From NCBI RefSeq assembly GCF_002778275.1, contig NZ_NESG01000003.1, positions 124,001 to 188,000 of the forward strand: a stretch of 64,000 nucleotides of DNA, given 5' to 3'. This DNA comes from Limnohabitans sp. G3-2 (GTDB lineage: Bacteria; Pseudomonadota; Gammaproteobacteria; Burkholderiales; Burkholderiaceae_C). Shown here piece by piece: positions 1 through 64,000 of the stretch; within the stretch, counting starts at the first letter, position 1; each line of letters starts with the position of its first letter. The notes beneath the pieces were generated by a model. The model was not told where the DNA came from. It searched no databases and worked only from the letters and a program-made list of their open reading frames with translations. Made by a program: the position numbers and the translations under genes.

Positions 1-2
1 CC

Positions 3-293
3 GCGTCCGAGTTGGCCCGTCACGGCCTGCTTGACATTTTGTCGTCCGATTACGTGCCCGGCAGCATGCTGAGCGCCGTGCTTCGGTTGGTGGACGACGG
101 CATCTTGACCCTGCCGCAAGCCGTCGCCACTGTCTCGCACAACCCGGCGCAAGCCACAGGCCTGAAAGACCGGGGCCAGATTGCCCAGGGCTTGCGGGCT
201 GATTTGATCCAGGTGCGTGTGGTGGAGATGGCCCAAGGCCAACGCCATGCGGTGGTGCGTGCGGTGTGGCGAGAAGGCATTCGGGTCCTTTGA
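3..293 (+). CDS. phnM: Alpha-D-ribose 1-methylphosphonate 5-triphosphate diphosphatase, C-terminal part (5' end outside window)
   Basis: The visible 96 codons match the end of PhnM, an amidohydrolase-superfamily enzyme of the C-P lyase pathway that removes pyrophosphate from ribose 1-methylphosphonate 5-triphosphate. Diagnostic stretches are HGLLDILSSDYVPGS, containing the late Asp of the metal site, SHNPAQATGLKDRG, and a final beta-strand region ending in VWREGIRVL, which is the typical PhnM ending. The reading frame is open from the left edge, so the gene starts outside the window. The rest of a phn C-P lyase cluster probably lies to the left, because phnCDE follows 4 kb downstream on the same strand. 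Confidence 0.9.
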   Translation, partial: ASELARHGLLDILSSDYVPGSMLSAVLRLVDDGILTLPQAVATVSHNPAQATGLKDRGQIAQGLRADLIQVRVVEMAQGQRHAVVRAVWREGIRVL

Positions 294-320
294 CCGCCTG
301 ATGCACGCGACCCCAAATGT

Positions 321-354
321 TTGTCACGCATTTTTCATGCACTGTACATAAACT
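321..354 (+). promoter_or_regulatory. Candidate PhoB box and -10 for the TRAP operon
   Basis: TTGTCAC GCAT TTTTCAT at 321-338 is a 7-4-7 direct repeat close to the Pho box CTGTCAT(N4)CTGTCAY, 10 of 14 arm bases before allowing Y. TAAACT lies 10 bases after it at 349-354, the same spacing seen at better sites in this window. The arms are the weakest of the set apart from 20202-20219. Confidence 0.4.
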
Positions 355-389
355 GACATTTTTCTCGGATGCCCATCTTGATTGATCTC

Positions 390-1268
390 ATGCGCCTCAT
401 CAGGTGTACGGCCCTGCTGGTGTTGGCTTTTGGCTTGAGCGCTTGTGTGCCACGTCAATTGCTGGTCAATGGTGCGGCCGACGCACTGTCGGCGCAAGGC
501 CAGGCCGAAGAACAAGACATCGGTCTGGCCCGTGAGGCCAGTGCTTTTTATCTGAAGTTGTCCGAGTCTTTGCTGCGACAGTCGCCGGGGCATTTGGCTT
601 TGGCCGAATCGGTGGCTTCAGGTTTCACGCAATATGCCTATGCCTTTGTGGCCTCGGAAGCCGAGCGTTTGGTGAGTCAAGACGCCAAAGCTGCACACCA
701 ACTCAACGAACGTGCCCGTCGCCTTTACCAGCGAGCGCACCGCCATGCCATGGCCGCCTTGGTCCTTTCTCAGCCTGGATTGATGGCGGCTTTGGCCCAA
801 CCCACGGGCCTGCCCGCTGGGATGATCAAACCCGAACAATTGGGCGTGGCCTATTGGGCAGCGGCGTCTTGGGGGGCCTGTATTGCCTTGTCCAAAGACG
901 ATCCGGATGCCGTGGCCGACTTGCCTTTGGCGGTTCGTTTGGCGGAAGGTGTTTGGCGCACCTCGCCCAGCTTTGGCCAAGGCGCTGCGGCCAGCCTCAT
1001 GGGCAACTTCGAGGCGGCACGGCCCGGTGGTTCCATGGTCAAGGCCGCCGCCTACTTCGACCAAGCCATTCAGGCCGGTGACGGCCAAAACCCAGCCCCT
1101 TATGTAGCCAAAGCCGAGGCGATAGCGCAGCCCGCGGGTGATCGTCAAGCCTTTGAAGCCCTGTTGCAACAGGCCTTGTCGGTGAGTGCTCAGCGCATGG
1201 ATGTGTCCAGCCAAGTGATGCGTCACCGTGCGCAGTGGCTGCTGGACAGTGCAGATGATCTTTTTTGA
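390..1268 (+). CDS. TRAP transporter TatT-type lipoprotein
   Basis: This looks like the TatT (T) component of TRAP transporters, a TPR-like periplasmic lipoprotein that pairs with the substrate-binding subunit DctP. The start MRLIRCTALLVLAFGLSAC is a clear lipoprotein signal with Cys19 as the lipidation site. The rest is helical and Ala-rich, with late segments such as AAAYFDQAIQAG reading like TPR repeats. An ATG at 369 would add seven residues, but the predicted promoter leaves almost no leader for it, so 390 is preferred; neither start has a good ribosome site. dctP follows with no gap, so the two are co-transcribed. Confidence 0.75.
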   Translation: MRLIRCTALLVLAFGLSACVPRQLLVNGAADALSAQGQAEEQDIGLAREASAFYLKLSESLLRQSPGHLALAESVASGFTQYAYAFVASEAERLVSQDAKAAHQLNERARRLYQRAHRHAMAALVLSQPGLMAALAQPTGLPAGMIKPEQLGVAYWAAASWGACIALSKDDPDAVADLPLAVRLAEGVWRTSPSFGQGAAASLMGNFEAARPGGSMVKAAAYFDQAIQAGDGQNPAPYVAKAEAIAQPAGDRQAFEALLQQALSVSAQRMDVSSQVMRHRAQWLLDSADDLF

Positions 1269-2315
1269 ATGGACTCAATGATGCGTTGGATGCATGGCCC
1301 TGTATGGAAAAAATGTGCGAGCGCCTTGCTGCTGGGCTTGCTGCTCCTGAATGCTTCAGGGTCTCAAGCTGCTGAAAAATCCTTGCGCATCGGGTCTTTG
1401 GTCCCGAAAAATTCTTTGTACCACCGCCAATTGCTCGACATTGCTGAGAGCTGGCGGACGGCGCAAGGTGCGGGCGCCAAGTTCCTGGTCTACCCCGATG
1501 GCAGCCAAGGCGGCGAGGCCGAAATGGCACGCCGCATGCGCATTGGACAGCTGCAAGGGGCCTTGTTGTCGGTGGTGGGTTTGCGTGAAATTGAACCCTC
1601 CATCGCGGCCCTGCAGTCAATGCCCCTGTTGTTTCGCAACTGGGAAGAGCTGGACTACGTGCGCGAGAAAATGCGCCTGGCCATGGAAAAGAAGTTTTTG
1701 GACAAAGGCTTTGTGGTCTTGGCTTGGGGCGACGCGGGTTGGGTGCGGTTCTTCTCCAAAGAAGCGGCCGTCAGACCCGACGATTACAAGCGCATGAAGT
1801 TCTTTGCATGGGGCTCCGAGCCCGACCAGCAAGCCATCATGAAAAGCCTGGGCTACACCCCGGTGCCCTTGGAGACCACAGACATCTTGCCCGCGATCCA
1901 GACGGGCATGATCAATGTGGTCCCCTCCACGCCTTACTTTGCTTTGGCCACCCAGGTGTACAACACCGCGCCGCACATGCTGGAGATCAACTGGGCACCG
2001 ATTGTGGGCGCTTTGGTGGTGACCCGAAAAGCCTGGGACGACATGTCGCCAGCAGTTCAGCAGGCCGTACGCACGGCCAGCGACAAAGCCGGTGCACAAA
2101 TTCGCACCAAGGCTCGCCAAGAGGTCGAAGAGGCCGTTGACGCGATGAAAAAGCGCGGCCTCACCGTGCACAAGCCCAACGCCGATCAAATGAAAGAATG
2201 GAACGAGTTGGCCGACAAGCTGTATCCGCGCATCCGCGGCACCATGGTGCCTGCCGAGACTTTCGATGAAGTCATGGCCCACATCAAAACCTTCCGCACT
2301 GGCAAAGCCAAGTGA
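1269..2315 (+). CDS. dctP: TRAP transporter substrate-binding protein DctP
   Basis: A 348-residue periplasmic binding protein of the DctP family. A hydrophobic signal segment (ALLLGLLLLNASGSQAA) precedes the mature part. Family features are KSLRIGSLVPKNS, YPDGSQGGE, the helix following QSMPLLFRNWEE, and the TPYFALATQVYNTAPHM region. In TRAP systems this subunit captures an organic anion and hands it to the DctQM permease, with uptake driven by an ion gradient. The start codon touches the stop of the TatT gene, suggesting coupled translation. The ligand cannot be read from the sequence; the setting between phnM and phnC hints at an organophosphorus or organic acid substrate. Confidence 0.9.
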   Translation: MDSMMRWMHGPVWKKCASALLLGLLLLNASGSQAAEKSLRIGSLVPKNSLYHRQLLDIAESWRTAQGAGAKFLVYPDGSQGGEAEMARRMRIGQLQGALLSVVGLREIEPSIAALQSMPLLFRNWEELDYVREKMRLAMEKKFLDKGFVVLAWGDAGWVRFFSKEAAVRPDDYKRMKFFAWGSEPDQQAIMKSLGYTPVPLETTDILPAIQTGMINVVPSTPYFALATQVYNTAPHMLEINWAPIVGALVVTRKAWDDMSPAVQQAVRTASDKAGAQIRTKARQEVEEAVDAMKKRGLTVHKPNADQMKEWNELADKLYPRIRGTMVPAETFDEVMAHIKTFRTGKAK

Positions 2316-4156
2316 AGCGTTTGCTGAGCATGGTGCAGCGCCCAAAGCACTGGGCACCGCTGGACGAGACGCTGTCTTCGACCGCATTGCTGTTGATGGT
2401 GCTGATCCCGGTGTTTGAAATTCTGATGCGACCTTGGATGGGCCGTGGCATCGAAAACGCCCCGGTGTTGGTGCAGCACTTGGGGCTGGTGCTGACCATG
2501 TGGGGCGCACTGGCCGCTGAGCGGCATGGCCACTTGACGACCCTGGGGGGTGGTTTCAGTGGCAAAGCGGTGCATCGGGCATGGGCCGATGGACTGGGCC
2601 ATGGCCTGGCTGCGGGGGTCTGCGGCATGCTGGCCATGAGCAGCTGGCGACTGGTGGACAGTGAGCGCGAGGTGGCGCAAGTCTTGGCCTACGGTGTACC
2701 CACATGGTGGATACAGGCGAGCATGCCGGTGGGTTTTGCCTTGTTGGGTTTCAAGTTGGGTGCCCGCATTGCCCGGGGTACTGTGCTGCGCGGCGTGTTG
2801 GGTGTGCTCTTGCCCTTGTGCGGTGCCGGCTTGGCCGCGCAATTCGACGGTGCCTCCGTCCCTTTGTGGCCCTGCGCCTTGTTGTTGGGGGCGGCCTTGC
2901 TGGCTGGCGCGCCCATCTTCGCAGTCTTGGGGGGTTTGGCTTTGGCCTTGTTTTGGCAAGACGGCATGCCCCTGGCAACGGTGGCGCTGTCCCATTACCA
3001 AATCACCGTGAACCCTTCCTTGCCGGCATTGCCCTTGTTCACCTTGGCAGGCCTGGTGTTTGCCCGCACAGGTGCGGCCCAACGCTTGGGGCAATTGTTT
3101 GTGGCCCTCATGGGGCAAGGCACCACCGGCACCGTGGTGGCCAGCGCCGTGCTGTGCTCCTGTTTCACGGCATTTACGGGGGGCAGTGGCGTGACCATCT
3201 TGGCCCTGGGCGGTTTGCTGCTGCCTTTGTTGCGCAACGCCGGTTACCCCGAGGGGCGTGGCATCAGCTTGGTCACCAGTGCCAGTGCGCTGGGGGTGTT
3301 GTTGGCGCCTTCGGTGCCGCTCATCATGTACGCCATCATTGCCCGTGTGCCCATCAACACCATGTTCTTGGCGGGTTTGTTGCCGGCCTTGGTGATGGTG
3401 GTTTTCTTGTTGGTCTTTGGCGGCTATTTGCGGCGTGCGCCTGGGAGCCGACCAAGCGCTGTCCCTGATCCTGCAGCACCCGCGGCCAACACCCTTCGGT
3501 TTTGGCCTGCGGCCTGGGCTGCCAAATGGGAAATTTTGGCGCCCGTGGTGGCCATCGGTTCTTTGGTCAGTGGCTTGGCCACACCCACCGAAAGTGCTGC
3601 CGTCACCGCCTTGTATGCCATCTTGACGCAAGCTTGGGCGCACCGGGAGTTGGGGCTGCGCTTGCTGGGCAAATGCTTGAGCGAATCAGCCCAAATCATC
3701 GGCGGTGTCTTGCTGATTTTGGGCATGGCTTTGGCGTTGACCAATTACCTGATTGACGCGGGCATCCCGGATGCGGCCATAGAGGCGGTGCAAAGCGCCA
3801 TCCCCAACCAATTCATGTTCATGCTGGCACTGACAGTCTTTTTGCTGCTGGCCGGAGCGCTCATGGAGATCTATGCCGCCATCGTGGTGCTGGTGCCCTT
3901 GTTGCTGCCTGTGGCCATGAGCTATGGCATCGACCCGGTGCATTTCGGCATTGTGTTCTTAGCGGCCATGGAAATGGGCTTCTTGTGCCCACCCGCTGGC
4001 ATGAACATCTTCTTTTCGTCCGCCATGTTTGGCAAACCCGTGCGCGAGGTGGCAACAGCCGTCTTGCCCGCTTTGCTGGCCATCTTCTTGGGCACTTTGG
4101 CCATTGCTTCGGTGCCCTGGTTGGCAACGGGCTTGCCTGAATGGTTCAGGGCGTGA
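2312..4156 (+). CDS. TRAP transporter permease, fused DctQ-DctM
   Basis: A 614-residue inner-membrane protein starting with GTG inside a GTGA overlap with dctP. Residues 1 to about 160 form the small DctQ-type four-helix unit; from about 190 onward is the large DctM unit with many membrane segments. Typical DctM segments include ALPLFTLAGLVFARTGAAQRL, FTAFTGGSGVTILALGG, and LAPSVPLIMYAIIARVP. Fusion of the Q and M units is common in TRAP systems that also have TatT. The three genes form one complete transporter. Confidence 0.9.
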   Translation: MKRLLSMVQRPKHWAPLDETLSSTALLLMVLIPVFEILMRPWMGRGIENAPVLVQHLGLVLTMWGALAAERHGHLTTLGGGFSGKAVHRAWADGLGHGLAAGVCGMLAMSSWRLVDSEREVAQVLAYGVPTWWIQASMPVGFALLGFKLGARIARGTVLRGVLGVLLPLCGAGLAAQFDGASVPLWPCALLLGAALLAGAPIFAVLGGLALALFWQDGMPLATVALSHYQITVNPSLPALPLFTLAGLVFARTGAAQRLGQLFVALMGQGTTGTVVASAVLCSCFTAFTGGSGVTILALGGLLLPLLRNAGYPEGRGISLVTSASALGVLLAPSVPLIMYAIIARVPINTMFLAGLLPALVMVVFLLVFGGYLRRAPGSRPSAVPDPAAPAANTLRFWPAAWAAKWEILAPVVAIGSLVSGLATPTESAAVTALYAILTQAWAHRELGLRLLGKCLSESAQIIGGVLLILGMALALTNYLIDAGIPDAAIEAVQSAIPNQFMFMLALTVFLLLAGALMEIYAAIVVLVPLLLPVAMSYGIDPVHFGIVFLAAMEMGFLCPPAGMNIFFSSAMFGKPVREVATAVLPALLAIFLGTLAIASVPWLATGLPEWFRA

Positions 4157-4174
4157 CATTCAATCTTCCCAAAG

Positions 4175-4221
4175 GTGTCAAAAGCCTGTCACAAAGCCTG
4201 TTCAAACTGCGCTTGTATAGA
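4175..4221 (+). promoter_or_regulatory. PhoB box array and promoter of phnC
   Basis: GTGTCAA AAGC CTGTCAC at 4175-4192 matches the Pho box in 12 of 14 arm positions, with a perfect second arm. A third copy, CTGTTCA, follows at 4198-4204 with a 12-bp step. Possible -10 elements are CAAACT (4203-4208, 10 bases after the box) or the better TATAGA (4216-4221, 11 bases after the third copy). CGGAG precedes the phnC ATG. Confidence 0.65.
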
Positions 4222-4238
4222 CATCTTTCGGAGTCATC

Positions 4239-5093
4239 ATGGCCTTGCGCATCCAAAATCTCAACAAGCATTTTGCCAACGGCAAACATGCTCTGCGCGA
4301 CATTGACCTGAACATTGCAGACGGGGAAATGGTGGCCCTGATCGGTGCGTCGGGCTCGGGCAAATCGACCTTGTTGCGCATGGTGGCGGGCCTCTTGGCG
4401 GCCGATGCCGGACCGGGTTCTGTGATCGAAGTGAACGGCCATTGCGTGCAAAAAGAAGGCCGCATCGTCGGTGACATCCGCACCATCCGCTCCCAAGTCG
4501 GCTTTGTTTTCCAGCAGTTCAATTTGGTGGACCGTTTGCCGGTCTTGGTGAATGTGCTGGTGGGGCGCTTGCATGCCATGCCTTGGCTGCGCGGCGTGAT
4601 GGGCTGGTTCAATGCGCAAGAGCGTTCGGCCGCCTTGGCCGCCTTGGAGCGCGTCGGCATTTTGGATTGCCACCCACAACGCGCCTCCACCCTGTCGGGC
4701 GGCCAGCAGCAACGCGCCGCCATTGCCCGCACCTTGGTGCAGGGTGCCAAGCTGGTCCTGGCGGATGAGCCAATTGCGTCACTGGACCCTGAATCTTCGC
4801 GCAAAGTGATGGAAATTTTGTCCACCATTCAGCGCGAAGACGGCCGCACGGTCATCGTGTCCTTGCACCAGGTGGACATGGCCATTCGCTATTGCCCCCG
4901 CGTGATCGCCTTGAACCAAGGCCAGGTGATTTACGACGGCCCTGCAGCTGCCCTGACACCCGCTTTGCTGCGTGACCTCTACGGCATGCAGGCCGACGAG
5001 TTTTTGAGTGGCAGCGAGCTGCTCGTTTCTGCCCAAGCACAGACACCTGCCCCAACTTTGGCGTGGTCCAACACCTTGGCCCACGCCGCCTGA
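4239..5093 (+). CDS. phnC: Phosphonate ABC transporter ATP-binding protein PhnC
   Basis: A 284-residue ABC ATPase that powers phosphonate import. The Walker A loop is GASGSGKST near residue 36, the Q-loop region is [11 protein letters not shown], the signature is LSGGQQQR and the Walker B region is [13 protein letters not shown]. The [19 protein letters not shown] section and order before phnD and phnE identify PhnC rather than another ABC ATPase. A Pho-box promoter lies directly upstream. It forms an operon with phnD, phnE and the HD-domain gene. Confidence 0.93.
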
Positions 5094-5124
5094 TTCATTC
5101 TTTCAACCTCACTGGAGCTTTTAC

Positions 5125-6069
5125 ATGTTCAAGAAAACTTTCGCTGCTTTGGCCATTGGCCTGAGCTTCACAGCCGCCATGGCGCAAGAAGTCAATTTCG
5201 GCATCATTTCTACCGAAGCCACGCAAAACCTGAAAGCCGACTGGCAGCCCTTGCTGGACGACATGGAAAAGCAAACTGGCCTCAAGGTCAAGGCATTTTT
5301 CGCCCCTGACTACGCCGGCATCATTGAAGGCATGCGCTTCAACAAAGTGCAAATCGCCTGGATGGGGAATAAGTCGGCCATGGAAGCTGTGGACCGCTCC
5401 AACGCAGAAGTATTTGCCCAGATGGTCAACGCCGACGGCACACAGGGCTACTACTCGCACCTGATCGTGCACAAGGACAGCCCCTTGAAGAACCTGAACG
5501 ACCTGTTCAGCAACGCCAAAAATCTGAGCTTCGGCAATGGCGACCCCAACTCGACATCGGGTTTCCTGGTTCCAGGCTTTTATGTGTTTGCCCAAAACAA
5601 AGTGGACGCCAAAACGGCTTTCAAAATCGCACGCAGTGCCAACCATGAAGCCAATGCCTTGGCAGTGGCCAACAAACAAGTCGATGTGGCCACCAACAAC
5701 AGCGAAAACCTGGACAAAATCAAAGAGCGTCAACCCGCCAAGTTCAATGAAATCAAAATCATCTGGACTTCACCTTTGATTCCCTTGGACCCCTTGGTCA
5801 TGAGCAAGAACTTGCCCGAAGCAACCAAGACCAAAATCAAGACCTTCTTTTACAACTACGCCAAGACCGATGCCCGTGAAAAAGACATCGTGATGAAGAT
5901 CTCCAAATTTTCTGGCTTCAAGGCTTCCACCAACGAACAGCTCAAGCCCATTCGTCAGCTGGACTTCTTTGGCCAGCGTAACAAAGTCGAAAGCGACACC
6001 ACCTTGTCTGCCGCTGAAAAGCAAACCAAGCTGGCCGACATCGACCAAAAATTGGCTGCACTGAAGTAA
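5125..6069 (+). CDS. phnD: Phosphonate ABC transporter substrate-binding protein PhnD
   Basis: A 314-residue periplasmic binding protein. The start at 5125 gives a standard signal peptide (MFKKTFAALAIGLSFTAAMA, cleaved before QEV) and has CTGGAG eight bases upstream; a longer open frame from 5008 overlaps phnC and has no signal. The VNFGIIST, SHLIVHKDSPL and FGNGDPNSTSG segments are typical of the PhnD family. In E. coli PhnD binds 2-aminoethylphosphonate and related alkylphosphonates; the exact ligand here is unknown. Confidence 0.92.
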   Translation: MFKKTFAALAIGLSFTAAMAQEVNFGIISTEATQNLKADWQPLLDDMEKQTGLKVKAFFAPDYAGIIEGMRFNKVQIAWMGNKSAMEAVDRSNAEVFAQMVNADGTQGYYSHLIVHKDSPLKNLNDLFSNAKNLSFGNGDPNSTSGFLVPGFYVFAQNKVDAKTAFKIARSANHEANALAVANKQVDVATNNSENLDKIKERQPAKFNEIKIIWTSPLIPLDPLVMSKNLPEATKTKIKTFFYNYAKTDAREKDIVMKISKFSGFKASTNEQLKPIRQLDFFGQRNKVESDTTLSAAEKQTKLADIDQKLAALK

Positions 6070-6087
6070 TTTGACCGCCCTTGATGT

Positions 6088-6131
6088 TGGCTTCGCCGTG
6101 CACCACCTGTGCATGTCGAAGCCACATTTTT
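6088..6131 (+). terminator. Attenuator-like hairpin between phnD and phnE
   Basis: TGGCTTCG (6088-6095) pairs perfectly with CGAAGCCA (6117-6124). An inner stem TGCAC/GTGCA closes most of the interval, and TTTTT follows at 6127-6131. As phnE continues the operon, this is more likely a partial terminator that leaves more phnCD than phnE mRNA. Confidence 0.6.
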
Positions 6132-6172
6132 ATGGACCGCATGTTGGGTCCATTTGATGTGAATTGAGTCCC

Positions 6173-6979
6173 ATGTCCACTGTCACCCATCCCCCACTGC
6201 ACGATTTGGCCAAAACAGCGTCGCCCAAGCGAAGCTTGACTTGGTATTTTTCGTGGGCACTTTTGCTCTTGTTGCTCGCTGCGTCTTGGAAAGGGGCGGA
6301 CATGCGCCCTGCCGAGTTGTTCAGAGACTCGGGCAACATGAGCCAGTACGCCGCCGAATTTTTTCCACCCAATTTCCGGCAATGGCGCATGTACGTGGAC
6401 GAGATGGTCATCACCTTGCAGATTGCTTTGTGGGGCACGGCGCTGGCGGTGGTCACGGCTGTGCCTTTGGCTTTGTTGGCGTCATCGAACATCGTCCCAT
6501 GGTGGGTGTACCAGCCTGTGCGTCGCTTGATGGATTCATTTCGTGCCATCAACGAAATGGTGTTTGCCATGTTGTTCGTCGTGGCGGTGGGTTTGGGCCC
6601 TTTTGCGGGGGTACTGGCTCTGTGGATTCACACCTCAGGCATTTTGGCCAAGTTGTTTTCAGAGGCTGTTGAGGCGATTGATCCACAACCCGTGGAAGGC
6701 ATTCGTTCGACCGGTGCATCGGCCATGCACGAAATTGTGTATGGCGTGATCCCGCAAGTCATGCCGCTTTGGATTTCTTTCACGCTCTACCGCTTTGAGT
6801 CCAATGTGCGTTCTGCATCGGTCGTGGGCATGGTGGGTGCAGGTGGCATCGGGGTGGTGCTCTGGGAAATCATTCGCGGCTTTCAGTACGCCGAAACCTG
6901 TGCCGTGATGCTCATCATCATCGTGACCGTGAGCGTGATTGATCTGGTATCCGCACGCATTCGCCAATTCTTTGTTTGA
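6173..6979 (+). CDS. phnE: Phosphonate ABC transporter permease PhnE
   Basis: A 268-residue inner-membrane permease with about six membrane segments. The ATG at 6173 (MSTVTHPP) is chosen over a TTG nine bases earlier. The EAA-like cytoplasmic loop that docks PhnC is visible in the region [20 protein letters not shown], and [21 protein letters not shown] near the end is characteristic of PhnE-type permeases. It completes the PhnCDE importer. The following HD gene begins eight bases after its stop. Confidence 0.92.
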
Positions 6980-6987
6980 GGTGCACC

Positions 6988-7545
6988 ATGTCCTTGTCTT
7001 TGTCGGAAGTGATCACTTTGTTAGAAAGCCGTGGCCAAAACCAGTACGGCATGGAGGCCATCAACCAGCTGGAGCACGCCCTGCAGTGCGCTGACCTTGC
7101 TGAGAGAGCCGGCGAATCGCCAGAAACCGTGGTGGCGTCCTTGCTGCACGACTTGGGGCATTTGCTGGCGGCCGAACGAGACGGCCTGAAAGAGCACAAC
7201 ACCCAGCAAGACGATTTGCACCAGTTCATGGCCCTGCCGTTCATTCGCAACTTGTTTCCAGATGCGGTTCTGGAGCCGATCCGCATGCACGTCGATGCCA
7301 AGCGCTACCTGTGCTTGATCGACCCCGGGTACTGGGCTGATCTGTCCCCCGCATCCAAGCACAGTTTGGAACAGCAAGGCGGCGTGTTCACCGAGGCCGA
7401 AGCCGAAACCTTCATCGCCCAACCCTTCGCAGAAGAAGCGGTGCGCCTGCGCCGCTACGACGACCTGGCCAAGGTGCCCGCCAAGGTGGTGCCCGACTTG
7501 GCCCACTACAACACCCACTTTCAACAGGTGGCATTGAGGGCTTGA
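6988..7545 (+). CDS. PhnZ/TmpB-type HD-domain protein of phosphonate degradation
   Basis: A 185-residue HD-domain protein of the kind found in phosphonate operons (TIGR03276-like). Such enzymes use a mixed-valence di-iron centre to cleave the C-P bond of alpha-hydroxyphosphonates, as PhnZ does with 2-amino-1-hydroxyethylphosphonate. Visible ligands are His30, His54-Asp55 (LLHDLGH) and His58, with a later MHVDAKRYL motif supplying a further His and the Lys expected for phosphonate binding. Tyr20 and Glu23 have the spacing of the PhnZ gating residues. GAGGTG precedes the start. The partner hydroxylase PhnY/TmpA is not in the window, so the true substrate is open. Confidence 0.8.
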   Translation: MSLSLSEVITLLESRGQNQYGMEAINQLEHALQCADLAERAGESPETVVASLLHDLGHLLAAERDGLKEHNTQQDDLHQFMALPFIRNLFPDAVLEPIRMHVDAKRYLCLIDPGYWADLSPASKHSLEQQGGVFTEAEAETFIAQPFAEEAVRLRRYDDLAKVPAKVVPDLAHYNTHFQQVALRA

Positions 7546-7654
7546 CCTTCTAGATTCACCTGGGCTGGCGGGGCCTGGGCGCAGACGCCGCTCGGTGTCG
7601 CGACTTTGTCAAATGGCGTTGATAAATTCAGGCATCCAACCGGAGGTGAAGTTC

Positions 7655-7861
7655 ATGAACAGCGCCCATCACACCTGTCAGACCTGTGCATTTCTGATGC
7701 TTTCAGATGCGTCAGATACGCAATTCAAATGTGGTTTTGAGCCTCATGGCCGGTCGGTCCAAGTGCGCCATGTCGCCCTTTACCGTCCCGTTCAACCCAG
7801 TGACAGCTGCAGACAATGGCAAGAAAGCGGTTCATCCGCGCTTTCGGAAAAATTCATTTGA
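7655..7861 (+). CDS. Small Cys-rich hypothetical protein
   Basis: A 68-residue protein I do not recognise. The start at 7655 is fixed by a near-perfect ribosome site, GGAGGTG, six bases upstream; 20 extra in-frame residues before it have none. It holds four cysteines (CQTC near the start, KCGF in the middle and SCRQW near the end), a pattern that could bind a metal. No signal peptide or membrane segment is seen. It ends just before the oppositely transcribed zinc-ribbon gene and shares a hairpin with it. Confidence 0.6.
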   Translation: MNSAHHTCQTCAFLMLSDASDTQFKCGFEPHGRSVQVRHVALYRPVQPSDSCRQWQESGSSALSEKFI

Positions 7862-7862
7862 A

Positions 7863-7896
7863 TGATCAGCCCCCATTCAAGCGCGGGGCTTGATCA
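7863..7896. terminator. Hairpin between convergent small genes
   Basis: TGATCAGCCCC pairs with GGGGCTTGATCA with one bulged A, and the loop is about eleven bases. It starts two bases after the plus-strand stop and overlaps the last codons of the minus-strand gene. The T-run is short on both sides, so termination strength is uncertain. Confidence 0.45.
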
Positions 7897-8122
7897 CTTT
7901 CGGGGTGCATTCTTGGCATAAAAACATGCGCTGGTTCAGCAAGCGTGTGAACGTTCCCAGCGCCCGGGGTCGGTGTTGCCCGCACCGGAAACAACTCATG
8001 GTCGACATATTGGCCGAGTCCTGAAATGGCGAGCCCCCCCCTTTGAACTTGTAGCGAAGACCATCTGTCGCCAATATGGAATCGGGTGCAAGCGGGATGA
8101 CGCGTTTGGTGGGTGTTGGCAT
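7877..8122 (-). CDS. Small zinc-ribbon-like protein
   Basis: An 81-residue protein with two CxxC knuckles (CFRCG and CQEC) about 25 residues apart, the classic spacing of a zinc ribbon. The start MPTPTKRV is supported by AGGAG seven bases upstream, whereas the longer open frame from 8290 runs into the neighbouring gene. The N-terminal half is polar and probably flexible. It lies 31 bases downstream of the gene at 8154-8930 in the same direction, so the two may be co-transcribed. Function unknown; nucleic-acid or protein binding is a guess from the fold. Confidence 0.65.
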   Translation of the reverse strand: MPTPTKRVIPLAPDSILATDGLRYKFKGGGSPFQDSANMSTMSCFRCGQHRPRALGTFTRLLNQRMFLCQECTPKVIKPRA

Positions 8123-8153
8123 GGAGAGACTCCTGGAAAATTCGTGGATGAAG

Positions 8154-8930
8154 TCAAGCCGCATGGCAGGCGGTGGCCAGCCAAAGTGAATCAATGGCGC
8201 GCAATTTCTCGCGATCAAATTTTTCGGACTCTTCCCAATACCTGCCCGATTCAACCCAATAGCCAAGATCATTTTCGGCCTGCAGTGCAAGGCGAACCGC
8301 CGCCTGATCGATGCCTTGAGGGTGGAGTGGCTGGTTCATTTGTTCGAGCACGTCAAGCGACATGCGCGGAACAGACAGTCTGGAATGGGGTTGCTGAGAC
8401 AAATTGACAATTGCACAGCCATCCCGGCTGGCCAAGGCTTTCAATCGCAAAGACTTTGCTTCAAGGCTTTGAAGGGTGACATCGGATCGCAGTGGGTCGG
8501 CTGTACCGGTGCCGTAAAAGTGTGTGGCTTGGCCAGACCCATGGTTGTAAACCATGTCGCAACCCACATAAGCAATGACATCTGGGCGCAATGCGCCAAG
8601 TGCCCAATAGCCAGCCGTGAAAGACATGGTGCCACCGGCATAGACAAAGCCCCCGAACTGATTTTGAACAGGCACAAAATCTTGGGCCGTGACCACTTTC
8701 TTGTTGCCCAGATCCTGCGCATCGGGGTGCTTGTCTGACGGGAAATCTTCTGGATAGATCCAACAATTCCAAGAAGAGCAAGCTTTCCAAGCATTGTTGA
8801 TCACGACCGTGTGAGAAAACCACGAGGTGTCCCAGTCGGCAACCTGAATCGCATCGGGGGCGCTGCCCACGATCAAGACTTTTTTCAACGTTGACTTCAT
8901 GAGAATGGCTGTAAAACCCAAATACTGCAT
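8154..8930 (-). CDS. Hypothetical protein with Rossmann-like N-terminus
   Basis: A protein of 258 residues (248 if it starts at the ATG at 8900). It begins with a beta-strand and glycine turn, KVLIVGSAPDA, followed by VVINNAW and, later, PDVIAYVGCDMVY. This resembles the nucleotide-binding half of some glycosyltransferase or DUF115-like proteins, but I cannot assign a family. It has no signal peptide or membrane segment. A weak Pho-box-like element covers 8934-8951; if real, it would favour the 8900 start. Downstream is the zinc-ribbon gene. Confidence 0.55.
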   Translation of the reverse strand: MQYLGFTAILMKSTLKKVLIVGSAPDAIQVADWDTSWFSHTVVINNAWKACSSWNCWIYPEDFPSDKHPDAQDLGNKKVVTAQDFVPVQNQFGGFVYAGGTMSFTAGYWALGALRPDVIAYVGCDMVYNHGSGQATHFYGTGTADPLRSDVTLQSLEAKSLRLKALASRDGCAIVNLSQQPHSRLSVPRMSLDVLEQMNQPLHPQGIDQAAVRLALQAENDLGYWVESGRYWEESEKFDREKLRAIDSLWLATACHAA

Positions 8931-9031
8931 GGTCCGACATCAAGATGACACGCCGATGAACTTTGCGTTGCAAATTCGTGCGGCCAAGTCATACAAAAAT
9001 TCCAATAGAACCCTAAGAGATGGGCAAATAA

Positions 9032-9060
9032 CTGTCATGCCTCCTTCATAAAAACTTCAT
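9032..9060 (+). promoter_or_regulatory. Triple PhoB-box-like repeat before the ParA pair
   Basis: CTGTCAT GCCT CCTTCAT AAAA ACTTCAT is three 7-mers with an exact 11-bp step. The first arm is a perfect Pho half-site and the first pair scores 12 of 14. No convincing -10 is visible at the expected distance, which weakens the case. It points towards the gene at 9114. Confidence 0.55.
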
Positions 9061-9113
9061 AAGTGACCGCTGAGTCACCAGGAAAATGGTTTCTTTGTCA
9101 AAAAGGTCAGTAG

Positions 9114-9374
9114 ATGCGTGCCATCAAAAAAGTTCGACTCGTCATTGAGCAAAATCCTCAGGAGCAAACGGCTCAAATTTTTTCGCGTTTGATCCTCTCA
9201 TTGGTAGAGGAAGTGGACTTTTCGATGAAGGACCTCTACCTGTTGGATTCGCCCGATTTCCAATTGGCCATGGACATCCTGCAAGAGTGGCGCTTGGACC
9301 GCTATTACATGGGCAAGGCCAAGACCTTCGACATGGCGCAGCAAGCCTTGTCATTGGCCAAATCTAAAAAATAA
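9114..9374 (+). CDS. Small hypothetical protein paired with an orphan ParA
   Basis: An 86-residue helical protein, charged at both ends, with no cysteine, signal or membrane segment. An AAGG ribosome site lies eight bases before the ATG. It contains LSLVEEVDFSMKDLYLLDSP and a basic tail (SLAKSKK). I do not recognise it. The ParA-type gene starts 37 bases after its stop, so the two are almost certainly one operon. Small partners of orphan ParA ATPases often stimulate the ATPase or tether cargo; that role is inference only. Confidence 0.6.
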   Translation: MRAIKKVRLVIEQNPQEQTAQIFSRLILSLVEEVDFSMKDLYLLDSPDFQLAMDILQEWRLDRYYMGKAKTFDMAQQALSLAKSKK

Positions 9375-9411
9375 CCTCAAACCATTGCTGGTGAACCAAG
9401 GAAACCAGGCC

Positions 9412-10047
9412 ATGCGCATTGCATCGTTTGTGGGACAAAAGGGCGGTGTGGGCAAAAGCACTTTGGCCCGTGTTTTGGCGGTTGCCGCTGCGAGAGAACA
9501 GCACAAGGTCTTGATCGGTGATTTCGACCTGGAGCAGTTGACGTGTCTCGAATGGAGTGCCATGCGAATGCGACATGGCATTGAGCCCGACATTGAAGCG
9601 CGTGCCTTCAAAAGCTTGAAGAAACTGCGCAAAACGGTCACTGACTTTGACTTGGTGGTGGTGGACACAAGAGGTTTTGCGGACGAGTTGACCGAAGATG
9701 TCAGCAAAGAAAGTGACGTCGTTTTCTTGCCTACGGGCACGTCCATGGACGATCTGCGCCCCACCTTGGCCTTGGCCCGTCGACTGGCGAAGACCCGGTC
9801 GGTGAGCAACAAGATCGTGATTGTGCTGTCCAAAACAGGCCGCTCTGAACGCCTGCTTGAGCAAGCCGAAGCCACCATTTCAGAAGCAGGTTTTGACATG
9901 CTCAATGCCGTTTGGCCTGAACGAGATGGTTTTCAAGCCGACCTGGATGTGGGACGGGCTGGCAGCGAAACCCGCAACCCGCACCTCAAGCAAGCCGCCA
10001 AAGAGGTCGAAATGGCCATGATGACATTGGCATTGGGCCAGTCATAG
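9412..10047 (+). CDS. ParA/MinD-family P-loop ATPase
   Basis: A 211-residue protein of the ParA/Soj family. It has the deviant Walker A box GQKGGVGKST at residues 8-17 with the signature Lys10, the DFDLEQLT switch region and a Walker B-like DLVVVDTRG. The size suits a short orphan ParA that lacks the N-terminal helix-turn-helix of plasmid partition proteins. AAGGA nine bases upstream supports the ATG at 9412 over a TTG at 9385. No parB or replication gene is nearby, so chromosome or plasmid partition is unlikely; placing a protein cluster or granule is an alternative. Confidence 0.82.
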   Translation: MRIASFVGQKGGVGKSTLARVLAVAAAREQHKVLIGDFDLEQLTCLEWSAMRMRHGIEPDIEARAFKSLKKLRKTVTDFDLVVVDTRGFADELTEDVSKESDVVFLPTGTSMDDLRPTLALARRLAKTRSVSNKIVIVLSKTGRSERLLEQAEATISEAGFDMLNAVWPERDGFQADLDVGRAGSETRNPHLKQAAKEVEMAMMTLALGQS

Positions 10048-10058
10048 AACGGCTGGCT

Positions 10059-10092
10059 TTGTCATGCCCCTTTCATTCGGGGCATGGACAAT
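10059..10092 (+). promoter_or_regulatory. PhoB box and -10 for the metallophosphoesterase
   Basis: TTGTCAT GCCC CTTTCAT at 10059-10076 matches the Pho box in 12 of 14 arm bases. GACAAT follows after ten bases at 10087-10092 (four of six against TATAAT). This position rules out the ATG at 10084 as the main start. Confidence 0.6.
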
Positions 10093-10125
10093 GGTATTTT
10101 GGCTTTTTGGTGGGAGAGGATGCGC

Positions 10126-11070
10126 ATGCTGCGTCAAGTCATTGGGGTTTGTTGGCTCTGTTTCGTCGCCACCGTCCAAGCTCAGTCTGCGTTCAGCTTT
10201 GTCGCCTTGGGTGATTTGCCTTACGGTTCGCCTGAAAAAGCCTACGGGCCTTACCGGTCCTTGATTGACCGCATCAATCAGGAGGCACCGGCGTTTTCAG
10301 TCCATGTGGGTGACTTCAAATCAGGGTCGACGCTGTGCAGCGACGAGGAATTCGCCCATCAGCTGGCGCACTTTCAGCGGTTCAAGGAGGCTGTGGTCTA
10401 CACACCGGGTGACAACGAATGGACCGATTGCCACCGAAGTAACAACGGCTCGTTTGATCCCTTAGAAAGACTTGCCGCATTGCGGCAAAGGTTCTTTTCA
10501 CCTGGCCAATCCTTGGGCACAAAGCCCCTGCCCGTGCACAACCAGTCGCTGGACAAGGCGACCCCATTTGCACCATTTGTTGAGAACGTCCGGTGGATGC
10601 ACCAAGGCGTGTTGTTTGCCACCTTGCACATTGTGGGCAGCAACAACAACTTGGAAAGCCGCCATATCGCTGCAAACCGAGAGTTTTTTGAGCGCGATGC
10701 GGCCAACGTGGCGTGGATCACTTCAACGTTTGAACAAGCCCGCCTTCAAAACGCATCTGCCGTGGTCTTTTCGTTCCAAGCCGATGTGTTGGAAAACAAA
10801 ACACCGTGGGAAGATTTTCCGGCTTGGTCAGGATTTCGAAACAGCATAGGCCAAACCCTGCTGCCGATGGCCAACAACTGGGGCAAGCCGGTTTTGCTGG
10901 TCCACGGTGACAGTCACCAGTTCAGGATTGACCAGCCGTTCCAGCTCGACAAGAAACCTCTGAAAAATGTGACACGCCTGATTGTGCCGGGTGCCTCAGA
11001 TGTCCGCGCTGTCAAAGTGACTGTCCAAGACGCCAGCTTTTCATTTGCCTTGATTGCTCCAGCCCGCTGA
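10126..11070 (+). CDS. Secreted calcineurin-like metallophosphoesterase
   Basis: A 314-residue protein starting MLRQVIGVCWLCFVATVQAQS, a signal peptide. Metal-site motifs of the calcineurin-like fold are visible: GDLPYG, VGDFKSG, PGDNEWTDCH, and LLVHGDSHQ near the end. GGAGAGG lies six bases before this ATG; upstream ATGs at 10084 and 10120 are in frame but poorly placed. The enzyme probably releases phosphate from a periplasmic ester or diester, consistent with a Pho-box promoter. The substrate cannot be predicted. Confidence 0.75.
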   Translation: MLRQVIGVCWLCFVATVQAQSAFSFVALGDLPYGSPEKAYGPYRSLIDRINQEAPAFSVHVGDFKSGSTLCSDEEFAHQLAHFQRFKEAVVYTPGDNEWTDCHRSNNGSFDPLERLAALRQRFFSPGQSLGTKPLPVHNQSLDKATPFAPFVENVRWMHQGVLFATLHIVGSNNNLESRHIAANREFFERDAANVAWITSTFEQARLQNASAVVFSFQADVLENKTPWEDFPAWSGFRNSIGQTLLPMANNWGKPVLLVHGDSHQFRIDQPFQLDKKPLKNVTRLIVPGASDVRAVKVTVQDASFSFALIAPAR

Positions 11071-11108
11071 CCCAACCAGTTTGTGCTTGACGTAGAGAGG
11101 CACGAGGG

Positions 11109-11140
11109 GTGTCTGTCAAAGGCCTTGCTTTGACAGACAC
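11109..11140. terminator. Perfect 13-bp hairpin between convergent genes
   Basis: GTGTCTGTCAAAG (11109-11121) pairs perfectly with CTTTGACAGACAC (11128-11140) around a six-base loop. It sits between two converging genes. No T-run follows on either strand, so it may be a transcript-protecting structure rather than a classic terminator. Confidence 0.5.
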
Positions 11141-11155
11141 ACCAAGGCACATGCC

Positions 11156-12364
11156 TTAGACCGAGAAAGCCAGTGCTGAGACGTCATCGCGACGGGTTTC
11201 TTGGCCACGCCACTGGTCCACCACCGTTTTGGTTTGCATCATCAAGGCCTCAGCGCCCAAATGGCGGTTTGACTCCAAATGCTGCAACAAACGGCGCGGA
11301 CCGAAGGCGCGGCTGTATTCACCACCGGGTTGGTCGAGCACGCCATCGGAGGCCATGAAGAACGTTTGGCAGTTGTCCAAAGGCAATTCGTATTCTTCCA
11401 AAGCCGTGTACGGCACTTGACCGGGATAGCCCAAGGCTTGCTTTTCGCCCAACAAACGGACGATGGACGTGTTTTCTTTGGGAACGATGAAGCAATTGGT
11501 TCGCGCGCCCGAGAAGGACACGGTCTTTTTCTGCATGTTGATTTTGCACAAACCCGCGTCAAAGCCGTCGTTGGACTGGCAGTCTTCACGGTCTTGGTTG
11601 AGCGCGGTGCGCACCAAGTTGCCCAATTTGGCCAGGGCTTCGCCCGGCCCGATATCGGGTTTTTCGGAGTAGATGCGGTTGAGCACGCTCACGACCAACA
11701 TGGACATGAGCGATCCTGGAACGCCATGGCCCGTGCAATCGATCAATGCCAGGGTGAAGCAACCCTCAAAGTCTTCTTCGGTGCGCCAATACACGTCACC
11801 GCCCACCACATCGCGCGGCTCCCACAAAACACCCACCGAGCGCAGACCGTCTTGCAGCGCAACACGGTTGGGCAACAAGCTCGATTGGATGCGACCGGCG
11901 TAGTTCACGCTGTCCATCATTTCGGTGTGCAGTTCGGCCAAGGCTTCTGCCCGTGCATGGTTGGCCTCCACCAGGTAGTTGAGCATGTCGGTGTTGATGC
12001 CGATGCCGGCATATGCCCCGTTTTCGGTGATGAGAAAACCACCTGTGCTCAGGGACAGACCCATTTCCAACATTTTTTGCGACGCCACGTCGATGCTGGT
12101 TTCGATGTCAAAAATCGGAAAGACTTCTTGCACCAGCATCTTGGCGCTGCGGTTTTGGTACACCGAGAAGTGCAACGGGTTCGACGCTGTGGACAACGCC
12201 GATTGACGGTCAATCAGGCCAATGGCTTGTTTGTTGGCGGTAAAGACGGGCACGACCAACAGGTCATCGTCTTTTCTGAAGTTGGCGATGATGACACCGC
12301 ACTTTTCAGTTTCAAGAATGCCCTCTTGCTGGCGCAAGATGGATCGGACTTTTTGCTCAATCAT
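11156..12364 (-). CDS. PP2C/SpoIIE-type phosphatase with N-terminal CBS-like domain (SiaA-like role)
   Basis: A 402-residue cytoplasmic protein. The first 140 residues look like a CBS pair: VPVFTANKQAIGLIDR early and GGFLITENGAYAGIGIN late. A linker with LLPNRVAL leads to the SpoIIE/PP2C domain, whose metal-site motifs are VVGGDVYW, DCTGHGVPGSLMSML, ASDGVLDQ and the terminal RRDDVSALAF. In Pseudomonas aeruginosa SiaA, a PP2C phosphatase, dephosphorylates SiaC; the position beside siaB and siaC suggests the same reaction. SiaA is a membrane receptor, whereas this protein has no membrane segment, so the signal must be internal. It overlaps the cyclase gene by eight bases. Confidence 0.85.
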   Translation of the reverse strand: MIEQKVRSILRQQEGILETEKCGVIIANFRKDDDLLVVPVFTANKQAIGLIDRQSALSTASNPLHFSVYQNRSAKMLVQEVFPIFDIETSIDVASQKMLEMGLSLSTGGFLITENGAYAGIGINTDMLNYLVEANHARAEALAELHTEMMDSVNYAGRIQSSLLPNRVALQDGLRSVGVLWEPRDVVGGDVYWRTEEDFEGCFTLALIDCTGHGVPGSLMSMLVVSVLNRIYSEKPDIGPGEALAKLGNLVRTALNQDREDCQSNDGFDAGLCKINMQKKTVSFSGARTNCFIVPKENTSIVRLLGEKQALGYPGQVPYTALEEYELPLDNCQTFFMASDGVLDQPGGEYSRAFGPRRLLQHLESNRHLGAEALMMQTKTVVDQWRGQETRRDDVSALAFSV

Positions 12365-13397
12365 GGGACTGGATTCCTTCTAAAGTGTTGGCCATATCGC
12401 GAAGACGAGCCACGAGGCTCAAACGGTCGGGCATGGACAAGTTGCCGGGTTTGATGATCATTTTGTCCAGGCCCTTTAAATCGAGGCGTAATTCAGAGGT
12501 GTGTGAGCGGTTGGTGTCGCTCACTTTGACGACGGCATAAGTTTTCACAGGCAAGGCAATGCCTTTGAGTTCCAACAAATCGCGCTCAGACACCTCCACA
12601 AAATCCTTCACTTGTGCGTAGGTCTCGTGCGAAATCAAAACGCCACCAGGTTCACATTTGCTTTCAATTCGGGCGGCCAAATTGACCTCGCCACCCAAGA
12701 TGGTGTACGCCATGCGACTGTGGCTACCAAAATTGCCCACATTGCAGTAACCCGTGTTGATGCCGATGCGCGTGATGAAGGGGTGTTGCAGACCTTCGCG
12801 CTCCCACTGGATGTGCAACTCTGCCAAGCGCTCCTGCATTTCGTAGGCCATGCGCACGCAGGCCAAGGCGTCTTCTTGGGGGCCACGGCTGTCTGGATCG
12901 CCAAAAAAAACCATCATCGCGTCACCGATGTATTTGTCGATCGTGCCCCCGTACTTGGCGGCGATGTCGGACATTTCCGAAAAGTACGCGTTGATGTAGT
13001 GGGTCAAGACCTCAGGCTGGATGACCGAGGAGATGTGCGTGAACCCTTGGATGTCTGAGAAAAATACGGTCAGCAGTTTTCGTTGGGTTTTGATTTCCAA
13101 GGACTGGTCGCCTTTGAAAATCGAATCGTAAATTTGCCGGGGCAAATATTTCGCCAACTGGTCGGCCACGCCTTCCAGTTTTTTCTTCTCAATTTCCAGC
13201 TCATCTGAAACGGCCTGAAGGCGAAGCTCATTCCTGTCGCTGATCCGGATCATGCGTGAAAAGTTTTTCAGCAATCGGCCGTAATCAGCAATCAGTTTGG
13301 CATAGACATCAGGCGTGACCTGCTCAGGCGTATCGGTCAGAAGTTTTTCGCTTTCGATCAATACCGACTGTTCTTTGGCCAAAAAAGAATCGGTCAC
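12357..13397 (-). CDS. Class III adenylate cyclase of the Sia-like operon
   Basis: A 346-residue protein starting with GTG, with AAAGG five bases upstream. Residues 55-100 look like a coiled coil or signalling helix. The class III cyclase domain (about 105-275) carries metal-binding Asp115 (FFSDIQGFT) and Asp159 (IGDAMM), base-selecting Lys155 and Thr232, and catalytic Asn239 and Arg243 (VNLAAR). Lys plus Thr predicts ATP rather than GTP as substrate, so the product should be cAMP. A basic tail of 70 residues follows. In P. aeruginosa this operon position is held by SiaD, a diguanylate cyclase. It lies 19 bases after siaC. Confidence 0.88.
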   Translation of the reverse strand: MTDSFLAKEQSVLIESEKLLTDTPEQVTPDVYAKLIADYGRLLKNFSRMIRISDRNELRLQAVSDELEIEKKKLEGVADQLAKYLPRQIYDSIFKGDQSLEIKTQRKLLTVFFSDIQGFTHISSVIQPEVLTHYINAYFSEMSDIAAKYGGTIDKYIGDAMMVFFGDPDSRGPQEDALACVRMAYEMQERLAELHIQWEREGLQHPFITRIGINTGYCNVGNFGSHSRMAYTILGGEVNLAARIESKCEPGGVLISHETYAQVKDFVEVSERDLLELKGIALPVKTYAVVKVSDTNRSHTSELRLDLKGLDKMIIKPGNLSMPDRLSLVARLRDMANTLEGIQSHD

Positions 13398-13416
13398 GCC
13401 AGCCTTTCAGTGAGGT

Positions 13417-13797
13417 TCAAAAAGCCACCATGGCGAACTCGGCTTTGTCGAGTTCTTCCGCGAACTCTTCACCCAGTTCTTGCATGTTGTCGTCGTCAGA
13501 GGCGTAGTGCCATTCGATTTTGAATTCGTTGCCACGGGCTGCGGATTCTTCGACCGCCATGAACAAGTCCATCAGCACTTTGGCCGATGAGCTGTTGAAA
13601 TACTTGAGCTTGAAGGAGAAGACCGCTTTGACATCCACCTTCGTGTCCAAAAAACTGTAAACATGGGACAAGGGGGTGTCGTAAAACTTCTTGGTGTCCT
13701 CAGGGTATGACTCACCCTCGAGCACAAAAACGCCAGTGGCAGGGTCAAAGCTCAAATGGGGTGTGCGTGCAGTGGCTGCGATGTCGATTTTTTCCAT
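13417..13797 (-). CDS. siaC: SiaC-family regulatory phosphoprotein (DUF1987)
   Basis: A 126-residue protein with the hallmarks of DUF1987: TPHLSFDPATGVFVLEGESYPED, then YFNSSSAKVLMDLF and an acidic C-terminal helix. In P. aeruginosa SiaC is phosphorylated on a threonine in the equivalent NTSS segment by SiaB, dephosphorylated by SiaA, and in its free form binds and activates SiaD. Here that segment reads Asn68-Ser-Ser-Ser, so a serine would be the phosphate acceptor. The start MEKIDI is chosen because eleven earlier residues would overlap the end of siaB. It is 11 bases from siaB and 19 from the cyclase. Confidence 0.88.
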   Translation of the reverse strand: MEKIDIAATARTPHLSFDPATGVFVLEGESYPEDTKKFYDTPLSHVYSFLDTKVDVKAVFSFKLKYFNSSSAKVLMDLFMAVEESAARGNEFKIEWHYASDDDNMQELGEEFAEELDKAEFAMVAF

Positions 13798-13808
13798 GTC
13801 GGACTCTC

Positions 13809-14438
13809 TTAAAAGTAGGCTTCGAGGCAAAAGAATGTGAACTCACCGTCCGGCATGGGGACCATGTCGTATTCCCAGTTGCCATTGGCTTCGCGTGCAA
13901 TGGAGATGAAACCCACACCTGCCCCCTTGGAGCCTTCGGGCGGGCCGGCCTTCAGATGCTCGCGCATCAAGGTGGTCAGTTCTTTGCGGTTGAGTCCGCG
14001 AATGCTTTCAAGCGACGCAGAAACACGCTCGACGTTTTCGTTTTTGATGAGGTTGGCGCAGGTGACGAAGCGGGTGCCGTCGGGTGTTTCGCCGATGGTG
14101 ATCAGACCGTAACGGAGTTCGCCGTCGTCCACTTCATTTTCCGAGCGCCCCTCCGCCAACGCGGCCTCTCGCTCTAATTTGGCACGCTCTTCAGGGCCAA
14201 TCGTCTCGGCCGAATAACGGATGACGTTTTGCACTTGCTCTACAAAGGTAGAGAAGATGCCGCGCGAGATTTTTTGGTCCGTTTGGTCAATGGCCATCTT
14301 GCTTTGCAAGGCATTGCCAATGCCAGACAAGATGCTCTCATTCAAATAACCGCAATAGGAAAACACGATGCCCCGTGATTCCAATTGATGGCGAAGCTCC
14401 AAGAAGGAGGCGCCGTTGAGCTTGTGTGCAGTTGACAT
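13809..14438 (-). CDS. siaB: SiaB-family protein kinase (DUF6272)
   Basis: A 209-residue cytoplasmic protein and first gene of a four-gene operon. It resembles SiaB, a small kinase with a GHKL-like ATP fold that phosphorylates SiaC. FVEQVQNVIRYS looks like the N-box helix and GSKGAGVGFISIARE the glycine-rich lid. The short open start MSTAHKLNG and a promoter about 50 bases upstream fix the start. Together with siaC, the cyclase and the PP2C phosphatase it forms a kinase/phosphatase switch. Confidence 0.82.
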   Translation of the reverse strand: MSTAHKLNGASFLELRHQLESRGIVFSYCGYLNESILSGIGNALQSKMAIDQTDQKISRGIFSTFVEQVQNVIRYSAETIGPEERAKLEREAALAEGRSENEVDDGELRYGLITIGETPDGTRFVTCANLIKNENVERVSASLESIRGLNRKELTTLMREHLKAGPPEGSKGAGVGFISIAREANGNWEYDMVPMPDGEFTFFCLEAYF

Positions 14439-14470
14439 GGGTTGATCTCATAAACAATGAAGACCCATCA

Positions 14471-14515
14471 AATTTAATTGTCAAAAATGACACGAAGGTG
14501 AAGGGGATATGTCAA
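14471..14515 (-). promoter_or_regulatory. Pho-box-like promoter of the siaB operon
   Basis: Read on the minus strand, TTGACAT ATCC CCTTCAC CTTC GTGTCAT spans 14515-14487 with an 11-bp period. The inner pair scores about 11 of 14. TAAATT follows ten bases later at 14476-14471 (four of six against TATAAT). Confidence 0.45.
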
Positions 14516-14580
14516 AAATAATATGCCCATCTCCTCAGACTGGGCCGTCATGGGACACGTTCGCGCAAGCCTTGTGGCAG

Positions 14581-14647
14581 TCGACAAAAAGCGAAGCCTG
14601 CGCATCCCGGGCTTGTCCATCGACAAAAATCCCAAGGATGCGCAGGC
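14581..14647 (-). terminator. Terminator of the minus-strand phoX gene
   Basis: GCCTGCGCATCC (14596-14607) and GGATGCGCAGGC (14636-14647) form a perfect 12-bp stem with a 28-base loop. On the minus strand the stem is followed by TTCGCTTTTTG (T-run 14590-14586). TCGACAAAAA occurs both before the stem and in the loop. Confidence 0.6.
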
Positions 14648-14681
14648 TGATCTGACAGCGGTGTCAGGCCGGTCCCTGACT

Positions 14682-16907
14682 TCACAGACCGATCACACCA
14701 CCATCTGTGCGGGTGATCACGATCGTGGCCGAACGGGGGCGACCGGCTTGGCCATAGCCTTGGTTGCCCGGCCACATGCTTTGGGGTGCTTGGCCCGAGG
14801 ACAAAGGCTTGGACAGTTCACCCGGATGCTGGATGTTCACGAACAAAGTGCGGCCATCTGCGGTCTCGGTGATGCCAGTGACTTCTGCGCCCTTGGGGGC
14901 CACCAAAAAGCGGCGAAGTTTGGCTTCTCCCAAAGCCGCACCCACAAAGGTCTCTTGGGTGCCGGATTGCGCCACGCCACCCACCACCATTTTGTTTTTC
15001 ACGGTCACTTTGCCGCCGTCGCCCACCTGGCCCGGAATGGCCGCCAGCATCATGCAGTTGGTCTCGTCGGTCATGGCGCCATCGTCGGTTTGGATCCAGC
15101 AAATGCCAGTGGCCTTGCTGAACCACAAGCCGTCTGGGGAGGAGAACGCATTTTTGGCCGTGAGTCCGGAGATATTGGCGTCGCCCGCATCTTCTTCTGC
15201 GCCAAACAAGAAGATGTCCCAAGCAAAGGCTTTGGCGCTTGACTTGTTGTCGGCTTCTTTGAAACGGATGATGTGGCCATTGGGGTTGCCCATGCCTTTG
15301 TTGCCATCCAGGTCCATGTAAGCACGTGGGTTGGCCGCGTCCACTTGGGTGGGAGTGCGGTTGGCAGCATTGTTGTTGGTCAATGCGAAATAGATTTCGC
15401 CATTGCGGTGGTTGACAGCGCCCCACTCCGGACGGTCCATCTTGGTGGCACCCACCGCATCGGCGGCCAAGCGGGCGTTGACCAGCACATCGCCCTGATT
15501 GGAAAACTTGTAGGCACTGTGGTTGGCAATGCGCGGGTCGGCGATGTTCAACTCCAACCATTCGCCTTGGCCTGTGGCGTCAAAACGGGCCGCATACAGC
15601 TTGCCTTCGCTCAGGTATTTGTCGCCGGCCAACATGCCGCCGCCCACATCGCGGGGATCCCAGACGGCGGTGCTCACGAACTTGTAGATGTATTCGTTGC
15701 GCGAGTCGCAGCCCATGTAAAACGCCAAAGGCTCGCCCGCCTTGGGCACGCCACAAACAGCGGCTTCGTGCGCGAAGCGCCCCATGGCCACACGCTTGGC
15801 GGGTGTGGCGTTGGGGGCCAGCGGATCGATCTCAAAGTTGTAGCCAAAGGTGTTGGCTTCGTTGCGGAAATCACGCTCGGCATTGGCACCGGTGGCCGCC
15901 AGGTTCCAACGGGCGAAACGGTCGTCGGTGGCCGATACGGTGTGCCAGCCTTGGCTGATGGCTTTTTGCACACCCGCCGCAGGAGCGGCCGATGCAACGC
16001 CATAACGGCGGCGAGCAGCGACTTCTTTGGCAGACAGCCCCGTGCCTGTGCCTGTGGCCTGGAAATAAAACGCCCAGTTTTCTTCGCAACCCAAATAGGT
16101 GCCCCATGGGGTTTTGCCATGGCCACAGTTGTTCAAAGTGCCGCGCGACATGGCACCGGCAGTGTCCCAGCGTGTGACCATGAAGCTGCGAATTGCATCG
16201 ATGTGCGCGCGGGGGCCGCTGATGCGCGCAGGCGTTTGGGCGGTGAAGCGGCGGTTCAGCGGTGAGTCTTGCTTGATGCGCCAGCCCTGAGGGGTTTTGA
16301 CGATCTCCACCACAGAAATGCCGTGGTGGTTGATTTCTTTGAGCACTTCCAATTCCGGGCGTGAACCCAAGTCCCAGGACCCAAACTGGTCAAATTTCTT
16401 GCCACTCACGCCATTGGACGTCTGACCGTTGGGGTGCATGAAATGCGCGTCGGCAGAGCTCTCGTGGTTCACACACAGCACGGCACGGCCTGTTTCTTTC
16501 TCGGAGTAGCGGCCGTTGGCGTCGATGTAATAAATGTCCATGCCATCGTGGTGATCGCCCACCCGGCGCGACCAGTCGTCGGCTTCGGTGCCCTTGTTGG
16601 AGTAAGCGGCCAAGGCCGAATCGAGCGCATCGCCTGTGGCGTGCAAAACGCTGTACTGGTAACCAGGCGGCAGCATCACGTTGTCGAGCAAACTCTTTTC
16701 GACAGAGGGGAAACCCAAAGCCGATGGCGAAGCCGCCATGCCCGAAGTCAAGCTGGCACAGCCTGGCAGCATGGCCAGACCTGCCAAACCCAGACCACCG
16801 CGCAACAAACCGCGGCGGGCGGGGTTGTGCAGCGATTGGGCCAAGACGTCTTGGAAATGGGGGTTATCAGACGTGTTGAAAACATCATCGGCATGGTTGT
16901 GCGACAT
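14682..16907 (-). CDS. phoX: PhoX-family Tat-exported phosphatase (copy 1)
   Basis: A 741-residue protein of the PhoX/DUF839 family, alkaline phosphatases with a Ca/Fe cofactor exported folded by the Tat pathway. The Tat signal is NPARRGLLRGGLG (Arg31-Arg32), with Cys50 in LPGC as a possible but atypical lipidation site. Family motifs are DHHDGMDIYY, WGTYLGCEEN (with the Cys that binds iron in characterised PhoX) and the terminal RPRSATIVITR. The ATG at 16907 is preferred because AAAGGTG precedes it. It diverges from a second phoX-like gene, each with a candidate Pho box. Confidence 0.88.
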   Translation of the reverse strand: MSHNHADDVFNTSDNPHFQDVLAQSLHNPARRGLLRGGLGLAGLAMLPGCASLTSGMAASPSALGFPSVEKSLLDNVMLPPGYQYSVLHATGDALDSALAAYSNKGTEADDWSRRVGDHHDGMDIYYIDANGRYSEKETGRAVLCVNHESSADAHFMHPNGQTSNGVSGKKFDQFGSWDLGSRPELEVLKEINHHGISVVEIVKTPQGWRIKQDSPLNRRFTAQTPARISGPRAHIDAIRSFMVTRWDTAGAMSRGTLNNCGHGKTPWGTYLGCEENWAFYFQATGTGTGLSAKEVAARRRYGVASAAPAAGVQKAISQGWHTVSATDDRFARWNLAATGANAERDFRNEANTFGYNFEIDPLAPNATPAKRVAMGRFAHEAAVCGVPKAGEPLAFYMGCDSRNEYIYKFVSTAVWDPRDVGGGMLAGDKYLSEGKLYAARFDATGQGEWLELNIADPRIANHSAYKFSNQGDVLVNARLAADAVGATKMDRPEWGAVNHRNGEIYFALTNNNAANRTPTQVDAANPRAYMDLDGNKGMGNPNGHIIRFKEADNKSSAKAFAWDIFLFGAEEDAGDANISGLTAKNAFSSPDGLWFSKATGICWIQTDDGAMTDETNCMMLAAIPGQVGDGGKVTVKNKMVVGGVAQSGTQETFVGAALGEAKLRRFLVAPKGAEVTGITETADGRTLFVNIQHPGELSKPLSSGQAPQSMWPGNQGYGQAGRPRSATIVITRTDGGVIGL

Positions 16908-16930
16908 GGGTACACCTTTCAAAAATAACC

Positions 16931-16964
16931 ATTGGATGTGAGTTCGGTGAAGAAATGATGACAA
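16931..16964 (-). promoter_or_regulatory. Candidate PhoB box of phoX copy 1
   Basis: On the minus strand TTGTCAT CATT TCTTCAC (16964-16947) is a 7-4-7 repeat, with a strong first arm and a weaker second. TCCAAT lies ten bases further on at 16936-16931 (four of six). Confidence 0.5.
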
Positions 16965-17017
16965 GGGCTGAGCGCATCAGCCATCGAAAACCCCCTGAAA
17001 CAGATTGGGAATTTTGA

Positions 17018-17035
17018 CCGTCATCAAACCATCAC
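17018..17035 (+). promoter_or_regulatory. Candidate PhoB box of phoX copy 2
   Basis: CCGTCAT CAAA CCATCAC matches the Pho box in 11 of 14 arm bases. The -10 is poor (AAGCAT ten bases on). CCCAGGAG lies upstream of the ATG at 17078. Confidence 0.5.
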
Positions 17036-17077
17036 GGTTCATAGCAAGCATCAAGCTTTTCAACCCAGGAGATCCCG

Positions 17078-19291
17078 ATGTCCAACGACATGAACAACCC
17101 GTCCGTTCACTTTGAAGATGTGCTGAAAAAAGCCATCGACAACCCCGCTCGCCGCAACATTTTGCGTGGTGGCTTGGGCCTAAGTGCCCTGTCCTTCTTA
17201 GGCCTGGCAGGTTGCGGCGGAGACACCATTGTGAATGCAGCGGCCAACCCAGCCAATGCCCTCAATTTCACAGCCACGCCATTGAATCAAAGCTACGACG
17301 GCGTATCCGTCGCCAACGGGTACAAAGTTGAGTTGTTGTACAAACTCGGCGACCCGATCAATGCCACCACCTCCGCTTATTTGAACAATGGCAGCGAAAC
17401 ACCCGCGTCGTTTGATTTTCGCTCTGGCGATCACCACGATGGGATGTACTTTTTCGGTATGGGCAGCAACAGCAAATGGAGCGAAAGTGTTTCGGACAAA
17501 GGCATTCTGTGCATCAACCACGAAGCCATCACGCCTTTGTTTTTACACGCCAATGGACCAACCCCTGCGACGGGTAACCGCACCGTGCCCGATGAAGTTC
17601 AAAAAGAGTTCCGCCTGCACGGTGTGAGTGTGGTGGAAGTGAACAAGGTCAATGGTGCGTTCCAGGTCAACCTGGCTTCCCCATTCAACCGCCGCATCAC
17701 CACCTTGACCCCGATGGACATCGCCGGACCTCTGCGTGGCCACGACTTGCTGAAAACCAAGTACTCGCCCACCGGCGTCATGACACGCGGCACGGTCAAC
17801 AACTGCGCCTCGGGCTACACCCCTTGGGGCACCTACCTGACTTGCGAAGAAAACTACGCGGGTTATTTCAAGCGCAGCAACGTGACGGGCCGCAGCCCCA
17901 ATGAATTGGCCAGCGAAGCTCGCAATGGTCTCACCAGTTCATCTGGGCGCGAGCGTTGGACTTCGGTGAGCACAGCGGACGATGACTACAACCGCTGGGA
18001 CATCACCATCACCGGTGCAAGTGCTGCCGATGATTTCCGCAATGCGGGCAACACCTACGGTTTCAACGTGGAAATCGATCCGTTTGCAAGTGGCAGCACA
18101 CCCAAAAAACGCACGGCCATGGGCCGCTTTGCGCACGAAGGCGCTTGGGTTGCCCCCGTCACTGTGGGCAAGCCTGTGGTGTTTTACATGGGCTGTGATT
18201 CGGAAGGCGAATACATCTACAAATTCGTTTCTGCAAACAACTGGAGAGCATCGGACATCAACGGCGGATTGGCAGCAGGTGACCGGTATTTGGACGCTGG
18301 CAAGTTGTATGTGGCCAAGTTCAATGAAAACTTCACGGGTCAGTGGTTGGAATTGACCGTGAGCTTGAGTGGCACGGTCTCTGCGCCTTCTTCGACCACA
18401 TTCACCTTCGGTGACGCATCCGACCCTTACCTCAACACACGTTTGTGCGCAGACAAAGTGGGCGCCACCAAAATGGACCGTCCTGAGTGGGGAGCGGTGA
18501 ACCCAGCCAATGGTGAGGTGTATTTCACACTCACCAACAGCCGAAGCAAGCGCCCCGTTGCAGACACCAATGCATCCAACCCACGTTCTTACACAGACAA
18601 TGCTTCGGGTACAGGCAGCACCGCAGGAAACTGGAACGGTCACATCATCCGCTGGCGCGAGAACAACAGCAATCCTGCGGCGCTGACATTTGACTGGGAC
18701 ATCTACGTTTTTGGTGCTGAAAGCGATGACCTGAACAATGCCAACGTGAACCTGTCGGGTTTGACCGCCGAGAATTATCTGTCGAGTCCTGATGGTTTGT
18801 GGTTCTCGGAAAAGACCGGCATCATGTACATCCAGACCGATGACGGCCAATTTACCAACGAAACCGACGGCCAAGGCACGACGTGCATGCTTTTGGCGGC
18901 CATTCCCGGTCAAGTGGGCGACGGCAGTTCTGTCGCTGTTGTCAACACCGTGGGCGCAGCAACACAGACCGTCACCACCCGCGTGGGCAAAGTGGGCCAA
19001 CTCAAGCGTTTGCTGACTGGGCCACTTGATTGTGAAATCACTGGCATCACCGAAACCCACGATGGCAAGGCCCTGTTCATCAACATCCAGCACCCAGGTG
19101 AGGGCACAGGCAGCTCGTCTTACCCGGGAACGTCTATCAGCAATCCTGTCAGCAGCTGGCCTTACAGCAGCACCGGTAATGGCAACCCCGCCACGCCCAC
19201 CACCGCCAAAAGCGGACGTCCTCGTTCGGCGACCATCGTGCTGACACGCATCGACGGCGGTGTGATTGGCACCGACTTCACCTTGTCTTGA
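17078..19291 (+). CDS. PhoX-family Tat lipoprotein phosphatase (copy 2)
   Basis: A 737-residue paralogue of the divergent phoX gene. The Tat signal NPARRNILRGGLG (Arg25-Arg26) is followed by a perfect lipobox, LAGC, at Cys46, so the mature enzyme is probably a Tat-exported lipoprotein. The motifs DHHDGMYFF, WGTYLTCEEN and RPRSATIVLTR are conserved. Compared with copy 1 it carries Ser/Thr/Asn-rich insertions (for instance around residues 425-450 and 685-710), suggesting different surface or substrate properties. CAGGAG precedes the start and a strong terminator follows. Confidence 0.88.
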   Translation: MSNDMNNPSVHFEDVLKKAIDNPARRNILRGGLGLSALSFLGLAGCGGDTIVNAAANPANALNFTATPLNQSYDGVSVANGYKVELLYKLGDPINATTSAYLNNGSETPASFDFRSGDHHDGMYFFGMGSNSKWSESVSDKGILCINHEAITPLFLHANGPTPATGNRTVPDEVQKEFRLHGVSVVEVNKVNGAFQVNLASPFNRRITTLTPMDIAGPLRGHDLLKTKYSPTGVMTRGTVNNCASGYTPWGTYLTCEENYAGYFKRSNVTGRSPNELASEARNGLTSSSGRERWTSVSTADDDYNRWDITITGASAADDFRNAGNTYGFNVEIDPFASGSTPKKRTAMGRFAHEGAWVAPVTVGKPVVFYMGCDSEGEYIYKFVSANNWRASDINGGLAAGDRYLDAGKLYVAKFNENFTGQWLELTVSLSGTVSAPSSTTFTFGDASDPYLNTRLCADKVGATKMDRPEWGAVNPANGEVYFTLTNSRSKRPVADTNASNPRSYTDNASGTGSTAGNWNGHIIRWRENNSNPAALTFDWDIYVFGAESDDLNNANVNLSGLTAENYLSSPDGLWFSEKTGIMYIQTDDGQFTNETDGQGTTCMLLAAIPGQVGDGSSVAVVNTVGAATQTVTTRVGKVGQLKRLLTGPLDCEITGITETHDGKALFINIQHPGEGTGSSSYPGTSISNPVSSWPYSSTGNGNPATPTTAKSGRPRSATIVLTRIDGGVIGTDFTLS

Positions 19292-19317
19292 ACCACATCA
19301 CCATGAGGTGAAAAACC

Positions 19318-19350
19318 AGCCCCCATCTCGTCTGAGGTGGGGGCTTTTTT
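19318..19350 (+). terminator. Terminator of phoX copy 2
   Basis: AGCCCCCATCT (19318-19328) pairs with AGGTGGGGGCT (19335-19345) with one G-T pair, followed by TTTTTT. An A-run before the stem suggests it could also stop transcripts of the converging barrel gene. Confidence 0.85.
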
Positions 19351-19379
19351 CAGAGGCTCACAGGTTTGGTGCATTCACT

Positions 19380-20159
19380 TCATCGAAACCGCCACTTGAC
19401 CCCCACTTGCAGCCTGGTGTTTTCTGGCTCGTAAGAGACCACGCGTTGTCCTGCCGCGTGCATGATTTGCACATTGGAATCATCCACCCAAGTCCAGCGC
19501 GCATAGGGTTCGAGTTCGCCCTGACTGGTGATGAATTTTTGACTTATTCGAACGTAAGCGCCTTTGCGCTGGGTATGGGTCACATCTTGGAAACGTGAAC
19601 TCGCTTGCGACAACCGGGACACATGCTCCCCCCACAAGAGCCAACCTGCATCGACAATCCATCGCTGATCACCGACCGATTGCCAACGAACTGGCAACCA
19701 CCATTGGGTCGACAGTCGGTCATAGCCGACAAAACCCAAACTGCTTGTGCCACGCAAAAAGTTGGCGTGTGTGTGCAATGCCAAGCCGTACTGCCACTGC
19801 AGTTGATTTGAAGGTGCTCTGAACGCACGCCATCGGGTGTCAATATTGGGCACGCGGTTCATGCGACCCGATTCCGCACTGCTGTAATCTTGCAGGCCAA
19901 GTAGCGCATCGGCCTCCAAGCTGTAGGGACCCCAACTCTGGCTTTGCCAGTGCAAGCCCAACTCAGGGCCTTTCAATTGCATTTTCGCTTCGCTGTAATT
20001 CTGCCAACCTGCACTCAGCTGCCAATCGCCCAAAGTGCGATCCGTCTGCGCTTGGGTCGCACCTGCGCAAGCGAGCAACAAAACAGTTGTGCAAAACCTC
20101 CGTGACGGATGTACGCCCAACCGACCCACACACCGAACGCAGCCCACCATTGAGAACAT
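19380..20159 (-). CDS. Predicted outer-membrane beta-barrel protein
   Basis: A 259-residue protein (start uncertain between 20159 and 20150) with a signal peptide, TTVLLLACAGATQAQ. The mature part is made of alternating aromatic and polar strands (WQLSAGWQNYSEA, LGLHWQSQSWGPYSLEADALLG, GELEPYARWTWVDDSN) and ends ...VGVKWRFR, with a terminal aromatic-x-Arg-like residue as in barrels. It begins GGGGAG then ATG. It is divergent from the arsenate operon. A phosphate- or ester-related porin is possible from context, but no family was recognised. Confidence 0.6.
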   Translation of the reverse strand: MFSMVGCVRCVGRLGVHPSRRFCTTVLLLACAGATQAQTDRTLGDWQLSAGWQNYSEAKMQLKGPELGLHWQSQSWGPYSLEADALLGLQDYSSAESGRMNRVPNIDTRWRAFRAPSNQLQWQYGLALHTHANFLRGTSSLGFVGYDRLSTQWWLPVRWQSVGDQRWIVDAGWLLWGEHVSRLSQASSRFQDVTHTQRKGAYVRISQKFITSQGELEPYARWTWVDDSNVQIMHAAGQRVVSYEPENTRLQVGVKWRFR

Positions 20160-20185
20160 GGCTCCCCTTTCAACACCGTTAAACC

Positions 20186-20219
20186 ATTGTGGTGCTTGTC
20201 TTTGACCGCTTGACGACAA
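20186..20219 (-). promoter_or_regulatory. Weak PhoB box before the barrel gene
   Basis: On the minus strand TTGTCGT CAAG CGGTCAA (20219-20202) matches 10 of 14 arm bases. CACAAT follows after ten bases (20191-20186), the same -10-like hexamer as in the divergent arsenate promoter. Confidence 0.4.
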
Positions 20220-20264
20220 AGGCCATGCCATACATCGGCAAGGCCTTTGTCCCACCAGTGCACT

Positions 20265-20298
20265 TTGTCATCCGAATGTCACATTCACCCCTCACAAT
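20265..20298 (+). promoter_or_regulatory. PhoB box and -10 of the arsenate operon
   Basis: TTGTCAT CCGA ATGTCAC at 20265-20282 matches the Pho box in 12 of 14 arm bases, and CACAAT follows after ten bases at 20293-20298. A further lone CTGTCAT lies at 20303-20309. Confidence 0.6.
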
Positions 20299-20332
20299 TC
20301 GACTGTCATCGAATTGAAGAAATGGAGTTGCC

Positions 20333-21376
20333 ATGAAAGTCGGAATCAACGGAATGGGCCGCATTGGCCGTTTGGCCTTGCGTGCGGCCATGGGCGCTGC
20401 CGAGCGCCAGTCGGACGACCCCCGCGCCGGCAACCGCTTGGAGGTGGTGCACCTGAACGAGCTCAAAGGCGGCGCAGCGGCCACCGCGCACTTGCTGGCC
20501 TTTGACAGCGTGCAAGGCAAGTGGCGCGAGCACATCGAAGCCGAGGGCGACAGCCAAATTCGCATCGGCGATCGCACCTTGGGTTTCTCGTCTCACGCCA
20601 ACCCGGCCGACATCCCTTGGGGTGACCTGGGCGTGGACGTGGTGCTCGAATGCACGGGTAAATTTTTGACGCCCGAAACGATTCAAGGCCACTTGGACCG
20701 GGGCGCCAAGCGCGTGATCGTGGCCGCGCCCGTCAAGGTGGGTGATGTGCTGAACATCGTGGTGGGCATCAACCACACGCTGTACAACCCGGCCAAAGAC
20801 CGCATCGTCACGGCCGCGTCCTGCACCACCAACTGCCTGGCCCCGGTGGTCAAAGTGGTGCACGAGGCCATTGGCATCAAGCACGGCCAAATCACCACCA
20901 TCCACGACCCGACCAACACCAACTTGGTGGTCGATGCGCCGCACAAAGACTTGCGCCGCGCCCGCAGCGCCATGATGAGCCTGGCACCCACCACCACCGG
21001 CAGCGCCACGGCCATCGCCCTGATTTACCCCGAACTCAAGGGCAAACTCAACGGCCACGCGGTGCGCGCCCCGGTGCTCAATGCCTCGCTGACCGACTGC
21101 GTGTTCGAGATGAAGCGCGAAACCAGCGCCGAAGAAGTCAACGCCTTGTTTGCCGCTGCAGCCCGTGGCCCCTTGGCGGGCATCTTGGGTTATGAGCCCC
21201 GCCCCTTGGTCAGCGTGGATTACGCCCGCGACACGCGCAGCGCCATCGTGGACGCGCTGTCGACCCTGGTGACCGACGGCACGCTGCTGAAAATTTACGC
21301 TTGGTACGACAACGAGATGGGCTACGCCTGCCGCATGGTCGATCTGGCCTGCCACATGAACGAGGTCGGTATCTGA
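20333..21376 (+). CDS. ArsJ-associated glyceraldehyde-3-phosphate dehydrogenase
   Basis: A 347-residue GAPDH with NAD-binding [16 protein letters not shown] and the active-site [10 protein letters not shown] (catalytic Cys). In the ArsJ pathway this enzyme uses arsenate instead of phosphate to make 1-arseno-3-phosphoglycerate, which ArsJ exports. The directly adjoining arsJ (one base gap) and arsR identify it as the arsenate-resistance form rather than the glycolytic one. An atypical insert near residues 25-40 ([15 protein letters not shown]) fits that subfamily. TGGAG precedes the start. Expression is probably controlled both by ArsR and, from the promoter, by phosphate. Confidence 0.88.
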
Positions 21377-21377
21377 G

Positions 21378-22658
21378 ATGAACGCTGCTGAACGCCCCCA
21401 GGGCGGCATCACCGCCGCTGAACGCCAATACGGCATCGTCACCGCGGCGTATTGGGGCTTCACCCTGACCGACGGCGCTTTGCGCATGTTGGTGCTGTTG
21501 CACTTTTACAAGCTGGGCTACTCGCCCTTCACCTTGGCCTTTTTGTTCTTGCTCTACGAAGGTGCGGGTGTGTTGGCCAACCTGATTGGGGGCTGGCTGG
21601 CCACGCGCTTTGGCATTGCCCGCATGCTCACCGTGGGCTTGGTCACGCAGATCATCGGCTTTGGTTTGCTGTCGGCCTTGCAACCGGAGTGGACCGCGAC
21701 CCTGTCGGTGGCCTGGGTGGTGTTGGCGCAAGGCGTCTGCGGCGTGGCCAAAGACCTGACCAAAACGGCCAGCAAGTCGGCCATCAAGATCACTCAAGCG
21801 CAAGCCAAAGACCAAGGCAACGGCCAGCTGTTCAAGTGGGTGGCTTGGTTCACTGGCAGCAAAAATGCCATGAAGGGCTTTGGCTTTTTCTTGGGCGGTT
21901 TGCTGCTGGAGACGCTGGGGTTTCAGGGTTCGCTGTGGGCCATGTCGGGTCTCTTGGCGCTGGTGCTGGTGGGAGTGGTGAGCAGCTTGCCACCCATGAT
22001 GGGCAAGAGCAAGGCATCGGGCTCGGCCAAAGAGCTGTTTGCCAAAAACCCGGGCATCAACGCCTTGGCGGCCGCCCGCGTGGCTTTGTTTGGGGCGCGT
22101 GATGTGTGGTTTGTGGTGGGTGTGCCCGTGTTTCTCTACTCCGTGGGCTGGACCTTCACCATGGTGGGCGGCTTTTTGGCGGCTTGGACGATTGGTTATG
22201 GCTTGGTGCAAGCGCTGGCGCCACAGATCGTGCGCCGCAGCGCCGATGGCCTGAGCCGCGAGGTGCCCGCAGCACGCTGGTGGTCGGCGGTGCTCACGCT
22301 CATTCCGCTGGGCATTGCAGCGGCCATGTATTGGCAAGCGCCGCAGCTGCCCTGGTGGGTGGTGGGGGGCCTGAGTTTGTTCGGCTTCGCTTTTGCCATC
22401 AACTCTTCGGTGCACAGCTATTTGGTGCTGGCCTATGCGGGCTCTGAAAAAGCAGCCGAAGACGTGGGTTTTTATTACGCCGCCAACGCGCTGGGCCGCT
22501 TCATGGGCACGCTGCTGTCAGGTTTGCTGTACCAATGGGGTGGCCTCCTGTACGCACTCCTTGGCTCAGCCTTGATGCTGCTCTTGTGCTGGCTGGCGAC
22601 ACTGCGTTTGCCCATGGGCTTGCTCACACACACGTCAAACCAAGAAGTCACACCATGA
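21378..22658 (+). CDS. arsJ: Organoarsenical efflux MFS transporter ArsJ
   Basis: A 426-residue major-facilitator protein with about twelve membrane segments. The N-terminal stretch AYWGFTLTDGALRMLVLLHFY and the loop GVAKDLTKTASKSAIK are typical of ArsJ, which expels 1-arseno-3-phosphoglycerate. It starts one base after the GAPDH gene, and its stop overlaps the arsR start (ATGA), so the operon makes all three proteins together. Confidence 0.92.
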   Translation: MNAAERPQGGITAAERQYGIVTAAYWGFTLTDGALRMLVLLHFYKLGYSPFTLAFLFLLYEGAGVLANLIGGWLATRFGIARMLTVGLVTQIIGFGLLSALQPEWTATLSVAWVVLAQGVCGVAKDLTKTASKSAIKITQAQAKDQGNGQLFKWVAWFTGSKNAMKGFGFFLGGLLLETLGFQGSLWAMSGLLALVLVGVVSSLPPMMGKSKASGSAKELFAKNPGINALAAARVALFGARDVWFVVGVPVFLYSVGWTFTMVGGFLAAWTIGYGLVQALAPQIVRRSADGLSREVPAARWWSAVLTLIPLGIAAAMYWQAPQLPWWVVGGLSLFGFAFAINSSVHSYLVLAYAGSEKAAEDVGFYYAANALGRFMGTLLSGLLYQWGGLLYALLGSALMLLLCWLATLRLPMGLLTHTSNQEVTP

Positions 22659-23014
22659 ACCCTATTTCTTTGTTCAACGCCATGGACGAAGACGTGGCAG
22701 TGAAGGCCTTGGCGGCTTTGGCGCAAAGCTCGCGCCTCAAAGTGTTTCGCGCCATCGTGGGCACAGGCCCCGAGGGCATTCAACCCGGGCAGTTGTCTTT
22801 GGCACTGGACATTCCAGCCAACACGCTGTCTTTTCACCTCAAAGAATTGCACCACGCGGCACTGGTCAGCGTGCAACGCGAAGGCCGCTTTTTGCGCTAC
22901 CGCGCCGATCTGGCCGCCATGCAAAGCCTGATGGATTTTTTGACCGCCCATTGCTGCCAAGGGGTGCCCTGCGGCGACCCCCTCAATCTGACTTGCGAAT
23001 CGGACAGTTGCTGA
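22655..23014 (+). CDS. arsR: ArsR-family arsenic-sensing repressor
   Basis: A 119-residue winged-helix repressor. The recognition region is LALDIPANTLSFHLKELHHAALV. C-terminal cysteines Cys100-Cys101 and Cys106 (HCCQGVPCGD) resemble the arsenite-binding triad of the Acidithiobacillus-type ArsR, and two more (Cys114, Cys119) lie in the tail. It is last in the operon, overlapping arsJ by four bases. It probably represses the GAPDH promoter until arsenite binds. Confidence 0.9.
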   Translation: MNPISLFNAMDEDVAVKALAALAQSSRLKVFRAIVGTGPEGIQPGQLSLALDIPANTLSFHLKELHHAALVSVQREGRFLRYRADLAAMQSLMDFLTAHCCQGVPCGDPLNLTCESDSC

Positions 23015-23076
23015 GCACCCATCACCCCAACAGGGCAGCGACCAGGGCAGGCTGGAACAAGGTGGAACAGCCCACC

Positions 23077-23110
23077 CTGTCATCACACCTTCACAATTCC
23101 GTCACATAAT
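23077..23110 (+). promoter_or_regulatory. PhoB box array and promoter of ppx
   Basis: CTGTCAT CACA CCTTCAC at 23077-23094 is followed by a third copy, CCGTCAC (23099-23105), all with an 11-bp step. CATAAT (five of six) starts ten bases after the second arm, at 23105-23110. This is one of the two best Pho-type promoters in the window. Confidence 0.7.
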
Positions 23111-23143
23111 CTGGCCTTTATCTGTCAACGCTGGTCCCACTGC

Positions 23144-24646
23144 ATGCAAACCAAGTCTCTTTACGCCGCCATCGACCTGGGGTCGAACAGTTTCCGGCTG
23201 GAGATAGGTCAGATGGATGCCGGTCAATTGCGGCGGGTGGAATACATCAAAGAAACCGTGCGGCAGGGCAATGGCTTGGATGCAGAGCGCAACCTGACCG
23301 AAGACGCCATGACGCGGGGCTGGGAGTGTTTGGCCCGCTTTGGCGAGCGGATTTCCGGGTTCAAACCCAACCAGGTGCGCGCAGTGGCCACCCAAACACT
23401 GCGCGAAGCACGCAACCGCGACGAGTTTTTGGCCAAGGCCAAACGCATGCTGGGCTTTCCCATCGAGGTGATTGCCGGACGCGAAGAAGCACGACTGATT
23501 TATTTGGGCGTCTCGCACTTGTTGCCTCAGTCCAATGAGCGTCGCTTGGTGGTGGACATTGGCGGTCGGTCGACCGAAATGATTTTGGGCCAGCATGAAC
23601 ACGCGACCACCTTGGAGTCTTACAGGGTGGGCAGCGTGGGGTGGTCCATGAAGTATTTCCAGGATGGTTTGTGGACAAGCGCCGCTTTCAAAGCCGCTGA
23701 GATTGCGGCCAAAGCGGTGTTGGACGAAGCCCAGTTGTTGTTCAACCGCCAGCATTGGGACAAGTGCTACGGCTCCTCTGGCACCGCAGGGGCCGTGTCC
23801 GATGTGTTGACCGCTGCAGGCTGGCAGGAAGGTTTGATCACACGGGAGGGTTTGGCCTGGCTGAAAGACCGTTTGCTCAAAGCACAAAAGCCCGACAACC
23901 TGCGCCTCGATGGCGTCAAAGAAGACCGCAAACCCGTCATTGGCGGTGGTTTGGCCGTTTTGCAAGCGGTGTTTGACTTGCTGCAAATTGACGAGATGCA
24001 CGTGGCACAAGGTGCGCTTCGCCACGGCGCCTTGTTTGACCTGATTGACCGCGAAGGCATGCACGATGTGCGCTCGTCCATGGTGGACGCTTTGGCGCAG
24101 CGCTTTGGCACAGACAAGTTGCAGGCTGAGCGCGTTTCGCGAACCGCCCAACACCTGCTGCAAACGCTGATTCCAGAAACCACGGTCACCCCCGCTGCAG
24201 AGCGTCAGCGGTATATGCAAAAGCTCCATTGGGCTTGCCAATTGCACGAAATTGGCATGCGCATATCGCACAGCGATTACCACAAGCACGGTGCCTACAT
24301 TTTGGACAACACCGACTTGCAAGGTTTCACCATGGACGAATTGCACCGCCTGAGCCAATTGGTCTTGGGGCACCGTGGCAAGCTGCGCAAACTGGAGTCC
24401 GAACTCGAGGACGCCAGCTTTGTGCTGCAACTCATGGCGCTGCGCATCGCGGTCATTTTGTGCCATGCCCGCCGCGATCCAGACCTGTCAGGCCTGAGCA
24501 TGGCGTGCGATCAGCATCGACGCACCACGCATTTGACCCTCCAGTCGGACTGGGCCGAACTGTGGCCGCAATCGGCGCACCTGCTGCGTGAAGAGAAAAA
24601 TGCCTGGTTCAAAACCGACTGGGGCTTGCAGGTTCAAACGGATTGA
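23144..24646 (+). CDS. ppx: Exopolyphosphatase (Ppx/GppA family)
   Basis: A 500-residue enzyme of the ASKHA fold. It has the phosphate-1 motif AAIDLGSNSFRLEI at the N-terminus, the phosphate-2 motif VVDIGGRSTEM and an HD-like C-terminal half (HEIGMRISHSDYHKHGAYIL). Ppx removes phosphates from polyphosphate ends; relatives hydrolyse pppGpp, and the sequence alone does not exclude that. ppk1 lies 1.1 kb away on the other strand, and both have Pho-box promoters. Confidence 0.9.
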   Translation: MQTKSLYAAIDLGSNSFRLEIGQMDAGQLRRVEYIKETVRQGNGLDAERNLTEDAMTRGWECLARFGERISGFKPNQVRAVATQTLREARNRDEFLAKAKRMLGFPIEVIAGREEARLIYLGVSHLLPQSNERRLVVDIGGRSTEMILGQHEHATTLESYRVGSVGWSMKYFQDGLWTSAAFKAAEIAAKAVLDEAQLLFNRQHWDKCYGSSGTAGAVSDVLTAAGWQEGLITREGLAWLKDRLLKAQKPDNLRLDGVKEDRKPVIGGGLAVLQAVFDLLQIDEMHVAQGALRHGALFDLIDREGMHDVRSSMVDALAQRFGTDKLQAERVSRTAQHLLQTLIPETTVTPAAERQRYMQKLHWACQLHEIGMRISHSDYHKHGAYILDNTDLQGFTMDELHRLSQLVLGHRGKLRKLESELEDASFVLQLMALRIAVILCHARRDPDLSGLSMACDQHRRTTHLTLQSDWAELWPQSAHLLREEKNAWFKTDWGLQVQTD

Positions 24647-24700
24647 AGGTCTGCGCGGCGGCGCCTGCGAAGGCTTGGTGGGTACTGGGGCACGGGGCAC

Positions 24701-24727
24701 TTGCCAAAAATGGTACAACTGTATAAA
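24701..24727 (+). promoter_or_regulatory. Possible sigma-70 promoter of the Lys/Ala/Pro-rich gene
   Basis: TTGCCA (24701-24706) and TATAAA (24722-24727) are separated by 15 bases. The spacing is short, so confidence is modest. Confidence 0.35.
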
Positions 24728-24759
24728 CTGTATGCACCGTTAATTTCGAGAGTTTTTTG

Positions 24760-25275
24760 ATGAACACCCCTACCCCCGCCAAAGCCAAGGTCGCCACAAC
24801 AACCCAAAAAGCAGCCCCACGCCAAGCCGCACCGCTCAAAGCCGCGAGCCCAGCCACGCCCAGCAAGGCCGTGCGCAAAGCTGCTCCCAAAGCTGCTCCC
24901 AAAGCTGCTCCCAAAGCTGCTCCCAAAGCTGCTCCCAAAGCAGCAGCACCCGCCAAAACCACTCAAGCGGCCACAGCACCTGCCACTGCGCCAGTCAAAG
25001 CAAAAACGGCTGCACCCAAGCCCTCCGCCAGCCCAGCCAAGCCTTTGAAAGACAAAAAAGTCAAAGTGGTGCGCGACAGTTTCACCATCCCCAAAAGTGA
25101 ACTTCTGCAAATCGGAGAGTCCAAAAAGCGTGCGCTGACCTTGGGCGTGGAGATCAAGAAGAGCGAATTGATCCGCGCAGGCTTGCAAGCGCTGACCAGC
25201 ATGAACGATGCCGCCTTCAAGAAAGCGCTGGCCAGCGTGCCCACCATCAAGACAGGGCGTCCTGCCAAGTCCTGA
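24760..25275 (+). CDS. Histone H1-like Lys/Ala/Pro-rich protein
   Basis: A 171-residue basic protein. Residues 1-95 are low complexity, rich in Ala, Pro and Lys, with five exact KAAP repeats, like the tails of bacterial histone H1-like or AlgP proteins. The C-terminal 70 residues are ordered: VRDSFTIPKSELLQIGESKKRALTLG then IKKSELIRAGLQAL, which may be a small DNA- or protein-binding helix pair. A role in nucleoid or polyphosphate binding is possible because of its position between ppx and ppk1, but that is inference. Confidence 0.7.
   Translation: MNTPTPAKAKVATTTQKAAPRQAAPLKAASPATPSKAVRKAAPKAAPKAAPKAAPKAAPKAAAPAKTTQAATAPATAPVKAKTAAPKPSASPAKPLKDKKVKVVRDSFTIPKSELLQIGESKKRALTLGVEIKKSELIRAGLQALTSMNDAAFKKALASVPTIKTGRPAKS
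24877..24936 (+). repeat. Five exact copies of a 12-bp tandem repeat
   Basis: AAAGCTGCTCCC occurs five times without a mismatch, encoding KAAP x5. Identical codons in every copy point to recent expansion by slippage. A degenerate sixth unit follows. Confidence 0.95.
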
Positions 25276-25278
25276 TAC

Positions 25279-25740
25279 TCAGAGGCGATCGGAGCAGAGC
25301 ACGGCCTGCAGCAATGTTTGGCCTTGCCCTTCCCGGTTTCGTCTGCGCACCCACCACACAGCCCCCTTGCGGATGCTGCAAGCGGGCTCTGACATGCCCA
25401 GCAGTTGGGCCATCACCGCCCCCAATGTGGGTTGATGGCCCACCACCAACACGGGGTATTTGGCATCCGGCCAACCGGCTGTTTCCAACACATCGGCCAC
25501 CGAAGCGCCGGGTGACAAAGCATCGCGCACTTTGTATTTGCGCCCCAATACCCGCACTGTTTGTTCGGCCCGCACCGCGGGACTGCTGAGCACGCGCGTG
25601 CCTTGCGGCAATTGGCTTTCCAGCCACACCGCCATGCGCTCAGCTTGCTTTTTGCCGCGCGGGGTCAAGACCCTGTTCATGTCATCCTCGCCGGGTTCCG
25701 CCTCGAAGGCTTCGGCATGTCGCCAAACAATCAGGTCCAT
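25279..25740 (-). CDS. sixA: SixA-type phosphohistidine phosphatase
   Basis: A 153-residue enzyme of the histidine phosphatase (RHG) superfamily. It opens with LIVWRHAEAF, the catalytic His motif, and has the second catalytic His in VVGHQPTLG. SixA removes phosphate from histidine in phosphotransfer proteins. It starts five bases after the ppk1 stop, so it is part of the ppk1 operon, an arrangement common in betaproteobacteria. Confidence 0.88.
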   Translation of the reverse strand: MDLIVWRHAEAFEAEPGEDDMNRVLTPRGKKQAERMAVWLESQLPQGTRVLSSPAVRAEQTVRVLGRKYKVRDALSPGASVADVLETAGWPDAKYPVLVVGHQPTLGAVMAQLLGMSEPACSIRKGAVWWVRRRNREGQGQTLLQAVLCSDRL

Positions 25741-25745
25741 GGTCT

Positions 25746-27830
25746 TCAGTCCTTGAGGGGGGCTGCACTGTAGCGTTGCATCAAAGCGTTTTGTGCGCCA
25801 TGGCCCGGACCGGTCAAATCCACGCGGTGGTACTGGCCGTCAGAGGCCAAGTCCCAAGCGTCACGGCGGTCGTGCAGGTAGGCGATCAAACATTCGTCGA
25901 TGATGCGCTGGCGCAGGGCAGGGTCATTCACCGGCCACGCCAACTCGATCCTGCGCGTCATGTTGCGGCTCATCCAGTCGGCACTCGACAGGTAGAGCGA
26001 TTCAGTTTGCCCCGCGCAAAAATAGAACACACGGGAGTGCTCTAAAAAGCGGCCGATGACCGAGCGCACGCGGATGTTCTCACTCAAGCCCGCCACACGG
26101 GCAGGCAGCATGCAAGCACCCCGCACAATCAAATCGATCTTGGCGCCTTGTTGGCCTGCCTTCAAAAGCGCTTCAATCAAAGGCACGTCGGTCAAGGCAT
26201 TCATCTTGATGACGATCCGACCGAGCAAGCCACGCGAGGCGGCATCACCCGCCGCTGCAATGCGCTCAACCATGTCCGCGTGCAAATGGAATGGGGCCAC
26301 CAGCAGGCGTTTCATTTTGGGCAAGCGGCTTTGGCTGGCCAAGTGGCTGAACAACTGGTCCATATCGGCCGTGATCAAGGGATCGGCCGTGAGGTAGCTG
26401 ATGTCGGTGTACAGCGAAGCCGTGCGGCGGTTGTAGTTGCCGGTTGACAAATGGCCGTACCGCTTGAGGGCGCGGCCCTCGCGACGGGTGATCAACAGCA
26501 TCTTGGCGTGGGTTTTGAGGCCCACAATCCCATACACCACCTGCACGCCAATCGATTCGAGCTTCTCTGCCCAATTGATGTTGGCCTCTTCGTCAAATCG
26601 GGCTTTGAGCTCCACCACAGCGGTGACTTCTTTGCCTCGGCGCACCGCTTCTCGGAGCAAATCCATCATGGTCGGATCACTGCCTGCACGGTAAATGGTT
26701 TGCTTGATGGCCAAGACGTTGGGGTCCATGACGGCTTCACGCAAAAAGGCCAGCACACCATCGAAGGTCTCAAAGGGCTGGTGAATCATCACATCGCCCG
26801 CTTTGAGGCGCGTGAAAATTGAACCGTGCTGCGGCAGCTGTGCCGGGAAGCTGGCTTTGTAGGGCGGAAAGAGCAACTCGGGGGCGTTGACCAAATCAAT
26901 CAGCTGCATCAACCGGACAAGATTGACGGGGCCGTTGACCTTGAACACTGACGATTCGGGCAGTTGGAATTCTTTGCGCAAAAATTCGGCCAATTTGGGC
27001 GCGCAGTTGGCCGAGACTTCCAAGCGAACCGCTTGACCGTAATTGCGGTGCTCCAAGCCTTGACGCAAAGCCATGCGCAAGTTGGCGATCTCGTCTTCGT
27101 CGACCGCCAAATCTGAATTGCGTGTGACCCGGAATTGAGAAAACTGACCCACTTCTCGCCCAGGGAACAACTCAGCGAGGTGGGCCCGAATGACACTGGA
27201 GAGCAGGACAAAAGCAGTTGTGCCATCGCAGACGCGTGCAGGCAATGGGATCAAGCGAGGCAAGACGCGAGGGACTTTGACAATGGCAATTTCGTTCGAG
27301 CGGCCAAAAGCGTCTTTGCCCGACAACTGCACAATGAAGTTCAAGGACTTGTTGGCCACCTGAGGAAAGGGGTGCGCAGGGTCCAGACCCACAGGCACCA
27401 GCAAGGGCTGGACCTCGCGCTGAAAGTAACTGCGGACCCATTGGCGCTGGGCAGCGCTGCGCTCGTTGTGCGACAGGATTCGGTAACCATTGCGCTGCAA
27501 GGTGGGCAGCAGTTCGTCGTTGTACAAGGCGTACTGCCGCGCAATCATGGCACTGGTTTTGTCTGCCAACGCAGACAAAGAAGCTTGGGTGTACGGGCCC
27601 GATTTGATGCCCTGCAAACTGCCCATCACATGGGGCTCTGCCCGCACTTCAAAAAACTCGTCCAAATTGGAGGACACAATGCACAAATAGCGCAAACGCT
27701 CGAGGACAGGCACTTCCGGACGGTGCGCCCAATCCAGCACACGTTCGTTGAATGCCAAGATGCTCAGATCCCGATCCAGCAGTGCGGCGTGGTTGTTTTC
27801 GGAGTTTGTCACGTGTGTTGAATGAGGCAT
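25746..27830 (-). CDS. ppk1: Polyphosphate kinase 1
   Basis: A 694-residue kinase that builds polyphosphate from ATP. It begins in LLDRDLSILAFNERVLDWA, includes SSNLDEFFEVR, the conserved FETFDGVLAFLREAV region, and the phospholipase D-like active sites THAKMLL (with the autophosphorylated His) and YLSSADWMSRN. The length is that of standard Ppk1. Its promoter carries a Pho box. SixA follows in the operon. Confidence 0.95.
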   Translation of the reverse strand: MPHSTHVTNSENNHAALLDRDLSILAFNERVLDWAHRPEVPVLERLRYLCIVSSNLDEFFEVRAEPHVMGSLQGIKSGPYTQASLSALADKTSAMIARQYALYNDELLPTLQRNGYRILSHNERSAAQRQWVRSYFQREVQPLLVPVGLDPAHPFPQVANKSLNFIVQLSGKDAFGRSNEIAIVKVPRVLPRLIPLPARVCDGTTAFVLLSSVIRAHLAELFPGREVGQFSQFRVTRNSDLAVDEDEIANLRMALRQGLEHRNYGQAVRLEVSANCAPKLAEFLRKEFQLPESSVFKVNGPVNLVRLMQLIDLVNAPELLFPPYKASFPAQLPQHGSIFTRLKAGDVMIHQPFETFDGVLAFLREAVMDPNVLAIKQTIYRAGSDPTMMDLLREAVRRGKEVTAVVELKARFDEEANINWAEKLESIGVQVVYGIVGLKTHAKMLLITRREGRALKRYGHLSTGNYNRRTASLYTDISYLTADPLITADMDQLFSHLASQSRLPKMKRLLVAPFHLHADMVERIAAAGDAASRGLLGRIVIKMNALTDVPLIEALLKAGQQGAKIDLIVRGACMLPARVAGLSENIRVRSVIGRFLEHSRVFYFCAGQTESLYLSSADWMSRNMTRRIELAWPVNDPALRQRIIDECLIAYLHDRRDAWDLASDGQYHRVDLTGPGHGAQNALMQRYSAAPLKD

Positions 27831-27857
27831 GGCTCAGTATGAATGAATTTGAAAATC

Positions 27858-27891
27858 ATTCTAAGAAAGCGTCATGTCAATTTGATGACAA
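27858..27891 (-). promoter_or_regulatory. PhoB box and -10 of ppk1
   Basis: On the minus strand TTGTCAT CAAA TTGACAT (27891-27874) is followed ten bases later by TAGAAT (27863-27858), five of six against TATAAT. With ppx this is the clearest Pho-type promoter here. Confidence 0.7.
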
Positions 27892-27900
27892 ATTTGTGAA

Positions 27901-28944
27901 TCAGCGCCCTGTCTGATTTGTCGAAATGGGAACCAGGTTTTTCACAAAGAGTTCGACCGTCTTGGGCCAACCAAACGCTTCGGCTCTTTGCCTGGCTTCA
28001 GACCGGCTCACCGCTTGACACCCCTCCACGGCCGCCCTCAGGTCTTCAGAGAGCACACCGCCCTGCACTTGGCCCTCAGACCCCCCCAAGACCTGCAGGG
28101 GACCATCGACCGGGTAGGCGGCCACCGGCGTGCCACACGCCATGGCTTCGAGCATGACCAAACCAAACGTTTCGTTGCGCGATGGAAACACGAACACATC
28201 GGCAGCCGCGTAGACCTTGGCCAACTTGTGACGAGGCAGCACACCCATCCACAACACCTTGGGGTAACGCGATTTGAGTTGCTCTTCCAAAGGCCCCACA
28301 CCACAAACAATCTGGGTGCCGGGCAACTTCAGGTCCAAATAGGCATCGATGTTTTTTTCGTAAGACACACGGCCCACATACAGGGCGTAAGGCCGCGCAT
28401 GGCCTTTCAGTTCCGGGATGTCCAAGGGTTGCGCGTGGTGTTCGAACAAACCCAGGTCGACGCCGTGCGTCCATGGCTTGAGAGCTTGAAAGCCTCGACT
28501 TTTCAGCATGTCGAGCACACCGTGTGTCGGCACCATCACCCCTGAGGACGGTCGATGGAAGTGTCGAAACAAGCCATACCCCACAAACAAGGGGACGCGA
28601 AGTGCGGCTTTCAAGATTTCAGGAAACTTGGTGTGAAAAGCCGTGGTGAATTTCCAACCCCTTTTCAGGCAATGCTTGCGGGCGGCCCAACCCAAGGGGC
28701 CTTCGGTGGCAATGTGGACCGCCTCCGGCTGCAAGGCATCGAGCATGGCTGCCAAGGCTTTGTAAGGGCGAACCGCCAGGTCTATGCCCGCATAGCCGGG
28801 GCATGGACGGTTTTTGAATTGCCCGGGATGCAACACACTGACCTGCACACCCATCGGGCCCAAAGCCTCCACCAGTTCATGCAGCGTGGTCACCACGCCA
28901 TTGATCTGCGGGTGCCAAGCGTCGGTGATCAGGGCCAACTTCAT
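27901..28944 (-). CDS. GT4-family glycosyltransferase, candidate lipid (diacylglycerol) glycosyltransferase
   Basis: A 347-residue GT-B glycosyltransferase of family GT4. The N-terminus (LALITDAWHPQINGVVTTLHEL) and the EX7E region FPSRNETFGLVMLEAMACGTP are typical. Similar enzymes include SqdX and Agt, which put a sugar on diacylglycerol. The position directly after a PlcP-like phosphoesterase (four-base overlap) matches the plcP-agt pair used by phosphate-starved bacteria to replace phospholipids with glycolipids. The substrate assignment is from context. Confidence 0.75.
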   Translation of the reverse strand: MKLALITDAWHPQINGVVTTLHELVEALGPMGVQVSVLHPGQFKNRPCPGYAGIDLAVRPYKALAAMLDALQPEAVHIATEGPLGWAARKHCLKRGWKFTTAFHTKFPEILKAALRVPLFVGYGLFRHFHRPSSGVMVPTHGVLDMLKSRGFQALKPWTHGVDLGLFEHHAQPLDIPELKGHARPYALYVGRVSYEKNIDAYLDLKLPGTQIVCGVGPLEEQLKSRYPKVLWMGVLPRHKLAKVYAAADVFVFPSRNETFGLVMLEAMACGTPVAAYPVDGPLQVLGGSEGQVQGGVLSEDLRAAVEGCQAVSRSEARQRAEAFGWPKTVELFVKNLVPISTNQTGR

Positions 28945-29858
28945 GCCGCCACCGCCTCCACGGCAGGCGCGCGGTTCACGACCACCGCCTGTGCGCCCCA
29001 ATAGACGATTTCCAGACGGCCATCCATGTGTTCAACCAAAGCGGTTCGACTTTCGACCCAATCGCCATCGTTGCAATACAAGGTGCCGTTCACATCCCTG
29101 ATTTCAGCATGGTGAATGTGTCCGCAGACCACGCCATCAAAGCCCCGGCGTTTGGCCTCTTGGGCCACGGCCACCTCAAAGTCGCTGATGAAATTCACCG
29201 CTTTTTTGACTTTCAACTTGAGGTAGGCCGACAAAGACCAGTATTCGAGCCCGATGCGCGCCCTGAAACTGTTCAGGTGCCGATTGAGCCGCAAGGTCAA
29301 CTCGTACAACCAATCGCCCACATAGGCCAACCACTTGGCGCACTGGATCACGCCATCAAAGTGGTCGCCATGCACCACCCAGAGTTTCATGCCCGTGGCG
29401 GTGATGTGGGTGGTGTCATGCTCGACCTCCACGCCTCCGAAAGCATGGCCGACAAAGTGCCGGGCAAACTCATCGTGGTTGCCCGGGACATAAATCACAC
29501 GGCAACCTTTGCGGGCGCGGCGCAACAATTTTTGCACCACATCGTTGTGGCTTTGCGGCCAAAACCAACGCCTGCGCAGCTGCCAGCCGTCCACGATGTC
29601 GCCCACCAAATACAGCACATCGCTCGGGTGGTGCTTCAAAAAATCCAGCAAAGCCTCGGCCTGAAACCCGGGCGTGCCGATGTGCAGGTCTGAAATAAAA
29701 ATGGCACGCAGCCTGGGCTGGCCAGGCGGCACATCGTCATCGTCGTGCGATGCGGGCTCCTGCCCGCTGGACAAAGATGCACCCAAAAATGCCTCGGGCA
29801 AACTGGCCAAAGGCGTTTTCAGCAGCATCTGCTGGGGTAAGGGGCTGAGCGAGGCCAT
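28941..29858 (-). CDS. Metallophosphoesterase, PlcP-like (LpxH-related)
   Basis: A 305-residue calcineurin-like enzyme with motifs FISDLHIG, VGDIVDGW, PGNHDEF, VVHGDHFD and VCGHIHHAE, the pattern of the group containing UDP-2,3-diacylglucosamine hydrolase and PlcP. PlcP splits phospholipids to diacylglycerol during phosphate starvation. The neighbours, olsB upstream (1-base overlap, TGATG) and a GT4 enzyme downstream, favour PlcP over lipid A synthesis. The start at 29858 follows from that coupling; longer frames have no support. Confidence 0.78.
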   Translation of the reverse strand: MASLSPLPQQMLLKTPLASLPEAFLGASLSSGQEPASHDDDDVPPGQPRLRAIFISDLHIGTPGFQAEALLDFLKHHPSDVLYLVGDIVDGWQLRRRWFWPQSHNDVVQKLLRRARKGCRVIYVPGNHDEFARHFVGHAFGGVEVEHDTTHITATGMKLWVVHGDHFDGVIQCAKWLAYVGDWLYELTLRLNRHLNSFRARIGLEYWSLSAYLKLKVKKAVNFISDFEVAVAQEAKRRGFDGVVCGHIHHAEIRDVNGTLYCNDGDWVESRTALVEHMDGRLEIVYWGAQAVVVNRAPAVEAVAA

Positions 29859-30703
29859 CAGGGCATGTCCGGGAAAAAATGCTTGCGGTAACGCGCGGGC
29901 AAATCTGCGGTTCTCATCATCATCGGCAAGTCGGCCGTGTTGAAGTCGGGATCCCAAGCGGGTGCACCCAGGACTTTGGCACCCAGTTTCAAATAGCCGC
30001 GAATCAGCGCGGGTGGGGCGATGGGCAGCTTGTGGTCCAAGGCCTCCACCGGCAGCGGCAAGCGGGGGCGCACATGGTATTGGATGTCTGCCAAATGGGT
30101 CTGGCGCAGTTGGTGCCAGATGCTGGCCGCCACGTCGCCACTGACGACACCGTTGTGCAGCATGGGAATGCTCGCGCAACCCATCATGGTGTCCAAACGG
30201 TTGCGGTCCATGAACTCGAACAAAGCACCCCAAAGGGCCATGACCACACCCCCGTGGCGGTGATCCCTGTGCACACAGCTTCGGCCCAACTCGACCATGC
30301 GCTTGCGCATGTCGCGCAAGCGTGTCAAGTCAAACTCTGTATCGCTGTAGGTGCTGCCCACCCGCTTGGCCTGGGCTGGGGTGAGCACGCGGTAGGTCCC
30401 GATCACTTGGCCCGTCTGCGCTTGCTTGACGAGCAAATGCTCACAGTAGTCGTCGAACAAGTCCACGTCATGACCTGGCACCAGGGTGGACAAACGGGCA
30501 CCCATTTCGGTACCGAACACTTCAAAGCGGAGTTTTTGTGCTTCGCGAACTTCGTCTTGGTGACGGGCCCAGGTCACGACCAGGGCTTTTTTGTCGGGTC
30601 GCGCCGAAAATTCAACGCCCGGGCTGAGCTGCCCGGATGAACCCATGGGCTGGGGCGCACTGGCTGGCGCAGATACGAATACAGGATGGGTCAACTCTTT
30701 CAC
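29858..30703 (-). CDS. olsB: Ornithine lipid N-acyltransferase OlsB-like (GNAT)
   Basis: A 281-residue acyltransferase. The core matches the OlsB/hemolysin-like GNAT group: QKLRFEVFGTEMGA, then VDLFDDYCEHLLV, GTYRVLTPAQA and VELGRSCVHRDHR. OlsB adds a 3-hydroxy fatty acid to ornithine to make lyso-ornithine lipid, a phosphorus-free membrane lipid. The partner OlsA is not visible here. It starts with GTG, preceded by AAGGAGG eight bases upstream, and leads the operon with the PlcP-like and GT4 genes. Confidence 0.8.
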   Translation of the reverse strand: MKELTHPVFVSAPASAPQPMGSSGQLSPGVEFSARPDKKALVVTWARHQDEVREAQKLRFEVFGTEMGARLSTLVPGHDVDLFDDYCEHLLVKQAQTGQVIGTYRVLTPAQAKRVGSTYSDTEFDLTRLRDMRKRMVELGRSCVHRDHRHGGVVMALWGALFEFMDRNRLDTMMGCASIPMLHNGVVSGDVAASIWHQLRQTHLADIQYHVRPRLPLPVEALDHKLPIAPPALIRGYLKLGAKVLGAPAWDPDFNTADLPMMMRTADLPARYRKHFFPDMP

Positions 30704-30818
30704 GCTCGGGCCTCCTTGGAATCCATGCGCTGATGGTCCCCAAAGGCAGTGACATGAAAAAGTCTTTTTCGTTAAATTTCCGTGACGGTGAAAAAGGCGA
30801 GAAGGCTTTCCACAGGCA

Positions 30819-31313
30819 TCAAAGCATCATGCTCAACTGGAACACCGAGTTGGGCGCTTTGGGCATGACCGGTGCAGGCAGCGGTTTCAAGCGGAACTGG
30901 CCGAGCATGGAGGACACGCGGGCGTCGCGGGGCATGAAGGGGATGGCCACATCGTCCAAAGTTTGGGAAGCCAGTGCCTGTTGCAGGTGGCGCTGAATGT
31001 CGGCCTCCAGGGCTTTCATCGGATGGGTGTCGTCGGGGTACACCTCATCAAAACTGTGCAGCACTTCAAAGTGTTTGACCACATCCCACAGTGTGATGTC
31101 TTCAGGGTTGCCGCGAATTTGGTAGCCGCCCCCAGGTCCACGGTGAGCCCGAATCAAACCGGCTTCGCGCAACTCTTTCAGGATGGACTCGGTGTAAGAA
31201 GAGGACAAACCCAGACCCGAGGCAATTTCCTCGGTGGTCACCGGCTCCACCGCCGAACGCGAAGTGATGAAAACCGCAATGTCGACGGCTTTGGCTGTTT
31301 TCTTCAAGATCAT
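30819..31313 (-). CDS. Rrf2-family regulator without cysteines
   Basis: A 164-residue winged-helix regulator. The helix-turn-helix is VTTEEIASGLGLSSSYTESILKELREAGLI, followed by the wing RGPGGGYQI typical of Rrf2. The protein contains no cysteine, so it cannot hold the Cys-ligated Fe-S cluster of IscR or NsrR. GAGGAG seven bases upstream fixes the start at 31313. It is divergent from the MerR-type gene, with an AT-rich 128-bp interval between. Confidence 0.85.
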   Translation of the reverse strand: MILKKTAKAVDIAVFITSRSAVEPVTTEEIASGLGLSSSYTESILKELREAGLIRAHRGPGGGYQIRGNPEDITLWDVVKHFEVLHSFDEVYPDDTHPMKALEADIQRHLQQALASQTLDDVAIPFMPRDARVSSMLGQFRLKPLPAPVMPKAPNSVFQLSMML

Positions 31314-31382
31314 GGGGTGCTCCTCTGTTGTGTGGCCATTGTATAACTTCACGCATTTAAATCCACTCAAAATGTAATTTAT

Positions 31383-31411
31383 TTGAATTTTTTCTGAATT
31401 TAATCTAAAAT
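31383..31411 (+). promoter_or_regulatory. Sigma-70-like promoter of the MerR/LitR-like gene
   Basis: TTGAAT (31383-31388) and TAAAAT (31406-31411) are separated by 17 bases. The surrounding 128-bp interval is strikingly AT-rich and must hold the operators for both divergent regulators. Confidence 0.6.
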
Positions 31412-31441
31412 ATCTACTCAATACATAAACAAAACTCCCAC

Positions 31442-32443
31442 ATGCTCGCCACTCCTCCCGCGCTTTACCGCATTGGTGCGGTCTCCAAGATCAGCGGTGT
31501 CCCTGTTCCCACGCTGCGCATTTGGCAGACACGTTACAAGGCCTTCTCCCCCGCTACGTCGCAGGGACAACACCGGCTCTACAACGACGAGGATCTGCAC
31601 AAGGCGGCTTTGTTGAAGACACTGACCGGGCAGGGCCACGGCATTCGCTTGATCGCGGGCTTGGACAACGCTCAACTGCAACAACTGTTGCAAACCAGCG
31701 CCGACCTGGGCCGCACGGCGCAACACCGCAGCACGCCCGCCCAAGCCATGCCCGCACCTTCGACCCTCGCATGGGGCGTGGTGGGTCTTGCACTGGCCGA
31801 ACGGCTCCAATCTGCGCAATTCCAAACGCACAGAACTGGTCAAGCGCTCCCCATCCAGCAGATCGGGGCCAATCTGGAGGAGGCCAGCCAATGGCGCTTG
31901 GAGGCCCCTCTGGATGTGTTGATGGTGTCGGTCAACAGCTTGAACGATCAGGCTGCCCAAAAACTGGTGGCGCTCGCTGAACGACTCGGCGTCAGGCGCA
32001 CGGTGGTGCTTTACGGTTTTGGTCAGAAGAATGCCCTGGCCTATTTGTCCAACGCTTCGTGCCTGGTCCACCGCAACACCTTGGACGATGCGACTTTGGC
32101 AGAGATTGTCCAAAGCGCTCGGCCTGCGCCTGTCGCGCACGTGCGTGCATGGGGGGACAACAACCAGCCCATTCCAGCGCGGCAATTTTCAGATGCGGTT
32201 TTGCAAAGGGTGGCAAACATCCCCAGCCAAGTGCTGTGCGAATGCCCACGCCATGTGGCGGAACTCATCGGTCAACTCGGGCGGTTTGAAGACTACAGCC
32301 GCGAGTGCCTGAACCAAAGCCCCAAAGACAAGGACTTGCACGCTCAGTTGAACACCATGGCGGCCACGGCCAGGGCGCTCTTCGAAGACGCTTTGCGCAT
32401 GGTGGCGACACACGAAGGTATTTCTCTGCAAGACCTGCCTTGA
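31442..32443 (+). CDS. MerR-family regulator with LitR/CarH-like layout
   Basis: A 333-residue protein with a MerR helix-turn-helix at the N-terminus (YRIGAVSKISGVPVPTLRIWQ ... HRLYNDEDL). The remaining 250 residues have the size and helix pattern of the B12-binding sensor of LitR/CarH photoreceptors, which control photolyase genes. However, I cannot find the cobalamin-ligating His motif (ExxH/DxHxxG), so light sensing through B12 is doubtful. The genes that follow include two photolyase/cryptochrome genes. It probably regulates these. Confidence 0.75.
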   Translation: MLATPPALYRIGAVSKISGVPVPTLRIWQTRYKAFSPATSQGQHRLYNDEDLHKAALLKTLTGQGHGIRLIAGLDNAQLQQLLQTSADLGRTAQHRSTPAQAMPAPSTLAWGVVGLALAERLQSAQFQTHRTGQALPIQQIGANLEEASQWRLEAPLDVLMVSVNSLNDQAAQKLVALAERLGVRRTVVLYGFGQKNALAYLSNASCLVHRNTLDDATLAEIVQSARPAPVAHVRAWGDNNQPIPARQFSDAVLQRVANIPSQVLCECPRHVAELIGQLGRFEDYSRECLNQSPKDKDLHAQLNTMAATARALFEDALRMVATHEGISLQDLP

Positions 32444-32465
32444 AAGAGGCGCGTCACAGCCCGCC

Positions 32466-33032
32466 ATGAAACGCCACGTTGCCGCCACCCTTTTGAGCAT
32501 TTCGGGCCTGTTGGTCTTGGACAGCCACATCCACTGGGTGCCACATGACCACGGCACTTTGCTGGAGGTCAGTGGCCGGGTGGTGGATGCCCGGGGATGG
32601 GCGTCCGAGCAATGGCGCCGTTGGCGCACCCCATGTCCAAGGCCTGAAAGAAATGAAGCGCCAGACCCTGCCATGGGCGAGTTGCTGAGAACCATCCAAC
32701 AACACAGTCTGCCCGACTCGCTGGAGGCACAACTTGTGCAAGTGCAAACGCAAGGCGACTGGGCCATGGCCGAGGTGACTTTCAAAACCCTGAACCCCAG
32801 CATCGTGGTGCTGCGCCAGTCGGCGGGCGCATGGCGCATTCAGGACCGCGCCGTTTGGAGCGGCTCTACCGCGCCTTGGCATGCGGCTGACTTCGTGCGC
32901 CGTTACTTGCGGCAGCAAGCGCCTGATGTGCCCGAAACCCTGTTGGCTTGCTTTGCGATCGACCAGAGCCGCTACGGCCAAGGGCCCGGTGGCTTGGGCC
33001 CGGTGGATGTGACCAGGACAGACCGTCCATGA
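32466..33032 (+). CDS. Hypothetical exported protein upstream of photolyase
   Basis: A 188-residue protein not recognised. It begins with a signal-like segment (KRHVAATLLSISGLLVLDSHIHW), with no clear cleavage site. The middle contains VQVQTQGDWAMAEVTFKTLNPSIVVLRQ, probably a beta-sheet, and the C-terminus is Gly/Pro-rich. It overlaps the photolyase start by four bases (ATGA), which supports co-translation. It starts 22 bases after the MerR gene. Confidence 0.55.
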   Translation: MKRHVAATLLSISGLLVLDSHIHWVPHDHGTLLEVSGRVVDARGWASEQWRRWRTPCPRPERNEAPDPAMGELLRTIQQHSLPDSLEAQLVQVQTQGDWAMAEVTFKTLNPSIVVLRQSAGAWRIQDRAVWSGSTAPWHAADFVRRYLRQQAPDVPETLLACFAIDQSRYGQGPGGLGPVDVTRTDRP

Positions 33033-34627
33033 CGTACCGGCTTGTTTGGTTCAAACGCGACTTGCGCGTGCATGACCACGCGGCACTGGCGCATGCGGCG
33101 GCAGGTGGACCCGTGCTGGCCCTCTACATCGTCGAGCCCGGTCTTTGGGCGCAGCCCGATGCGGCCTTGCAACACTTTGAGTTTGTGCGCGAATCTCTGA
33201 CCGAGCTGGACCGTGCGCTTCAAGCGCTGGGCGGCGGCTTGCAAGTGCGTGTGGGGCCTGCGGTGCAGGTGCTGGCCGCCCTGCACACGCAAGCGCCGTT
33301 CACAGAATTGGTGGCACACGAAGAAATCGGCAACGCCTTCACCTACGCGCGCGATCTGCAAGTGGCCGCGTGGTGCCGCAGTGCGGGTGTGGGTTGGACC
33401 GAGTTGCCGCAGTTCGGCGTGGTGCGGCGCTTGAAAAGCCGCAGCACCTGGCAAGCCCGCTGGGAGGCGCACATGGCGGCACCGCAAGCGTTTGTGCCTG
33501 CGGTGCAATTTTTCAATCCCCCCCTCAGCCAAGGGCCCGAGCGCATGACGCCGCCGCCCGGCCTGCAGCACAACCCGCCTGAGCGTCAACGGGGTGGGCG
33601 CAGCCAGGCGCTCGAGACCTTGCACAGTTTTTTGGATGCGCGGGCGCTGGGTTACCGGGGCGGCATCTCGTCGCCACTGTCATCGCCCACGGCGTGTTCT
33701 CGCTTGTCGGCTTACCTGGCTTATGGCTGCATCAGCCTGCGCGAAGTGGTGCAAAGCACACGCGCTGCGCTCGATGCCCTGCCCCCACAAGCCAGCAGGC
33801 ACCGCGCCGGACTCATCGGCTTCATCAGCCGTTTGTATTGGCATTGCCATTTCATCCAGAAGCTCGAAAGCGAGCCCGAAATCGAGTGGCGCAACATGCA
33901 CCGGGGTTACGACGGCTTGCGCGAAGACGGCTGGAACGATGCCCACTTTGCGGCCCTGACCTCGGCCCGCACCGGCTGGCCCATGGTGGATGCTTGCGTG
34001 GTCATGCTCTACCAAACCGGGTGGCTGAACTTCCGCATGCGTGCCATGCTGGTGTCGGTGGCGGCTTACCCGCTGTGGCTGGACTGGCGGCCGGTGGGCC
34101 AGTGGCTGGCCACGCAGTTTCTGGACTACGAGCCCGGCATCCACTGGAGCCAGCTGCAAATGCAGTCGGGCACCACCGGCATCAACACCACACGGGTGTA
34201 CAACCCCATCAAGCAAGCGCAAGACCACGACCCCAAAGGCATTTTTGTGCGCCGCTGGCTGCCCCACATGCGCCGCGTGCCCGACACCTGGCTGTTTGAG
34301 CCTTGGCGCATGCCGCCTGAGGTGCAACGCCACTGTGGCCTGACCGTGGGCAGTGGGCCAGACGATGACATTCCCCTGCCGGTGGTGGATTTGGCAGAGG
34401 CCACGCGCAACTCCAAAGCCGCGCTGCACGAGCGCCGGGCCGAACCCGGTGTGAAGGCAGGCAAAAAAGCCATCGTCGAGAAACACGCTTCGCGCCAACA
34501 TGGCAACGGCGCACAACGTGACGTGTTCATCCGCGACCCGGACAACCCCAAGACCGGCCGCCGAAAGTCGGCCATGTCCTCTTCAGACAAGACCCCAGCC
34601 AGCAATCAGCTGGGCTTTGATTTTTAA
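33029..34627 (+). CDS. Cryptochrome/photolyase family protein (class I-like)
   Basis: A 532-residue flavoprotein. The N-terminal alpha/beta antenna domain opens MTYRLVWFKRDLRVHDH. The FAD domain includes GRSQALETLHSFL, ARTGWPMVDACVVMLYQTGWLNFRMRAML and DYEPGIHWSQLQMQSGTTG. These enzymes repair UV pyrimidine dimers with blue light or act as photoreceptors. A basic, low-complexity tail of about 80 residues (after residue 450) is unusual and might bind DNA. A DASH cryptochrome follows six bases later. Confidence 0.88.
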   Translation: MTYRLVWFKRDLRVHDHAALAHAAAGGPVLALYIVEPGLWAQPDAALQHFEFVRESLTELDRALQALGGGLQVRVGPAVQVLAALHTQAPFTELVAHEEIGNAFTYARDLQVAAWCRSAGVGWTELPQFGVVRRLKSRSTWQARWEAHMAAPQAFVPAVQFFNPPLSQGPERMTPPPGLQHNPPERQRGGRSQALETLHSFLDARALGYRGGISSPLSSPTACSRLSAYLAYGCISLREVVQSTRAALDALPPQASRHRAGLIGFISRLYWHCHFIQKLESEPEIEWRNMHRGYDGLREDGWNDAHFAALTSARTGWPMVDACVVMLYQTGWLNFRMRAMLVSVAAYPLWLDWRPVGQWLATQFLDYEPGIHWSQLQMQSGTTGINTTRVYNPIKQAQDHDPKGIFVRRWLPHMRRVPDTWLFEPWRMPPEVQRHCGLTVGSGPDDDIPLPVVDLAEATRNSKAALHERRAEPGVKAGKKAIVEKHASRQHGNGAQRDVFIRDPDNPKTGRRKSAMSSSDKTPASNQLGFDF

Positions 34628-34632
34628 AAATC

Positions 34633-35952
34633 ATGCGCACCACCCTCTACTGGTTCCGAAACGACTTGCGCTTGCATGACCAACGCGCCCTCCAGCAAGC
34701 CATTGCGCACGCCCAGGCCCATGGCCAAGCCCTGCTGCTGGTGTACGTGCACGAACCCGTGCAAGACGAGCCCACTGCCTGGGGCTTTCGCCGCATGGGC
34801 GCGCACCGCAGGCGCTTTCTGGCCGACACGCTGCAAGACCTGCAAACTTCATTGCTGGGCCTGGGCCAGCGCCTGGTGCTGCTGCACGGTCACGTGGCCG
34901 AGGTGTTGCCCACCTGCGCACGCGCAGTGCAAGCCGACACCGTGTTTTGCGAAGACATCCCAGCGCCCGAAGAGCAAGCCCAGGTGCAGGCCCTGATCGG
35001 TGCGGGCCTCAGCGTCCAAAGTCTGTGTCAGTCCAGCCTGATCGAACCGGGCGCCCTGCCCTTTGCGGCCGCAGACATGCCGCAAGTCTTCACCGAGTTT
35101 CGCCAGCGCATCGAATCCAAGGGGCTCAAACCCTTGACGCCGCTGCCCGCGCCCACCCAGCTGCCTGCGCCGCCGATCGACAGCTTGACCGCTTTGCCTG
35201 GCTGGACAGACAGCCCATTCACCCTGCTGCAAGCCCACACCGGTGACGACGCACATGGGCGTTCGAATTTTCCGTACACGCAAGCACCATGCCGTGGTGG
35301 CGAGACCCGCGCTTTGGCCCACCTGCACAACTACCTGACGCCGCCTTGGCCCGACCGCTACAAACAAACCCGCAACGCCCTGCAAGGCCAGCACACCAGC
35401 AGTCACTGGTCGCCCTGGCTGGCCACGGGTGCGGTGTCGGCCCGCCGCATTTGGGCCGAGCTCCAGGCCTACGAACACACACACGGCAGCAACGACGGCA
35501 CGTATTGGCTGTGGTTTGAGCTGCTGTGGCGCGACAACTTCCGCATGCTGCATTGGCAACACGGCCCCCAACTCTATGCGGCGCGGGGTCTGTCCAACTT
35601 GCCCCAGCCCTCGCACTTCCCCAAGGACTTTGCACGCTGGTGCAGCGGCCAAACCGGCGAGCCCATCGTGGACGCCGGCATGCGCGAGCTGGCCGCCACC
35701 GGCTTCACCTCCAACCGCATGCGACAAATCGTGGCCAGCTTTTTGGTGCACGACTTGTCTTGCGACTGGCGCGCGGGAGCCGCCTGGTTTGAGTCGCAAC
35801 TGGTGGACTTTGACGTGTGCAGCAACCAAGGGAACTGGCTGTATGTCAGCGGCCGGGGCACCGACCCAAGGGCCGGACGACGCTTCAACCCCAGCAAACA
35901 AACCCAGGACCACGACGCACAAGGGCGCTATCGGCAAGTCTGGCTGGCCTGA
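34633..35952 (+). CDS. DASH-family cryptochrome
   Basis: A 439-residue flavoprotein with the antenna start MRTTLYWFRNDLRLHDQ. The segment GGETRALAHLHNYL and the late FTSNRMRQIVASFLVHDL are typical of CRY-DASH, as is the C-terminal FNPSKQTQDHDAQGRYRQVWL. CRY-DASH proteins repair dimers in single-stranded or loop DNA and may act in light signalling. It is the second photolyase-type gene in this run. Confidence 0.9.
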   Translation: MRTTLYWFRNDLRLHDQRALQQAIAHAQAHGQALLLVYVHEPVQDEPTAWGFRRMGAHRRRFLADTLQDLQTSLLGLGQRLVLLHGHVAEVLPTCARAVQADTVFCEDIPAPEEQAQVQALIGAGLSVQSLCQSSLIEPGALPFAAADMPQVFTEFRQRIESKGLKPLTPLPAPTQLPAPPIDSLTALPGWTDSPFTLLQAHTGDDAHGRSNFPYTQAPCRGGETRALAHLHNYLTPPWPDRYKQTRNALQGQHTSSHWSPWLATGAVSARRIWAELQAYEHTHGSNDGTYWLWFELLWRDNFRMLHWQHGPQLYAARGLSNLPQPSHFPKDFARWCSGQTGEPIVDAGMRELAATGFTSNRMRQIVASFLVHDLSCDWRAGAAWFESQLVDFDVCSNQGNWLYVSGRGTDPRAGRRFNPSKQTQDHDAQGRYRQVWLA

Positions 35953-35963
35953 TAATCGTGCGC

Positions 35964-36602
35964 ATGTATGCCATCCAATCTTGGGGAGACACCCTGCGCC
36001 TGCTGGTCGAGCTGTCGGCCACTGCAGCATTTGCACTTTCAGGTCTGATGGAAGCGGCTCGCAAGCAACTCGATGCGGTGGGCGTTTGCGTCGTGGCTTT
36101 CCTGGCCGCATTTGGCGGTGGCACGCTGCGCGACCTGCTGCTCGACCAACGCCCCTTTTTTTGGGTGCAACACACCGAAATGCTTTGGGGTGTCTTCGCG
36201 CTTTGTGTGGTGGCCATGCTGTTCATGCGCCAGCGGCATTTTGAAGTGACCGAAAAAGCCATCCTCTGGCCCGATGCTGTGGGCCTGGGTTTGTTCACGG
36301 CCACCGGGGTGCACCACGCTCTGCAAGCGCTCATGCCACCGGTGGTGGCCGTGCTCATGGGCCTGATCACCGGCGTGTTTGGCGGTGTGCTGCGCGACAT
36401 GGTGTGCAACGAAATCCCCACCGCTTTCAAAGACCACCGGCCCTACGCGGTCTGTGCCTTTGCGGGAGGGTGGACCTATGTGGGCTTGTGGTTCACCGAC
36501 GCCCCGGGCTGGGTGGCTTTGCTGGCTTGCCTGCTGGTCACCGTCGGTTTGCGCGCCCTGGCGCTTTGGCGCAATTGGCAACTGCCCGCTTGGCGCACCT
36601 GA
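35964..36602 (+). CDS. TRIC-family membrane protein (UPF0126)
   Basis: A 212-residue protein with seven membrane segments and internal repeat symmetry: FGGGTLRDLLL in the first half and FGGVLRDMVC in the second. These glycine-rich motifs are typical of bacterial trimeric intracellular cation (TRIC) channels. The ATG at 35964 follows the cryptochrome stop by eleven bases. The biological role in bacteria is poorly known; potassium conductance is the usual suggestion. Confidence 0.85.
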   Translation: MYAIQSWGDTLRLLVELSATAAFALSGLMEAARKQLDAVGVCVVAFLAAFGGGTLRDLLLDQRPFFWVQHTEMLWGVFALCVVAMLFMRQRHFEVTEKAILWPDAVGLGLFTATGVHHALQALMPPVVAVLMGLITGVFGGVLRDMVCNEIPTAFKDHRPYAVCAFAGGWTYVGLWFTDAPGWVALLACLLVTVGLRALALWRNWQLPAWRT

Positions 36603-36622
36603 ACCCTTTGAACTCCCAAGAC

Positions 36623-37585
36623 ATGCCCAACAACACCAGCGCTTTTTGGGGTGGCATTTTCTTTTCATTGGCCGCCGGCATGATGTGGGGCCTGGTGTTT
36701 GTCGGCCCGCTGATGCTGCCCGAATACCCCGCCGCGCTGCACACCTTTGGCCGCTACCTGGCCTTTGGCCTGATCGCCTTGCCCTTGGCCTTTGTCGACC
36801 GCGCTGAGGTCCGTCGGCTCACGCGGGCGGACTGGTTGGCCGCGCTCAAACTGGCCGCCATCGGCAATGTGCTCTATTACCTGTTTCTGGCCAGCGCCAT
36901 CCAGCGTGCGGGCGGCGCATTGCCCACCATGATCATCGGCACGCTGCCCGTGGTGATCGCCGTCTCGGCCAACCTGCTCAACCACCAGCGCGACGGGCGT
37001 TTTCCGTGGCCGAAACTCGCCCCGCCCTTGGCCCTCATCTTGGCGGGGATCGCTTGCGTCAACCACGTGGAGTGGAGCGCGCTGCTAGAAAACCCAGCCG
37101 CGGACACCACGCGTTACATCACGGGCGCCGCGCTGGCGGTGGGTGCGGTGGTCTGCTGGACCTGGTACCCCCTGAAAAACGCCGACTGGCTGCGCGGCCA
37201 CCCTGACCGCCATCCCCGCGTTTGGGCCACGGCACAAGGCATCGCCACGCTGCCCCTGGCTTTGTTGGGTTATGCCGCCTTCTGGCTGTGGAGTAACGCC
37301 ACGAACAACCCGCTGCCCATGCCCTTGGGGCCGCGCCCGCTTGAATTCATCGGCCTCATGGTGGCCATTGGCCTGTTCGCCTCCTGGCTGGGCACCCTGT
37401 GCTGGAACGCCGCCAGCCAACGCTTGCCCACCGCCCTGGCAGGTCAGTTGATCGTGTTCGAAACGCTGGCTGCGCTGGCTTACGCCTTTTGGCTGCGCGG
37501 CCAGTGGCCAGAGCCTCTCACGCTGGCGGGCATTGCGCTGCTGGTGGCGGGGGTGATGGGTGGAGTCAGGGTCAAGGCGGTGTGA
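36623..37585 (+). CDS. EamA-family (DMT) permease
   Basis: A 320-residue inner-membrane protein with ten predicted helices in two EamA halves (about residues 10-140 and 160-315). Substrates of this superfamily are metabolites or amino acids, but nothing here identifies one. It starts 20 bases after the TRIC gene and is likely the last gene of the rightward group before the convergent fadB operon. Confidence 0.82.
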   Translation: MPNNTSAFWGGIFFSLAAGMMWGLVFVGPLMLPEYPAALHTFGRYLAFGLIALPLAFVDRAEVRRLTRADWLAALKLAAIGNVLYYLFLASAIQRAGGALPTMIIGTLPVVIAVSANLLNHQRDGRFPWPKLAPPLALILAGIACVNHVEWSALLENPAADTTRYITGAALAVGAVVCWTWYPLKNADWLRGHPDRHPRVWATAQGIATLPLALLGYAAFWLWSNATNNPLPMPLGPRPLEFIGLMVAIGLFASWLGTLCWNAASQRLPTALAGQLIVFETLAALAYAFWLRGQWPEPLTLAGIALLVAGVMGGVRVKAV

Positions 37586-37650
37586 TGCGCGTTCAATGCT
37601 GTGGCCGCAGAGCCACGGCGCCTTGCCGACAGGCCCGGCCCGCCTGAGCC

Positions 37651-39819
37651 TCAATACACCGGCTGATGCTGCTTCAAGCTGGCCATCACATCGGCGGTCA
37701 GCACAAAACCCGCGCCATATTTCTCGGCCAATTCAGCGCAGCGTTTGGCAAAAGCATCCAGCCCTTGGCCATAGATGAACTGCAACGCCCCACCCGTCCA
37801 AGCCGGAAAGCCGATGCCGAAGATGGAGCCGATGTTGCCGTCGTGCACCGAAGTCAGCACGCCTTCTTGCAGGCAGCGGGCGGTTTCCACGGCTTGGCGG
37901 TACAGCAGGCGGTCTTTGATGTCTTGCAGATTGAAAGCCACATCCGCTTTTTCAAAACGGGTTTTGAGTTCGGGCCACAGCACTTTTTTATGGCCTGCGG
38001 GGTAGTCGTAAAAACCACCGCCTGCGGCGCGGCCGGGGCGCTTGAGTTCTTTGACCATGCGCTCGACCAGCAACTCGCCGGGGGTGGCGGTGTGGGTTTT
38101 GCCTTCTTTGGCCAAATCTTCACGGGTCTGGTCCAGCACATGCACCGACAGCGACAGCGCTGTTTCGTCCAGCACGGCCAAAGGGCCCACAGGCATGCCC
38201 ACTTGCATGGCCAGGTTCTCGATCACGGGGGCGGGGATGCCCTCGCCCAGCATGGCCGCGCCTTCCATGACAAAAGTGCCGAAGGTGCGGCTGGTGTAAA
38301 AGCCGCGCGAATCGTTCACCACAATCGGCAGCTTGCCCAGCGCCTGCACATAGTCGAAAGCCCGGGCAATGGTCTCGTCGTCGGTCTGCGCGCCGCGGAT
38401 GATCTCCACCAGCTGCATCTTGTCCACCGGGCTGAAGAAGTGGATACCCACGAATTTCTCGGGCTTAACGCTGGCCGTGGCCAAGCCGCTGATGGGCAGC
38501 GTGGAGGTGTTGCTGGCAAATAAACCGCCCTCAAGCAGCATGGGCTCGGCCTCTTGCGTGACGCGGGCTTTGAGCTCGCGGTTTTCAAACACGGCTTCGA
38601 TGATCAGGTCGCAGCCCTTCAGATCTGCAGCGCTGGCCGTGGGCTGGATGAGTGACAACAAGGCCGCTTGTTTGTCTGCGGCCATGCGGCCTTTGTCCAC
38701 CCGTTTTTGCGTGAGCTTGTGGCTGTAGGCCTTGCCTTTTTCGGCGGCTTCCACACTCACATCTTTGAGCACCGTGGCGATGCCCCGGCTCGCTTGCGAA
38801 TACGCGATGCCCGAGCCCATCATGCCCGCGCCCAAGATGCCCACTTTTTGCGGCTTGTAGCGGGGTGCAGCTTTGGGGCGGCTTTGACCGCCCTTGATGC
38901 TGTTCATGTTGAAGAAGAAGGTGTTGATCATGTTGCGCGCCACCTGGCTGGTCATGAGACCCGCCAGGTAACGGCTTTCGATGCGCATGGCGGTGTCAAA
39001 GTCCACCATCGCGCCTTCCACCATGGCGGCCAGCGCCGCTTCGGGCGCGGGGTACAGGCCGCGTGTTTTTTGCTTGAGCACAGCCGGGGCCACGCTCAGC
39101 ATGCCTGCGATTTTGGGGTTGCTCGGCGTGCCGCCGGGCATTTTGTAGTCCTTGCGGTCCCACAGGTGTTGGGCGGCTTCGGGCTGGCCTTGGGCTGCCG
39201 AAATGTGCGCCAAAGCGCGGGGGCGCAGCTGCTCGTCGTTGGCCACGATCTCGTGCACCAGACCGAGCTTTTGCGCTTCTTCGGGGCCAAAGAGTTTGCT
39301 CTCCAGCACATAAGGCTGCGCGGCCAGCAGGCCCAGTTGGCGCGTCATCTTGGTGATGCCGCCGCCGCCAGGAATCAAACCCAACGTGACTTCGGGCAGG
39401 CCAAATTGGGTTTTGGGGTTGGCCGTGGCGATGCGGTGGTGGCCGATCAGCGCCACCTCCCACCCGCCGCCCAGCGCCGTGCCGTTGAGGCAGCTGACCA
39501 CGGGCACGCCCAGCGTCTCGATGGTGCGAAACGCTTTCTTGATGCCTTCGATCTCGACAAAGACACGCGGGCCGTCCGAGGCTTGCGAGCGCATCACGCC
39601 CTTGAGGTCGGCCCCTGCAAAAAAGGTGGACTTGGCCGAGGCCAGGATGACGCCCTTGATCTGGGCTTTGTCTTGTAGGACTTGCTCGGCCGCCTGGGTC
39701 AGATCGGCCTGCCATTGCAGGCACATGGTGTTGACCGGCGAGCCTTGCTCGTCAAAGGTGATGGTGGCGATGCCGTCGGCCAGTTCATAGCGCAGTGTTT
39801 TCAAAATGATGGTGCTCAT
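37651..39819 (-). CDS. fadB: Fatty acid oxidation multifunctional protein (FadB/FadJ-type)
   Basis: A 722-residue two-part enzyme. Residues 1-190 are an enoyl-CoA hydratase with the oxyanion-hole segments FFAGADLKG and NGTALGGGWEV; GLPEVTLGLIPGGGGI follows. From about residue 315 is the 3-hydroxyacyl-CoA dehydrogenase with GILGAGMMGSGIA and the His-Glu pair region IHFFSPVDKMQLVEIIRG. It performs the second and third steps of beta-oxidation. It lies 16 bases downstream of the thiolase gene and is in the same operon. Confidence 0.93.
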   Translation of the reverse strand: MSTIILKTLRYELADGIATITFDEQGSPVNTMCLQWQADLTQAAEQVLQDKAQIKGVILASAKSTFFAGADLKGVMRSQASDGPRVFVEIEGIKKAFRTIETLGVPVVSCLNGTALGGGWEVALIGHHRIATANPKTQFGLPEVTLGLIPGGGGITKMTRQLGLLAAQPYVLESKLFGPEEAQKLGLVHEIVANDEQLRPRALAHISAAQGQPEAAQHLWDRKDYKMPGGTPSNPKIAGMLSVAPAVLKQKTRGLYPAPEAALAAMVEGAMVDFDTAMRIESRYLAGLMTSQVARNMINTFFFNMNSIKGGQSRPKAAPRYKPQKVGILGAGMMGSGIAYSQASRGIATVLKDVSVEAAEKGKAYSHKLTQKRVDKGRMAADKQAALLSLIQPTASAADLKGCDLIIEAVFENRELKARVTQEAEPMLLEGGLFASNTSTLPISGLATASVKPEKFVGIHFFSPVDKMQLVEIIRGAQTDDETIARAFDYVQALGKLPIVVNDSRGFYTSRTFGTFVMEGAAMLGEGIPAPVIENLAMQVGMPVGPLAVLDETALSLSVHVLDQTREDLAKEGKTHTATPGELLVERMVKELKRPGRAAGGGFYDYPAGHKKVLWPELKTRFEKADVAFNLQDIKDRLLYRQAVETARCLQEGVLTSVHDGNIGSIFGIGFPAWTGGALQFIYGQGLDAFAKRCAELAEKYGAGFVLTADVMASLKQHQPVY

Positions 39820-39835
39820 GGTGCTCTTTCCCCGG

Positions 39836-41041
39836 TCAAACGCGTTCAACGATGGTGGCAATGCCCATGCCGCCGCCCACACACAAAGTGGCCAAGCCGT
39901 AACGCAGCTGTCTGCGGTGCAGCTCGTCAATCAAGGTGCCCAAAATCATCGCGCCCGTGGCTCCCAGCGGGTGGCCCATGGCGATCGCGCCACCGTTGAC
40001 GTTGACCTTGTCGTGCGGCACATGCATCTCTTGCATGAACTTCATGGGCACGGCGGCAAAGGCTTCGTTCACTTCAAACAAATCGATCTGATCGATCGTC
40101 AAACCCGCCTTGGCCAGCGCCTTGCGTGCGGCCGGCATGGGGCCCGTCAGCATGATGGTCGGGTCGGCCCCTGACAATGCCACCGACACAATGCGGGCGC
40201 GAGGCGTGAGGCCGTGTGTTTTGCCTGCGGCCTCGGAGCCGATCAGCACCGCCGCTGCACCGTCCACGATGCCGGACGAGTTGCCCGCGTGGTGCACATG
40301 GTGGATGCGCTCGACCTGCGGGTAGCGCTGCAAGGCCACGGCGTCAAAGCCCATGGCGCCCAGTTGTTCAAACGACGCTTTGAGGCCGCCCAGTGTTTCC
40401 ACCGTGGTGCCGGGCTTGATGAATTCGTCTTGCGCCAAGATCACTTGGCCCAGCTTGTCTTTCACCGGCACGACCGAACGATCGAAGTAGCCGGCCGCAC
40501 GCGCTGCTGTGGCGCGCTTTTGCGACTCGACCGCAAAGGCATCGACATCGTGGCGGCTGAAGCCACTCATGGTGGCGATCAGGTCAGCGCCAATGCCTTG
40601 CGGTACAAAGAGTGTCGCGCTGTTGGTTTCGGGGTCTTGCGCCCAGGCGCCGCCGTCCGAGCCGATCGGCACGCGGCTCATGCTCTCGAGGCCACCGGCC
40701 ACCACCAGGTCTTCCCAGCCGCTGCGCACTTTCATGGCGGCCATGTTGACGGCCTCAAGGCCCGAGGCGCAAAAGCGGTTGAGCTGCACACCCGAGCAAC
40801 GCCAGTCCCAGCCCGCCGCCAGCGCCGCCACTTTGGGGATGACCGAGCCTTGCTCGCCAATGGGCGAGACCACGCCCATGACCACGTCGTCCACGGCCGA
40901 GGTGTCGAGCTGGTTGCGGCTTTGCAGCTCGCGCAAAAGCCCTGAGAGCAGGCTGATCGGTTTGACCTCGTGCAGGCTGCCGTCTTTTTTGCCTTTGCCA
41001 CGCGGGGTGCGCAGGGCGTCATAAACAAATGCTTCGCTCAT
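39836..41041 (-). CDS. fadA: Acetyl-CoA C-acyltransferase (FadA-type thiolase)
   Basis: A 401-residue thiolase. Catalytic features are [11 protein letters not shown] (nucleophilic Cys), GHPLGATGA (His) and LCVGGGMG (second Cys). It cleaves 3-ketoacyl-CoA to end each beta-oxidation round. AGGAG eight bases upstream fixes the start. It leads the operon with fadB and shares a divergent promoter region with an acyl-CoA dehydrogenase. Confidence 0.92.
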
Positions 41042-41097
41042 GAATGTCTCCTGGGGGTCATCAAGGGGTTTGCCCTGTGTTGTGGGGTTCTGCATTC

Positions 41098-41133
41098 AGT
41101 ATAGACTTTTACCAAGCAAACGCTTTGTATAAA
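41098..41133. promoter_or_regulatory. Divergent promoter with TetR-like palindrome
   Basis: TATACT on the minus strand (41103-41098) is a -10 for fadA, and TATAAA on the plus strand (41128-41133) a -10 for the acyl-CoA dehydrogenase. Between them ACCAAGC AAAC GCTTTGT (41111-41128) is a palindrome with one mismatch. It would block both promoters, so it is a plausible operator for the TetR regulator encoded 1.3 kb downstream. Confidence 0.5.
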
Positions 41134-41162
41134 TCAAACTTTCAGTCCAACAGGTGACAGCC

Positions 41163-42347
41163 ATGATCGAACGCACCCTCTTTACCGCCGACCACGAAGC
41201 CTTCCGCGACAGCTTTCGCCGCTTCATGGACAAAGAAATCGCCCCCCACCACGAGGCCTGGGAAGAGCAAGGCTACGTGGACCGCGCTGTTTGGAACAAG
41301 GCCGGGGAGAACGGCTTTTTGTGCATGACCTTGCCCGAGGCCTATGGCGGCTCGGATGCGGACAAGCTGTATTCGGTGGTGCAGATGGAGGAACTCGCAC
41401 GCGCCGGTTTTTCCGGCATTGGCTACGGCTTGCACAGCGAGATCGTCGCCCCCTACATCCTGCACTACGGCACCGAGGCGCAAAAGCAAAAGTACCTGCC
41501 CAAGCTGGCCAGCGGCGAGATGGTGAGCGCGATTGCCATGAGCGAACCCGCAGCGGGCTCGGACCTCCAGGGCGTGAAAACCACCGCCATATGGCAAGCA
41601 GGCCCCTCCGGTAGCGAAGCCGACGGCCACTATGTGATCAACGGTAGCAAGACCTTCATCACCAACGGCTGGCACGCCGATTTGGTGATCCTGGTGGCCA
41701 AGACCGACCCGGCCGCCGGGGCCAAGGGCACCAGCCTGTTCCTCATCGAGCGCGGCATGCCCGGCTTTGAAAAAGGCAAGCGCTTGAAGAAGCTGGGCCT
41801 CAAAGCGCAAGACACCTCAGAGCTGTTTTTTGACAACGTCAAGGTCAGCGCCGACCAGCTGCTGGGCGGCACCGCCATGCAAGGCAAGGGCTTCATTTGC
41901 CTGATGGAGCAACTGCCTTGGGAACGCCTGCAAATCGCCATTGGCGGCATTGCGGCGGCGCAAGCGGCCATCGACTGGACGGTGCAGTACGTGAAGGACC
42001 GCAAGGTGTTTGGCCAGGCCGTGGGCAACTACCAAAACACCCGCTACACCCTGGCCGAATTGCAAACCGAGGTGCAGGTGGCGCGTGTGTTTGTGGACAA
42101 GTGCTCTGAACTGTTGCTGAAAGACCAACTCGACACCGCCACCGCCAGCATGGCCAAGTACTGGTGCTCGGACCTGCAATGCAAGGTGATGGACGAGTGC
42201 GTGCAGCTGCATGGCGGCTACGGCTACATGTGGGAATACCCCATCACCCGCGCCTATGCCGACGCCCGCGTGCAACGCATTTATGGCGGCACCAACGAGA
42301 TCATGAAAGAAGTGATTTCGCGCAGCATGGGTTTGGCGGGGCGCTGA
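41163..42347 (+). CDS. Acyl-CoA dehydrogenase (1)
   Basis: A 394-residue FAD enzyme that forms the trans-2 double bond of acyl-CoA. Signatures are AIAMSEPAAGSDLQG (FAD/substrate), FITNGWHADL and QLHGGYGYMWEYPITRAYADARVQRIYGGT. The YGGTNEI variant lacks the Glu of the short- and medium-chain enzymes, as in long-chain and isovaleryl types, where the base sits elsewhere. AGGTG precedes the ATG at 41163; a GTG nine bases upstream is less likely. It diverges from fadA. Confidence 0.9.
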   Translation: MIERTLFTADHEAFRDSFRRFMDKEIAPHHEAWEEQGYVDRAVWNKAGENGFLCMTLPEAYGGSDADKLYSVVQMEELARAGFSGIGYGLHSEIVAPYILHYGTEAQKQKYLPKLASGEMVSAIAMSEPAAGSDLQGVKTTAIWQAGPSGSEADGHYVINGSKTFITNGWHADLVILVAKTDPAAGAKGTSLFLIERGMPGFEKGKRLKKLGLKAQDTSELFFDNVKVSADQLLGGTAMQGKGFICLMEQLPWERLQIAIGGIAAAQAAIDWTVQYVKDRKVFGQAVGNYQNTRYTLAELQTEVQVARVFVDKCSELLLKDQLDTATASMAKYWCSDLQCKVMDECVQLHGGYGYMWEYPITRAYADARVQRIYGGTNEIMKEVISRSMGLAGR

Positions 42348-42406
42348 ATGACAGCCTTTTCTTCCGCCTTGTGGGCGCGACGCCCGCGTCGTGATGGTTC
42401 AGTCCG

Positions 42407-43060
42407 ATGACCGAGCTGGCCGAACCCAAACGCGCACGCGGTCGCCCCAAGAAAACAGAAGGCGAGCGCGACGATGGCAACCGACGCCAGGCGCTGATCT
42501 CGGCGGCAGCCCAGTTGTTCAAGCGCCAAGGTTACGACGCCACCAGCACACGCGAAATCGCCACACAAGTGGGCATGCAGTCGGGCTCGCCCTTCTACCA
42601 CTTTGGCAACAAACAAGACCTTTTGTTGGCCGTGATGGTCGAGGGCATGCAGCAAGCCATTGCGCGGCAACAAGCGGCCTGCACACACACCACCGCCGAC
42701 AGCGCCCGCGCGCGCTTGCGCCAACTCATCCGCCACCACTTCGATGTGCTGCTGGGCCCCGACAGTGACTTTATTCCGGTGATGCTTTACGAGTGGCGCT
42801 CGCTCGCACCCGCGCAACGCCAAGCCATCACCGAACTCAAAGACGACTACGAGGCCGCCTGGATGCCCGTGCTGCAAGACCTGCATGACACGGGCCAACT
42901 GCAAGCGCCGGTGGGCCTGGCGCGCTTGATGATTTTTGGCGCCCTCAACTGGTCGGTGCAGTGGTACGAACCTGCCCGCAAAAACAACACTGCCAAACGC
43001 GCCTCACTCGACGAGCTGACCGAGACCGCCTTGCAACTTTTTTTAAAAGACAGCCCATGA
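42407..43060 (+). CDS. TetR/AcrR-family regulator
   Basis: A 217-residue repressor. A basic N-terminus (KRARGRPKKTEGER) precedes the helix-turn-helix AAAQLFKRQGYDATSTREIATQVGMQSGSPFYHFGNKQDLL. The ligand domain is diverse and gives no hint of the effector. It overlaps the following reductase gene by four bases and so leads the carboxylase operon. It could bind the palindrome at 41111-41128. In the acyclic terpene system the equivalent repressor is AtuR. Confidence 0.88.
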   Translation: MTELAEPKRARGRPKKTEGERDDGNRRQALISAAAQLFKRQGYDATSTREIATQVGMQSGSPFYHFGNKQDLLLAVMVEGMQQAIARQQAACTHTTADSARARLRQLIRHHFDVLLGPDSDFIPVMLYEWRSLAPAQRQAITELKDDYEAAWMPVLQDLHDTGQLQAPVGLARLMIFGALNWSVQWYEPARKNNTAKRASLDELTETALQLFLKDSP

Positions 43061-43956
43061 GCACAACGCCTGCCAACACTTACCAATCGGTTTTCACGCC
43101 CGGCTTGCTGGCGGGGCAAGTGATGCTGGTCACCGGCGGCGGCTCGGGCATTGGCCGCTGCACCGCGCACGAGCTGGCCAGCCTGGGCGCACACCTCGTG
43201 CTGGTGGGCCGCAACCCCGAAAAGCTCGCCAACACCACACAAGAGATCGTGGGTGACGGCGGCCAAGCGAGCTGGCACAGCTGCGACATTCGGCGCGAGG
43301 ACGATGTGAAAGCCATGGTGGCGCAGGTGGTGCAGCAGCACGGCCGCATCCACGGCCTGGTCAACAACGCGGGCGGGCAATACATCTCGCCCCTGGCCAA
43401 GACCAGCGCCAAAGGCTGGCAAGCGGTCATCGACACCAACCTCACCGGTGGCTTTTTGGTGGCGCGCGAGTGCTTCAACCAAAGCATGCAGCAGCATGGT
43501 GGCGCGGTGGTCAACATCGTGGCCGACATGTGGGGCTCCATGCCCGGCATGGGCCACAGTGGGGCGGCGCGGGCGGGCATGGTCAGCTTCACCGAAACGG
43601 CGGCGCTCGAATGGGCGGCGCAAGGCGTGCGTGTGAATGCCGTGGCCCCGGGCTACATCGCCAGCAGCGGCATGGACCACTACCCGCCCGAGGCCGGAGA
43701 CATGCTGCGCGCCATGCGCGCCACCGTCCCGCAAGGCCGCTTTGGCACCGAAGCCGAAACCTCAGCCGCGATCGTGTTTTTGCTCTCACCCGCCGCCAGC
43801 TTCATCAGCGGCACCGTGCTGCGTGTGGACGGTGCGCGTCCGCAAATGCGCATGGGCTGGCAACAAGCCGTGGCCCAAGCCGATGTGCAAACACGCGACG
43901 CCGTCAAAGCCTTTGACGGTTTTCACCGCGCCGTGACCCCCAAGGTTTTCCAATGA
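43057..43956 (+). CDS. SDR-family trans-2-enoyl-CoA reductase-like protein
   Basis: A 299-residue Rossmann protein with TGGGSGIGR and NNAGGQYISP. The active-site stretch reads GHSGAARAGMVSFTETAALEWA, the pattern of peroxisomal trans-2-enoyl-CoA reductase and dienoyl-CoA reductases, where the usual SDR Tyr-x3-Lys is absent. It probably reduces an enoyl-CoA double bond, useful for unsaturated branched acids. AtuG of citronellol catabolism is similar. Overlaps of four bases with both neighbours show tight coupling. Confidence 0.82.
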   Translation: MSTTPANTYQSVFTPGLLAGQVMLVTGGGSGIGRCTAHELASLGAHLVLVGRNPEKLANTTQEIVGDGGQASWHSCDIRREDDVKAMVAQVVQQHGRIHGLVNNAGGQYISPLAKTSAKGWQAVIDTNLTGGFLVARECFNQSMQQHGGAVVNIVADMWGSMPGMGHSGAARAGMVSFTETAALEWAAQGVRVNAVAPGYIASSGMDHYPPEAGDMLRAMRATVPQGRFGTEAETSAAIVFLLSPAASFISGTVLRVDGARPQMRMGWQQAVAQADVQTRDAVKAFDGFHRAVTPKVFQ

Positions 43957-45563
43957 CTTTTGAATCCACCTGGAACCCGCACAGCCCTGTGGCGCAGCAG
44001 CGGCGCGAAGCCGCACTGGCCCGCCTGGCGCAGTGGCATGCCCTGCAAGAGCGTGCAGCGCTTGCCTCGGCCCAGTCCAAACCCGTGTTCGACAAACGCG
44101 GCCAGTTGCTGCCGCGCGAACGCGTGGCCTTGCTGCTCGACCCCGGTGCGCCCTTCTTGCCGCTGTGTGCGCTAGCAGGCTTCATGCAGGACACCCCCGA
44201 CCCGGCCAAATCGGTGCCCGGTGGCGGGATGATCGCGGGCATGGGGTTCATCAACGGCGTGCGCTGCATGGTGGTGGCCAGTGACTCGGGCATCGAGGCT
44301 GGGGCCATTCAGGCGCGGGGCCTGGAGAAGATTTTGCGGGTGCAAGAGTTGGCCCTCGAAAACAAACTGCCTTTTGTGCACCTGGTCGAAAGCGCCGGGG
44401 CCAATTTGATGCAGTACAAGGTCGAAGGTTTTGTGCTGGGCGGCAGCCTGTTTCGCAACTTGGCGCGCCTGTCGGCGGCGGGCCTGCCGGTGCTCACGGT
44501 GCAGCACGGCTCGGGCACCGCAGGCGGGGCTTACATGCCGGGGCTGTCAGACACGGTGATCATGGTGCGCGGCAGGTCGCGTGCCTTTCTGGCCGGGCCA
44601 CCTTTGCTCAAGGCCGCCACCGGTGAAGTGGCCACCGAAGAAGAATTGGGCGGGGCAGAAATGCACACCAGCGTCTCGGGCCTGGGCGAATACCTGTGCG
44701 AAGACGACCGCCACGCGCTGGGCACAGCCCGCGATGTGGTGGCACGCTGGAACTGGCCTGCGCACGCAACACAAAGACAAGCCAAGCCCCCGCGCTGGGA
44801 TGCCGAAGAACTGCTGGGCCTGATGCCCGCGCACCACCGCGAACCCATCGACATGCGCGAAGTCATCTTGCGTCTGGTGGACGATTCGGATTTTCTGGAA
44901 TTCAAAGCGCTGTTCGGCGCGGCCACGGTGTGTGCGCAAGCCCGCATCGGCGGGCATGCGGTGGGCATCATCAGCAACAACGGGCCGATTGACGTGGCCG
45001 GTGCCAACAAGGCCACGCACTTCATCCAGTGGATGTGTCAGCTGGGCCACCCCATCATTTACTTGCAAAACACCACCGGCTACATGGTGGGCAAAGACAG
45101 CGAGCAAGGCGGCATGATCAAACACGGCTCCAAGATGATCCAGGCCGTGACCAGTGCCACGGTGCCGCAAATCACCATCCAGTGCGGTGCATCGTTTGGT
45201 GCGGGCAATTACGGCATGTGCGGGCGGGGTTATGCCCCGCGTTTCTTGTTCAGCTGGCCGGGAGCCAAGACAGCGGTGATGGGCGGCGAGCAAGCCGCCC
45301 GCACCATGCAGATCGTGGCCGAAGCGGGCATGGCCCGCAAAGGCATCACGCCCGACCCCGAAAAAATGCAGGCCCAGTTCGACAAGATCGTGGCCTTGTT
45401 TGAGGCCCAAGCCGATGCCTTCTACACCAGCGGCCTGGTGCTGGACGACGGCGTGATCGACCCGCGTGACACCCGCAGCGTGCTCAGCTTTTGCCTGGAC
45501 ACCTGTTTTGAAGCCGCTGCCCGCCAGCCCCGCGCCACCTCATTTGGCGTGGCCCGCATGTAA
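43953..45563 (+). CDS. Acyl-CoA carboxylase beta subunit (AtuC/LiuB type)
   Basis: A 536-residue carboxyltransferase with GGGMIAGMGFINGVRCMV, HGSGTAGGAYMPGLSD, and later GASFGAGNYGMCGRGYAPRF. This is the subunit that transfers CO2 from biotin to 3-methylcrotonyl-CoA or geranyl-CoA. The alpha subunit is three genes downstream. The set of neighbours (reductase, hydratase, dehydrogenases and AtuA nearby) makes a geranyl-CoA-type carboxylase attractive, but 3-methylcrotonyl-CoA (leucine) cannot be excluded from sequence reading alone. Confidence 0.88.
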   Translation: MTFESTWNPHSPVAQQRREAALARLAQWHALQERAALASAQSKPVFDKRGQLLPRERVALLLDPGAPFLPLCALAGFMQDTPDPAKSVPGGGMIAGMGFINGVRCMVVASDSGIEAGAIQARGLEKILRVQELALENKLPFVHLVESAGANLMQYKVEGFVLGGSLFRNLARLSAAGLPVLTVQHGSGTAGGAYMPGLSDTVIMVRGRSRAFLAGPPLLKAATGEVATEEELGGAEMHTSVSGLGEYLCEDDRHALGTARDVVARWNWPAHATQRQAKPPRWDAEELLGLMPAHHREPIDMREVILRLVDDSDFLEFKALFGAATVCAQARIGGHAVGIISNNGPIDVAGANKATHFIQWMCQLGHPIIYLQNTTGYMVGKDSEQGGMIKHGSKMIQAVTSATVPQITIQCGASFGAGNYGMCGRGYAPRFLFSWPGAKTAVMGGEQAARTMQIVAEAGMARKGITPDPEKMQAQFDKIVALFEAQADAFYTSGLVLDDGVIDPRDTRSVLSFCLDTCFEAAARQPRATSFGVARM

Positions 45564-45584
45564 CACCACCCACGGAGACACACC

Positions 45585-46757
45585 ATGCAATACACCCACG
45601 AGCACCGCGAGATCCAGAACACGCTCAAGCGCTTCATCGAGGCGGAGATCAACCCCCATGTGGACGAGTGGGAAGCGGCCGAAATTTTTCCGGCGCACGA
45701 GGTCTTCAAAAAGATGGGCAACTTGGGTCTGCTCGGCCTGACCAAGCCCGAGGCCTATGGGGGGGCAGGCCTCGATTATTCCTACAGCATGGCCATGGCC
45801 GAGGCGCTGGGCCACATCGACTGCGGCGGCATTCCCATGGCCATTGGCGTGCAAACCGACATGGCCACGCCAGCGCTGGCGCGTTTTGGCAGCGATGAGC
45901 TGCGCGCCCAATTTCTGGCCCCAGCCATTGCGGGCGACATGGTCGGCTGCATTGGCGTGAGCGAGCCCGGTGCGGGCAGCGATGTGGCGGGCATCAAAAC
46001 CGTGGCCCGCAAGGACGGTGACGACTACGTGATCAGTGGTCAAAAGATGTGGATCACCAACAGCCTGCAGGCCGACTGGATGTGCATGCTGGTCAACACG
46101 GGGGAAGGTCCGATCCATAAAAACAAAAGCCTGGTCATGGTGCCCATGCGCGAAAACGGCAAGCTGCTGCCCGGCATCGAAGTGGGCAAGAAGATCAAAA
46201 AAATCGGCATGAACAGCAGCGATACCGGCTTGATTTACTTTGACGAAGTGCGTGTGCCCCAGCGCTACCGCATCGGGGCCGAAGGCCAAGGCTTCATCTA
46301 CCAGATGCAACAGTTTCAAGAGGAACGCCTGTGGTGCGCGGCCAGCACGCTGCAGTCACTGAGCAACTGCATCCAGTGGACCGTGGACTGGGCGCAAGAG
46401 CGCAAGCTGTTTGGCAGCACATTGGCCGACCAGCAATGGGTGCAGTTCAAGCTGGCCGAGCTCAAAGCCGATGTGGAATGCCTGCGCGCCCTGACCTACC
46501 AGGCCTGCGAACACTACATCGCAGGCGAAGACGTGACCGAATGGGCCACCATGGCCAAACTCAAGGCCGGTCGCCTGAACCGCACCGTGCCCGACACCTG
46601 CCTGCAGTTTTGGGGCGGCATGGGCTTCACTTGGGAGAACAAGGTCTCGCGCATGTACCGCGACGGGCGTCTGGCCTCGATTGGCGGCGGCGCGGACGAG
46701 GTGATGCTTGGCATCTTGTCCAAGATGATGGGCATTGCCAAACGGCCCCAAAAATGA
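45585..46757 (+). CDS. Acyl-CoA dehydrogenase (2), AtuD-like
   Basis: A 390-residue flavoprotein. The FAD signature is IGVSEPGAGSDVAGI, and MWITNSLQADWMCMLV and FWGGMGFTWENKVSRMYRDGRL mark the family. The final loop reads IGGGADEV, without the medium-chain Glu. Its place between carboxylase beta and hydratase suits citronellyl-CoA dehydrogenase (AtuD) or isovaleryl-CoA dehydrogenase. It begins 21 bases after the carboxylase stop, with CACGGAG upstream. Confidence 0.85.
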   Translation: MQYTHEHREIQNTLKRFIEAEINPHVDEWEAAEIFPAHEVFKKMGNLGLLGLTKPEAYGGAGLDYSYSMAMAEALGHIDCGGIPMAIGVQTDMATPALARFGSDELRAQFLAPAIAGDMVGCIGVSEPGAGSDVAGIKTVARKDGDDYVISGQKMWITNSLQADWMCMLVNTGEGPIHKNKSLVMVPMRENGKLLPGIEVGKKIKKIGMNSSDTGLIYFDEVRVPQRYRIGAEGQGFIYQMQQFQEERLWCAASTLQSLSNCIQWTVDWAQERKLFGSTLADQQWVQFKLAELKADVECLRALTYQACEHYIAGEDVTEWATMAKLKAGRLNRTVPDTCLQFWGGMGFTWENKVSRMYRDGRLASIGGGADEVMLGILSKMMGIAKRPQK

Positions 46758-47572
46758 GCACGCCCGTGAGCCACACTTTGCTGATCACACGCCAAGGCGC
46801 GGTCGAAACCTGGACGATGAACGACCCGGCCACGCGCAACGCGCTGAGCGATGCCATCGTGGATGGCTTGCTGAGCGCCTGTGCGCGTGCGGCGCAAGAC
46901 AGCACCTTGCGCATCGTGGTGCTGACCGGTGCAGGCGAGGCCTTTTGCGCGGGCGGCAGCTTGGGTGGCTTTGCCAGCCTGATCGGGCAGCCCCTTCAAG
47001 AGGGACAAACCGACCCGCTGCTGGCTATGAACCAGGGTTTTGGCGACCTGCTGCATGCGCTGTGCGCCCTGCCACAGCTGCTGGTGTGCCGGGTCGATGG
47101 CGCGGCCATGGGCGGTGGTTTTGGCCTGGTGTGCTGCGCCGACCATGTGGTGGCCACAGCCCGTTCGGTGCTGGGCACGCCCGAGGTCACGCTGGGCTTG
47201 CCGCCTGCGCAGATTGCGCCTTTTGTGTGGCAGCGCTTGGGCGAGAGCGCGGCACGCCAGTGCCTGCTGCAAGGCCTGAGCTACAGCGCTGCCCAAGCGC
47301 AACAAGTGGGCTTGGTGAACGAGGTCATCGAAGAGGACAGCGATGCGGCTTGGCAAGCCACACTCGCGCGCCTGCTGCGTGCAGCGCCTGGCGCGGTGGC
47401 CAGCACCAAAGCATTGCTGCGCAGCTTGCGCGGGCCTGTGCCCGACTTGCGCCATGCCGCCGCGCAAGCTTTTGCCAGCGGCTTGCGCAGTGCCGAAGCG
47501 GCCCAAGGCCTGGCCGCTTTTGCGCGCAAACAGCCCGCCCCCTGGACACTTTCTGACAAGGACACGGCATGA
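46754..47572 (+). CDS. Enoyl-CoA hydratase (AtuE/LiuC type)
   Basis: A 272-residue crotonase-fold enzyme. The oxyanion-hole segments are FCAGGSLGGFASL and GAAMGGGFGLVCCAD; the TPEVTLGLPPAQIAPFV helix follows. In the predicted pathway it would hydrate the carboxylated glutaconyl-CoA intermediate. The acidic residues of the active site are degenerate, so catalysis needs checking. Overlaps of four bases on both sides place it firmly within the operon. Confidence 0.85.
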   Translation: MSTPVSHTLLITRQGAVETWTMNDPATRNALSDAIVDGLLSACARAAQDSTLRIVVLTGAGEAFCAGGSLGGFASLIGQPLQEGQTDPLLAMNQGFGDLLHALCALPQLLVCRVDGAAMGGGFGLVCCADHVVATARSVLGTPEVTLGLPPAQIAPFVWQRLGESAARQCLLQGLSYSAAQAQQVGLVNEVIEEDSDAAWQATLARLLRAAPGAVASTKALLRSLRGPVPDLRHAAAQAFASGLRSAEAAQGLAAFARKQPAPWTLSDKDTA

Positions 47573-49566
47573 AATACCCGGTCACCCGCCTGCTGATCGC
47601 CAACCGGGGCGAGATCGCCCGCCGCGTGATCCGCACCGCGCAGCGCATGGGCATCGCGACGGTGGCGGTGTATTCAGACGCGGACCAGGGCGCCCTGCAT
47701 GTACAAGAAGCCGACACCGCCGTTGCCCTGGGCGGCACGCTGTCGGCCGATTCCTACTTGCGCACGGACAAGCTGCTGCAAGCGGCGCGCGACACGGGTG
47801 CCGATGCGGTGCACCCGGGTTATGGTTTTCTGAGCGAGAACGCCGACTTCGCCCAAGCGGTGATCGACGCGGGCCTGACTTGGGTCGGCCCACCACCCGA
47901 GGCGATTCGGGCGCTGGGCAGCAAATCGGCTGCCAAAGCGCTGGCCCAGCAGCATGGCGTGCCTTGTCTGCCGGGCTACTTTGGCGCAGACCAGAGCGAT
48001 GCCACTTTCACGGCGCATGCGCAGCGTCTGGGTTTGCCGCTGATGGTCAAAGCCGTGGCCGGGGGCGGCGGGCGCGGCATGCGCCTGGTGACCGAGATGG
48101 CGCAGCTGCTGCCCGCACTGCACAGCGCACGCTCGGAAGCGCTGGCCGGTTTTGGCCATGGCGATTTGCTCATGGAACGCGCCTTGCTGCAGCCCCGCCA
48201 CATCGAGGTGCAGGTCATGGCCGACATGCACGGCCATTGCATCCACCTGGGTGAGCGCGATTGCTCGGTGCAGCGCCGGCACCAAAAGATCATCGAAGAG
48301 TCGCCCAGCCCGGCCGTGGATGCTGCACTGCGCGCGCAACTCGGGCAAGCGGCCATGGCCCTGGCGCAATCGGCGGGCTATGTGGGTGCGGGCACGGTGG
48401 AGTTTTTGCTGGACGAGACCCTCAGCGACAAGCCCTTTTATTTGATGGAGATGAACACCCGCTTGCAGGTGGAACACCCGGTGACCGAGATGCTCACGGG
48501 CCTTGATTTGGTGGAATGGCAACTGCGCATCGCTCGCGGCGAGGTGCTGCCACTCCAGCAAGCCGATGTGCAGCTGCAAGGCCACGCCATAGAGGTGCGC
48601 CTGTGCGCCGAAGACGAACATTTCACGCCGCAAACCGGCACGGTCTTGGCCTTTGAAGAGCCAGCAGGTTTGCGCTTTGACCATGCGCTGTACGCCGGGG
48701 CCAAGGTCACGCCGCATTACGATTCGATGCTGGGCAAGCTGATCGCGCATGCGCCGACTCGCCTTGAAGCCATTGAGCGCCTGAGCGCAGGCCTGCAGCG
48801 CACCACCTTGCTGGGCCTGCCCACCAACCGCGCTTTTTTGGCGGCGTGTTTGCAGCACCCGGTGTTCCGCGCGGGTGAGGCGTTGATCCCTTTCCTGGCC
48901 GAGCAGGCCGAGACCGTGCGCGCGCGCTTGCACGCCAGCAGCGAGGCACAGACCGTGGCCGCGCTCGCGATGCTGTATGCCCAACAAGCGCCCGCGCAGC
49001 ACATGGCCAGCCCCTTCGCGCGCCCGGTGCGCATGGGCTTTGAAGGCCAGGCCACGGTTTGGCAAGCGGCGGTGCACGAGCTCGGACAAGGCCAGGTGCG
49101 GGTGCACCAAGGCGGTGACATGCACACAGCGCAGGTTCGACATGCCCCCACGCAGCAGGCCAACGGTGCATGCCATCACGCGCTCTGGATCACCCTGAAC
49201 GGTGTGCAATGGCCCGTGCAGGCCGCCACAAACGGCGGCACACCCGCGCGTTGGCATGTGCAAGTGCAAGGCCCCCACCACGCAGAGATGTGGCTGAGCG
49301 AGCAAAGCCACTGCGCCCCGGCCAGCGGCCCCAACGCACAAGCGCCCACCCTGCTGCGTGCGCCCTTCAATGGCAAGCTGCTCGCGCTGCATGTGCGCGA
49401 GGGGGACAGCGTCAAGCAAGGTGACACGCTGCTGGTGATTGAATCCATGAAACTCGAACACACCCTGACCGCAGCACGCGACGCCGTGGTGCAGCGCATT
49501 CCGGTGTCGGCAGGCCAGCAAGTGGGCCCCGGCCAGGTGCTGGTGCAATGGCAGGAGGCTGCATGA
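47569..49566 (+). CDS. Biotin-dependent carboxylase alpha subunit (AtuF/LiuD type)
   Basis: A 665-residue protein: biotin carboxylase domain from residue 1 to about 450 (LIANRGEIARRVIRTAQ, VHPGYGFLSENA, MVKAVAGGGGRGMRLV, MEMNTRLQVEHPVTE), a BT-like linker, and the biotinyl domain in the last 80 residues with the biotinylated Lys in VIESMKLEHTL (instead of the more frequent AMKM). It carboxylates biotin for the beta subunit encoded at 43953. It overlaps both neighbours by four bases. Confidence 0.9.
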   Translation: MKYPVTRLLIANRGEIARRVIRTAQRMGIATVAVYSDADQGALHVQEADTAVALGGTLSADSYLRTDKLLQAARDTGADAVHPGYGFLSENADFAQAVIDAGLTWVGPPPEAIRALGSKSAAKALAQQHGVPCLPGYFGADQSDATFTAHAQRLGLPLMVKAVAGGGGRGMRLVTEMAQLLPALHSARSEALAGFGHGDLLMERALLQPRHIEVQVMADMHGHCIHLGERDCSVQRRHQKIIEESPSPAVDAALRAQLGQAAMALAQSAGYVGAGTVEFLLDETLSDKPFYLMEMNTRLQVEHPVTEMLTGLDLVEWQLRIARGEVLPLQQADVQLQGHAIEVRLCAEDEHFTPQTGTVLAFEEPAGLRFDHALYAGAKVTPHYDSMLGKLIAHAPTRLEAIERLSAGLQRTTLLGLPTNRAFLAACLQHPVFRAGEALIPFLAEQAETVRARLHASSEAQTVAALAMLYAQQAPAQHMASPFARPVRMGFEGQATVWQAAVHELGQGQVRVHQGGDMHTAQVRHAPTQQANGACHHALWITLNGVQWPVQAATNGGTPARWHVQVQGPHHAEMWLSEQSHCAPASGPNAQAPTLLRAPFNGKLLALHVREGDSVKQGDTLLVIESMKLEHTLTAARDAVVQRIPVSAGQQVGPGQVLVQWQEAA

Positions 49567-50720
49567 ACGACGCTGATTTCACCGCCGAAGACCTGCAAAG
49601 TCTGCACACCACGGTGGCGCGCTTTGCCAAGCAAGCCATTGCTCCCCATGTGCCCGCTTGGGAAGACGCTGGACTGATCGACCGCAGCCTCTACACCCAA
49701 GCCGCGCAGTTGGGCCTGCTGGGCCTGGGCTACCCCGAGCACTTGGGCGGCACACCCGCACCTTGGCGTGCGCGCAACATGCTGTCGCAAACGCTGGCGC
49801 GTTATGGCGGCAGTGGCGGGGTCATGGCCAGTCTGTTCTCGCTCAACATCGGCCTGCCGCCGGTCATGGCGCACGGCAGCGCCGAACTGCAGGCCGAAGT
49901 GGTGCCGCCGGTGCTGCGCGGCGAGCGCATCGCTGCGCTGGCCATCACCGAGCCCGGTGGCGGCTCTGACGTGGCCAGCCTGCGCACCACGGCCCGAGCC
50001 GACGGGGCGGACTATGTGATCGATGGGGACAAGACCTTCATCACCTCGGGCCTGCGCGCCGACTGGATCACGCTGGCGGTGCGCACCCAGCCTGCCAGCA
50101 AAGGGGCCAGCGGCATCTCGATGCTGGTGGTGCCGGGCGACACGCCGGGCATCACGCGCACACGGCTGCACAAAATGGGCTGGCACAGCTCCGACACGGC
50201 GCAGCTGCGCTTTGACGGCGTGCGCGTGCCCCAGCGTTATCGGCTGGGTGAGGAAGGCGCGGGCTTCAAAATGATCATGGGCAACTTCAACGGTGAGCGC
50301 TTGGCCATGTCGGCCATGGCGCTCGGTTTTGCGCAGGCTTGCTTTGACGAAGCCCTGACTTGGAGCCTTCAGCGCCAGACTTTTGGTGCGGCCTTGGTCG
50401 AGCGCCAAGTGATCCGCCACAAGCTCATGGACATGCAGATGCGCATCTCGTCCACCCAAGCGTGGGTGGATGCGGTGACGCAGCAAGCCGACGCAGACCA
50501 AACCGGGGCCGAGTGGGTGGCGCAGGTGTGCCTGCTCAAAAACCACGCCACACAAACCATGCAGTTTTGCGCCGATGCCGCCGTGCAGATGCTGGGCGGC
50601 ATGGGCTACATGCGCGGCACCGTGAGCGAGCGGGTGTACCGCGAAGTCAAAGTGATGATGATCGGCGGCGGGGCCGAAGAGATCATGAAAGAGCTGGCGG
50701 CCAAACAACTGGGCATCTGA
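49563..50720 (+). CDS. Acyl-CoA dehydrogenase (3)
   Basis: A 385-residue flavoprotein starting in an ATGA overlap with the carboxylase alpha gene. The signature is LAITEPGGGSDVASL, and MLGGMGYMRGTVSERVYREVKVM is near the end, with IGGGAEEI in the terminal loop. It is the third acyl-CoA dehydrogenase within 10 kb and the last gene of the TetR-led operon. Different chain lengths or branch positions could explain the number of enzymes. Confidence 0.85.
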   Translation: MNDADFTAEDLQSLHTTVARFAKQAIAPHVPAWEDAGLIDRSLYTQAAQLGLLGLGYPEHLGGTPAPWRARNMLSQTLARYGGSGGVMASLFSLNIGLPPVMAHGSAELQAEVVPPVLRGERIAALAITEPGGGSDVASLRTTARADGADYVIDGDKTFITSGLRADWITLAVRTQPASKGASGISMLVVPGDTPGITRTRLHKMGWHSSDTAQLRFDGVRVPQRYRLGEEGAGFKMIMGNFNGERLAMSAMALGFAQACFDEALTWSLQRQTFGAALVERQVIRHKLMDMQMRISSTQAWVDAVTQQADADQTGAEWVAQVCLLKNHATQTMQFCADAAVQMLGGMGYMRGTVSERVYREVKVMMIGGGAEEIMKELAAKQLGI

Positions 50721-50791
50721 GCGCTGTGCGAACCTGGGCGGCAGGCCCCAACGAGAACGCCTTCAAAACGCCAGCAGTGCCCGCTGGAAGC

Positions 50792-51082
50792 TCAGTCAAA
50801 AATCTCATGCAGCCAAGACTTTTTGCGCTTGTATGGATCCCGGTCGCCGTGGCCGTAACGCCCGTCCCCATGGCTCTGTGGGCGATGCATGCCCGCAGCG
50901 GCCTGGGCAGGTTGATGCTGCACTGCAGCGGCCGCAGGGGCTGCAGCCAAAGCACGGTCCAAGAGCTTGTCCAGCTCGCCCCGGTCCAGCCAGATGCCTC
51001 GGCAAGCCGGGCAGTAATCGATTTCCACGCCCTGGCGTTCGGCCATGACCAGAGGGGTATCGCTGCAAGTGGGGCATTTCAT
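50792..51082 (-). CDS. Small zinc-ribbon protein (zf-TFIIB type)
   Basis: A 96-residue protein with MKCPTCSDTPLV and YCPACRGIWLDRGELDKLL, the two knuckles of a TFIIB-type zinc ribbon, followed by an Ala/His-rich linker and a basic C-terminal motif (DPYKRKKSWLHEIFD). AAGGA seven bases upstream supports the ATG at 51082. Such proteins are widespread in proteobacteria with no known role. It converges on the acyl-CoA dehydrogenase operon. Confidence 0.85.
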   Translation of the reverse strand: MKCPTCSDTPLVMAERQGVEIDYCPACRGIWLDRGELDKLLDRALAAAPAAAAVQHQPAQAAAGMHRPQSHGDGRYGHGDRDPYKRKKSWLHEIFD

Positions 51083-51293
51083 GGTGATTCCTTCAAATTT
51101 AGACAAGCGCAACATGGGGATCTGTCCTTCACCCATGGCCGCGCACCGTTGCGCAACCCACACGCGTTAACCCCAGCTGAAATGAAGTGGCCCAAGCGCA
51201 TCCGGTGCGGGTGAAATGTGAAGCGACTTTAAGGCGCCAATGGCTCTTGTAAAAGCAGATAATGGCTGAACAACACTCCTAAAAAATCTGCCC

Positions 51294-52187
51294 ATGCGCA
51301 CCACCTTCAATTACAAGCACTTGTATTACTTCTGGGTCGTGGCCAAAGAGGGCGGCATCACCCGGGCCGCCGACAAGCTCGACATGGCAGTGCAAACCGT
51401 GAGCGCCCAAGTGCGCGAACTCGAGCGCTCGCTGGGCTATGCCCTGCTCAAACCCGCTGGGCGCGGCCTGGTGTTGACCGATGCCGGGCTGGCGGCCATG
51501 CAGCAAGCTGACCAGATTTTTCAATTGGGTGAAAACCTGCCTGCGATTGTGCGTGATGCCGTGAGCTCACCCACCGTTCGCTTGGCAGCAGGCATTTCGG
51601 ACGGCCTGCCCAAACTGGTGGTGCGCCGTCTCATGCAACCGGTCATGGGCGAACCACATTTGCGCTTGCTTTGCCACGAGGGAGAGTTCGACGACCTGCT
51701 CGGTGACTTGGCCCTGCACCGCTTGGACGTGGTGTTGTCCGACCGGCCTGCCCCGGGCAATGCCAACATCAAACTCTACAACCATGCCTTGGGCAGCTCT
51801 CCTGTGTCCTGGTATGGCACAGCCGCCTGGGTCAAATCGGCCAAAAAGAAATTTCCGGCCAGCCTCGCCGATGTCCCGGTGCTGCTGCCCACCGGACACA
51901 CCGCGGTGCGCACCCGCTTGGACCACTGGTTTGAACAGCATGGCATCCGACCACGCATCGTGGGCGAGTTCGAAGACAGTGCCTTGCTCAAAACTTTTGG
52001 CGAAAGCGGCATGGGGGTGTTCCCGGCTGCGGAGTGGGTGCACGAGGAACTGCTGGCGCACTACGATGTGCAGCGCCTGGGTCCCTGCGAAGGTGTGAAA
52101 GAGAACTTTTTCGCGATCGGCACCGAAAAGAAAGTGCATCACCCCTTGGTGCAACGGCTTTTGCAAGCCAGCGACGCCGCCCATTGA
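51294..52187 (+). CDS. LysR-family regulator, NhaR-like
   Basis: A 297-residue regulator. The N-terminal MRTTFNYKHLYYFWVVAKEGGITRAADKL with the helix AVQTVSAQVRELERSLG is that of NhaR, the sodium/pH-responsive LysR subgroup. It converges with a TerC/Alx-type gene through a shared terminator. Sodium or pH control of its target is the family norm; the target here is not identified. Confidence 0.85.
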   Translation: MRTTFNYKHLYYFWVVAKEGGITRAADKLDMAVQTVSAQVRELERSLGYALLKPAGRGLVLTDAGLAAMQQADQIFQLGENLPAIVRDAVSSPTVRLAAGISDGLPKLVVRRLMQPVMGEPHLRLLCHEGEFDDLLGDLALHRLDVVLSDRPAPGNANIKLYNHALGSSPVSWYGTAAWVKSAKKKFPASLADVPVLLPTGHTAVRTRLDHWFEQHGIRPRIVGEFEDSALLKTFGESGMGVFPAAEWVHEELLAHYDVQRLGPCEGVKENFFAIGTEKKVHHPLVQRLLQASDAAH

Positions 52188-52219
52188 GACGCCTTGACTG
52201 CGCAGCTTCAGACATGAAT

Positions 52220-52250
52220 AAGCCCCCAGGGTTTGTGACCCTGGGGGCTT
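52220..52250. terminator. Shared terminator of the nhaR-like and terC genes
   Basis: AAGCCCCCAGGG (52220-52231) pairs perfectly with CCCTGGGGGCTT (52239-52250) around seven bases. T-runs are short, so it probably acts in both directions with moderate strength. Confidence 0.7.
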
Positions 52251-52268
52251 CATCAAGACAGCAGCACC

Positions 52269-53216
52269 TCAGGTTTTGGCCGAACGCACACTCAGCAGCA
52301 TGGTCACGGCCAAGATTCCAACCACAACACCCAGCGAAACACCCACTGGAATCTTCAACACATCGATCAGGCACATCTTGGTGCCGATGAACACCAGGAT
52401 CACGGCCAGGCCGTAGTTGAGCAGGTGGAACTTGTTGGCCACGGCCGCCAGCAGGAAGTACATGGCACGCAAACCCAAAATCGCAAACACGTTGCTGGTC
52501 AGCACGATGAAGGGGTCTGAGGTGATCGCGAAAATCGCCGGAATCGAATCCACTGCAAAGATCACATCGGTCAAGGCGATCAAGCAGATCACCATGAACA
52601 GCGGGGTGGCGATCTTCTTGCCGTTTTCCACCGTCCAGAAGTTTTCGCCGTCGTAGTTTTTGCTGACGGGCAAGAGCTTGCGCAGCAGCTTGAGCGCCGG
52701 GTTGTCCTCGAGGTCAGGCTCTTTGCCAGCAGCCCACCACATCTTCACACCGGTGAGGATCAGGAAAGCACCGAACACATAGAGCACCCAATGGAATTCG
52801 GCCAACAACCAGCCCCCCACCAAAATCATCACGGTGCGCAAGACAATGGCACCGATGATGCCAATCATGAGCACACGCTTTTGGAAATGGCTCGGTACAG
52901 CGAAGTAGGTGAAGATCATCAGGAAGACGAAGATGTTGTCCACCGCCAAGGATTTTTCAATCAGGTAGCCGGTCAGAAACTCCAGTGATTTGGTGTTCGC
53001 CATCTCCACCGAACCGGTGGTGTCCTTGATCGCCCACCAGAACAGCCCATTGAACAGGAAACTCAATGCAATCCAGATCAAGGACCAGTTGAGCGCCTCT
53101 TTGACACCGATGTCGTGGGACCCCTGCTTTTTGAGCACCACAAAATCCACAAACAAGGACACCAACACAATGGCCACAAATGTGGCCCATAACCAAAGGG
53201 GAGCGACGGTTTCCAT
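52269..53216 (-). CDS. TerC/Alx-family membrane protein
   Basis: A 315-residue protein with about nine membrane segments. The charged membrane motifs SLAVDNIFVFLMIF and IFAVDSIPAIFAIT are characteristic of TerC/Alx, which export or scaffold manganese. The nearest relative by layout is Alx. The 250-bp region upstream shows no clear manganese riboswitch. Neighbouring nhaR hints at pH or sodium response. Confidence 0.88.
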   Translation of the reverse strand: METVAPLWLWATFVAIVLVSLFVDFVVLKKQGSHDIGVKEALNWSLIWIALSFLFNGLFWWAIKDTTGSVEMANTKSLEFLTGYLIEKSLAVDNIFVFLMIFTYFAVPSHFQKRVLMIGIIGAIVLRTVMILVGGWLLAEFHWVLYVFGAFLILTGVKMWWAAGKEPDLEDNPALKLLRKLLPVSKNYDGENFWTVENGKKIATPLFMVICLIALTDVIFAVDSIPAIFAITSDPFIVLTSNVFAILGLRAMYFLLAAVANKFHLLNYGLAVILVFIGTKMCLIDVLKIPVGVSLGVVVGILAVTMLLSVRSAKT

Positions 53217-53404
53217 GAAGACCTTTCCATTCTTGCTTGTTTGATTCAACACTCCGACTCGTCACGCCGTATGAACGACAAACCGGCAGATGGTTTGAAG
53301 TCTAGGGCAGAAGCATCATCTTTTTTCTGTTCAAAATGGTTTTTTACTTCGTAAAAAATGGAGTATTTCACTGGAATTTTCTGCCCTCTCTGTCATTTCC
53401 CCAT

Positions 53405-53441
53405 GAAAAAACCGCCTGCCCCTCGCGGGTTCAGGCGGTTT
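53405..53441 (-). terminator. Terminator of the liv operon
   Basis: AAACCGCCTG (53409-53418) pairs perfectly with CAGGCGGTTT (53432-53441), and the loop adds a CCC/GGG stem. On the minus strand TTTTTTC follows. It lies 27 bases beyond the binding-protein stop. The remaining 190 bases up to terC show only AT-rich sequence. Confidence 0.88.
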
Positions 53442-53467
53442 CCAACAAGCAGTGGGTGCTGCTGGCT

Positions 53468-54637
53468 TTACTTCTTGTCGCTGAAGTAAGCCGAGGTCAC
53501 TTTCCAGCGGCCGTCGGTGATCTGCGACATGCGCGAGGCGTTGCTGCCCAAACGCTTGGTGGCGGTGAAGGTCATCTCACCCGTGCCGAAAATATCGGCG
53601 GGGATCACCATGGTGTCCATGGCCTTGATGATGCTCTCGGTGGTCACGTTGTTGCCGGACTTCTCGACCGCACGCAAGAACGAATCAATGGCGTTGTAAC
53701 CATAGACCGAGAAAACGGTCGGATCTTCGTTGAACTTGGTCTTGTACTTGTTGGCCCAGAAACGGATGGGCTGCGAGGCCTCGTCCAGATAAGGGTGCTG
53801 GGTGGACATGGTGGCGTAGAAACCATTCATGGCGGGGCCGCCCAACTTGTGGATCAGGTCGGTGTAGGCTGCGCTCGAACCCAAGAAGGTGGGGTTGAAG
53901 CCCAGGCGGCGTGCGGTGGCAATGCCACCAATGGTTTCGCGGATGATGGTGCCCATGACGACGAAATCGCACTTGGACGAGGCCAGTTTTTGCATCTGCG
54001 ATGCGAAGTCGGTGGCGCCACGCTTGTAGGTAGTCACTTCGGCAAACTGCATGCCCATGCTCTTGAGGCCTTCTTCGGCACCACGGAACACTTCCAGGCC
54101 GAATTCATCGTCCTGGTGCATGGCACAAATTTGCTTGGCGTTCTTTTCCTTCACCAAAATTGGCACACCCAAACGCATCTGGTCGTAGTAGGTGGCGGCA
54201 AAGGAGTACTTGAGCTTGTGGAAGGGCTCGTACATTTCACGCGCAGCGGTGACAGGGAAGAAGTTGATCACGTTCTTCTGGAACTGCACGGGCATGGCGG
54301 CCATGTTTTGCGCCGTGCCGATGTGGCCGATCATTGCAAAAATCTTGTCCTGGTTGACCAGCTTTTGCGCGGCCAAAACGGCGCGGCGTGGGTCATAGGC
54401 CGAGTCTTCGACCAGCAGCTTGAACTTGCGGCCGCTGATGCCGCCTTGTTCGTTGGCTTCATCGACGCGCAGCATCATGCCCAGGCGCACTTGCTTGCCA
54501 AAGCCAGCCAGGGGGCCCGACAAATCCTGGATGGAGCCGAGCGTGATTTCGGTTTTGGACACGCCTTGCGTCTGGGCCATGGCCGCGCCGGCGGTCAGGG
54601 CCATCGCCGCGGCGACGAGGCTGAGTTTGATTTTCAT
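53468..54637 (-). CDS. ABC transporter binding protein (LivK/HAAT family)
   Basis: A 389-residue periplasmic binding protein. The signal peptide is KIKLSLVAAAMALTAGAAMAQ; the mature part has the type I fold (ITLGSIQDLSGPLAGFGKQ, GRKFKLLVEDSAYDPRRAV). The family binds branched-chain amino acids but also amides and aromatic or fatty acids. An acyl-CoA ligase lies directly upstream and suggests an organic acid ligand. AGGAG nine bases upstream fixes the start. Confidence 0.9.
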   Translation of the reverse strand: MKIKLSLVAAAMALTAGAAMAQTQGVSKTEITLGSIQDLSGPLAGFGKQVRLGMMLRVDEANEQGGISGRKFKLLVEDSAYDPRRAVLAAQKLVNQDKIFAMIGHIGTAQNMAAMPVQFQKNVINFFPVTAAREMYEPFHKLKYSFAATYYDQMRLGVPILVKEKNAKQICAMHQDDEFGLEVFRGAEEGLKSMGMQFAEVTTYKRGATDFASQMQKLASSKCDFVVMGTIIRETIGGIATARRLGFNPTFLGSSAAYTDLIHKLGGPAMNGFYATMSTQHPYLDEASQPIRFWANKYKTKFNEDPTVFSVYGYNAIDSFLRAVEKSGNNVTTESIIKAMDTMVIPADIFGTGEMTFTATKRLGSNASRMSQITDGRWKVTSAYFSDKK

Positions 54638-54674
54638 GGTGCAGGTCTCCTGTTGTAGAAAAGGGTGAGGTGAA

Positions 54675-56531
54675 TCAGCGGTACATCGCCTCGATCTGGG
54701 GCGCATATTTCTTCTCGACCAATTTGCGCTTGAGCTTCATGGTCGGGGTCAGTTCTTCGTCTTCGGCGCTCAGCTGGGTGTCGAGCAGCCAGAATTTCTT
54801 GATCTGCTCCACGCGGGCAAACTTCTTGTTGACGCGGTCGACTTCGGCCTGGATCAAACCTTGCACCTCGGCGCTGTGCGTGAGGCTGGCGTAGTTCGAG
54901 AAGGGCACGTCGTTGTCCTGGGCGTATTTCTCCACGTTTTCCTGGTCGATCATGATGATCACAGTCAAATAGGGCCGCTTGTCGCCAATCACCACCGCAT
55001 CGGTGACGTAAGGCGAGAATTTCAGTTCGTTTTCCAGCTCGCTCGGGGTGATGTTCTTACCCCCGGCTGTGATGATGATGTCTTTCATGCGATCGGTGAT
55101 GCGGAAAAACCCTTCCTCGTCCACCACGCCCACGTCACCCGTGTGCAGCCAGCCGTCGGCATCGATGGTCTCGGCGGTTTTTTCGGGCAAATTCAGGTAA
55201 CCCATGAAGACGTTGGGGCCACGCACCAAGATCTCGCTGGTCACCGGGTCCAGGCGCATTTCGTTGTACTCGGCAGCCGGGCCGATCGAGCCCGGCTTGA
55301 TGCGGTCAGCGGGCACACCCGTGGCCGCACCGCAGGTCTCGGTCATGCCCCAAACTTCGAGCATGGGCAAGCCCAGCGCCAAATACCATCGCACCAAATC
55401 GGGGGAAATCGGCGCCGCACCCGTCACCAAAAAGCGCGCACGGTGGATGCCGATCATCTTGCGCACGTTGTTCAGGGCCAACAAACGCGCCACATGAAAG
55501 CGCAGTTTGAGACTGGCAGGCACCGGCTTGTGCGCCAGCACCAAATCGGCCACTTGATGTCCCACGCCAATCGCCCAGCCATAGACCGCTTGCTGCAAGC
55601 CGCCCGCCTCCTTGAGCGCGATCATCACGCCCGAGTAAAACTTTTCCCAGACACGGGGCACGGCGGTGAACACGGTGGGCGCGATTTCGCGCACGTTTTC
55701 CGGCACGGTTTCGGGGTTCTCGACAAAGTTGAGTTTGGCCCCGGTGTACATCGAGAAAAATTCGCCGCCCATGCGCTCGGCGATGTGGCACAAAGGCAAA
55801 AAGCACATGCACTCGTCGCGCTCATCGCGGGCAATCAAGGTGTTGTAGCCGCGCACGGTGTAGACCAAGCCATGGTGGCTGTGCATGCCGCCCTTGGGCT
55901 TGCCGGTGGTGCCCGAGGTGTAGACCAAAATGGCCAACTCTTCCGGTTTGCAAGCCGCACTGCGCTGCGTGAGCATGTCGGGGTGTTGCTGGGCGTGTTC
56001 GCGGCCCAAGGCCTGCAGCTGTTTCAAACTGATGACCATCGGGTCGTGGAAGTCGCGCAAACCGTCCATGTCGAACACCACGATCTTTTGCAACAAGGGC
56101 AAGGTCTCGCGCACCGCCAGCGCCTTGTCCAGTTGCTCGTCGTCTTCGACAAACAGCACCCGGGTGCCGGAGTCTTCGCACAGGTAGTGCACCTGCTCGG
56201 CCGCATCGGTCGGGTAAATGCCGTTGGACACGCCACCGGCACTGAGCACCGCCAGGTCACACAACACCCACTCGATGTTGGTGTTGGCCAAGATGGAGGC
56301 GGTGTGACGGGCCTCGAAACCCAGTGCCATCAGGCCGTGGCCGATCTCGCGCACGGCTTGCGCGGTCTCGTTCCAGGTCCAGCTGCGCCAGATGCCCAGG
56401 TCTTTTTGGCGCATCCAGACATTTGGGCCGCGAGCGGCGACGGCGTTCCAGAAGATGGCGGGGATGGTCTCGCCCGCCATGACGACATTTTTTTGCGGCG
56501 CAATGCCGGAGGTGTCCCAGAGTTGGCTCAT
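54675..56531 (-). CDS. AMP-dependent acyl-CoA ligase (long-chain type)
   Basis: A 618-residue adenylate-forming enzyme. It has the AMP-binding loop LVYTSGTTGKPKGGM, GWLHTGDVG and GGKNITPSELEN with the catalytic lid. It makes acyl-CoA from a free acid, ATP and CoA. It is encoded between livF (three-base gap) and the binding protein (37 bases), so uptake and activation are coupled. AtuH, a citronellate activating enzyme, is a functional parallel. Confidence 0.9.
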   Translation of the reverse strand: MSQLWDTSGIAPQKNVVMAGETIPAIFWNAVAARGPNVWMRQKDLGIWRSWTWNETAQAVREIGHGLMALGFEARHTASILANTNIEWVLCDLAVLSAGGVSNGIYPTDAAEQVHYLCEDSGTRVLFVEDDEQLDKALAVRETLPLLQKIVVFDMDGLRDFHDPMVISLKQLQALGREHAQQHPDMLTQRSAACKPEELAILVYTSGTTGKPKGGMHSHHGLVYTVRGYNTLIARDERDECMCFLPLCHIAERMGGEFFSMYTGAKLNFVENPETVPENVREIAPTVFTAVPRVWEKFYSGVMIALKEAGGLQQAVYGWAIGVGHQVADLVLAHKPVPASLKLRFHVARLLALNNVRKMIGIHRARFLVTGAAPISPDLVRWYLALGLPMLEVWGMTETCGAATGVPADRIKPGSIGPAAEYNEMRLDPVTSEILVRGPNVFMGYLNLPEKTAETIDADGWLHTGDVGVVDEEGFFRITDRMKDIIITAGGKNITPSELENELKFSPYVTDAVVIGDKRPYLTVIIMIDQENVEKYAQDNDVPFSNYASLTHSAEVQGLIQAEVDRVNKKFARVEQIKKFWLLDTQLSAEDEELTPTMKLKRKLVEKKYAPQIEAMYR

Positions 56532-56534
56532 GTC

Positions 56535-57349
56535 TTATCTCCAGGTTTTCTTCTTTTTCCAGCGGCGGTCAGCGCGCACGCCCTCTTCCTTCATGCCCAA
56601 GTAGAACTCCTTGATGTCGTCCTTTTCACGCAAACGGGCGCAGCTGTCTTCCATGACGATGCGGCCGTTTTCCAGCACATACCCGTAGTCCGAAGCGTTC
56701 AGCGCCATGTTGGCGTTTTGCTCGACCAACAAGATGGTGGTGCCGCGTTCGCGGTTGATGCGCACCACGATTTCAAAAATCTCTTTGGTCAGCTTGGGCG
56801 ACAGGCCCAGGCTGGGCTCGTCCAGCAAGATCAAATCGGGGTTGGCCATGAGGGCGCGGCTGATCGCCAGCATCTGCTGCTGCCCACCCGAGAGCAAGCC
56901 CGCGTCCTGCGCTGAGCGCTCGCGCAGGATGGGGAAGTAGTTGAACACGGCCTCCATGTCGCGGGCCACGCCATCGCGGTCCTTGCGGGTGAAGGCGCCC
57001 ATGAGCAGGTTGTCGCGAATTGACAGCAGCGGAAACACCTCACGCCCTTCGGGCACGTGCATCAGGCCGCGCTGCACGATGATGGCCGGGTCTTGCGCGG
57101 TGATGCTCTGGCCCTTGAACTCGATCGAGCCCTTGCGCGGGTCGATGATGCCGCTGATGGTTTTGAGGATGGTGGTCTTGCCAGCGCCGTTGGAGCCGAG
57201 CACGGTGGCGATCTCGCCTTGGCGCACCTGAAGGCTCACACCACGGATCGCCTTGATCGGACCGTAGGCGCTCTCCACGTTGAGCAGCTTGAGCATCACG
57301 TTGTCAGTGGCGGGCTCAGCGGCCGCGTTCAGGATGGGGTTGACTGCGC

Positions 57350-57353
<4 letters not shown>
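56535..57353 (-). CDS. livF: ABC transporter ATP-binding protein LivF
   Basis: A 272-residue ATPase with Walker A GSNGAGKTT, signature LSGGQQQML and Walker B LILLDEPSLGLSP. The basic tail (DRRWKKKKTWR) is longer than usual. It overlaps livG by four bases. Confidence 0.92.
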
Positions 57354-58179
<826 letters not shown>

Positions 58180-58183
<4 letters not shown>

Positions 58184-59256
58184 TTCAGGCGGTCCGATTT
58201 CTGGAACGATTTCTGGCGCTTGAACAGGCCACGGCGGTAAAACGGGAACAGCTGGAACCAGGTGCGCACCTTGAGCCAGCGGCCGTACAGGCCCATGGGC
58301 TCGAACAGCACAAAAGCGATCAGCACCATGCCGTACACCGTGCCCTGCAGGCCGGCGGCCCCCCCAATGGCGGCCGGCAAAAAGTCCTTGCCCAGCGCAA
58401 TCAGTTGCGGCATGACGATCAGGAAAATCGCGCCCAAGAAGGCCCCGTGGATCGAGCCCAAACCGCCAATCACCACCATCAAGAGCAAGTCAATCGACTG
58501 GATGATGCTGAACTGCTCGGGCGAGAGGAACTGGATTTTGTGCGCGTACAAAGCGCCGCCAATGCCTGCCAATGCGGCCGACAAAGCAAACGACAAGGTC
58601 TTGTAGCGCGCCAGGTGAATGCCCATGCTTTGCGCCGAAATTTCAGAATCGCGGATGGCCACAAAGGCCCGACCGGTCGAAGAGCGCAACAGGTTGACGA
58701 TGGCCAGCGTGGCGCCCACCGTCACCAGCAGGCACAAAAAGTAAAACTCTTCGGTGCTGTCCAGCGTCCAGCCGCCCAACTTGGGGTAGGTGACCATCAG
58801 GCCCGCGTTGCCGCCGGTGACGCTTTCCCAGCGGGCCATGCCCTCTTCGACGATGAAGCCAAAAGCCAGCGTGGCCATGCCCAGATAAATGCCTTTGACG
58901 CGCAGCGCCGGCAAGCCCACGATCACGCCCGCCATGGCCGAGAACACGCCCGCGCACACCAGTGCCAACGGAAACGGCACCCCGGCATTGACCATGACGG
59001 CCTGGGTGTAGGCCCCCACACCCAAAAATGCGGCGTGCCCCAAAGAGAACAGCCCCGTGAAACCCGCCAGCAACATCAGGCCCAGACCCACCACGGCGTA
59101 GATCAACACAAAGGTCAGCTGCGCGAGCCAGTACTCGGGCACGGTCCAAGGTGCCACCACCAAAAAGATGGCGAGCAAGCTGTACCAGAACACATGGCCG
59201 CCGTGTTTGGCCAGGGTGATGTCCTGGTTGTATTCGGTTTTGAAGATGAAACGCAT
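58180..59256 (-). CDS. livM: ABC transporter permease LivM
   Basis: A 358-residue inner-membrane permease of the branched-chain type. GLMLLAGFTGLFSLGHAAFLGVGAY and VIGGLGSIHGAFLGA are the family motifs, and GYLxIRDSE-like VAIRDSEISAQSMGI forms the ATPase-docking loop. It begins nine bases after livH. Confidence 0.92.
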
Positions 59257-59265
59257 GCCGGGGCC

Positions 59266-60141
59266 TCAAACTTTCTTGCGCAGTTGCTCGCCGAACAAGC
59301 CATTGGGCTTGAGCACCAGCATGAGCAACACCACGATGTAGGGCGCAATGTCCTTGAAGCCTTCGGGCAGATAAAAGCCCGAGAGCGACTCGACGATGCC
59401 GATCACCAAGCCACCCACAATGGCGCCGGGCAAGCTGCCAAAGCCCCCCACCACCGCAGCGGGGAAAGCTTTGAGGCCAATGAAGCCCATGTTGGCGTGC
59501 ACAAAGGTGATGGGGGCCAGGAGCAGACCGGCCACCGCCGCCACACCGGCCGCCAGACCCCAGACCAGACCGTTGATGCGCTTGACCGGGATGCCCATGT
59601 AATAAGCGGCCAACTGGTTTTGCGAGGCCGCCTGCATGGCGATGCCCAGCTTGCTGTACTTGAACAGGGCAAACAGGCCCAGGCACAAGATGCCTGTAGC
59701 GCCAATCACCACCATTTGCTCGGCGGCGATCACCAAGCCGCCCAAACGCAACACCTCACCCGCATAGGGCACAGGCATGGTGTGGGTGTCGGTGCCCACA
59801 TCCGGGATCATGGTGATCAGACCGCGCAGCACATAGCCCACGCCAATGGTCAGCATGACGATGGAAAAAGCCGGTTGCCCGAGGATGGGGCGAATGACCA
59901 AGCGCTCGAGCAAAACGCCAAAAATACCCATGGCCACGATGGCCGCTGGCACGCCAATCCAGAAAGGAAAGCCCAACAGCGTCATGGCGGCCAGGCCCGA
60001 AAAAGCCCCCACCATCATCAGGTCGCCCTGGGCAAAGCTCACCGTTTCGGTGGCCTTGTAAATCAGCACAAAACCCAGGGCAATGAGTCCGTAAATACAG
60101 CCCTGGGCCACACCGCTGATCAGCAGTTGCAGCAATTGCAC
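59266..60141 (-). CDS. livH: ABC transporter permease LivH
   Basis: A 291-residue permease opening the six-gene uptake operon. It starts with GTG (MQLLQLLISG), with AGGAG six bases upstream. IYGLIALGFVLIYKATETVSFAQGD and LGGFGSLPGAIVGG-like VVGGFGSLPGAIVGGLV are LivH hallmarks. It is divergent from the atuA-like gene with 172 bases between. Confidence 0.92.
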   Translation of the reverse strand: MQLLQLLISGVAQGCIYGLIALGFVLIYKATETVSFAQGDLMMVGAFSGLAAMTLLGFPFWIGVPAAIVAMGIFGVLLERLVIRPILGQPAFSIVMLTIGVGYVLRGLITMIPDVGTDTHTMPVPYAGEVLRLGGLVIAAEQMVVIGATGILCLGLFALFKYSKLGIAMQAASQNQLAAYYMGIPVKRINGLVWGLAAGVAAVAGLLLAPITFVHANMGFIGLKAFPAAVVGGFGSLPGAIVGGLVIGIVESLSGFYLPEGFKDIAPYIVVLLMLVLKPNGLFGEQLRKKV

Positions 60142-60313
60142 ACCTGTCTCCTCTTTGTTCTGTCGAGCCCAGTTCGCTGCGCTTGTGGGTGCACTGTTTC
60201 AGCACCGTGCAAAGCATTTGCGAACGACCGTGCGATTGTGCATGTCTTACACGAGACTTTCCCTAGGGGTTGACCCCCATTCGAACTCACACGCAAGGCT
60301 TCAATATCCCTTC

Positions 60314-61705
60314 ATGACACATGCCATACGCATCGGATCCGGGCTCGGCTTCTACGGGGACAACTGGGAGCCCGTGATCGCCAGCATCGAACGCGGTCAG
60401 GTGCAATTCATCGCCAGCGACCACCTGGCCGAATTGACGCTGGCCATCTTGCAAAAAGACCGGCAACGTGACCCAGCCCTGGGTTACGCCCGCGATGTGC
60501 TGCCCATGCTTTTGCGCCTGTGGCCCCTGATGCAGCCGCGTGGTGTGCGCTTCGTTTGCAACGCGGGTGGCCTCAACCCCATGGGTGCGGCGCTGGCGGT
60601 GCAAAAAGCCTTGGCCGGCGCAGGCTGGCACCCGCGCATTGCGGTGGTGAGTGGCGATGACGTGCTGCCCCTGCTGCAAGACCCTGCCGCACGTTATGAC
60701 CACATGATGAGCGGCGCTGACGTGGACAGCGTGCGCGAGCGCTTGGTGTTTGGCAATGCCTATCTGGGCGCACAGCCCATCGTGGAGGCACTGGACCTGG
60801 GGGCCGACATCGTGATCACCGGACGCGTGGCCGATGCCGCGCTGTTTCTGGGCCCGCTGGTGCACGCGCTGGGTTGGAAACTCGCCGATGCCAGCACCCC
60901 CGAGGACTTCCACCGCCTGGCGCAGGGCCTGACGGTGGGGCACTTGCTCGAATGCTCAGGCCAGGGCAGCGGCGGCAATTTCGGCAGCCAAGGCAGCTGG
61001 CAAAACATCCCGGACTTGGCGCACATCGGCTACCCCATTGCCGAGGTTTGGCCAGACGGCACGGCCTTCATCACCAAGGCACCGGGCACAGGCGGCCTGG
61101 TCAACTTCGACACCGTGCGCCAGCAACTGCTCTACGAAGTCCACAACCCGCATGCGTATTTCTCACCCGATGTGGTGCTGGACATGGGCCAGATTCAGTT
61201 GCACGACGAGGGCCAGCACCGCGTGCGCTTGACCGGCGCCCAAGGCAGCGCACCCACCGACCAGCTCAAAGTGGTGGCCGGCTTTCAAGACGGCTTCAAG
61301 GCCGAGATCAGCTGGGGCTTTTCTTGGCCTGATGCCTGGGACAAGGTGCAGGCCGCAGAGGCCATGGTGCGCAGCCAACTGAAAGAGCGCCACATGCCTT
61401 TTGACGAGCTGTTTGTGGAATACCCCGGGCTGAATTCCGCGCATGGTCCGCTGGCCCCCTTGCCGCCTGCGGCCGAGCTGAACGAACGCGCCGAGATCTG
61501 GGTGCGCATGGTGCTGCGCACCCGCTCCAAAGCGGTGGCCGATGGCTTTGGCAGATTGTTCCCCTGGATGGCACTGAGCGGGCCGGCCTACACCTGCGGC
61601 TTTCAAGGCTTGAACGCCTCCAGCGCCTTGCTGGGCATTTGGCCCACCTTGATGGCGCGTGACCGTGTTCAAGCCCGTGTGGAGATTTTGGAGACCGGCG
61701 CATGA
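60314..61705 (+). CDS. AtuA-family protein (DUF1446), N-terminal part of the AtuA pair
   Basis: A 463-residue protein matching the acyclic terpene utilisation AtuA family. Features are IRIGSGLGFYGDNWEP, FIASDHLAELTLAIL, SGDDVLPLL and ITGRVADAALFLGPLVHALGW. The family is needed for growth on citronellol or geraniol in Pseudomonas, but its reaction is unknown. The ATG at 60314 starts the homologous region; the open frame reaches further upstream without support. It overlaps the next gene by four bases. Confidence 0.85.
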   Translation: MTHAIRIGSGLGFYGDNWEPVIASIERGQVQFIASDHLAELTLAILQKDRQRDPALGYARDVLPMLLRLWPLMQPRGVRFVCNAGGLNPMGAALAVQKALAGAGWHPRIAVVSGDDVLPLLQDPAARYDHMMSGADVDSVRERLVFGNAYLGAQPIVEALDLGADIVITGRVADAALFLGPLVHALGWKLADASTPEDFHRLAQGLTVGHLLECSGQGSGGNFGSQGSWQNIPDLAHIGYPIAEVWPDGTAFITKAPGTGGLVNFDTVRQQLLYEVHNPHAYFSPDVVLDMGQIQLHDEGQHRVRLTGAQGSAPTDQLKVVAGFQDGFKAEISWGFSWPDAWDKVQAAEAMVRSQLKERHMPFDELFVEYPGLNSAHGPLAPLPPAAELNERAEIWVRMVLRTRSKAVADGFGRLFPWMALSGPAYTCGFQGLNASSALLGIWPTLMARDRVQARVEILETGA

Positions 61706-62103
61706 CCACAGCACCTCTTGTGACGATCCCCTTGGCCCGCATTGCCCACGCCCGCAGTGGCGACAAAGCCGACTGGGTGGACTTTGGCCTGTTCGCCTGG
61801 AACGAGGCGGGCTATCGCCTCTTGGCGCGCGAAGTGACGGCGGCCAATGTGCAGGCGCACTTTGCGCCATGGTTGCCGGGGCAAGTGGACGCCTGGCCTA
61901 TGCCCAACATTCTGGCCCTGAAGTTCGTGCTGCACGGCGCTTTGCAAGGCGGCGGCGCACGCAACCTGCGCCTCGATAACCTGGGCAAAGCCATGGGCGC
62001 AGCACTGCTGCGCTTGGAGATCGACGTCGGTGCCGAAGAACTCGAGCAGGCACAAAAAAGCCCCCGAAAGGGCTGGTGGCCGCAGGGGTCAGCCCAGACC
62101 TGA
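61702..62103 (+). CDS. AtuA C-terminal (ferredoxin-fold-like) protein
   Basis: A 133-residue protein corresponding to the C-terminal part of longer AtuA proteins. Features include IPLARIAHARSGDKADWVDFGLFAWNEAG, then PMPNILALKFVLHGALQGGGARNLRLDNLGK. In P. aeruginosa this part is fused to AtuA, while here it is a separate gene in an ATGA overlap. The last 15 codons are reused as a terminator for the opposite strand. Confidence 0.82.
   Translation: MTTAPLVTIPLARIAHARSGDKADWVDFGLFAWNEAGYRLLAREVTAANVQAHFAPWLPGQVDAWPMPNILALKFVLHGALQGGGARNLRLDNLGKAMGAALLRLEIDVGAEELEQAQKSPRKGWWPQGSAQT
62053..62074 (-). terminator. Terminator of the thiolase gene, inside the AtuA C-terminal coding region
   Basis: On the minus strand AGCCC TTTCGG GGGCT followed by TTTTTTG forms a short hairpin with a T-run. 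It lies about 70 bases beyond the thiolase stop and within the opposite gene. Confidence 0.6.
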
Positions 62104-62113
62104 CGGCAGGGTC

Positions 62114-62134
62114 ACCCCGGACGGGATCCGGGGT
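62114..62134. repeat. Short perfect palindrome between convergent genes
   Basis: ACCCCGGA CGGGA TCCGGGGT is an 8-bp stem with a five-base loop, 10 bases after the AtuA-C stop. It may help end the plus-strand transcript. Confidence 0.6.
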
Positions 62135-62141
62135 CCAGGCC

Positions 62142-63344
62142 TCAAACGCGCTCGATGATCAAGGCAATGCCTTGACCCACGCCGATGCACATGGTGCACA
62201 GGGCGTAGCGACCGCCTGTGCTGTGCAGGCGGTTGATGGCGGTGGTGGCCAAACGCGCACCCGATGCACCCAGCGGATGACCCAGGGCAATGGCGCCGCC
62301 CCAGGCGTTCACGCGGGCATCGTCGTCTTTCAGGCCCAACATGCGCAGCACGGCCAGGCCTTGCGCGGCAAAAGCCTCGTTCAATTCGATCACGTCGATC
62401 TGCTCCAGCGTCAGGCCTGTTTGGGCCAACACTTTGAGCGTGGCAGGCGCAGGGCCAATGCCCATGACACGCGGGGCCACGCCCGCCGTGGCCATGCCCA
62501 CAATGCGGGCCTTGGGGGTCAACCCGTTTTTGGCAGCGGCGGCTTCGTCGGCCAGGAGCAATGCACAAGCGCCATCGTTCACACCCGAGGCGTTGCCCGC
62601 GGTCACCGTGCCGTCCGGGCGCACCACGCCTTTGAGCTTGGCCAGCGCTTCCAGACTGGTTGCGCGGGGGTGTTCGTCGGTGTCCACCAAAATGGCATCG
62701 CCCTTTTTCTGAGGAATGCTCACGCCCACAATCTCGCGGGCCAGGTGCCCGGCTTGGATGGCGGCCACCGCACGCAGCTGGCTGTTGTAGGCCATCAGGT
62801 CTTGCGCTTCGCGCTCGATCTTGTAGTCGGTGGCCACGTTCTCAGCGGTCTCGGGCATCGAATCGACGCCGTACTGGGCCTTCATCAACTTGTTGACGAA
62901 ACGCCAGCCAATGGTGGTGTCGTACACCGCGTTGTTGCGGCTGAAGGCCGTTTCGGCTTTGGGCATCACAAACGGGGCGCGGCTCATGCTTTCCACACCA
63001 CCGGCAATCATCAAACCGGCTTCGCCAGCCTTGATGGCGCGGGCCGCGGTGCCAATGGCGTCCAGACCCGAGCCGCACAGGCGGTTGAGGGTGGCACCGG
63101 GCACATCGATCGGCAAGCCCGCCAACAAGCTGCTCATGTGGGCCACATTGCGGTTGTCTTCACCGGCCTGGTTGGCGCAGCCGTACAGCACGTCGCTCAC
63201 TGCCGCCCAGTCCACTTGGGGGTTGCGCGCCATCAAGGCGCGCAGGGGCACGGCACCCAGGTCGTCGGTGCGCACGCTGCTCAAAGCGCCACCGTAACGA
63301 CCAAAAGGGGTACGGATCGCGTCGCAAATGTAGGCTTGGTTCAT
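62142..63344 (-). CDS. Thiolase, 3-oxoadipyl-CoA thiolase-like (PcaF)
   Basis: A 400-residue thiolase. NRLCGSGLDAIGTA holds the nucleophile, GHPLGASGA the His and MCIGVGQG the second Cys. MNQAYICDAIRTPFGRYGGALSSVRTDDL, FGCANQAGEDNRNVA-like YGCANQAGEDNRNVA and DTTIGWRFVNKLMKAQYGVDSMPETA closely match the PcaF/PaaJ subgroup, which splits 3-oxoadipyl-CoA. Its neighbours are acyl-CoA genes, so a wider substrate range is possible. It is oriented against atuA. Confidence 0.85.
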   Translation of the reverse strand: MNQAYICDAIRTPFGRYGGALSSVRTDDLGAVPLRALMARNPQVDWAAVSDVLYGCANQAGEDNRNVAHMSSLLAGLPIDVPGATLNRLCGSGLDAIGTAARAIKAGEAGLMIAGGVESMSRAPFVMPKAETAFSRNNAVYDTTIGWRFVNKLMKAQYGVDSMPETAENVATDYKIEREAQDLMAYNSQLRAVAAIQAGHLAREIVGVSIPQKKGDAILVDTDEHPRATSLEALAKLKGVVRPDGTVTAGNASGVNDGACALLLADEAAAAKNGLTPKARIVGMATAGVAPRVMGIGPAPATLKVLAQTGLTLEQIDVIELNEAFAAQGLAVLRMLGLKDDDARVNAWGGAIALGHPLGASGARLATTAINRLHSTGGRYALCTMCIGVGQGIALIIERV

Positions 63345-63453
63345 GTTTTGAGTCTCCGAATTGGTGTGGCATGCATTTTATTGCATGTTTTGACGTTTCA
63401 CTGGATCAATTCTAGGTGTTGAATCCGCAAGGGTCGTGTGCGGCGCTGCCCGG

Positions 63454-63618
63454 GCTCAGAGGCGCTTCGCTTTGCCACATCGCACGAACAGTGACCGCCT
63501 ATGCTCAAACTGCATGGCGGCTGAATCGACGGCCATGCCTGCGATCGGGCCTGGGGGATGGGGCGATGTGGCAAAGCGAAGCGCCTCTGAGCACCGGCGC
63601 CCAGGCCCGATCGCAGGC
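63454..63618. repeat. Interleaved pair of perfect inverted repeats
   Basis: A 30-bp arm (63454-63483, starting GCTCAGAGGCGCTTCGC) returns as an exact reverse complement at 63563-63592. A second, 19-bp arm (63537-63555) returns at 63600-63618. The order is A-B-A'-B', so the stems are mutually exclusive or pseudoknotted. A minor hairpin (CCGCCTATGC/GCATGGCGG) lies in the first loop. No coding gene covers it. Confidence 0.95.
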
Positions 63619-63651
63619 TACCCCAGGCAGACATGAGGGACAATGACATCC

Positions 63652-64000
63652 ATGCTGATCCAACCTTCACAAGCCGATGTCCGGCGCTTTTTTTGTGGCG
63701 TCTACGCCAAGGCCAAGACCGCTGCCCCACTCGAGCCCATGGAAATGCTGGTCAGCCAATGGATGGATGAACACCCCGAGTACCACGCCGAACTGGCCGA
63801 CGTGGATGCGGCCCTGGCCGCCATGCACCAAGCCGACCCGAACCGGGAAAATCCTTTTTTGCACTTGTCGATGCACCTGTCGATCAGCGAACAATGCAGC
63901 ATCGACCAACCACGGGGCATTCGGCAAGCTGTGGAATTGCTGACACACAGACTCAACTCCCTGCACGATGCCCACCATCAGGCCATGGAATGCCTGGGCC
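63652..64000 (+). CDS. DUF1841 family protein (3' end outside window)
   Basis: The frame is open to the right edge, giving 116 visible codons. The start LIQPSQADVRRFFCGVYAK and the later PEYHAEL and NPFLHLSMHLSISEQ fit the DUF1841 family, small proteins of proteobacteria with unknown function. An ATG at 63643 is also in frame, but GAGGG is too near to it; 63652 is preferred. The gene begins about 33 bases after the palindromic repeat. Confidence 0.75.
   Translation, partial: MLIQPSQADVRRFFCGVYAKAKTAAPLEPMEMLVSQWMDEHPEYHAELADVDAALAAMHQADPNRENPFLHLSMHLSISEQCSIDQPRGIRQAVELLTHRLNSLHDAHHQAMECLG

Follow-up and report, generated by a model that had tools for sequence, protein, structure and literature searches.

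A SiaABC-type partner switch that probably acts on a class III adenylate cyclase in a Limnohabitans-type bacterium

In the freshwater Limnohabitans-type bacterium from which this DNA comes, a SiaB-SiaC pair adjoins an adenylate cyclase, as opposed to the usual c-di-GMP enzyme. Within the window, namely the whole 64,000-nt stretch that was analysed, a single minus-strand operon (11156-14438) holds siaB, siaC and the genes of a class III cyclase and a PP2C phosphatase, with spacings of 11 bases (siaB/siaC) and 19 bases (siaC/cyclase) and an 8-base overlap (cyclase/PP2C); the ORF positions and family matches bear out the four-gene operon described in an earlier note made from the sequence. A plasmid-collection search with the cyclase and SiaC returned relatives of <60% identity.

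13809..14438, minus strand: siaB-like Ser/Thr switch kinase (SiaB family, DUF6272), 209 aa; PF19788, NF038262, 6kko_A
13417..13797, minus strand: siaC, STAS-like phosphoprotein, 126 aa from ATG; PF09345, 6k4f/6kko
12357..13397, minus strand: class III adenylate cyclase with a putative N-terminal SiaC-docking stalk, 346 aa, GTG start; PF00211, CyaB 3r5g
11156..12364, minus strand: soluble PP2C phosphatase (SiaA-type catalytic domain), 402 aa; PF07228, 6k4e

The kinase belongs to the SiaB family, as shown by a Pfam search (PF19788, DUF6272; E 1e-31) and by the NCBIfam model of SiaB-family kinases (NF038262; 150.2 bits, cut-off 85), and it scored below the cut-off of the narrower SiaB equivalog NF038264 (65 against 225). 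Its best PDB relative is 6kko_A (E 4e-12), and the predicted catalytic Glu61 of Pseudomonas aeruginosa SiaB aligns to its E67. SiaC matches PF09345 (E 2e-35; 121.8 bits, cut-off 24.5), falls below the SiaC equivalog NF038265 (86.7 against 150), and has 6k4f/6kko as its best PDB relatives; structure prediction of the relative at locus L122 likewise recovered a SiaC fold. The longest siaC ORF starts further upstream, at a TTG at 13830. The residues N68 S69 S70 of the window SiaC align with N67 T68 S69 of P. aeruginosa SiaC (NTS to NSS), which places a serine at the phospho-acceptor position, and I71, D79, R103 and Q10 of P. aeruginosa SiaC are not conserved.

13591..13593, minus strand: codon of SiaC Ser69, aligned by sequence with phospho-acceptor Thr68 of P. 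aeruginosa SiaC

The acceptor position holds Ser in 39/39 cyclase-linked SiaC rows and Thr in 20/37 GGDEF-linked rows, in a count for which L060 (cyclase cut by a contig end), L181, L176, L190 and L192 were assigned by hand to the cyclase or histidine kinase class.

We located the likely point of contact between the switch and the cyclase in the N-terminus of the latter, which is a helical stalk (the earlier note had seen a helical linker) and which carries a SiaD-like RISDR motif.

13122..13397, minus strand: stalk region of the cyclase, residues 1-92; stalk HMMs, NF038266
13227..13256, minus strand: putative core SiaC-docking motif, R48-E57, RMIRISDRNE; match to SiaD contacts

Cyclase residues R51 I52 S53 D54 R55 equal R80 I81 S82 D83 R84 of SiaD, which are SiaC contact residues in the 7e6g structure according to PMC8457831. 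Two docking motifs are present in SiaD and a single one in the cyclase, and R74, Y85, M88, R90 and D91 of SiaD are not conserved in the cyclase stalk. An HMM built from 54 non-cyclase stalks, all seeds lying within 463 bases of siaC, found the window cyclase at E 7e-14 and recovered 38/38 SiaC-adjacent cyclase rows among the loci listed (the weakest, L181, at E 5e-4); the best other ORF of the window scored E 3.4. Class-specific HMMs of GGDEF, histidine kinase (HK) and HD-type stalks matched the window cyclase at E 1e-8, 3e-10 and 4e-13, respectively, and each recovered 37/38 cyclase rows. Weaker indications of a SiaC-binding stalk came from (i) the NCBIfam SiaD model NF038266, whose positions 32-139 align to cyclase residues 9-122 (E 0.0015; 18 bits against a cut-off of 290, mostly over the stalk part), and (ii) a profile made from 22 cyclase stalks only, in whose PDB search SiaD (E 0.0094) ranked below a protein that bears the name of a designed coiled coil (0.0055). 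A fused SiaC-stalk structure model reached a predicted pTM of 0.55. Further, there is covariation between the columns at the crystal SiaC-stalk interface; it is weaker when the cyclase pairs are taken by themselves, where the fractions of matched random column sets scoring as high were 0.020, 0.0185 and 0.006 (38 pairs).

We therefore regard it as likely that the operon encodes a partner switch of the SiaABC type with the soluble class III adenylate cyclase as its output, and that unphosphorylated SiaC docks on the stalk and activates cAMP synthesis. SiaB would phosphorylate SiaC on Ser69, and phospho-SiaC would be unable to dock; the PP2C phosphatase would take the phosphate off. Unphosphorylated SiaC would then dock physically on RISDRNE of the stalk and clamp the pair of stalk helices into a parallel coiled coil; the homodimeric cyclase would thereby be kept in the arrangement that is active, and so give cAMP. 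That unphosphorylated SiaC controls the cyclase, and does so by activating it, we infer by analogy with SiaD. It is unlikely that SiaC docks on the stalk in order to restrain the cyclase, the free enzyme, with SiaC phosphorylated, being the active form; the stalk HMM and covariation evidence is symmetric as to sign, and class III cyclases can form dimers unaided. However, the same docking activates SiaD by stabilising a dimer with parallel stalks, as described in PMC8457831, and a parallel stalk would presumably suit a cyclase homodimer as well.

The stalk might instead be a common coiled-coil linker of the signalling kind, its likeness to SiaD a matter of generic helix composition, with no direct contact between SiaC and the cyclase of the operon. 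Signalling helices that join output domains are a known theme (cf. PMC1592074), and in the PDB a mixed stalk profile found SiaD first and then designed coiled coils at 4e-4; because the matches include these and further helical proteins, part of the stalk score is generic helix. We nevertheless consider such a linker quite improbable, on four grounds. First, five cyclases that do not adjoin siaC, namely the two REC-type cyclases of the host genome and three others, failed to score with the class-specific HMMs, and 0/5 were found by the 54-stalk HMM (best E 7.3). Second, the motif is strongly conserved, with S53 in 37/38, D54 in 38/38 and R or K at 55 in 38/38 rows. Third, covariation became much weaker when pairs were shuffled within their output class, 1/5 such shuffles still reaching 0.01 against random SiaC columns. 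Fourth, the stalk co-occurs with SiaC across genomes. Among 60 genomes of the genus, SiaC and the stalk occur in the same 10, and no genome has SiaC without a stalk match; in the order, SiaC is found in 35/36 stalk-positive genomes, as against 55/349 overall. One stalk protein, in genome G234, lies 1.48 Mb away from the SiaC of the same genome.

The order survey also bears on whether the main target of SiaC is a different, unlinked protein, the cyclase being only co-expressed. No stalk match was found in 20/55 SiaC-positive genomes of the order, with at most 14 candidates per genome scored, which indicates that SiaC probably has other targets somewhere. As an account of this locus, an unlinked target is nonetheless very improbable, since SiaC is always accompanied by a stalk match in the genus set and the host genome contains exactly two stalk proteins, both of them cyclases adjoining a siaC. 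Domain searches of that genome found no GGDEF match and no EAL match, and the output is a PF00211 protein, in agreement with the earlier note's reading of an adenylate cyclase in place of a diguanylate cyclase. The wiring of SiaC to the cyclase suggested there is well supported, at the level of sequence, by the SiaD motif on the stalk, co-occurrence, adjacency, covariation and the absence of GGDEF.

The arrangement is not peculiar to the host genome and recurs in many Proteobacteria, among them Limnohabitans sp. Bal53 (L120) and a marine strain, Ruegeria atlantica (L193). In the survey proposed earlier, of siaC beside CHD cyclases, a cyclase adjoins SiaC in 28/80 named SiaC loci among the matches listed, a sample biased because 9/10 query rows came from cyclase-linked SiaC and one from which L028 (a partial SiaC at a contig end) was kept out of the neighbour classes. 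The remaining named loci include a kindred N-terminal stalk on GGDEF, HD-type (GAF-HD_5) or histidine kinase proteins, and by sequence the cyclase is one of at least four output types behind such a stalk. Some genomes are represented twice (L019/L120, L020/L118 and L021/L119), and L018 is the window locus itself; the tree leaves out L018-L021 together with loci without a stalk neighbour, and uses the same hand assignments as the acceptor count.

The catalytic domain of the cyclase matches Guanylate_cyc (PF00211; E 3e-27, 96 bits, cut-off 21.9), and its closest solved relative by sequence is CyaB (3r5g; E 1e-64). The metal, transition-state and adenine residues named in the earlier note, namely D115, K155, D159, T232, N239 and R243, are all present, as expected of a class III enzyme, and are identical in 38/38 stalk-cyclase rows, a set that counts the window and some genomes twice and excludes L181 (weak stalk, short ORF). 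We take Lys155 and Thr232 to be an adenine-type pair, and from these residues we infer an adenine-selective enzyme with cAMP as its product. Although both kinds of class III enzyme have a common fold, a cGMP product is very improbable given the invariance of this pair. The cyclase has no membrane segment (highest 19-residue hydropathy 1.24).

The phosphatase has a SpoIIE-type PP2C domain (PF07228, E 8e-21), and its best PDB relative is 6k4e (E 1e-35), presumably SiaA, which makes the catalytic domain SiaA-type. The name SiaA for 6k4e follows PMC7647112; the PDB entry itself names a putative serine phosphatase. The protein scored 167.8 against a cut-off of 700 with the SiaA equivalog NF038263. 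It is soluble, as had been claimed, and unlike membrane-bound SiaA it has no hydrophobic segment (highest 19-residue hydropathy 1.34).

11960..12364, minus strand: predicted CBS pair, phosphatase residues ~1-135; AlphaFold2 fold, relatives' PF00571 matches

The CBS-like domain proposed for it stands as a predicted fold, but not as a direct family match. AlphaFold2 modelled the N-terminus with a pLDDT of 86 and a pTM of 0.70, and the best 50 rows of a comparison of this predicted fold with the PDB are mostly CBS-pair proteins. PF00571 (CBS) is matched by 11/15 aligned phosphatase N-termini, at E values up to 0.05, whereas the window phosphatase gave no direct match. The CBS pair would gate the phosphatase; its ligand would probably be an adenine nucleotide or some other metabolite of the cytoplasm.

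The operon resembles SiaABCD of P. aeruginosa (6kko, 6k4e, 6k4f, 7e6g) in its homologous kinase, phosphoprotein and PP2C phosphatase, in forming a single operon, and in an output protein that retains the core docking motif. It differs in that (i) the output is a class III cyclase instead of the GGDEF protein SiaD; (ii) a soluble phosphatase with a predicted CBS pair replaces the membrane-bound one; (iii) the acceptor is Ser instead of Thr; (iv) there is one docking motif instead of two; and (v) the phosphatase gene comes last. P. aeruginosa CyaB, the nearest solved catalytic domain, has a membrane part; the present cyclase has none and carries the putative SiaC-docking stalk at its N-terminus. 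The partner switches HsbA-HsbD (P. aeruginosa) and BgrV-BgrR (Sinorhizobium), which PMC8457831 mentions, likewise place a second-messenger enzyme under a STAS-fold protein controlled by a kinase and a phosphatase, but with different STAS proteins and a c-di-GMP output. SiaC loci with GGDEF, GAF-HD_5 or histidine kinase proteins share the SiaB-SiaC pair and a kindred stalk and differ in the output domain behind it. The titles, abstract openings and passages of papers that were consulted yielded no link between SiaC/DUF1987 and control of an adenylate cyclase, and an earlier mention may exist.

The presence of a kindred stalk on cyclase, GGDEF, HD-type and histidine kinase proteins points to a SiaC-docking stalk that is portable and whose outputs can be exchanged, and suggests that a single switch can be fitted to second-messenger outputs of different kinds. 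We hold it fairly likely that SiaC is a general phospho-regulated clamp, which the stalk, through swaps of the domain that follows it, wires to cAMP, c-di-GMP, HD-type phosphodiesterases and histidine kinases in Proteobacteria and beyond; the host, with no recognisable diguanylate cyclase, would use it for cAMP through two possibly insulated SiaC-cyclase pairs. The wiring of second-messenger enzymes is usually ascribed to sensor domains that they carry themselves. In the present case, outputs as different as cAMP, c-di-GMP and phosphorelays appear to share one Ser/Thr phospho-switch as an exchangeable front end, and a set of soluble cyclases without a visible sensor domain gains a candidate regulator. 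The short docking motif would make partners of DUF1987/SiaC proteins predictable from genomes, and the host is a natural example of how a switch familiar from c-di-GMP signalling is kept where no GGDEF protein is recognisable.

Upstream of siaB, the Pho-box-like promoter claimed earlier was not confirmed: a two-repeat pattern of the Pho-box consensus with ≤3 mismatches had no match in 14440-14680, and 8 matches in the whole window against 4.2 expected. The phosphate input proposed with it is accordingly unsupported, as is membership of a Pho regulon. Separately, a CRP-type operator in the window was rejected (1 match, 2.2 expected). A promoter scan of the gap upstream of siaB gave no match, including at a short element that we identified by comparing five upstream regions.

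14481..14492, minus strand: short conserved upstream element TGTCATTTTTGA, 43-54 bases before the siaB ATG; five-region comparison

This element is identical in 7/12 columns across the five regions.

The SiaB/SiaC genes of the window are arranged as follows.

14438 to 11156, minus strand: SiaB-family kinase, SiaC phosphoprotein, class III cyclase and PP2C phosphatase, in that order

Gene calls, families and spacings (11, 19 and −8 bases) bear out the four-gene operon of the earlier note, which had given gaps of 11 and 19 bases and an 8-base overlap. By sequence, the best solved relatives are SiaB for the kinase, SiaC for SiaC, the CyaB catalytic domain for the cyclase, and the SiaA PP2C entry 6k4e for the phosphatase, in which the GGD, DCxGHG, DGxLDQ and RDD blocks of 6k4e are retained in alignment. 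The genome is a 3.25-Mb draft (25 contigs, completeness 100), and the nearest named loci among the matches listed are three from Limnohabitans (L118, L119, and L120; SiaC identity 90-94%), which puts the genome inside or close to that genus. The operon is a member of the wider SiaB/SiaC switch and, by analogy, is predicted to work like SiaABCD of Pseudomonas aeruginosa. It lies outside SiaABCD in the strict sense, because a GGDEF output and a membrane-bound phosphatase, both tested for, are absent and the window proteins fall under the cut-offs of the narrow SiaABCD equivalog models.

To the crystal interface, as described in PMC8457831, SiaD contributes R74, K77, V78, R80, I81, S82, D83, and R84, as well as Y85, Q86, M88, R90, and D91, and phosphorylation of SiaC T68 is described there as blocking SiaD binding. 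In the N-terminal helical, putative docking region (the stalk, residues 1-92) of the window cyclase, R51, I52, S53, D54, and R55 align with SiaD positions R80-R84; K77, V78, and Q86 are substituted by R48, M49, and E57, respectively; and R74, Y85, M88, R90, and D91 have no retained counterpart. On the SiaC side, alignment with the P. aeruginosa protein showed Y31, Y65, N67, S69, M75, L107, and E110 to be retained, T68, D114, and D29 to be conservatively replaced, and I71, D79, R103, and Q10 to be lost. The acceptor Thr68 corresponds in alignment to Ser69 of the window SiaC, a position occupied by Ser in 39/39 cyclase-linked rows and by Thr in 20/37 GGDEF-linked rows, and SiaB E67 aligns with P. 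aeruginosa Glu61, the predicted catalytic residue according to PMC7647112.

A stalk HMM built without cyclases, its 54 seeds coming from GGDEF, HD-type, and histidine kinase proteins encoded next to siaC (all ≤463 bases from siaC, 51 of them ≤300 bases), matched the window cyclase (E 7e-14) and recovered all 38 SiaC-adjacent cyclase rows, the weakest being locus L181 (E 5e-4). Five non-adjacent cyclases went unmatched (best E 7.3), and among the 413 window ORFs, the cyclase included, the best other ORF scored E 3.4. HMMs of single outputs also matched the window cyclase (22 GGDEF stalks, 1e-8; 14 histidine kinase stalks, 3e-10; 15 HD-type stalks, 4e-13), each recovering 37/38 cyclase rows at E <1e-3, with best values of 1.8 for control cyclases and 1.5 for other window ORFs. 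In the PDB, a mixed stalk profile that included cyclases found SiaD first (7e6g_A, E 3.4e-10) and next a protein whose name marks it as a designed coiled coil (4e-4), whereas a profile of 22 cyclase stalks alone placed a design of this kind first (0.0055) and SiaD second, at a weak 0.0094. Positions 32-139 of the NCBIfam SiaD model align to cyclase residues 9-122 at E 0.0015, far under the cut-off. Within the genome, the stalk profile matched exactly two proteins, both of them cyclases adjoining a siaC, one in the window and the other on contig C4; the two remaining class III cyclases showed no stalk by HMM and have N-termini that, judged by eye, are receiver-like.

We further examined covariation across 107 SiaC-stalk pairs (effective number 67), a small set in which relatedness is handled in part only. 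Corrected mutual information at the crystal-defined contact columns was 0.018. Other SiaC columns, matched for entropy, gave 0.004 (fraction as high, 0.0015), and other stalk columns gave −0.002 (0.000). The corresponding fractions were 0.020 and 0.0185, and 0.006 with both sides random, for the 38 cyclase pairs alone (effective number 22); 0.002, 0.000, and 0.0045 for the 69 pairs without cyclases; and 0.000, 0.033, and 0.000 for the 75 pairs without order-survey GGDEF loci. Shuffling partners within output class gave 0.0009-0.0056 in five trials; compared with random SiaC columns, one of the five even then reached 0.01.

Of 60 genus genomes surveyed, the same 10 carry both stalk and SiaC, and neither was found in the other 50 (Fisher 1e-11, relatedness ignored). 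Among 349 genomes of the order, apparently the same draw in both surveys, SiaC was found in 55 and the stalk in 36, of which 35 carry SiaC; the sole exception, G226, has its stalk match at contig bases 61-330, and in G234 the stalk lies 1.48 Mb from SiaC. SiaC can probably also act other than through the stalk, because 20 SiaC-positive order genomes gave no stalk match (up to 14 candidates scored per genome). Five SiaC-SiaB-PP2C clusters without a stalk protein (L027, L079, L093, L094, and L104) are followed by a conserved gene whose product starts SQSRVRHSDIE-like, and in these clusters SiaC may address a different type of target. For the window operon, SiaC likely acts on the cyclase. We found no link between SiaC and an adenylate cyclase in the literature searched; the main text of PMC8457831 contains no word starting "adenyl", and its authors suggest that modulating the neighbouring protein is a common role of DUF1987 proteins.

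All six cyclase residues listed in the earlier note (Asp115, Lys155, Asp159, Thr232, Asn239, and Arg243) are present, and they are identical in 38/38 stalk-cyclase rows; we take D115 and D159 to serve metals, and K155 and T232 to serve adenine. Neither GGDEF nor EAL was matched in the genome (controls match in 8/14 and 6/14 genomes, respectively), so a switch working through a diguanylate cyclase appears unlikely from the gene content. GGDEF was unmatched in 8/10 SiaC-positive genus genomes, some of them incomplete, with one match each in G002 and G406. Seven cNMP-binding matches were found in the window's genome. One, at C20:91045, is a short protein carrying FGEQAML..IRGATA, which resembles a PKA-type cassette, and none of the six others, read by sequence, shows the E. 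coli Crp cassette. The short protein, a candidate cAMP receptor, belongs to an adjacent pair of cNMP-binding proteins (C20:90713-91296; L200, L205), and a gene for a receiver-type cyclase lies some 8 kb away. Contig C4 carries a second siaB-siaC-cyclase-PP2C operon (4608-8133, L017), with 38% (siaC) and 48% (cyclase) identity to that of the window and a phosphatase whose N-terminal part is longer and unlike; it is possibly an insulated second cAMP switch.

The window phosphatase has no membrane segment and is thus soluble, as had been claimed. The CBS-like domain proposed for it is supported at the level of a predicted fold, its N-terminus being modelled as a CBS pair (pLDDT 86, pTM 0.70), and 11/15 aligned N-termini match Pfam CBS at E up to 0.05, although the window protein itself does not. 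CBS-pair proteins predominate among the 50 PDB matches listed, which include AcuB with AMP, ADP, or ATP, CBSX2 with AMP, and DarB with c-di-AMP; the modelled resemblance to nucleotide-bound CBS proteins therefore makes an adenine-nucleotide input plausible. The phosphate input suggested earlier from a Pho-box-like promoter fared less well, and a Pho box is not supported. A short element 43-54 bases before siaB is partially conserved across five upstream regions. Immediately upstream of the operon lies a divergent gene pair (14682-16964 and 17078-19291) with similar-looking products, presumably PhoX/DUF839-like, which may have prompted the phosphate idea.

A survey of siaC beside cyclases, as proposed in the earlier note, used a query alignment with 9/10 rows from cyclase-linked loci. 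It covered the best 80 named loci of at least 277 confirmed, and 28 of these have a cyclase as the next gene. Such cyclase neighbours occur in Limnohabitans, Curvibacter, Ruegeria, Stappia, Methyloceanibacter, Granulosicoccus, Pseudodesulfovibrio, Magnetococcales, and others, with many metagenome bins among them. Classed by profile and with a stalk required, the same 80 comprise 27 cyclase, 16 HD-type, 16 histidine kinase, and 5 GGDEF loci, and 16 without a stalk neighbour; the last include L181, whose cyclase has a weak stalk, as well as L176 (with HATPase_c), L190, and L192, in which the motif is visible. A Pfam scan of ten neighbours gave three GAF-HD_5 proteins, six with HATPase_c, and one Guanylate_cyc. 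The 69 genus and order loci comprise 10 cyclase-linked (8 in the genus), 32 GGDEF-linked, and 27 without a detected stalk neighbour, including L060, where a contig end interrupts a stalk cyclase. In a tree of 108 SiaC rows, built on few columns and with several long branches, at least 10 changes of the cyclase label are required, or 3 counting only well supported branches, and the output has therefore probably been exchanged more than once. The broader claim, that the SiaC-docking stalk is portable and its outputs exchangeable, is stronger than the single window case.

Stalks fused to GAF and HD_5 domains occur in L133, L142, L144, and relatives (mostly Magnetococcales), and stalks fused to histidine kinases in L158, L167, and relatives (Azospirillum and others); neither fusion was found in the literature searched. 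A Sulfuricella MAG carries a tandem pair of siaC genes (L129, 3404-4190), and in G129 a siaC is followed by further partial SiaC matches (L103, about 6047-6835).
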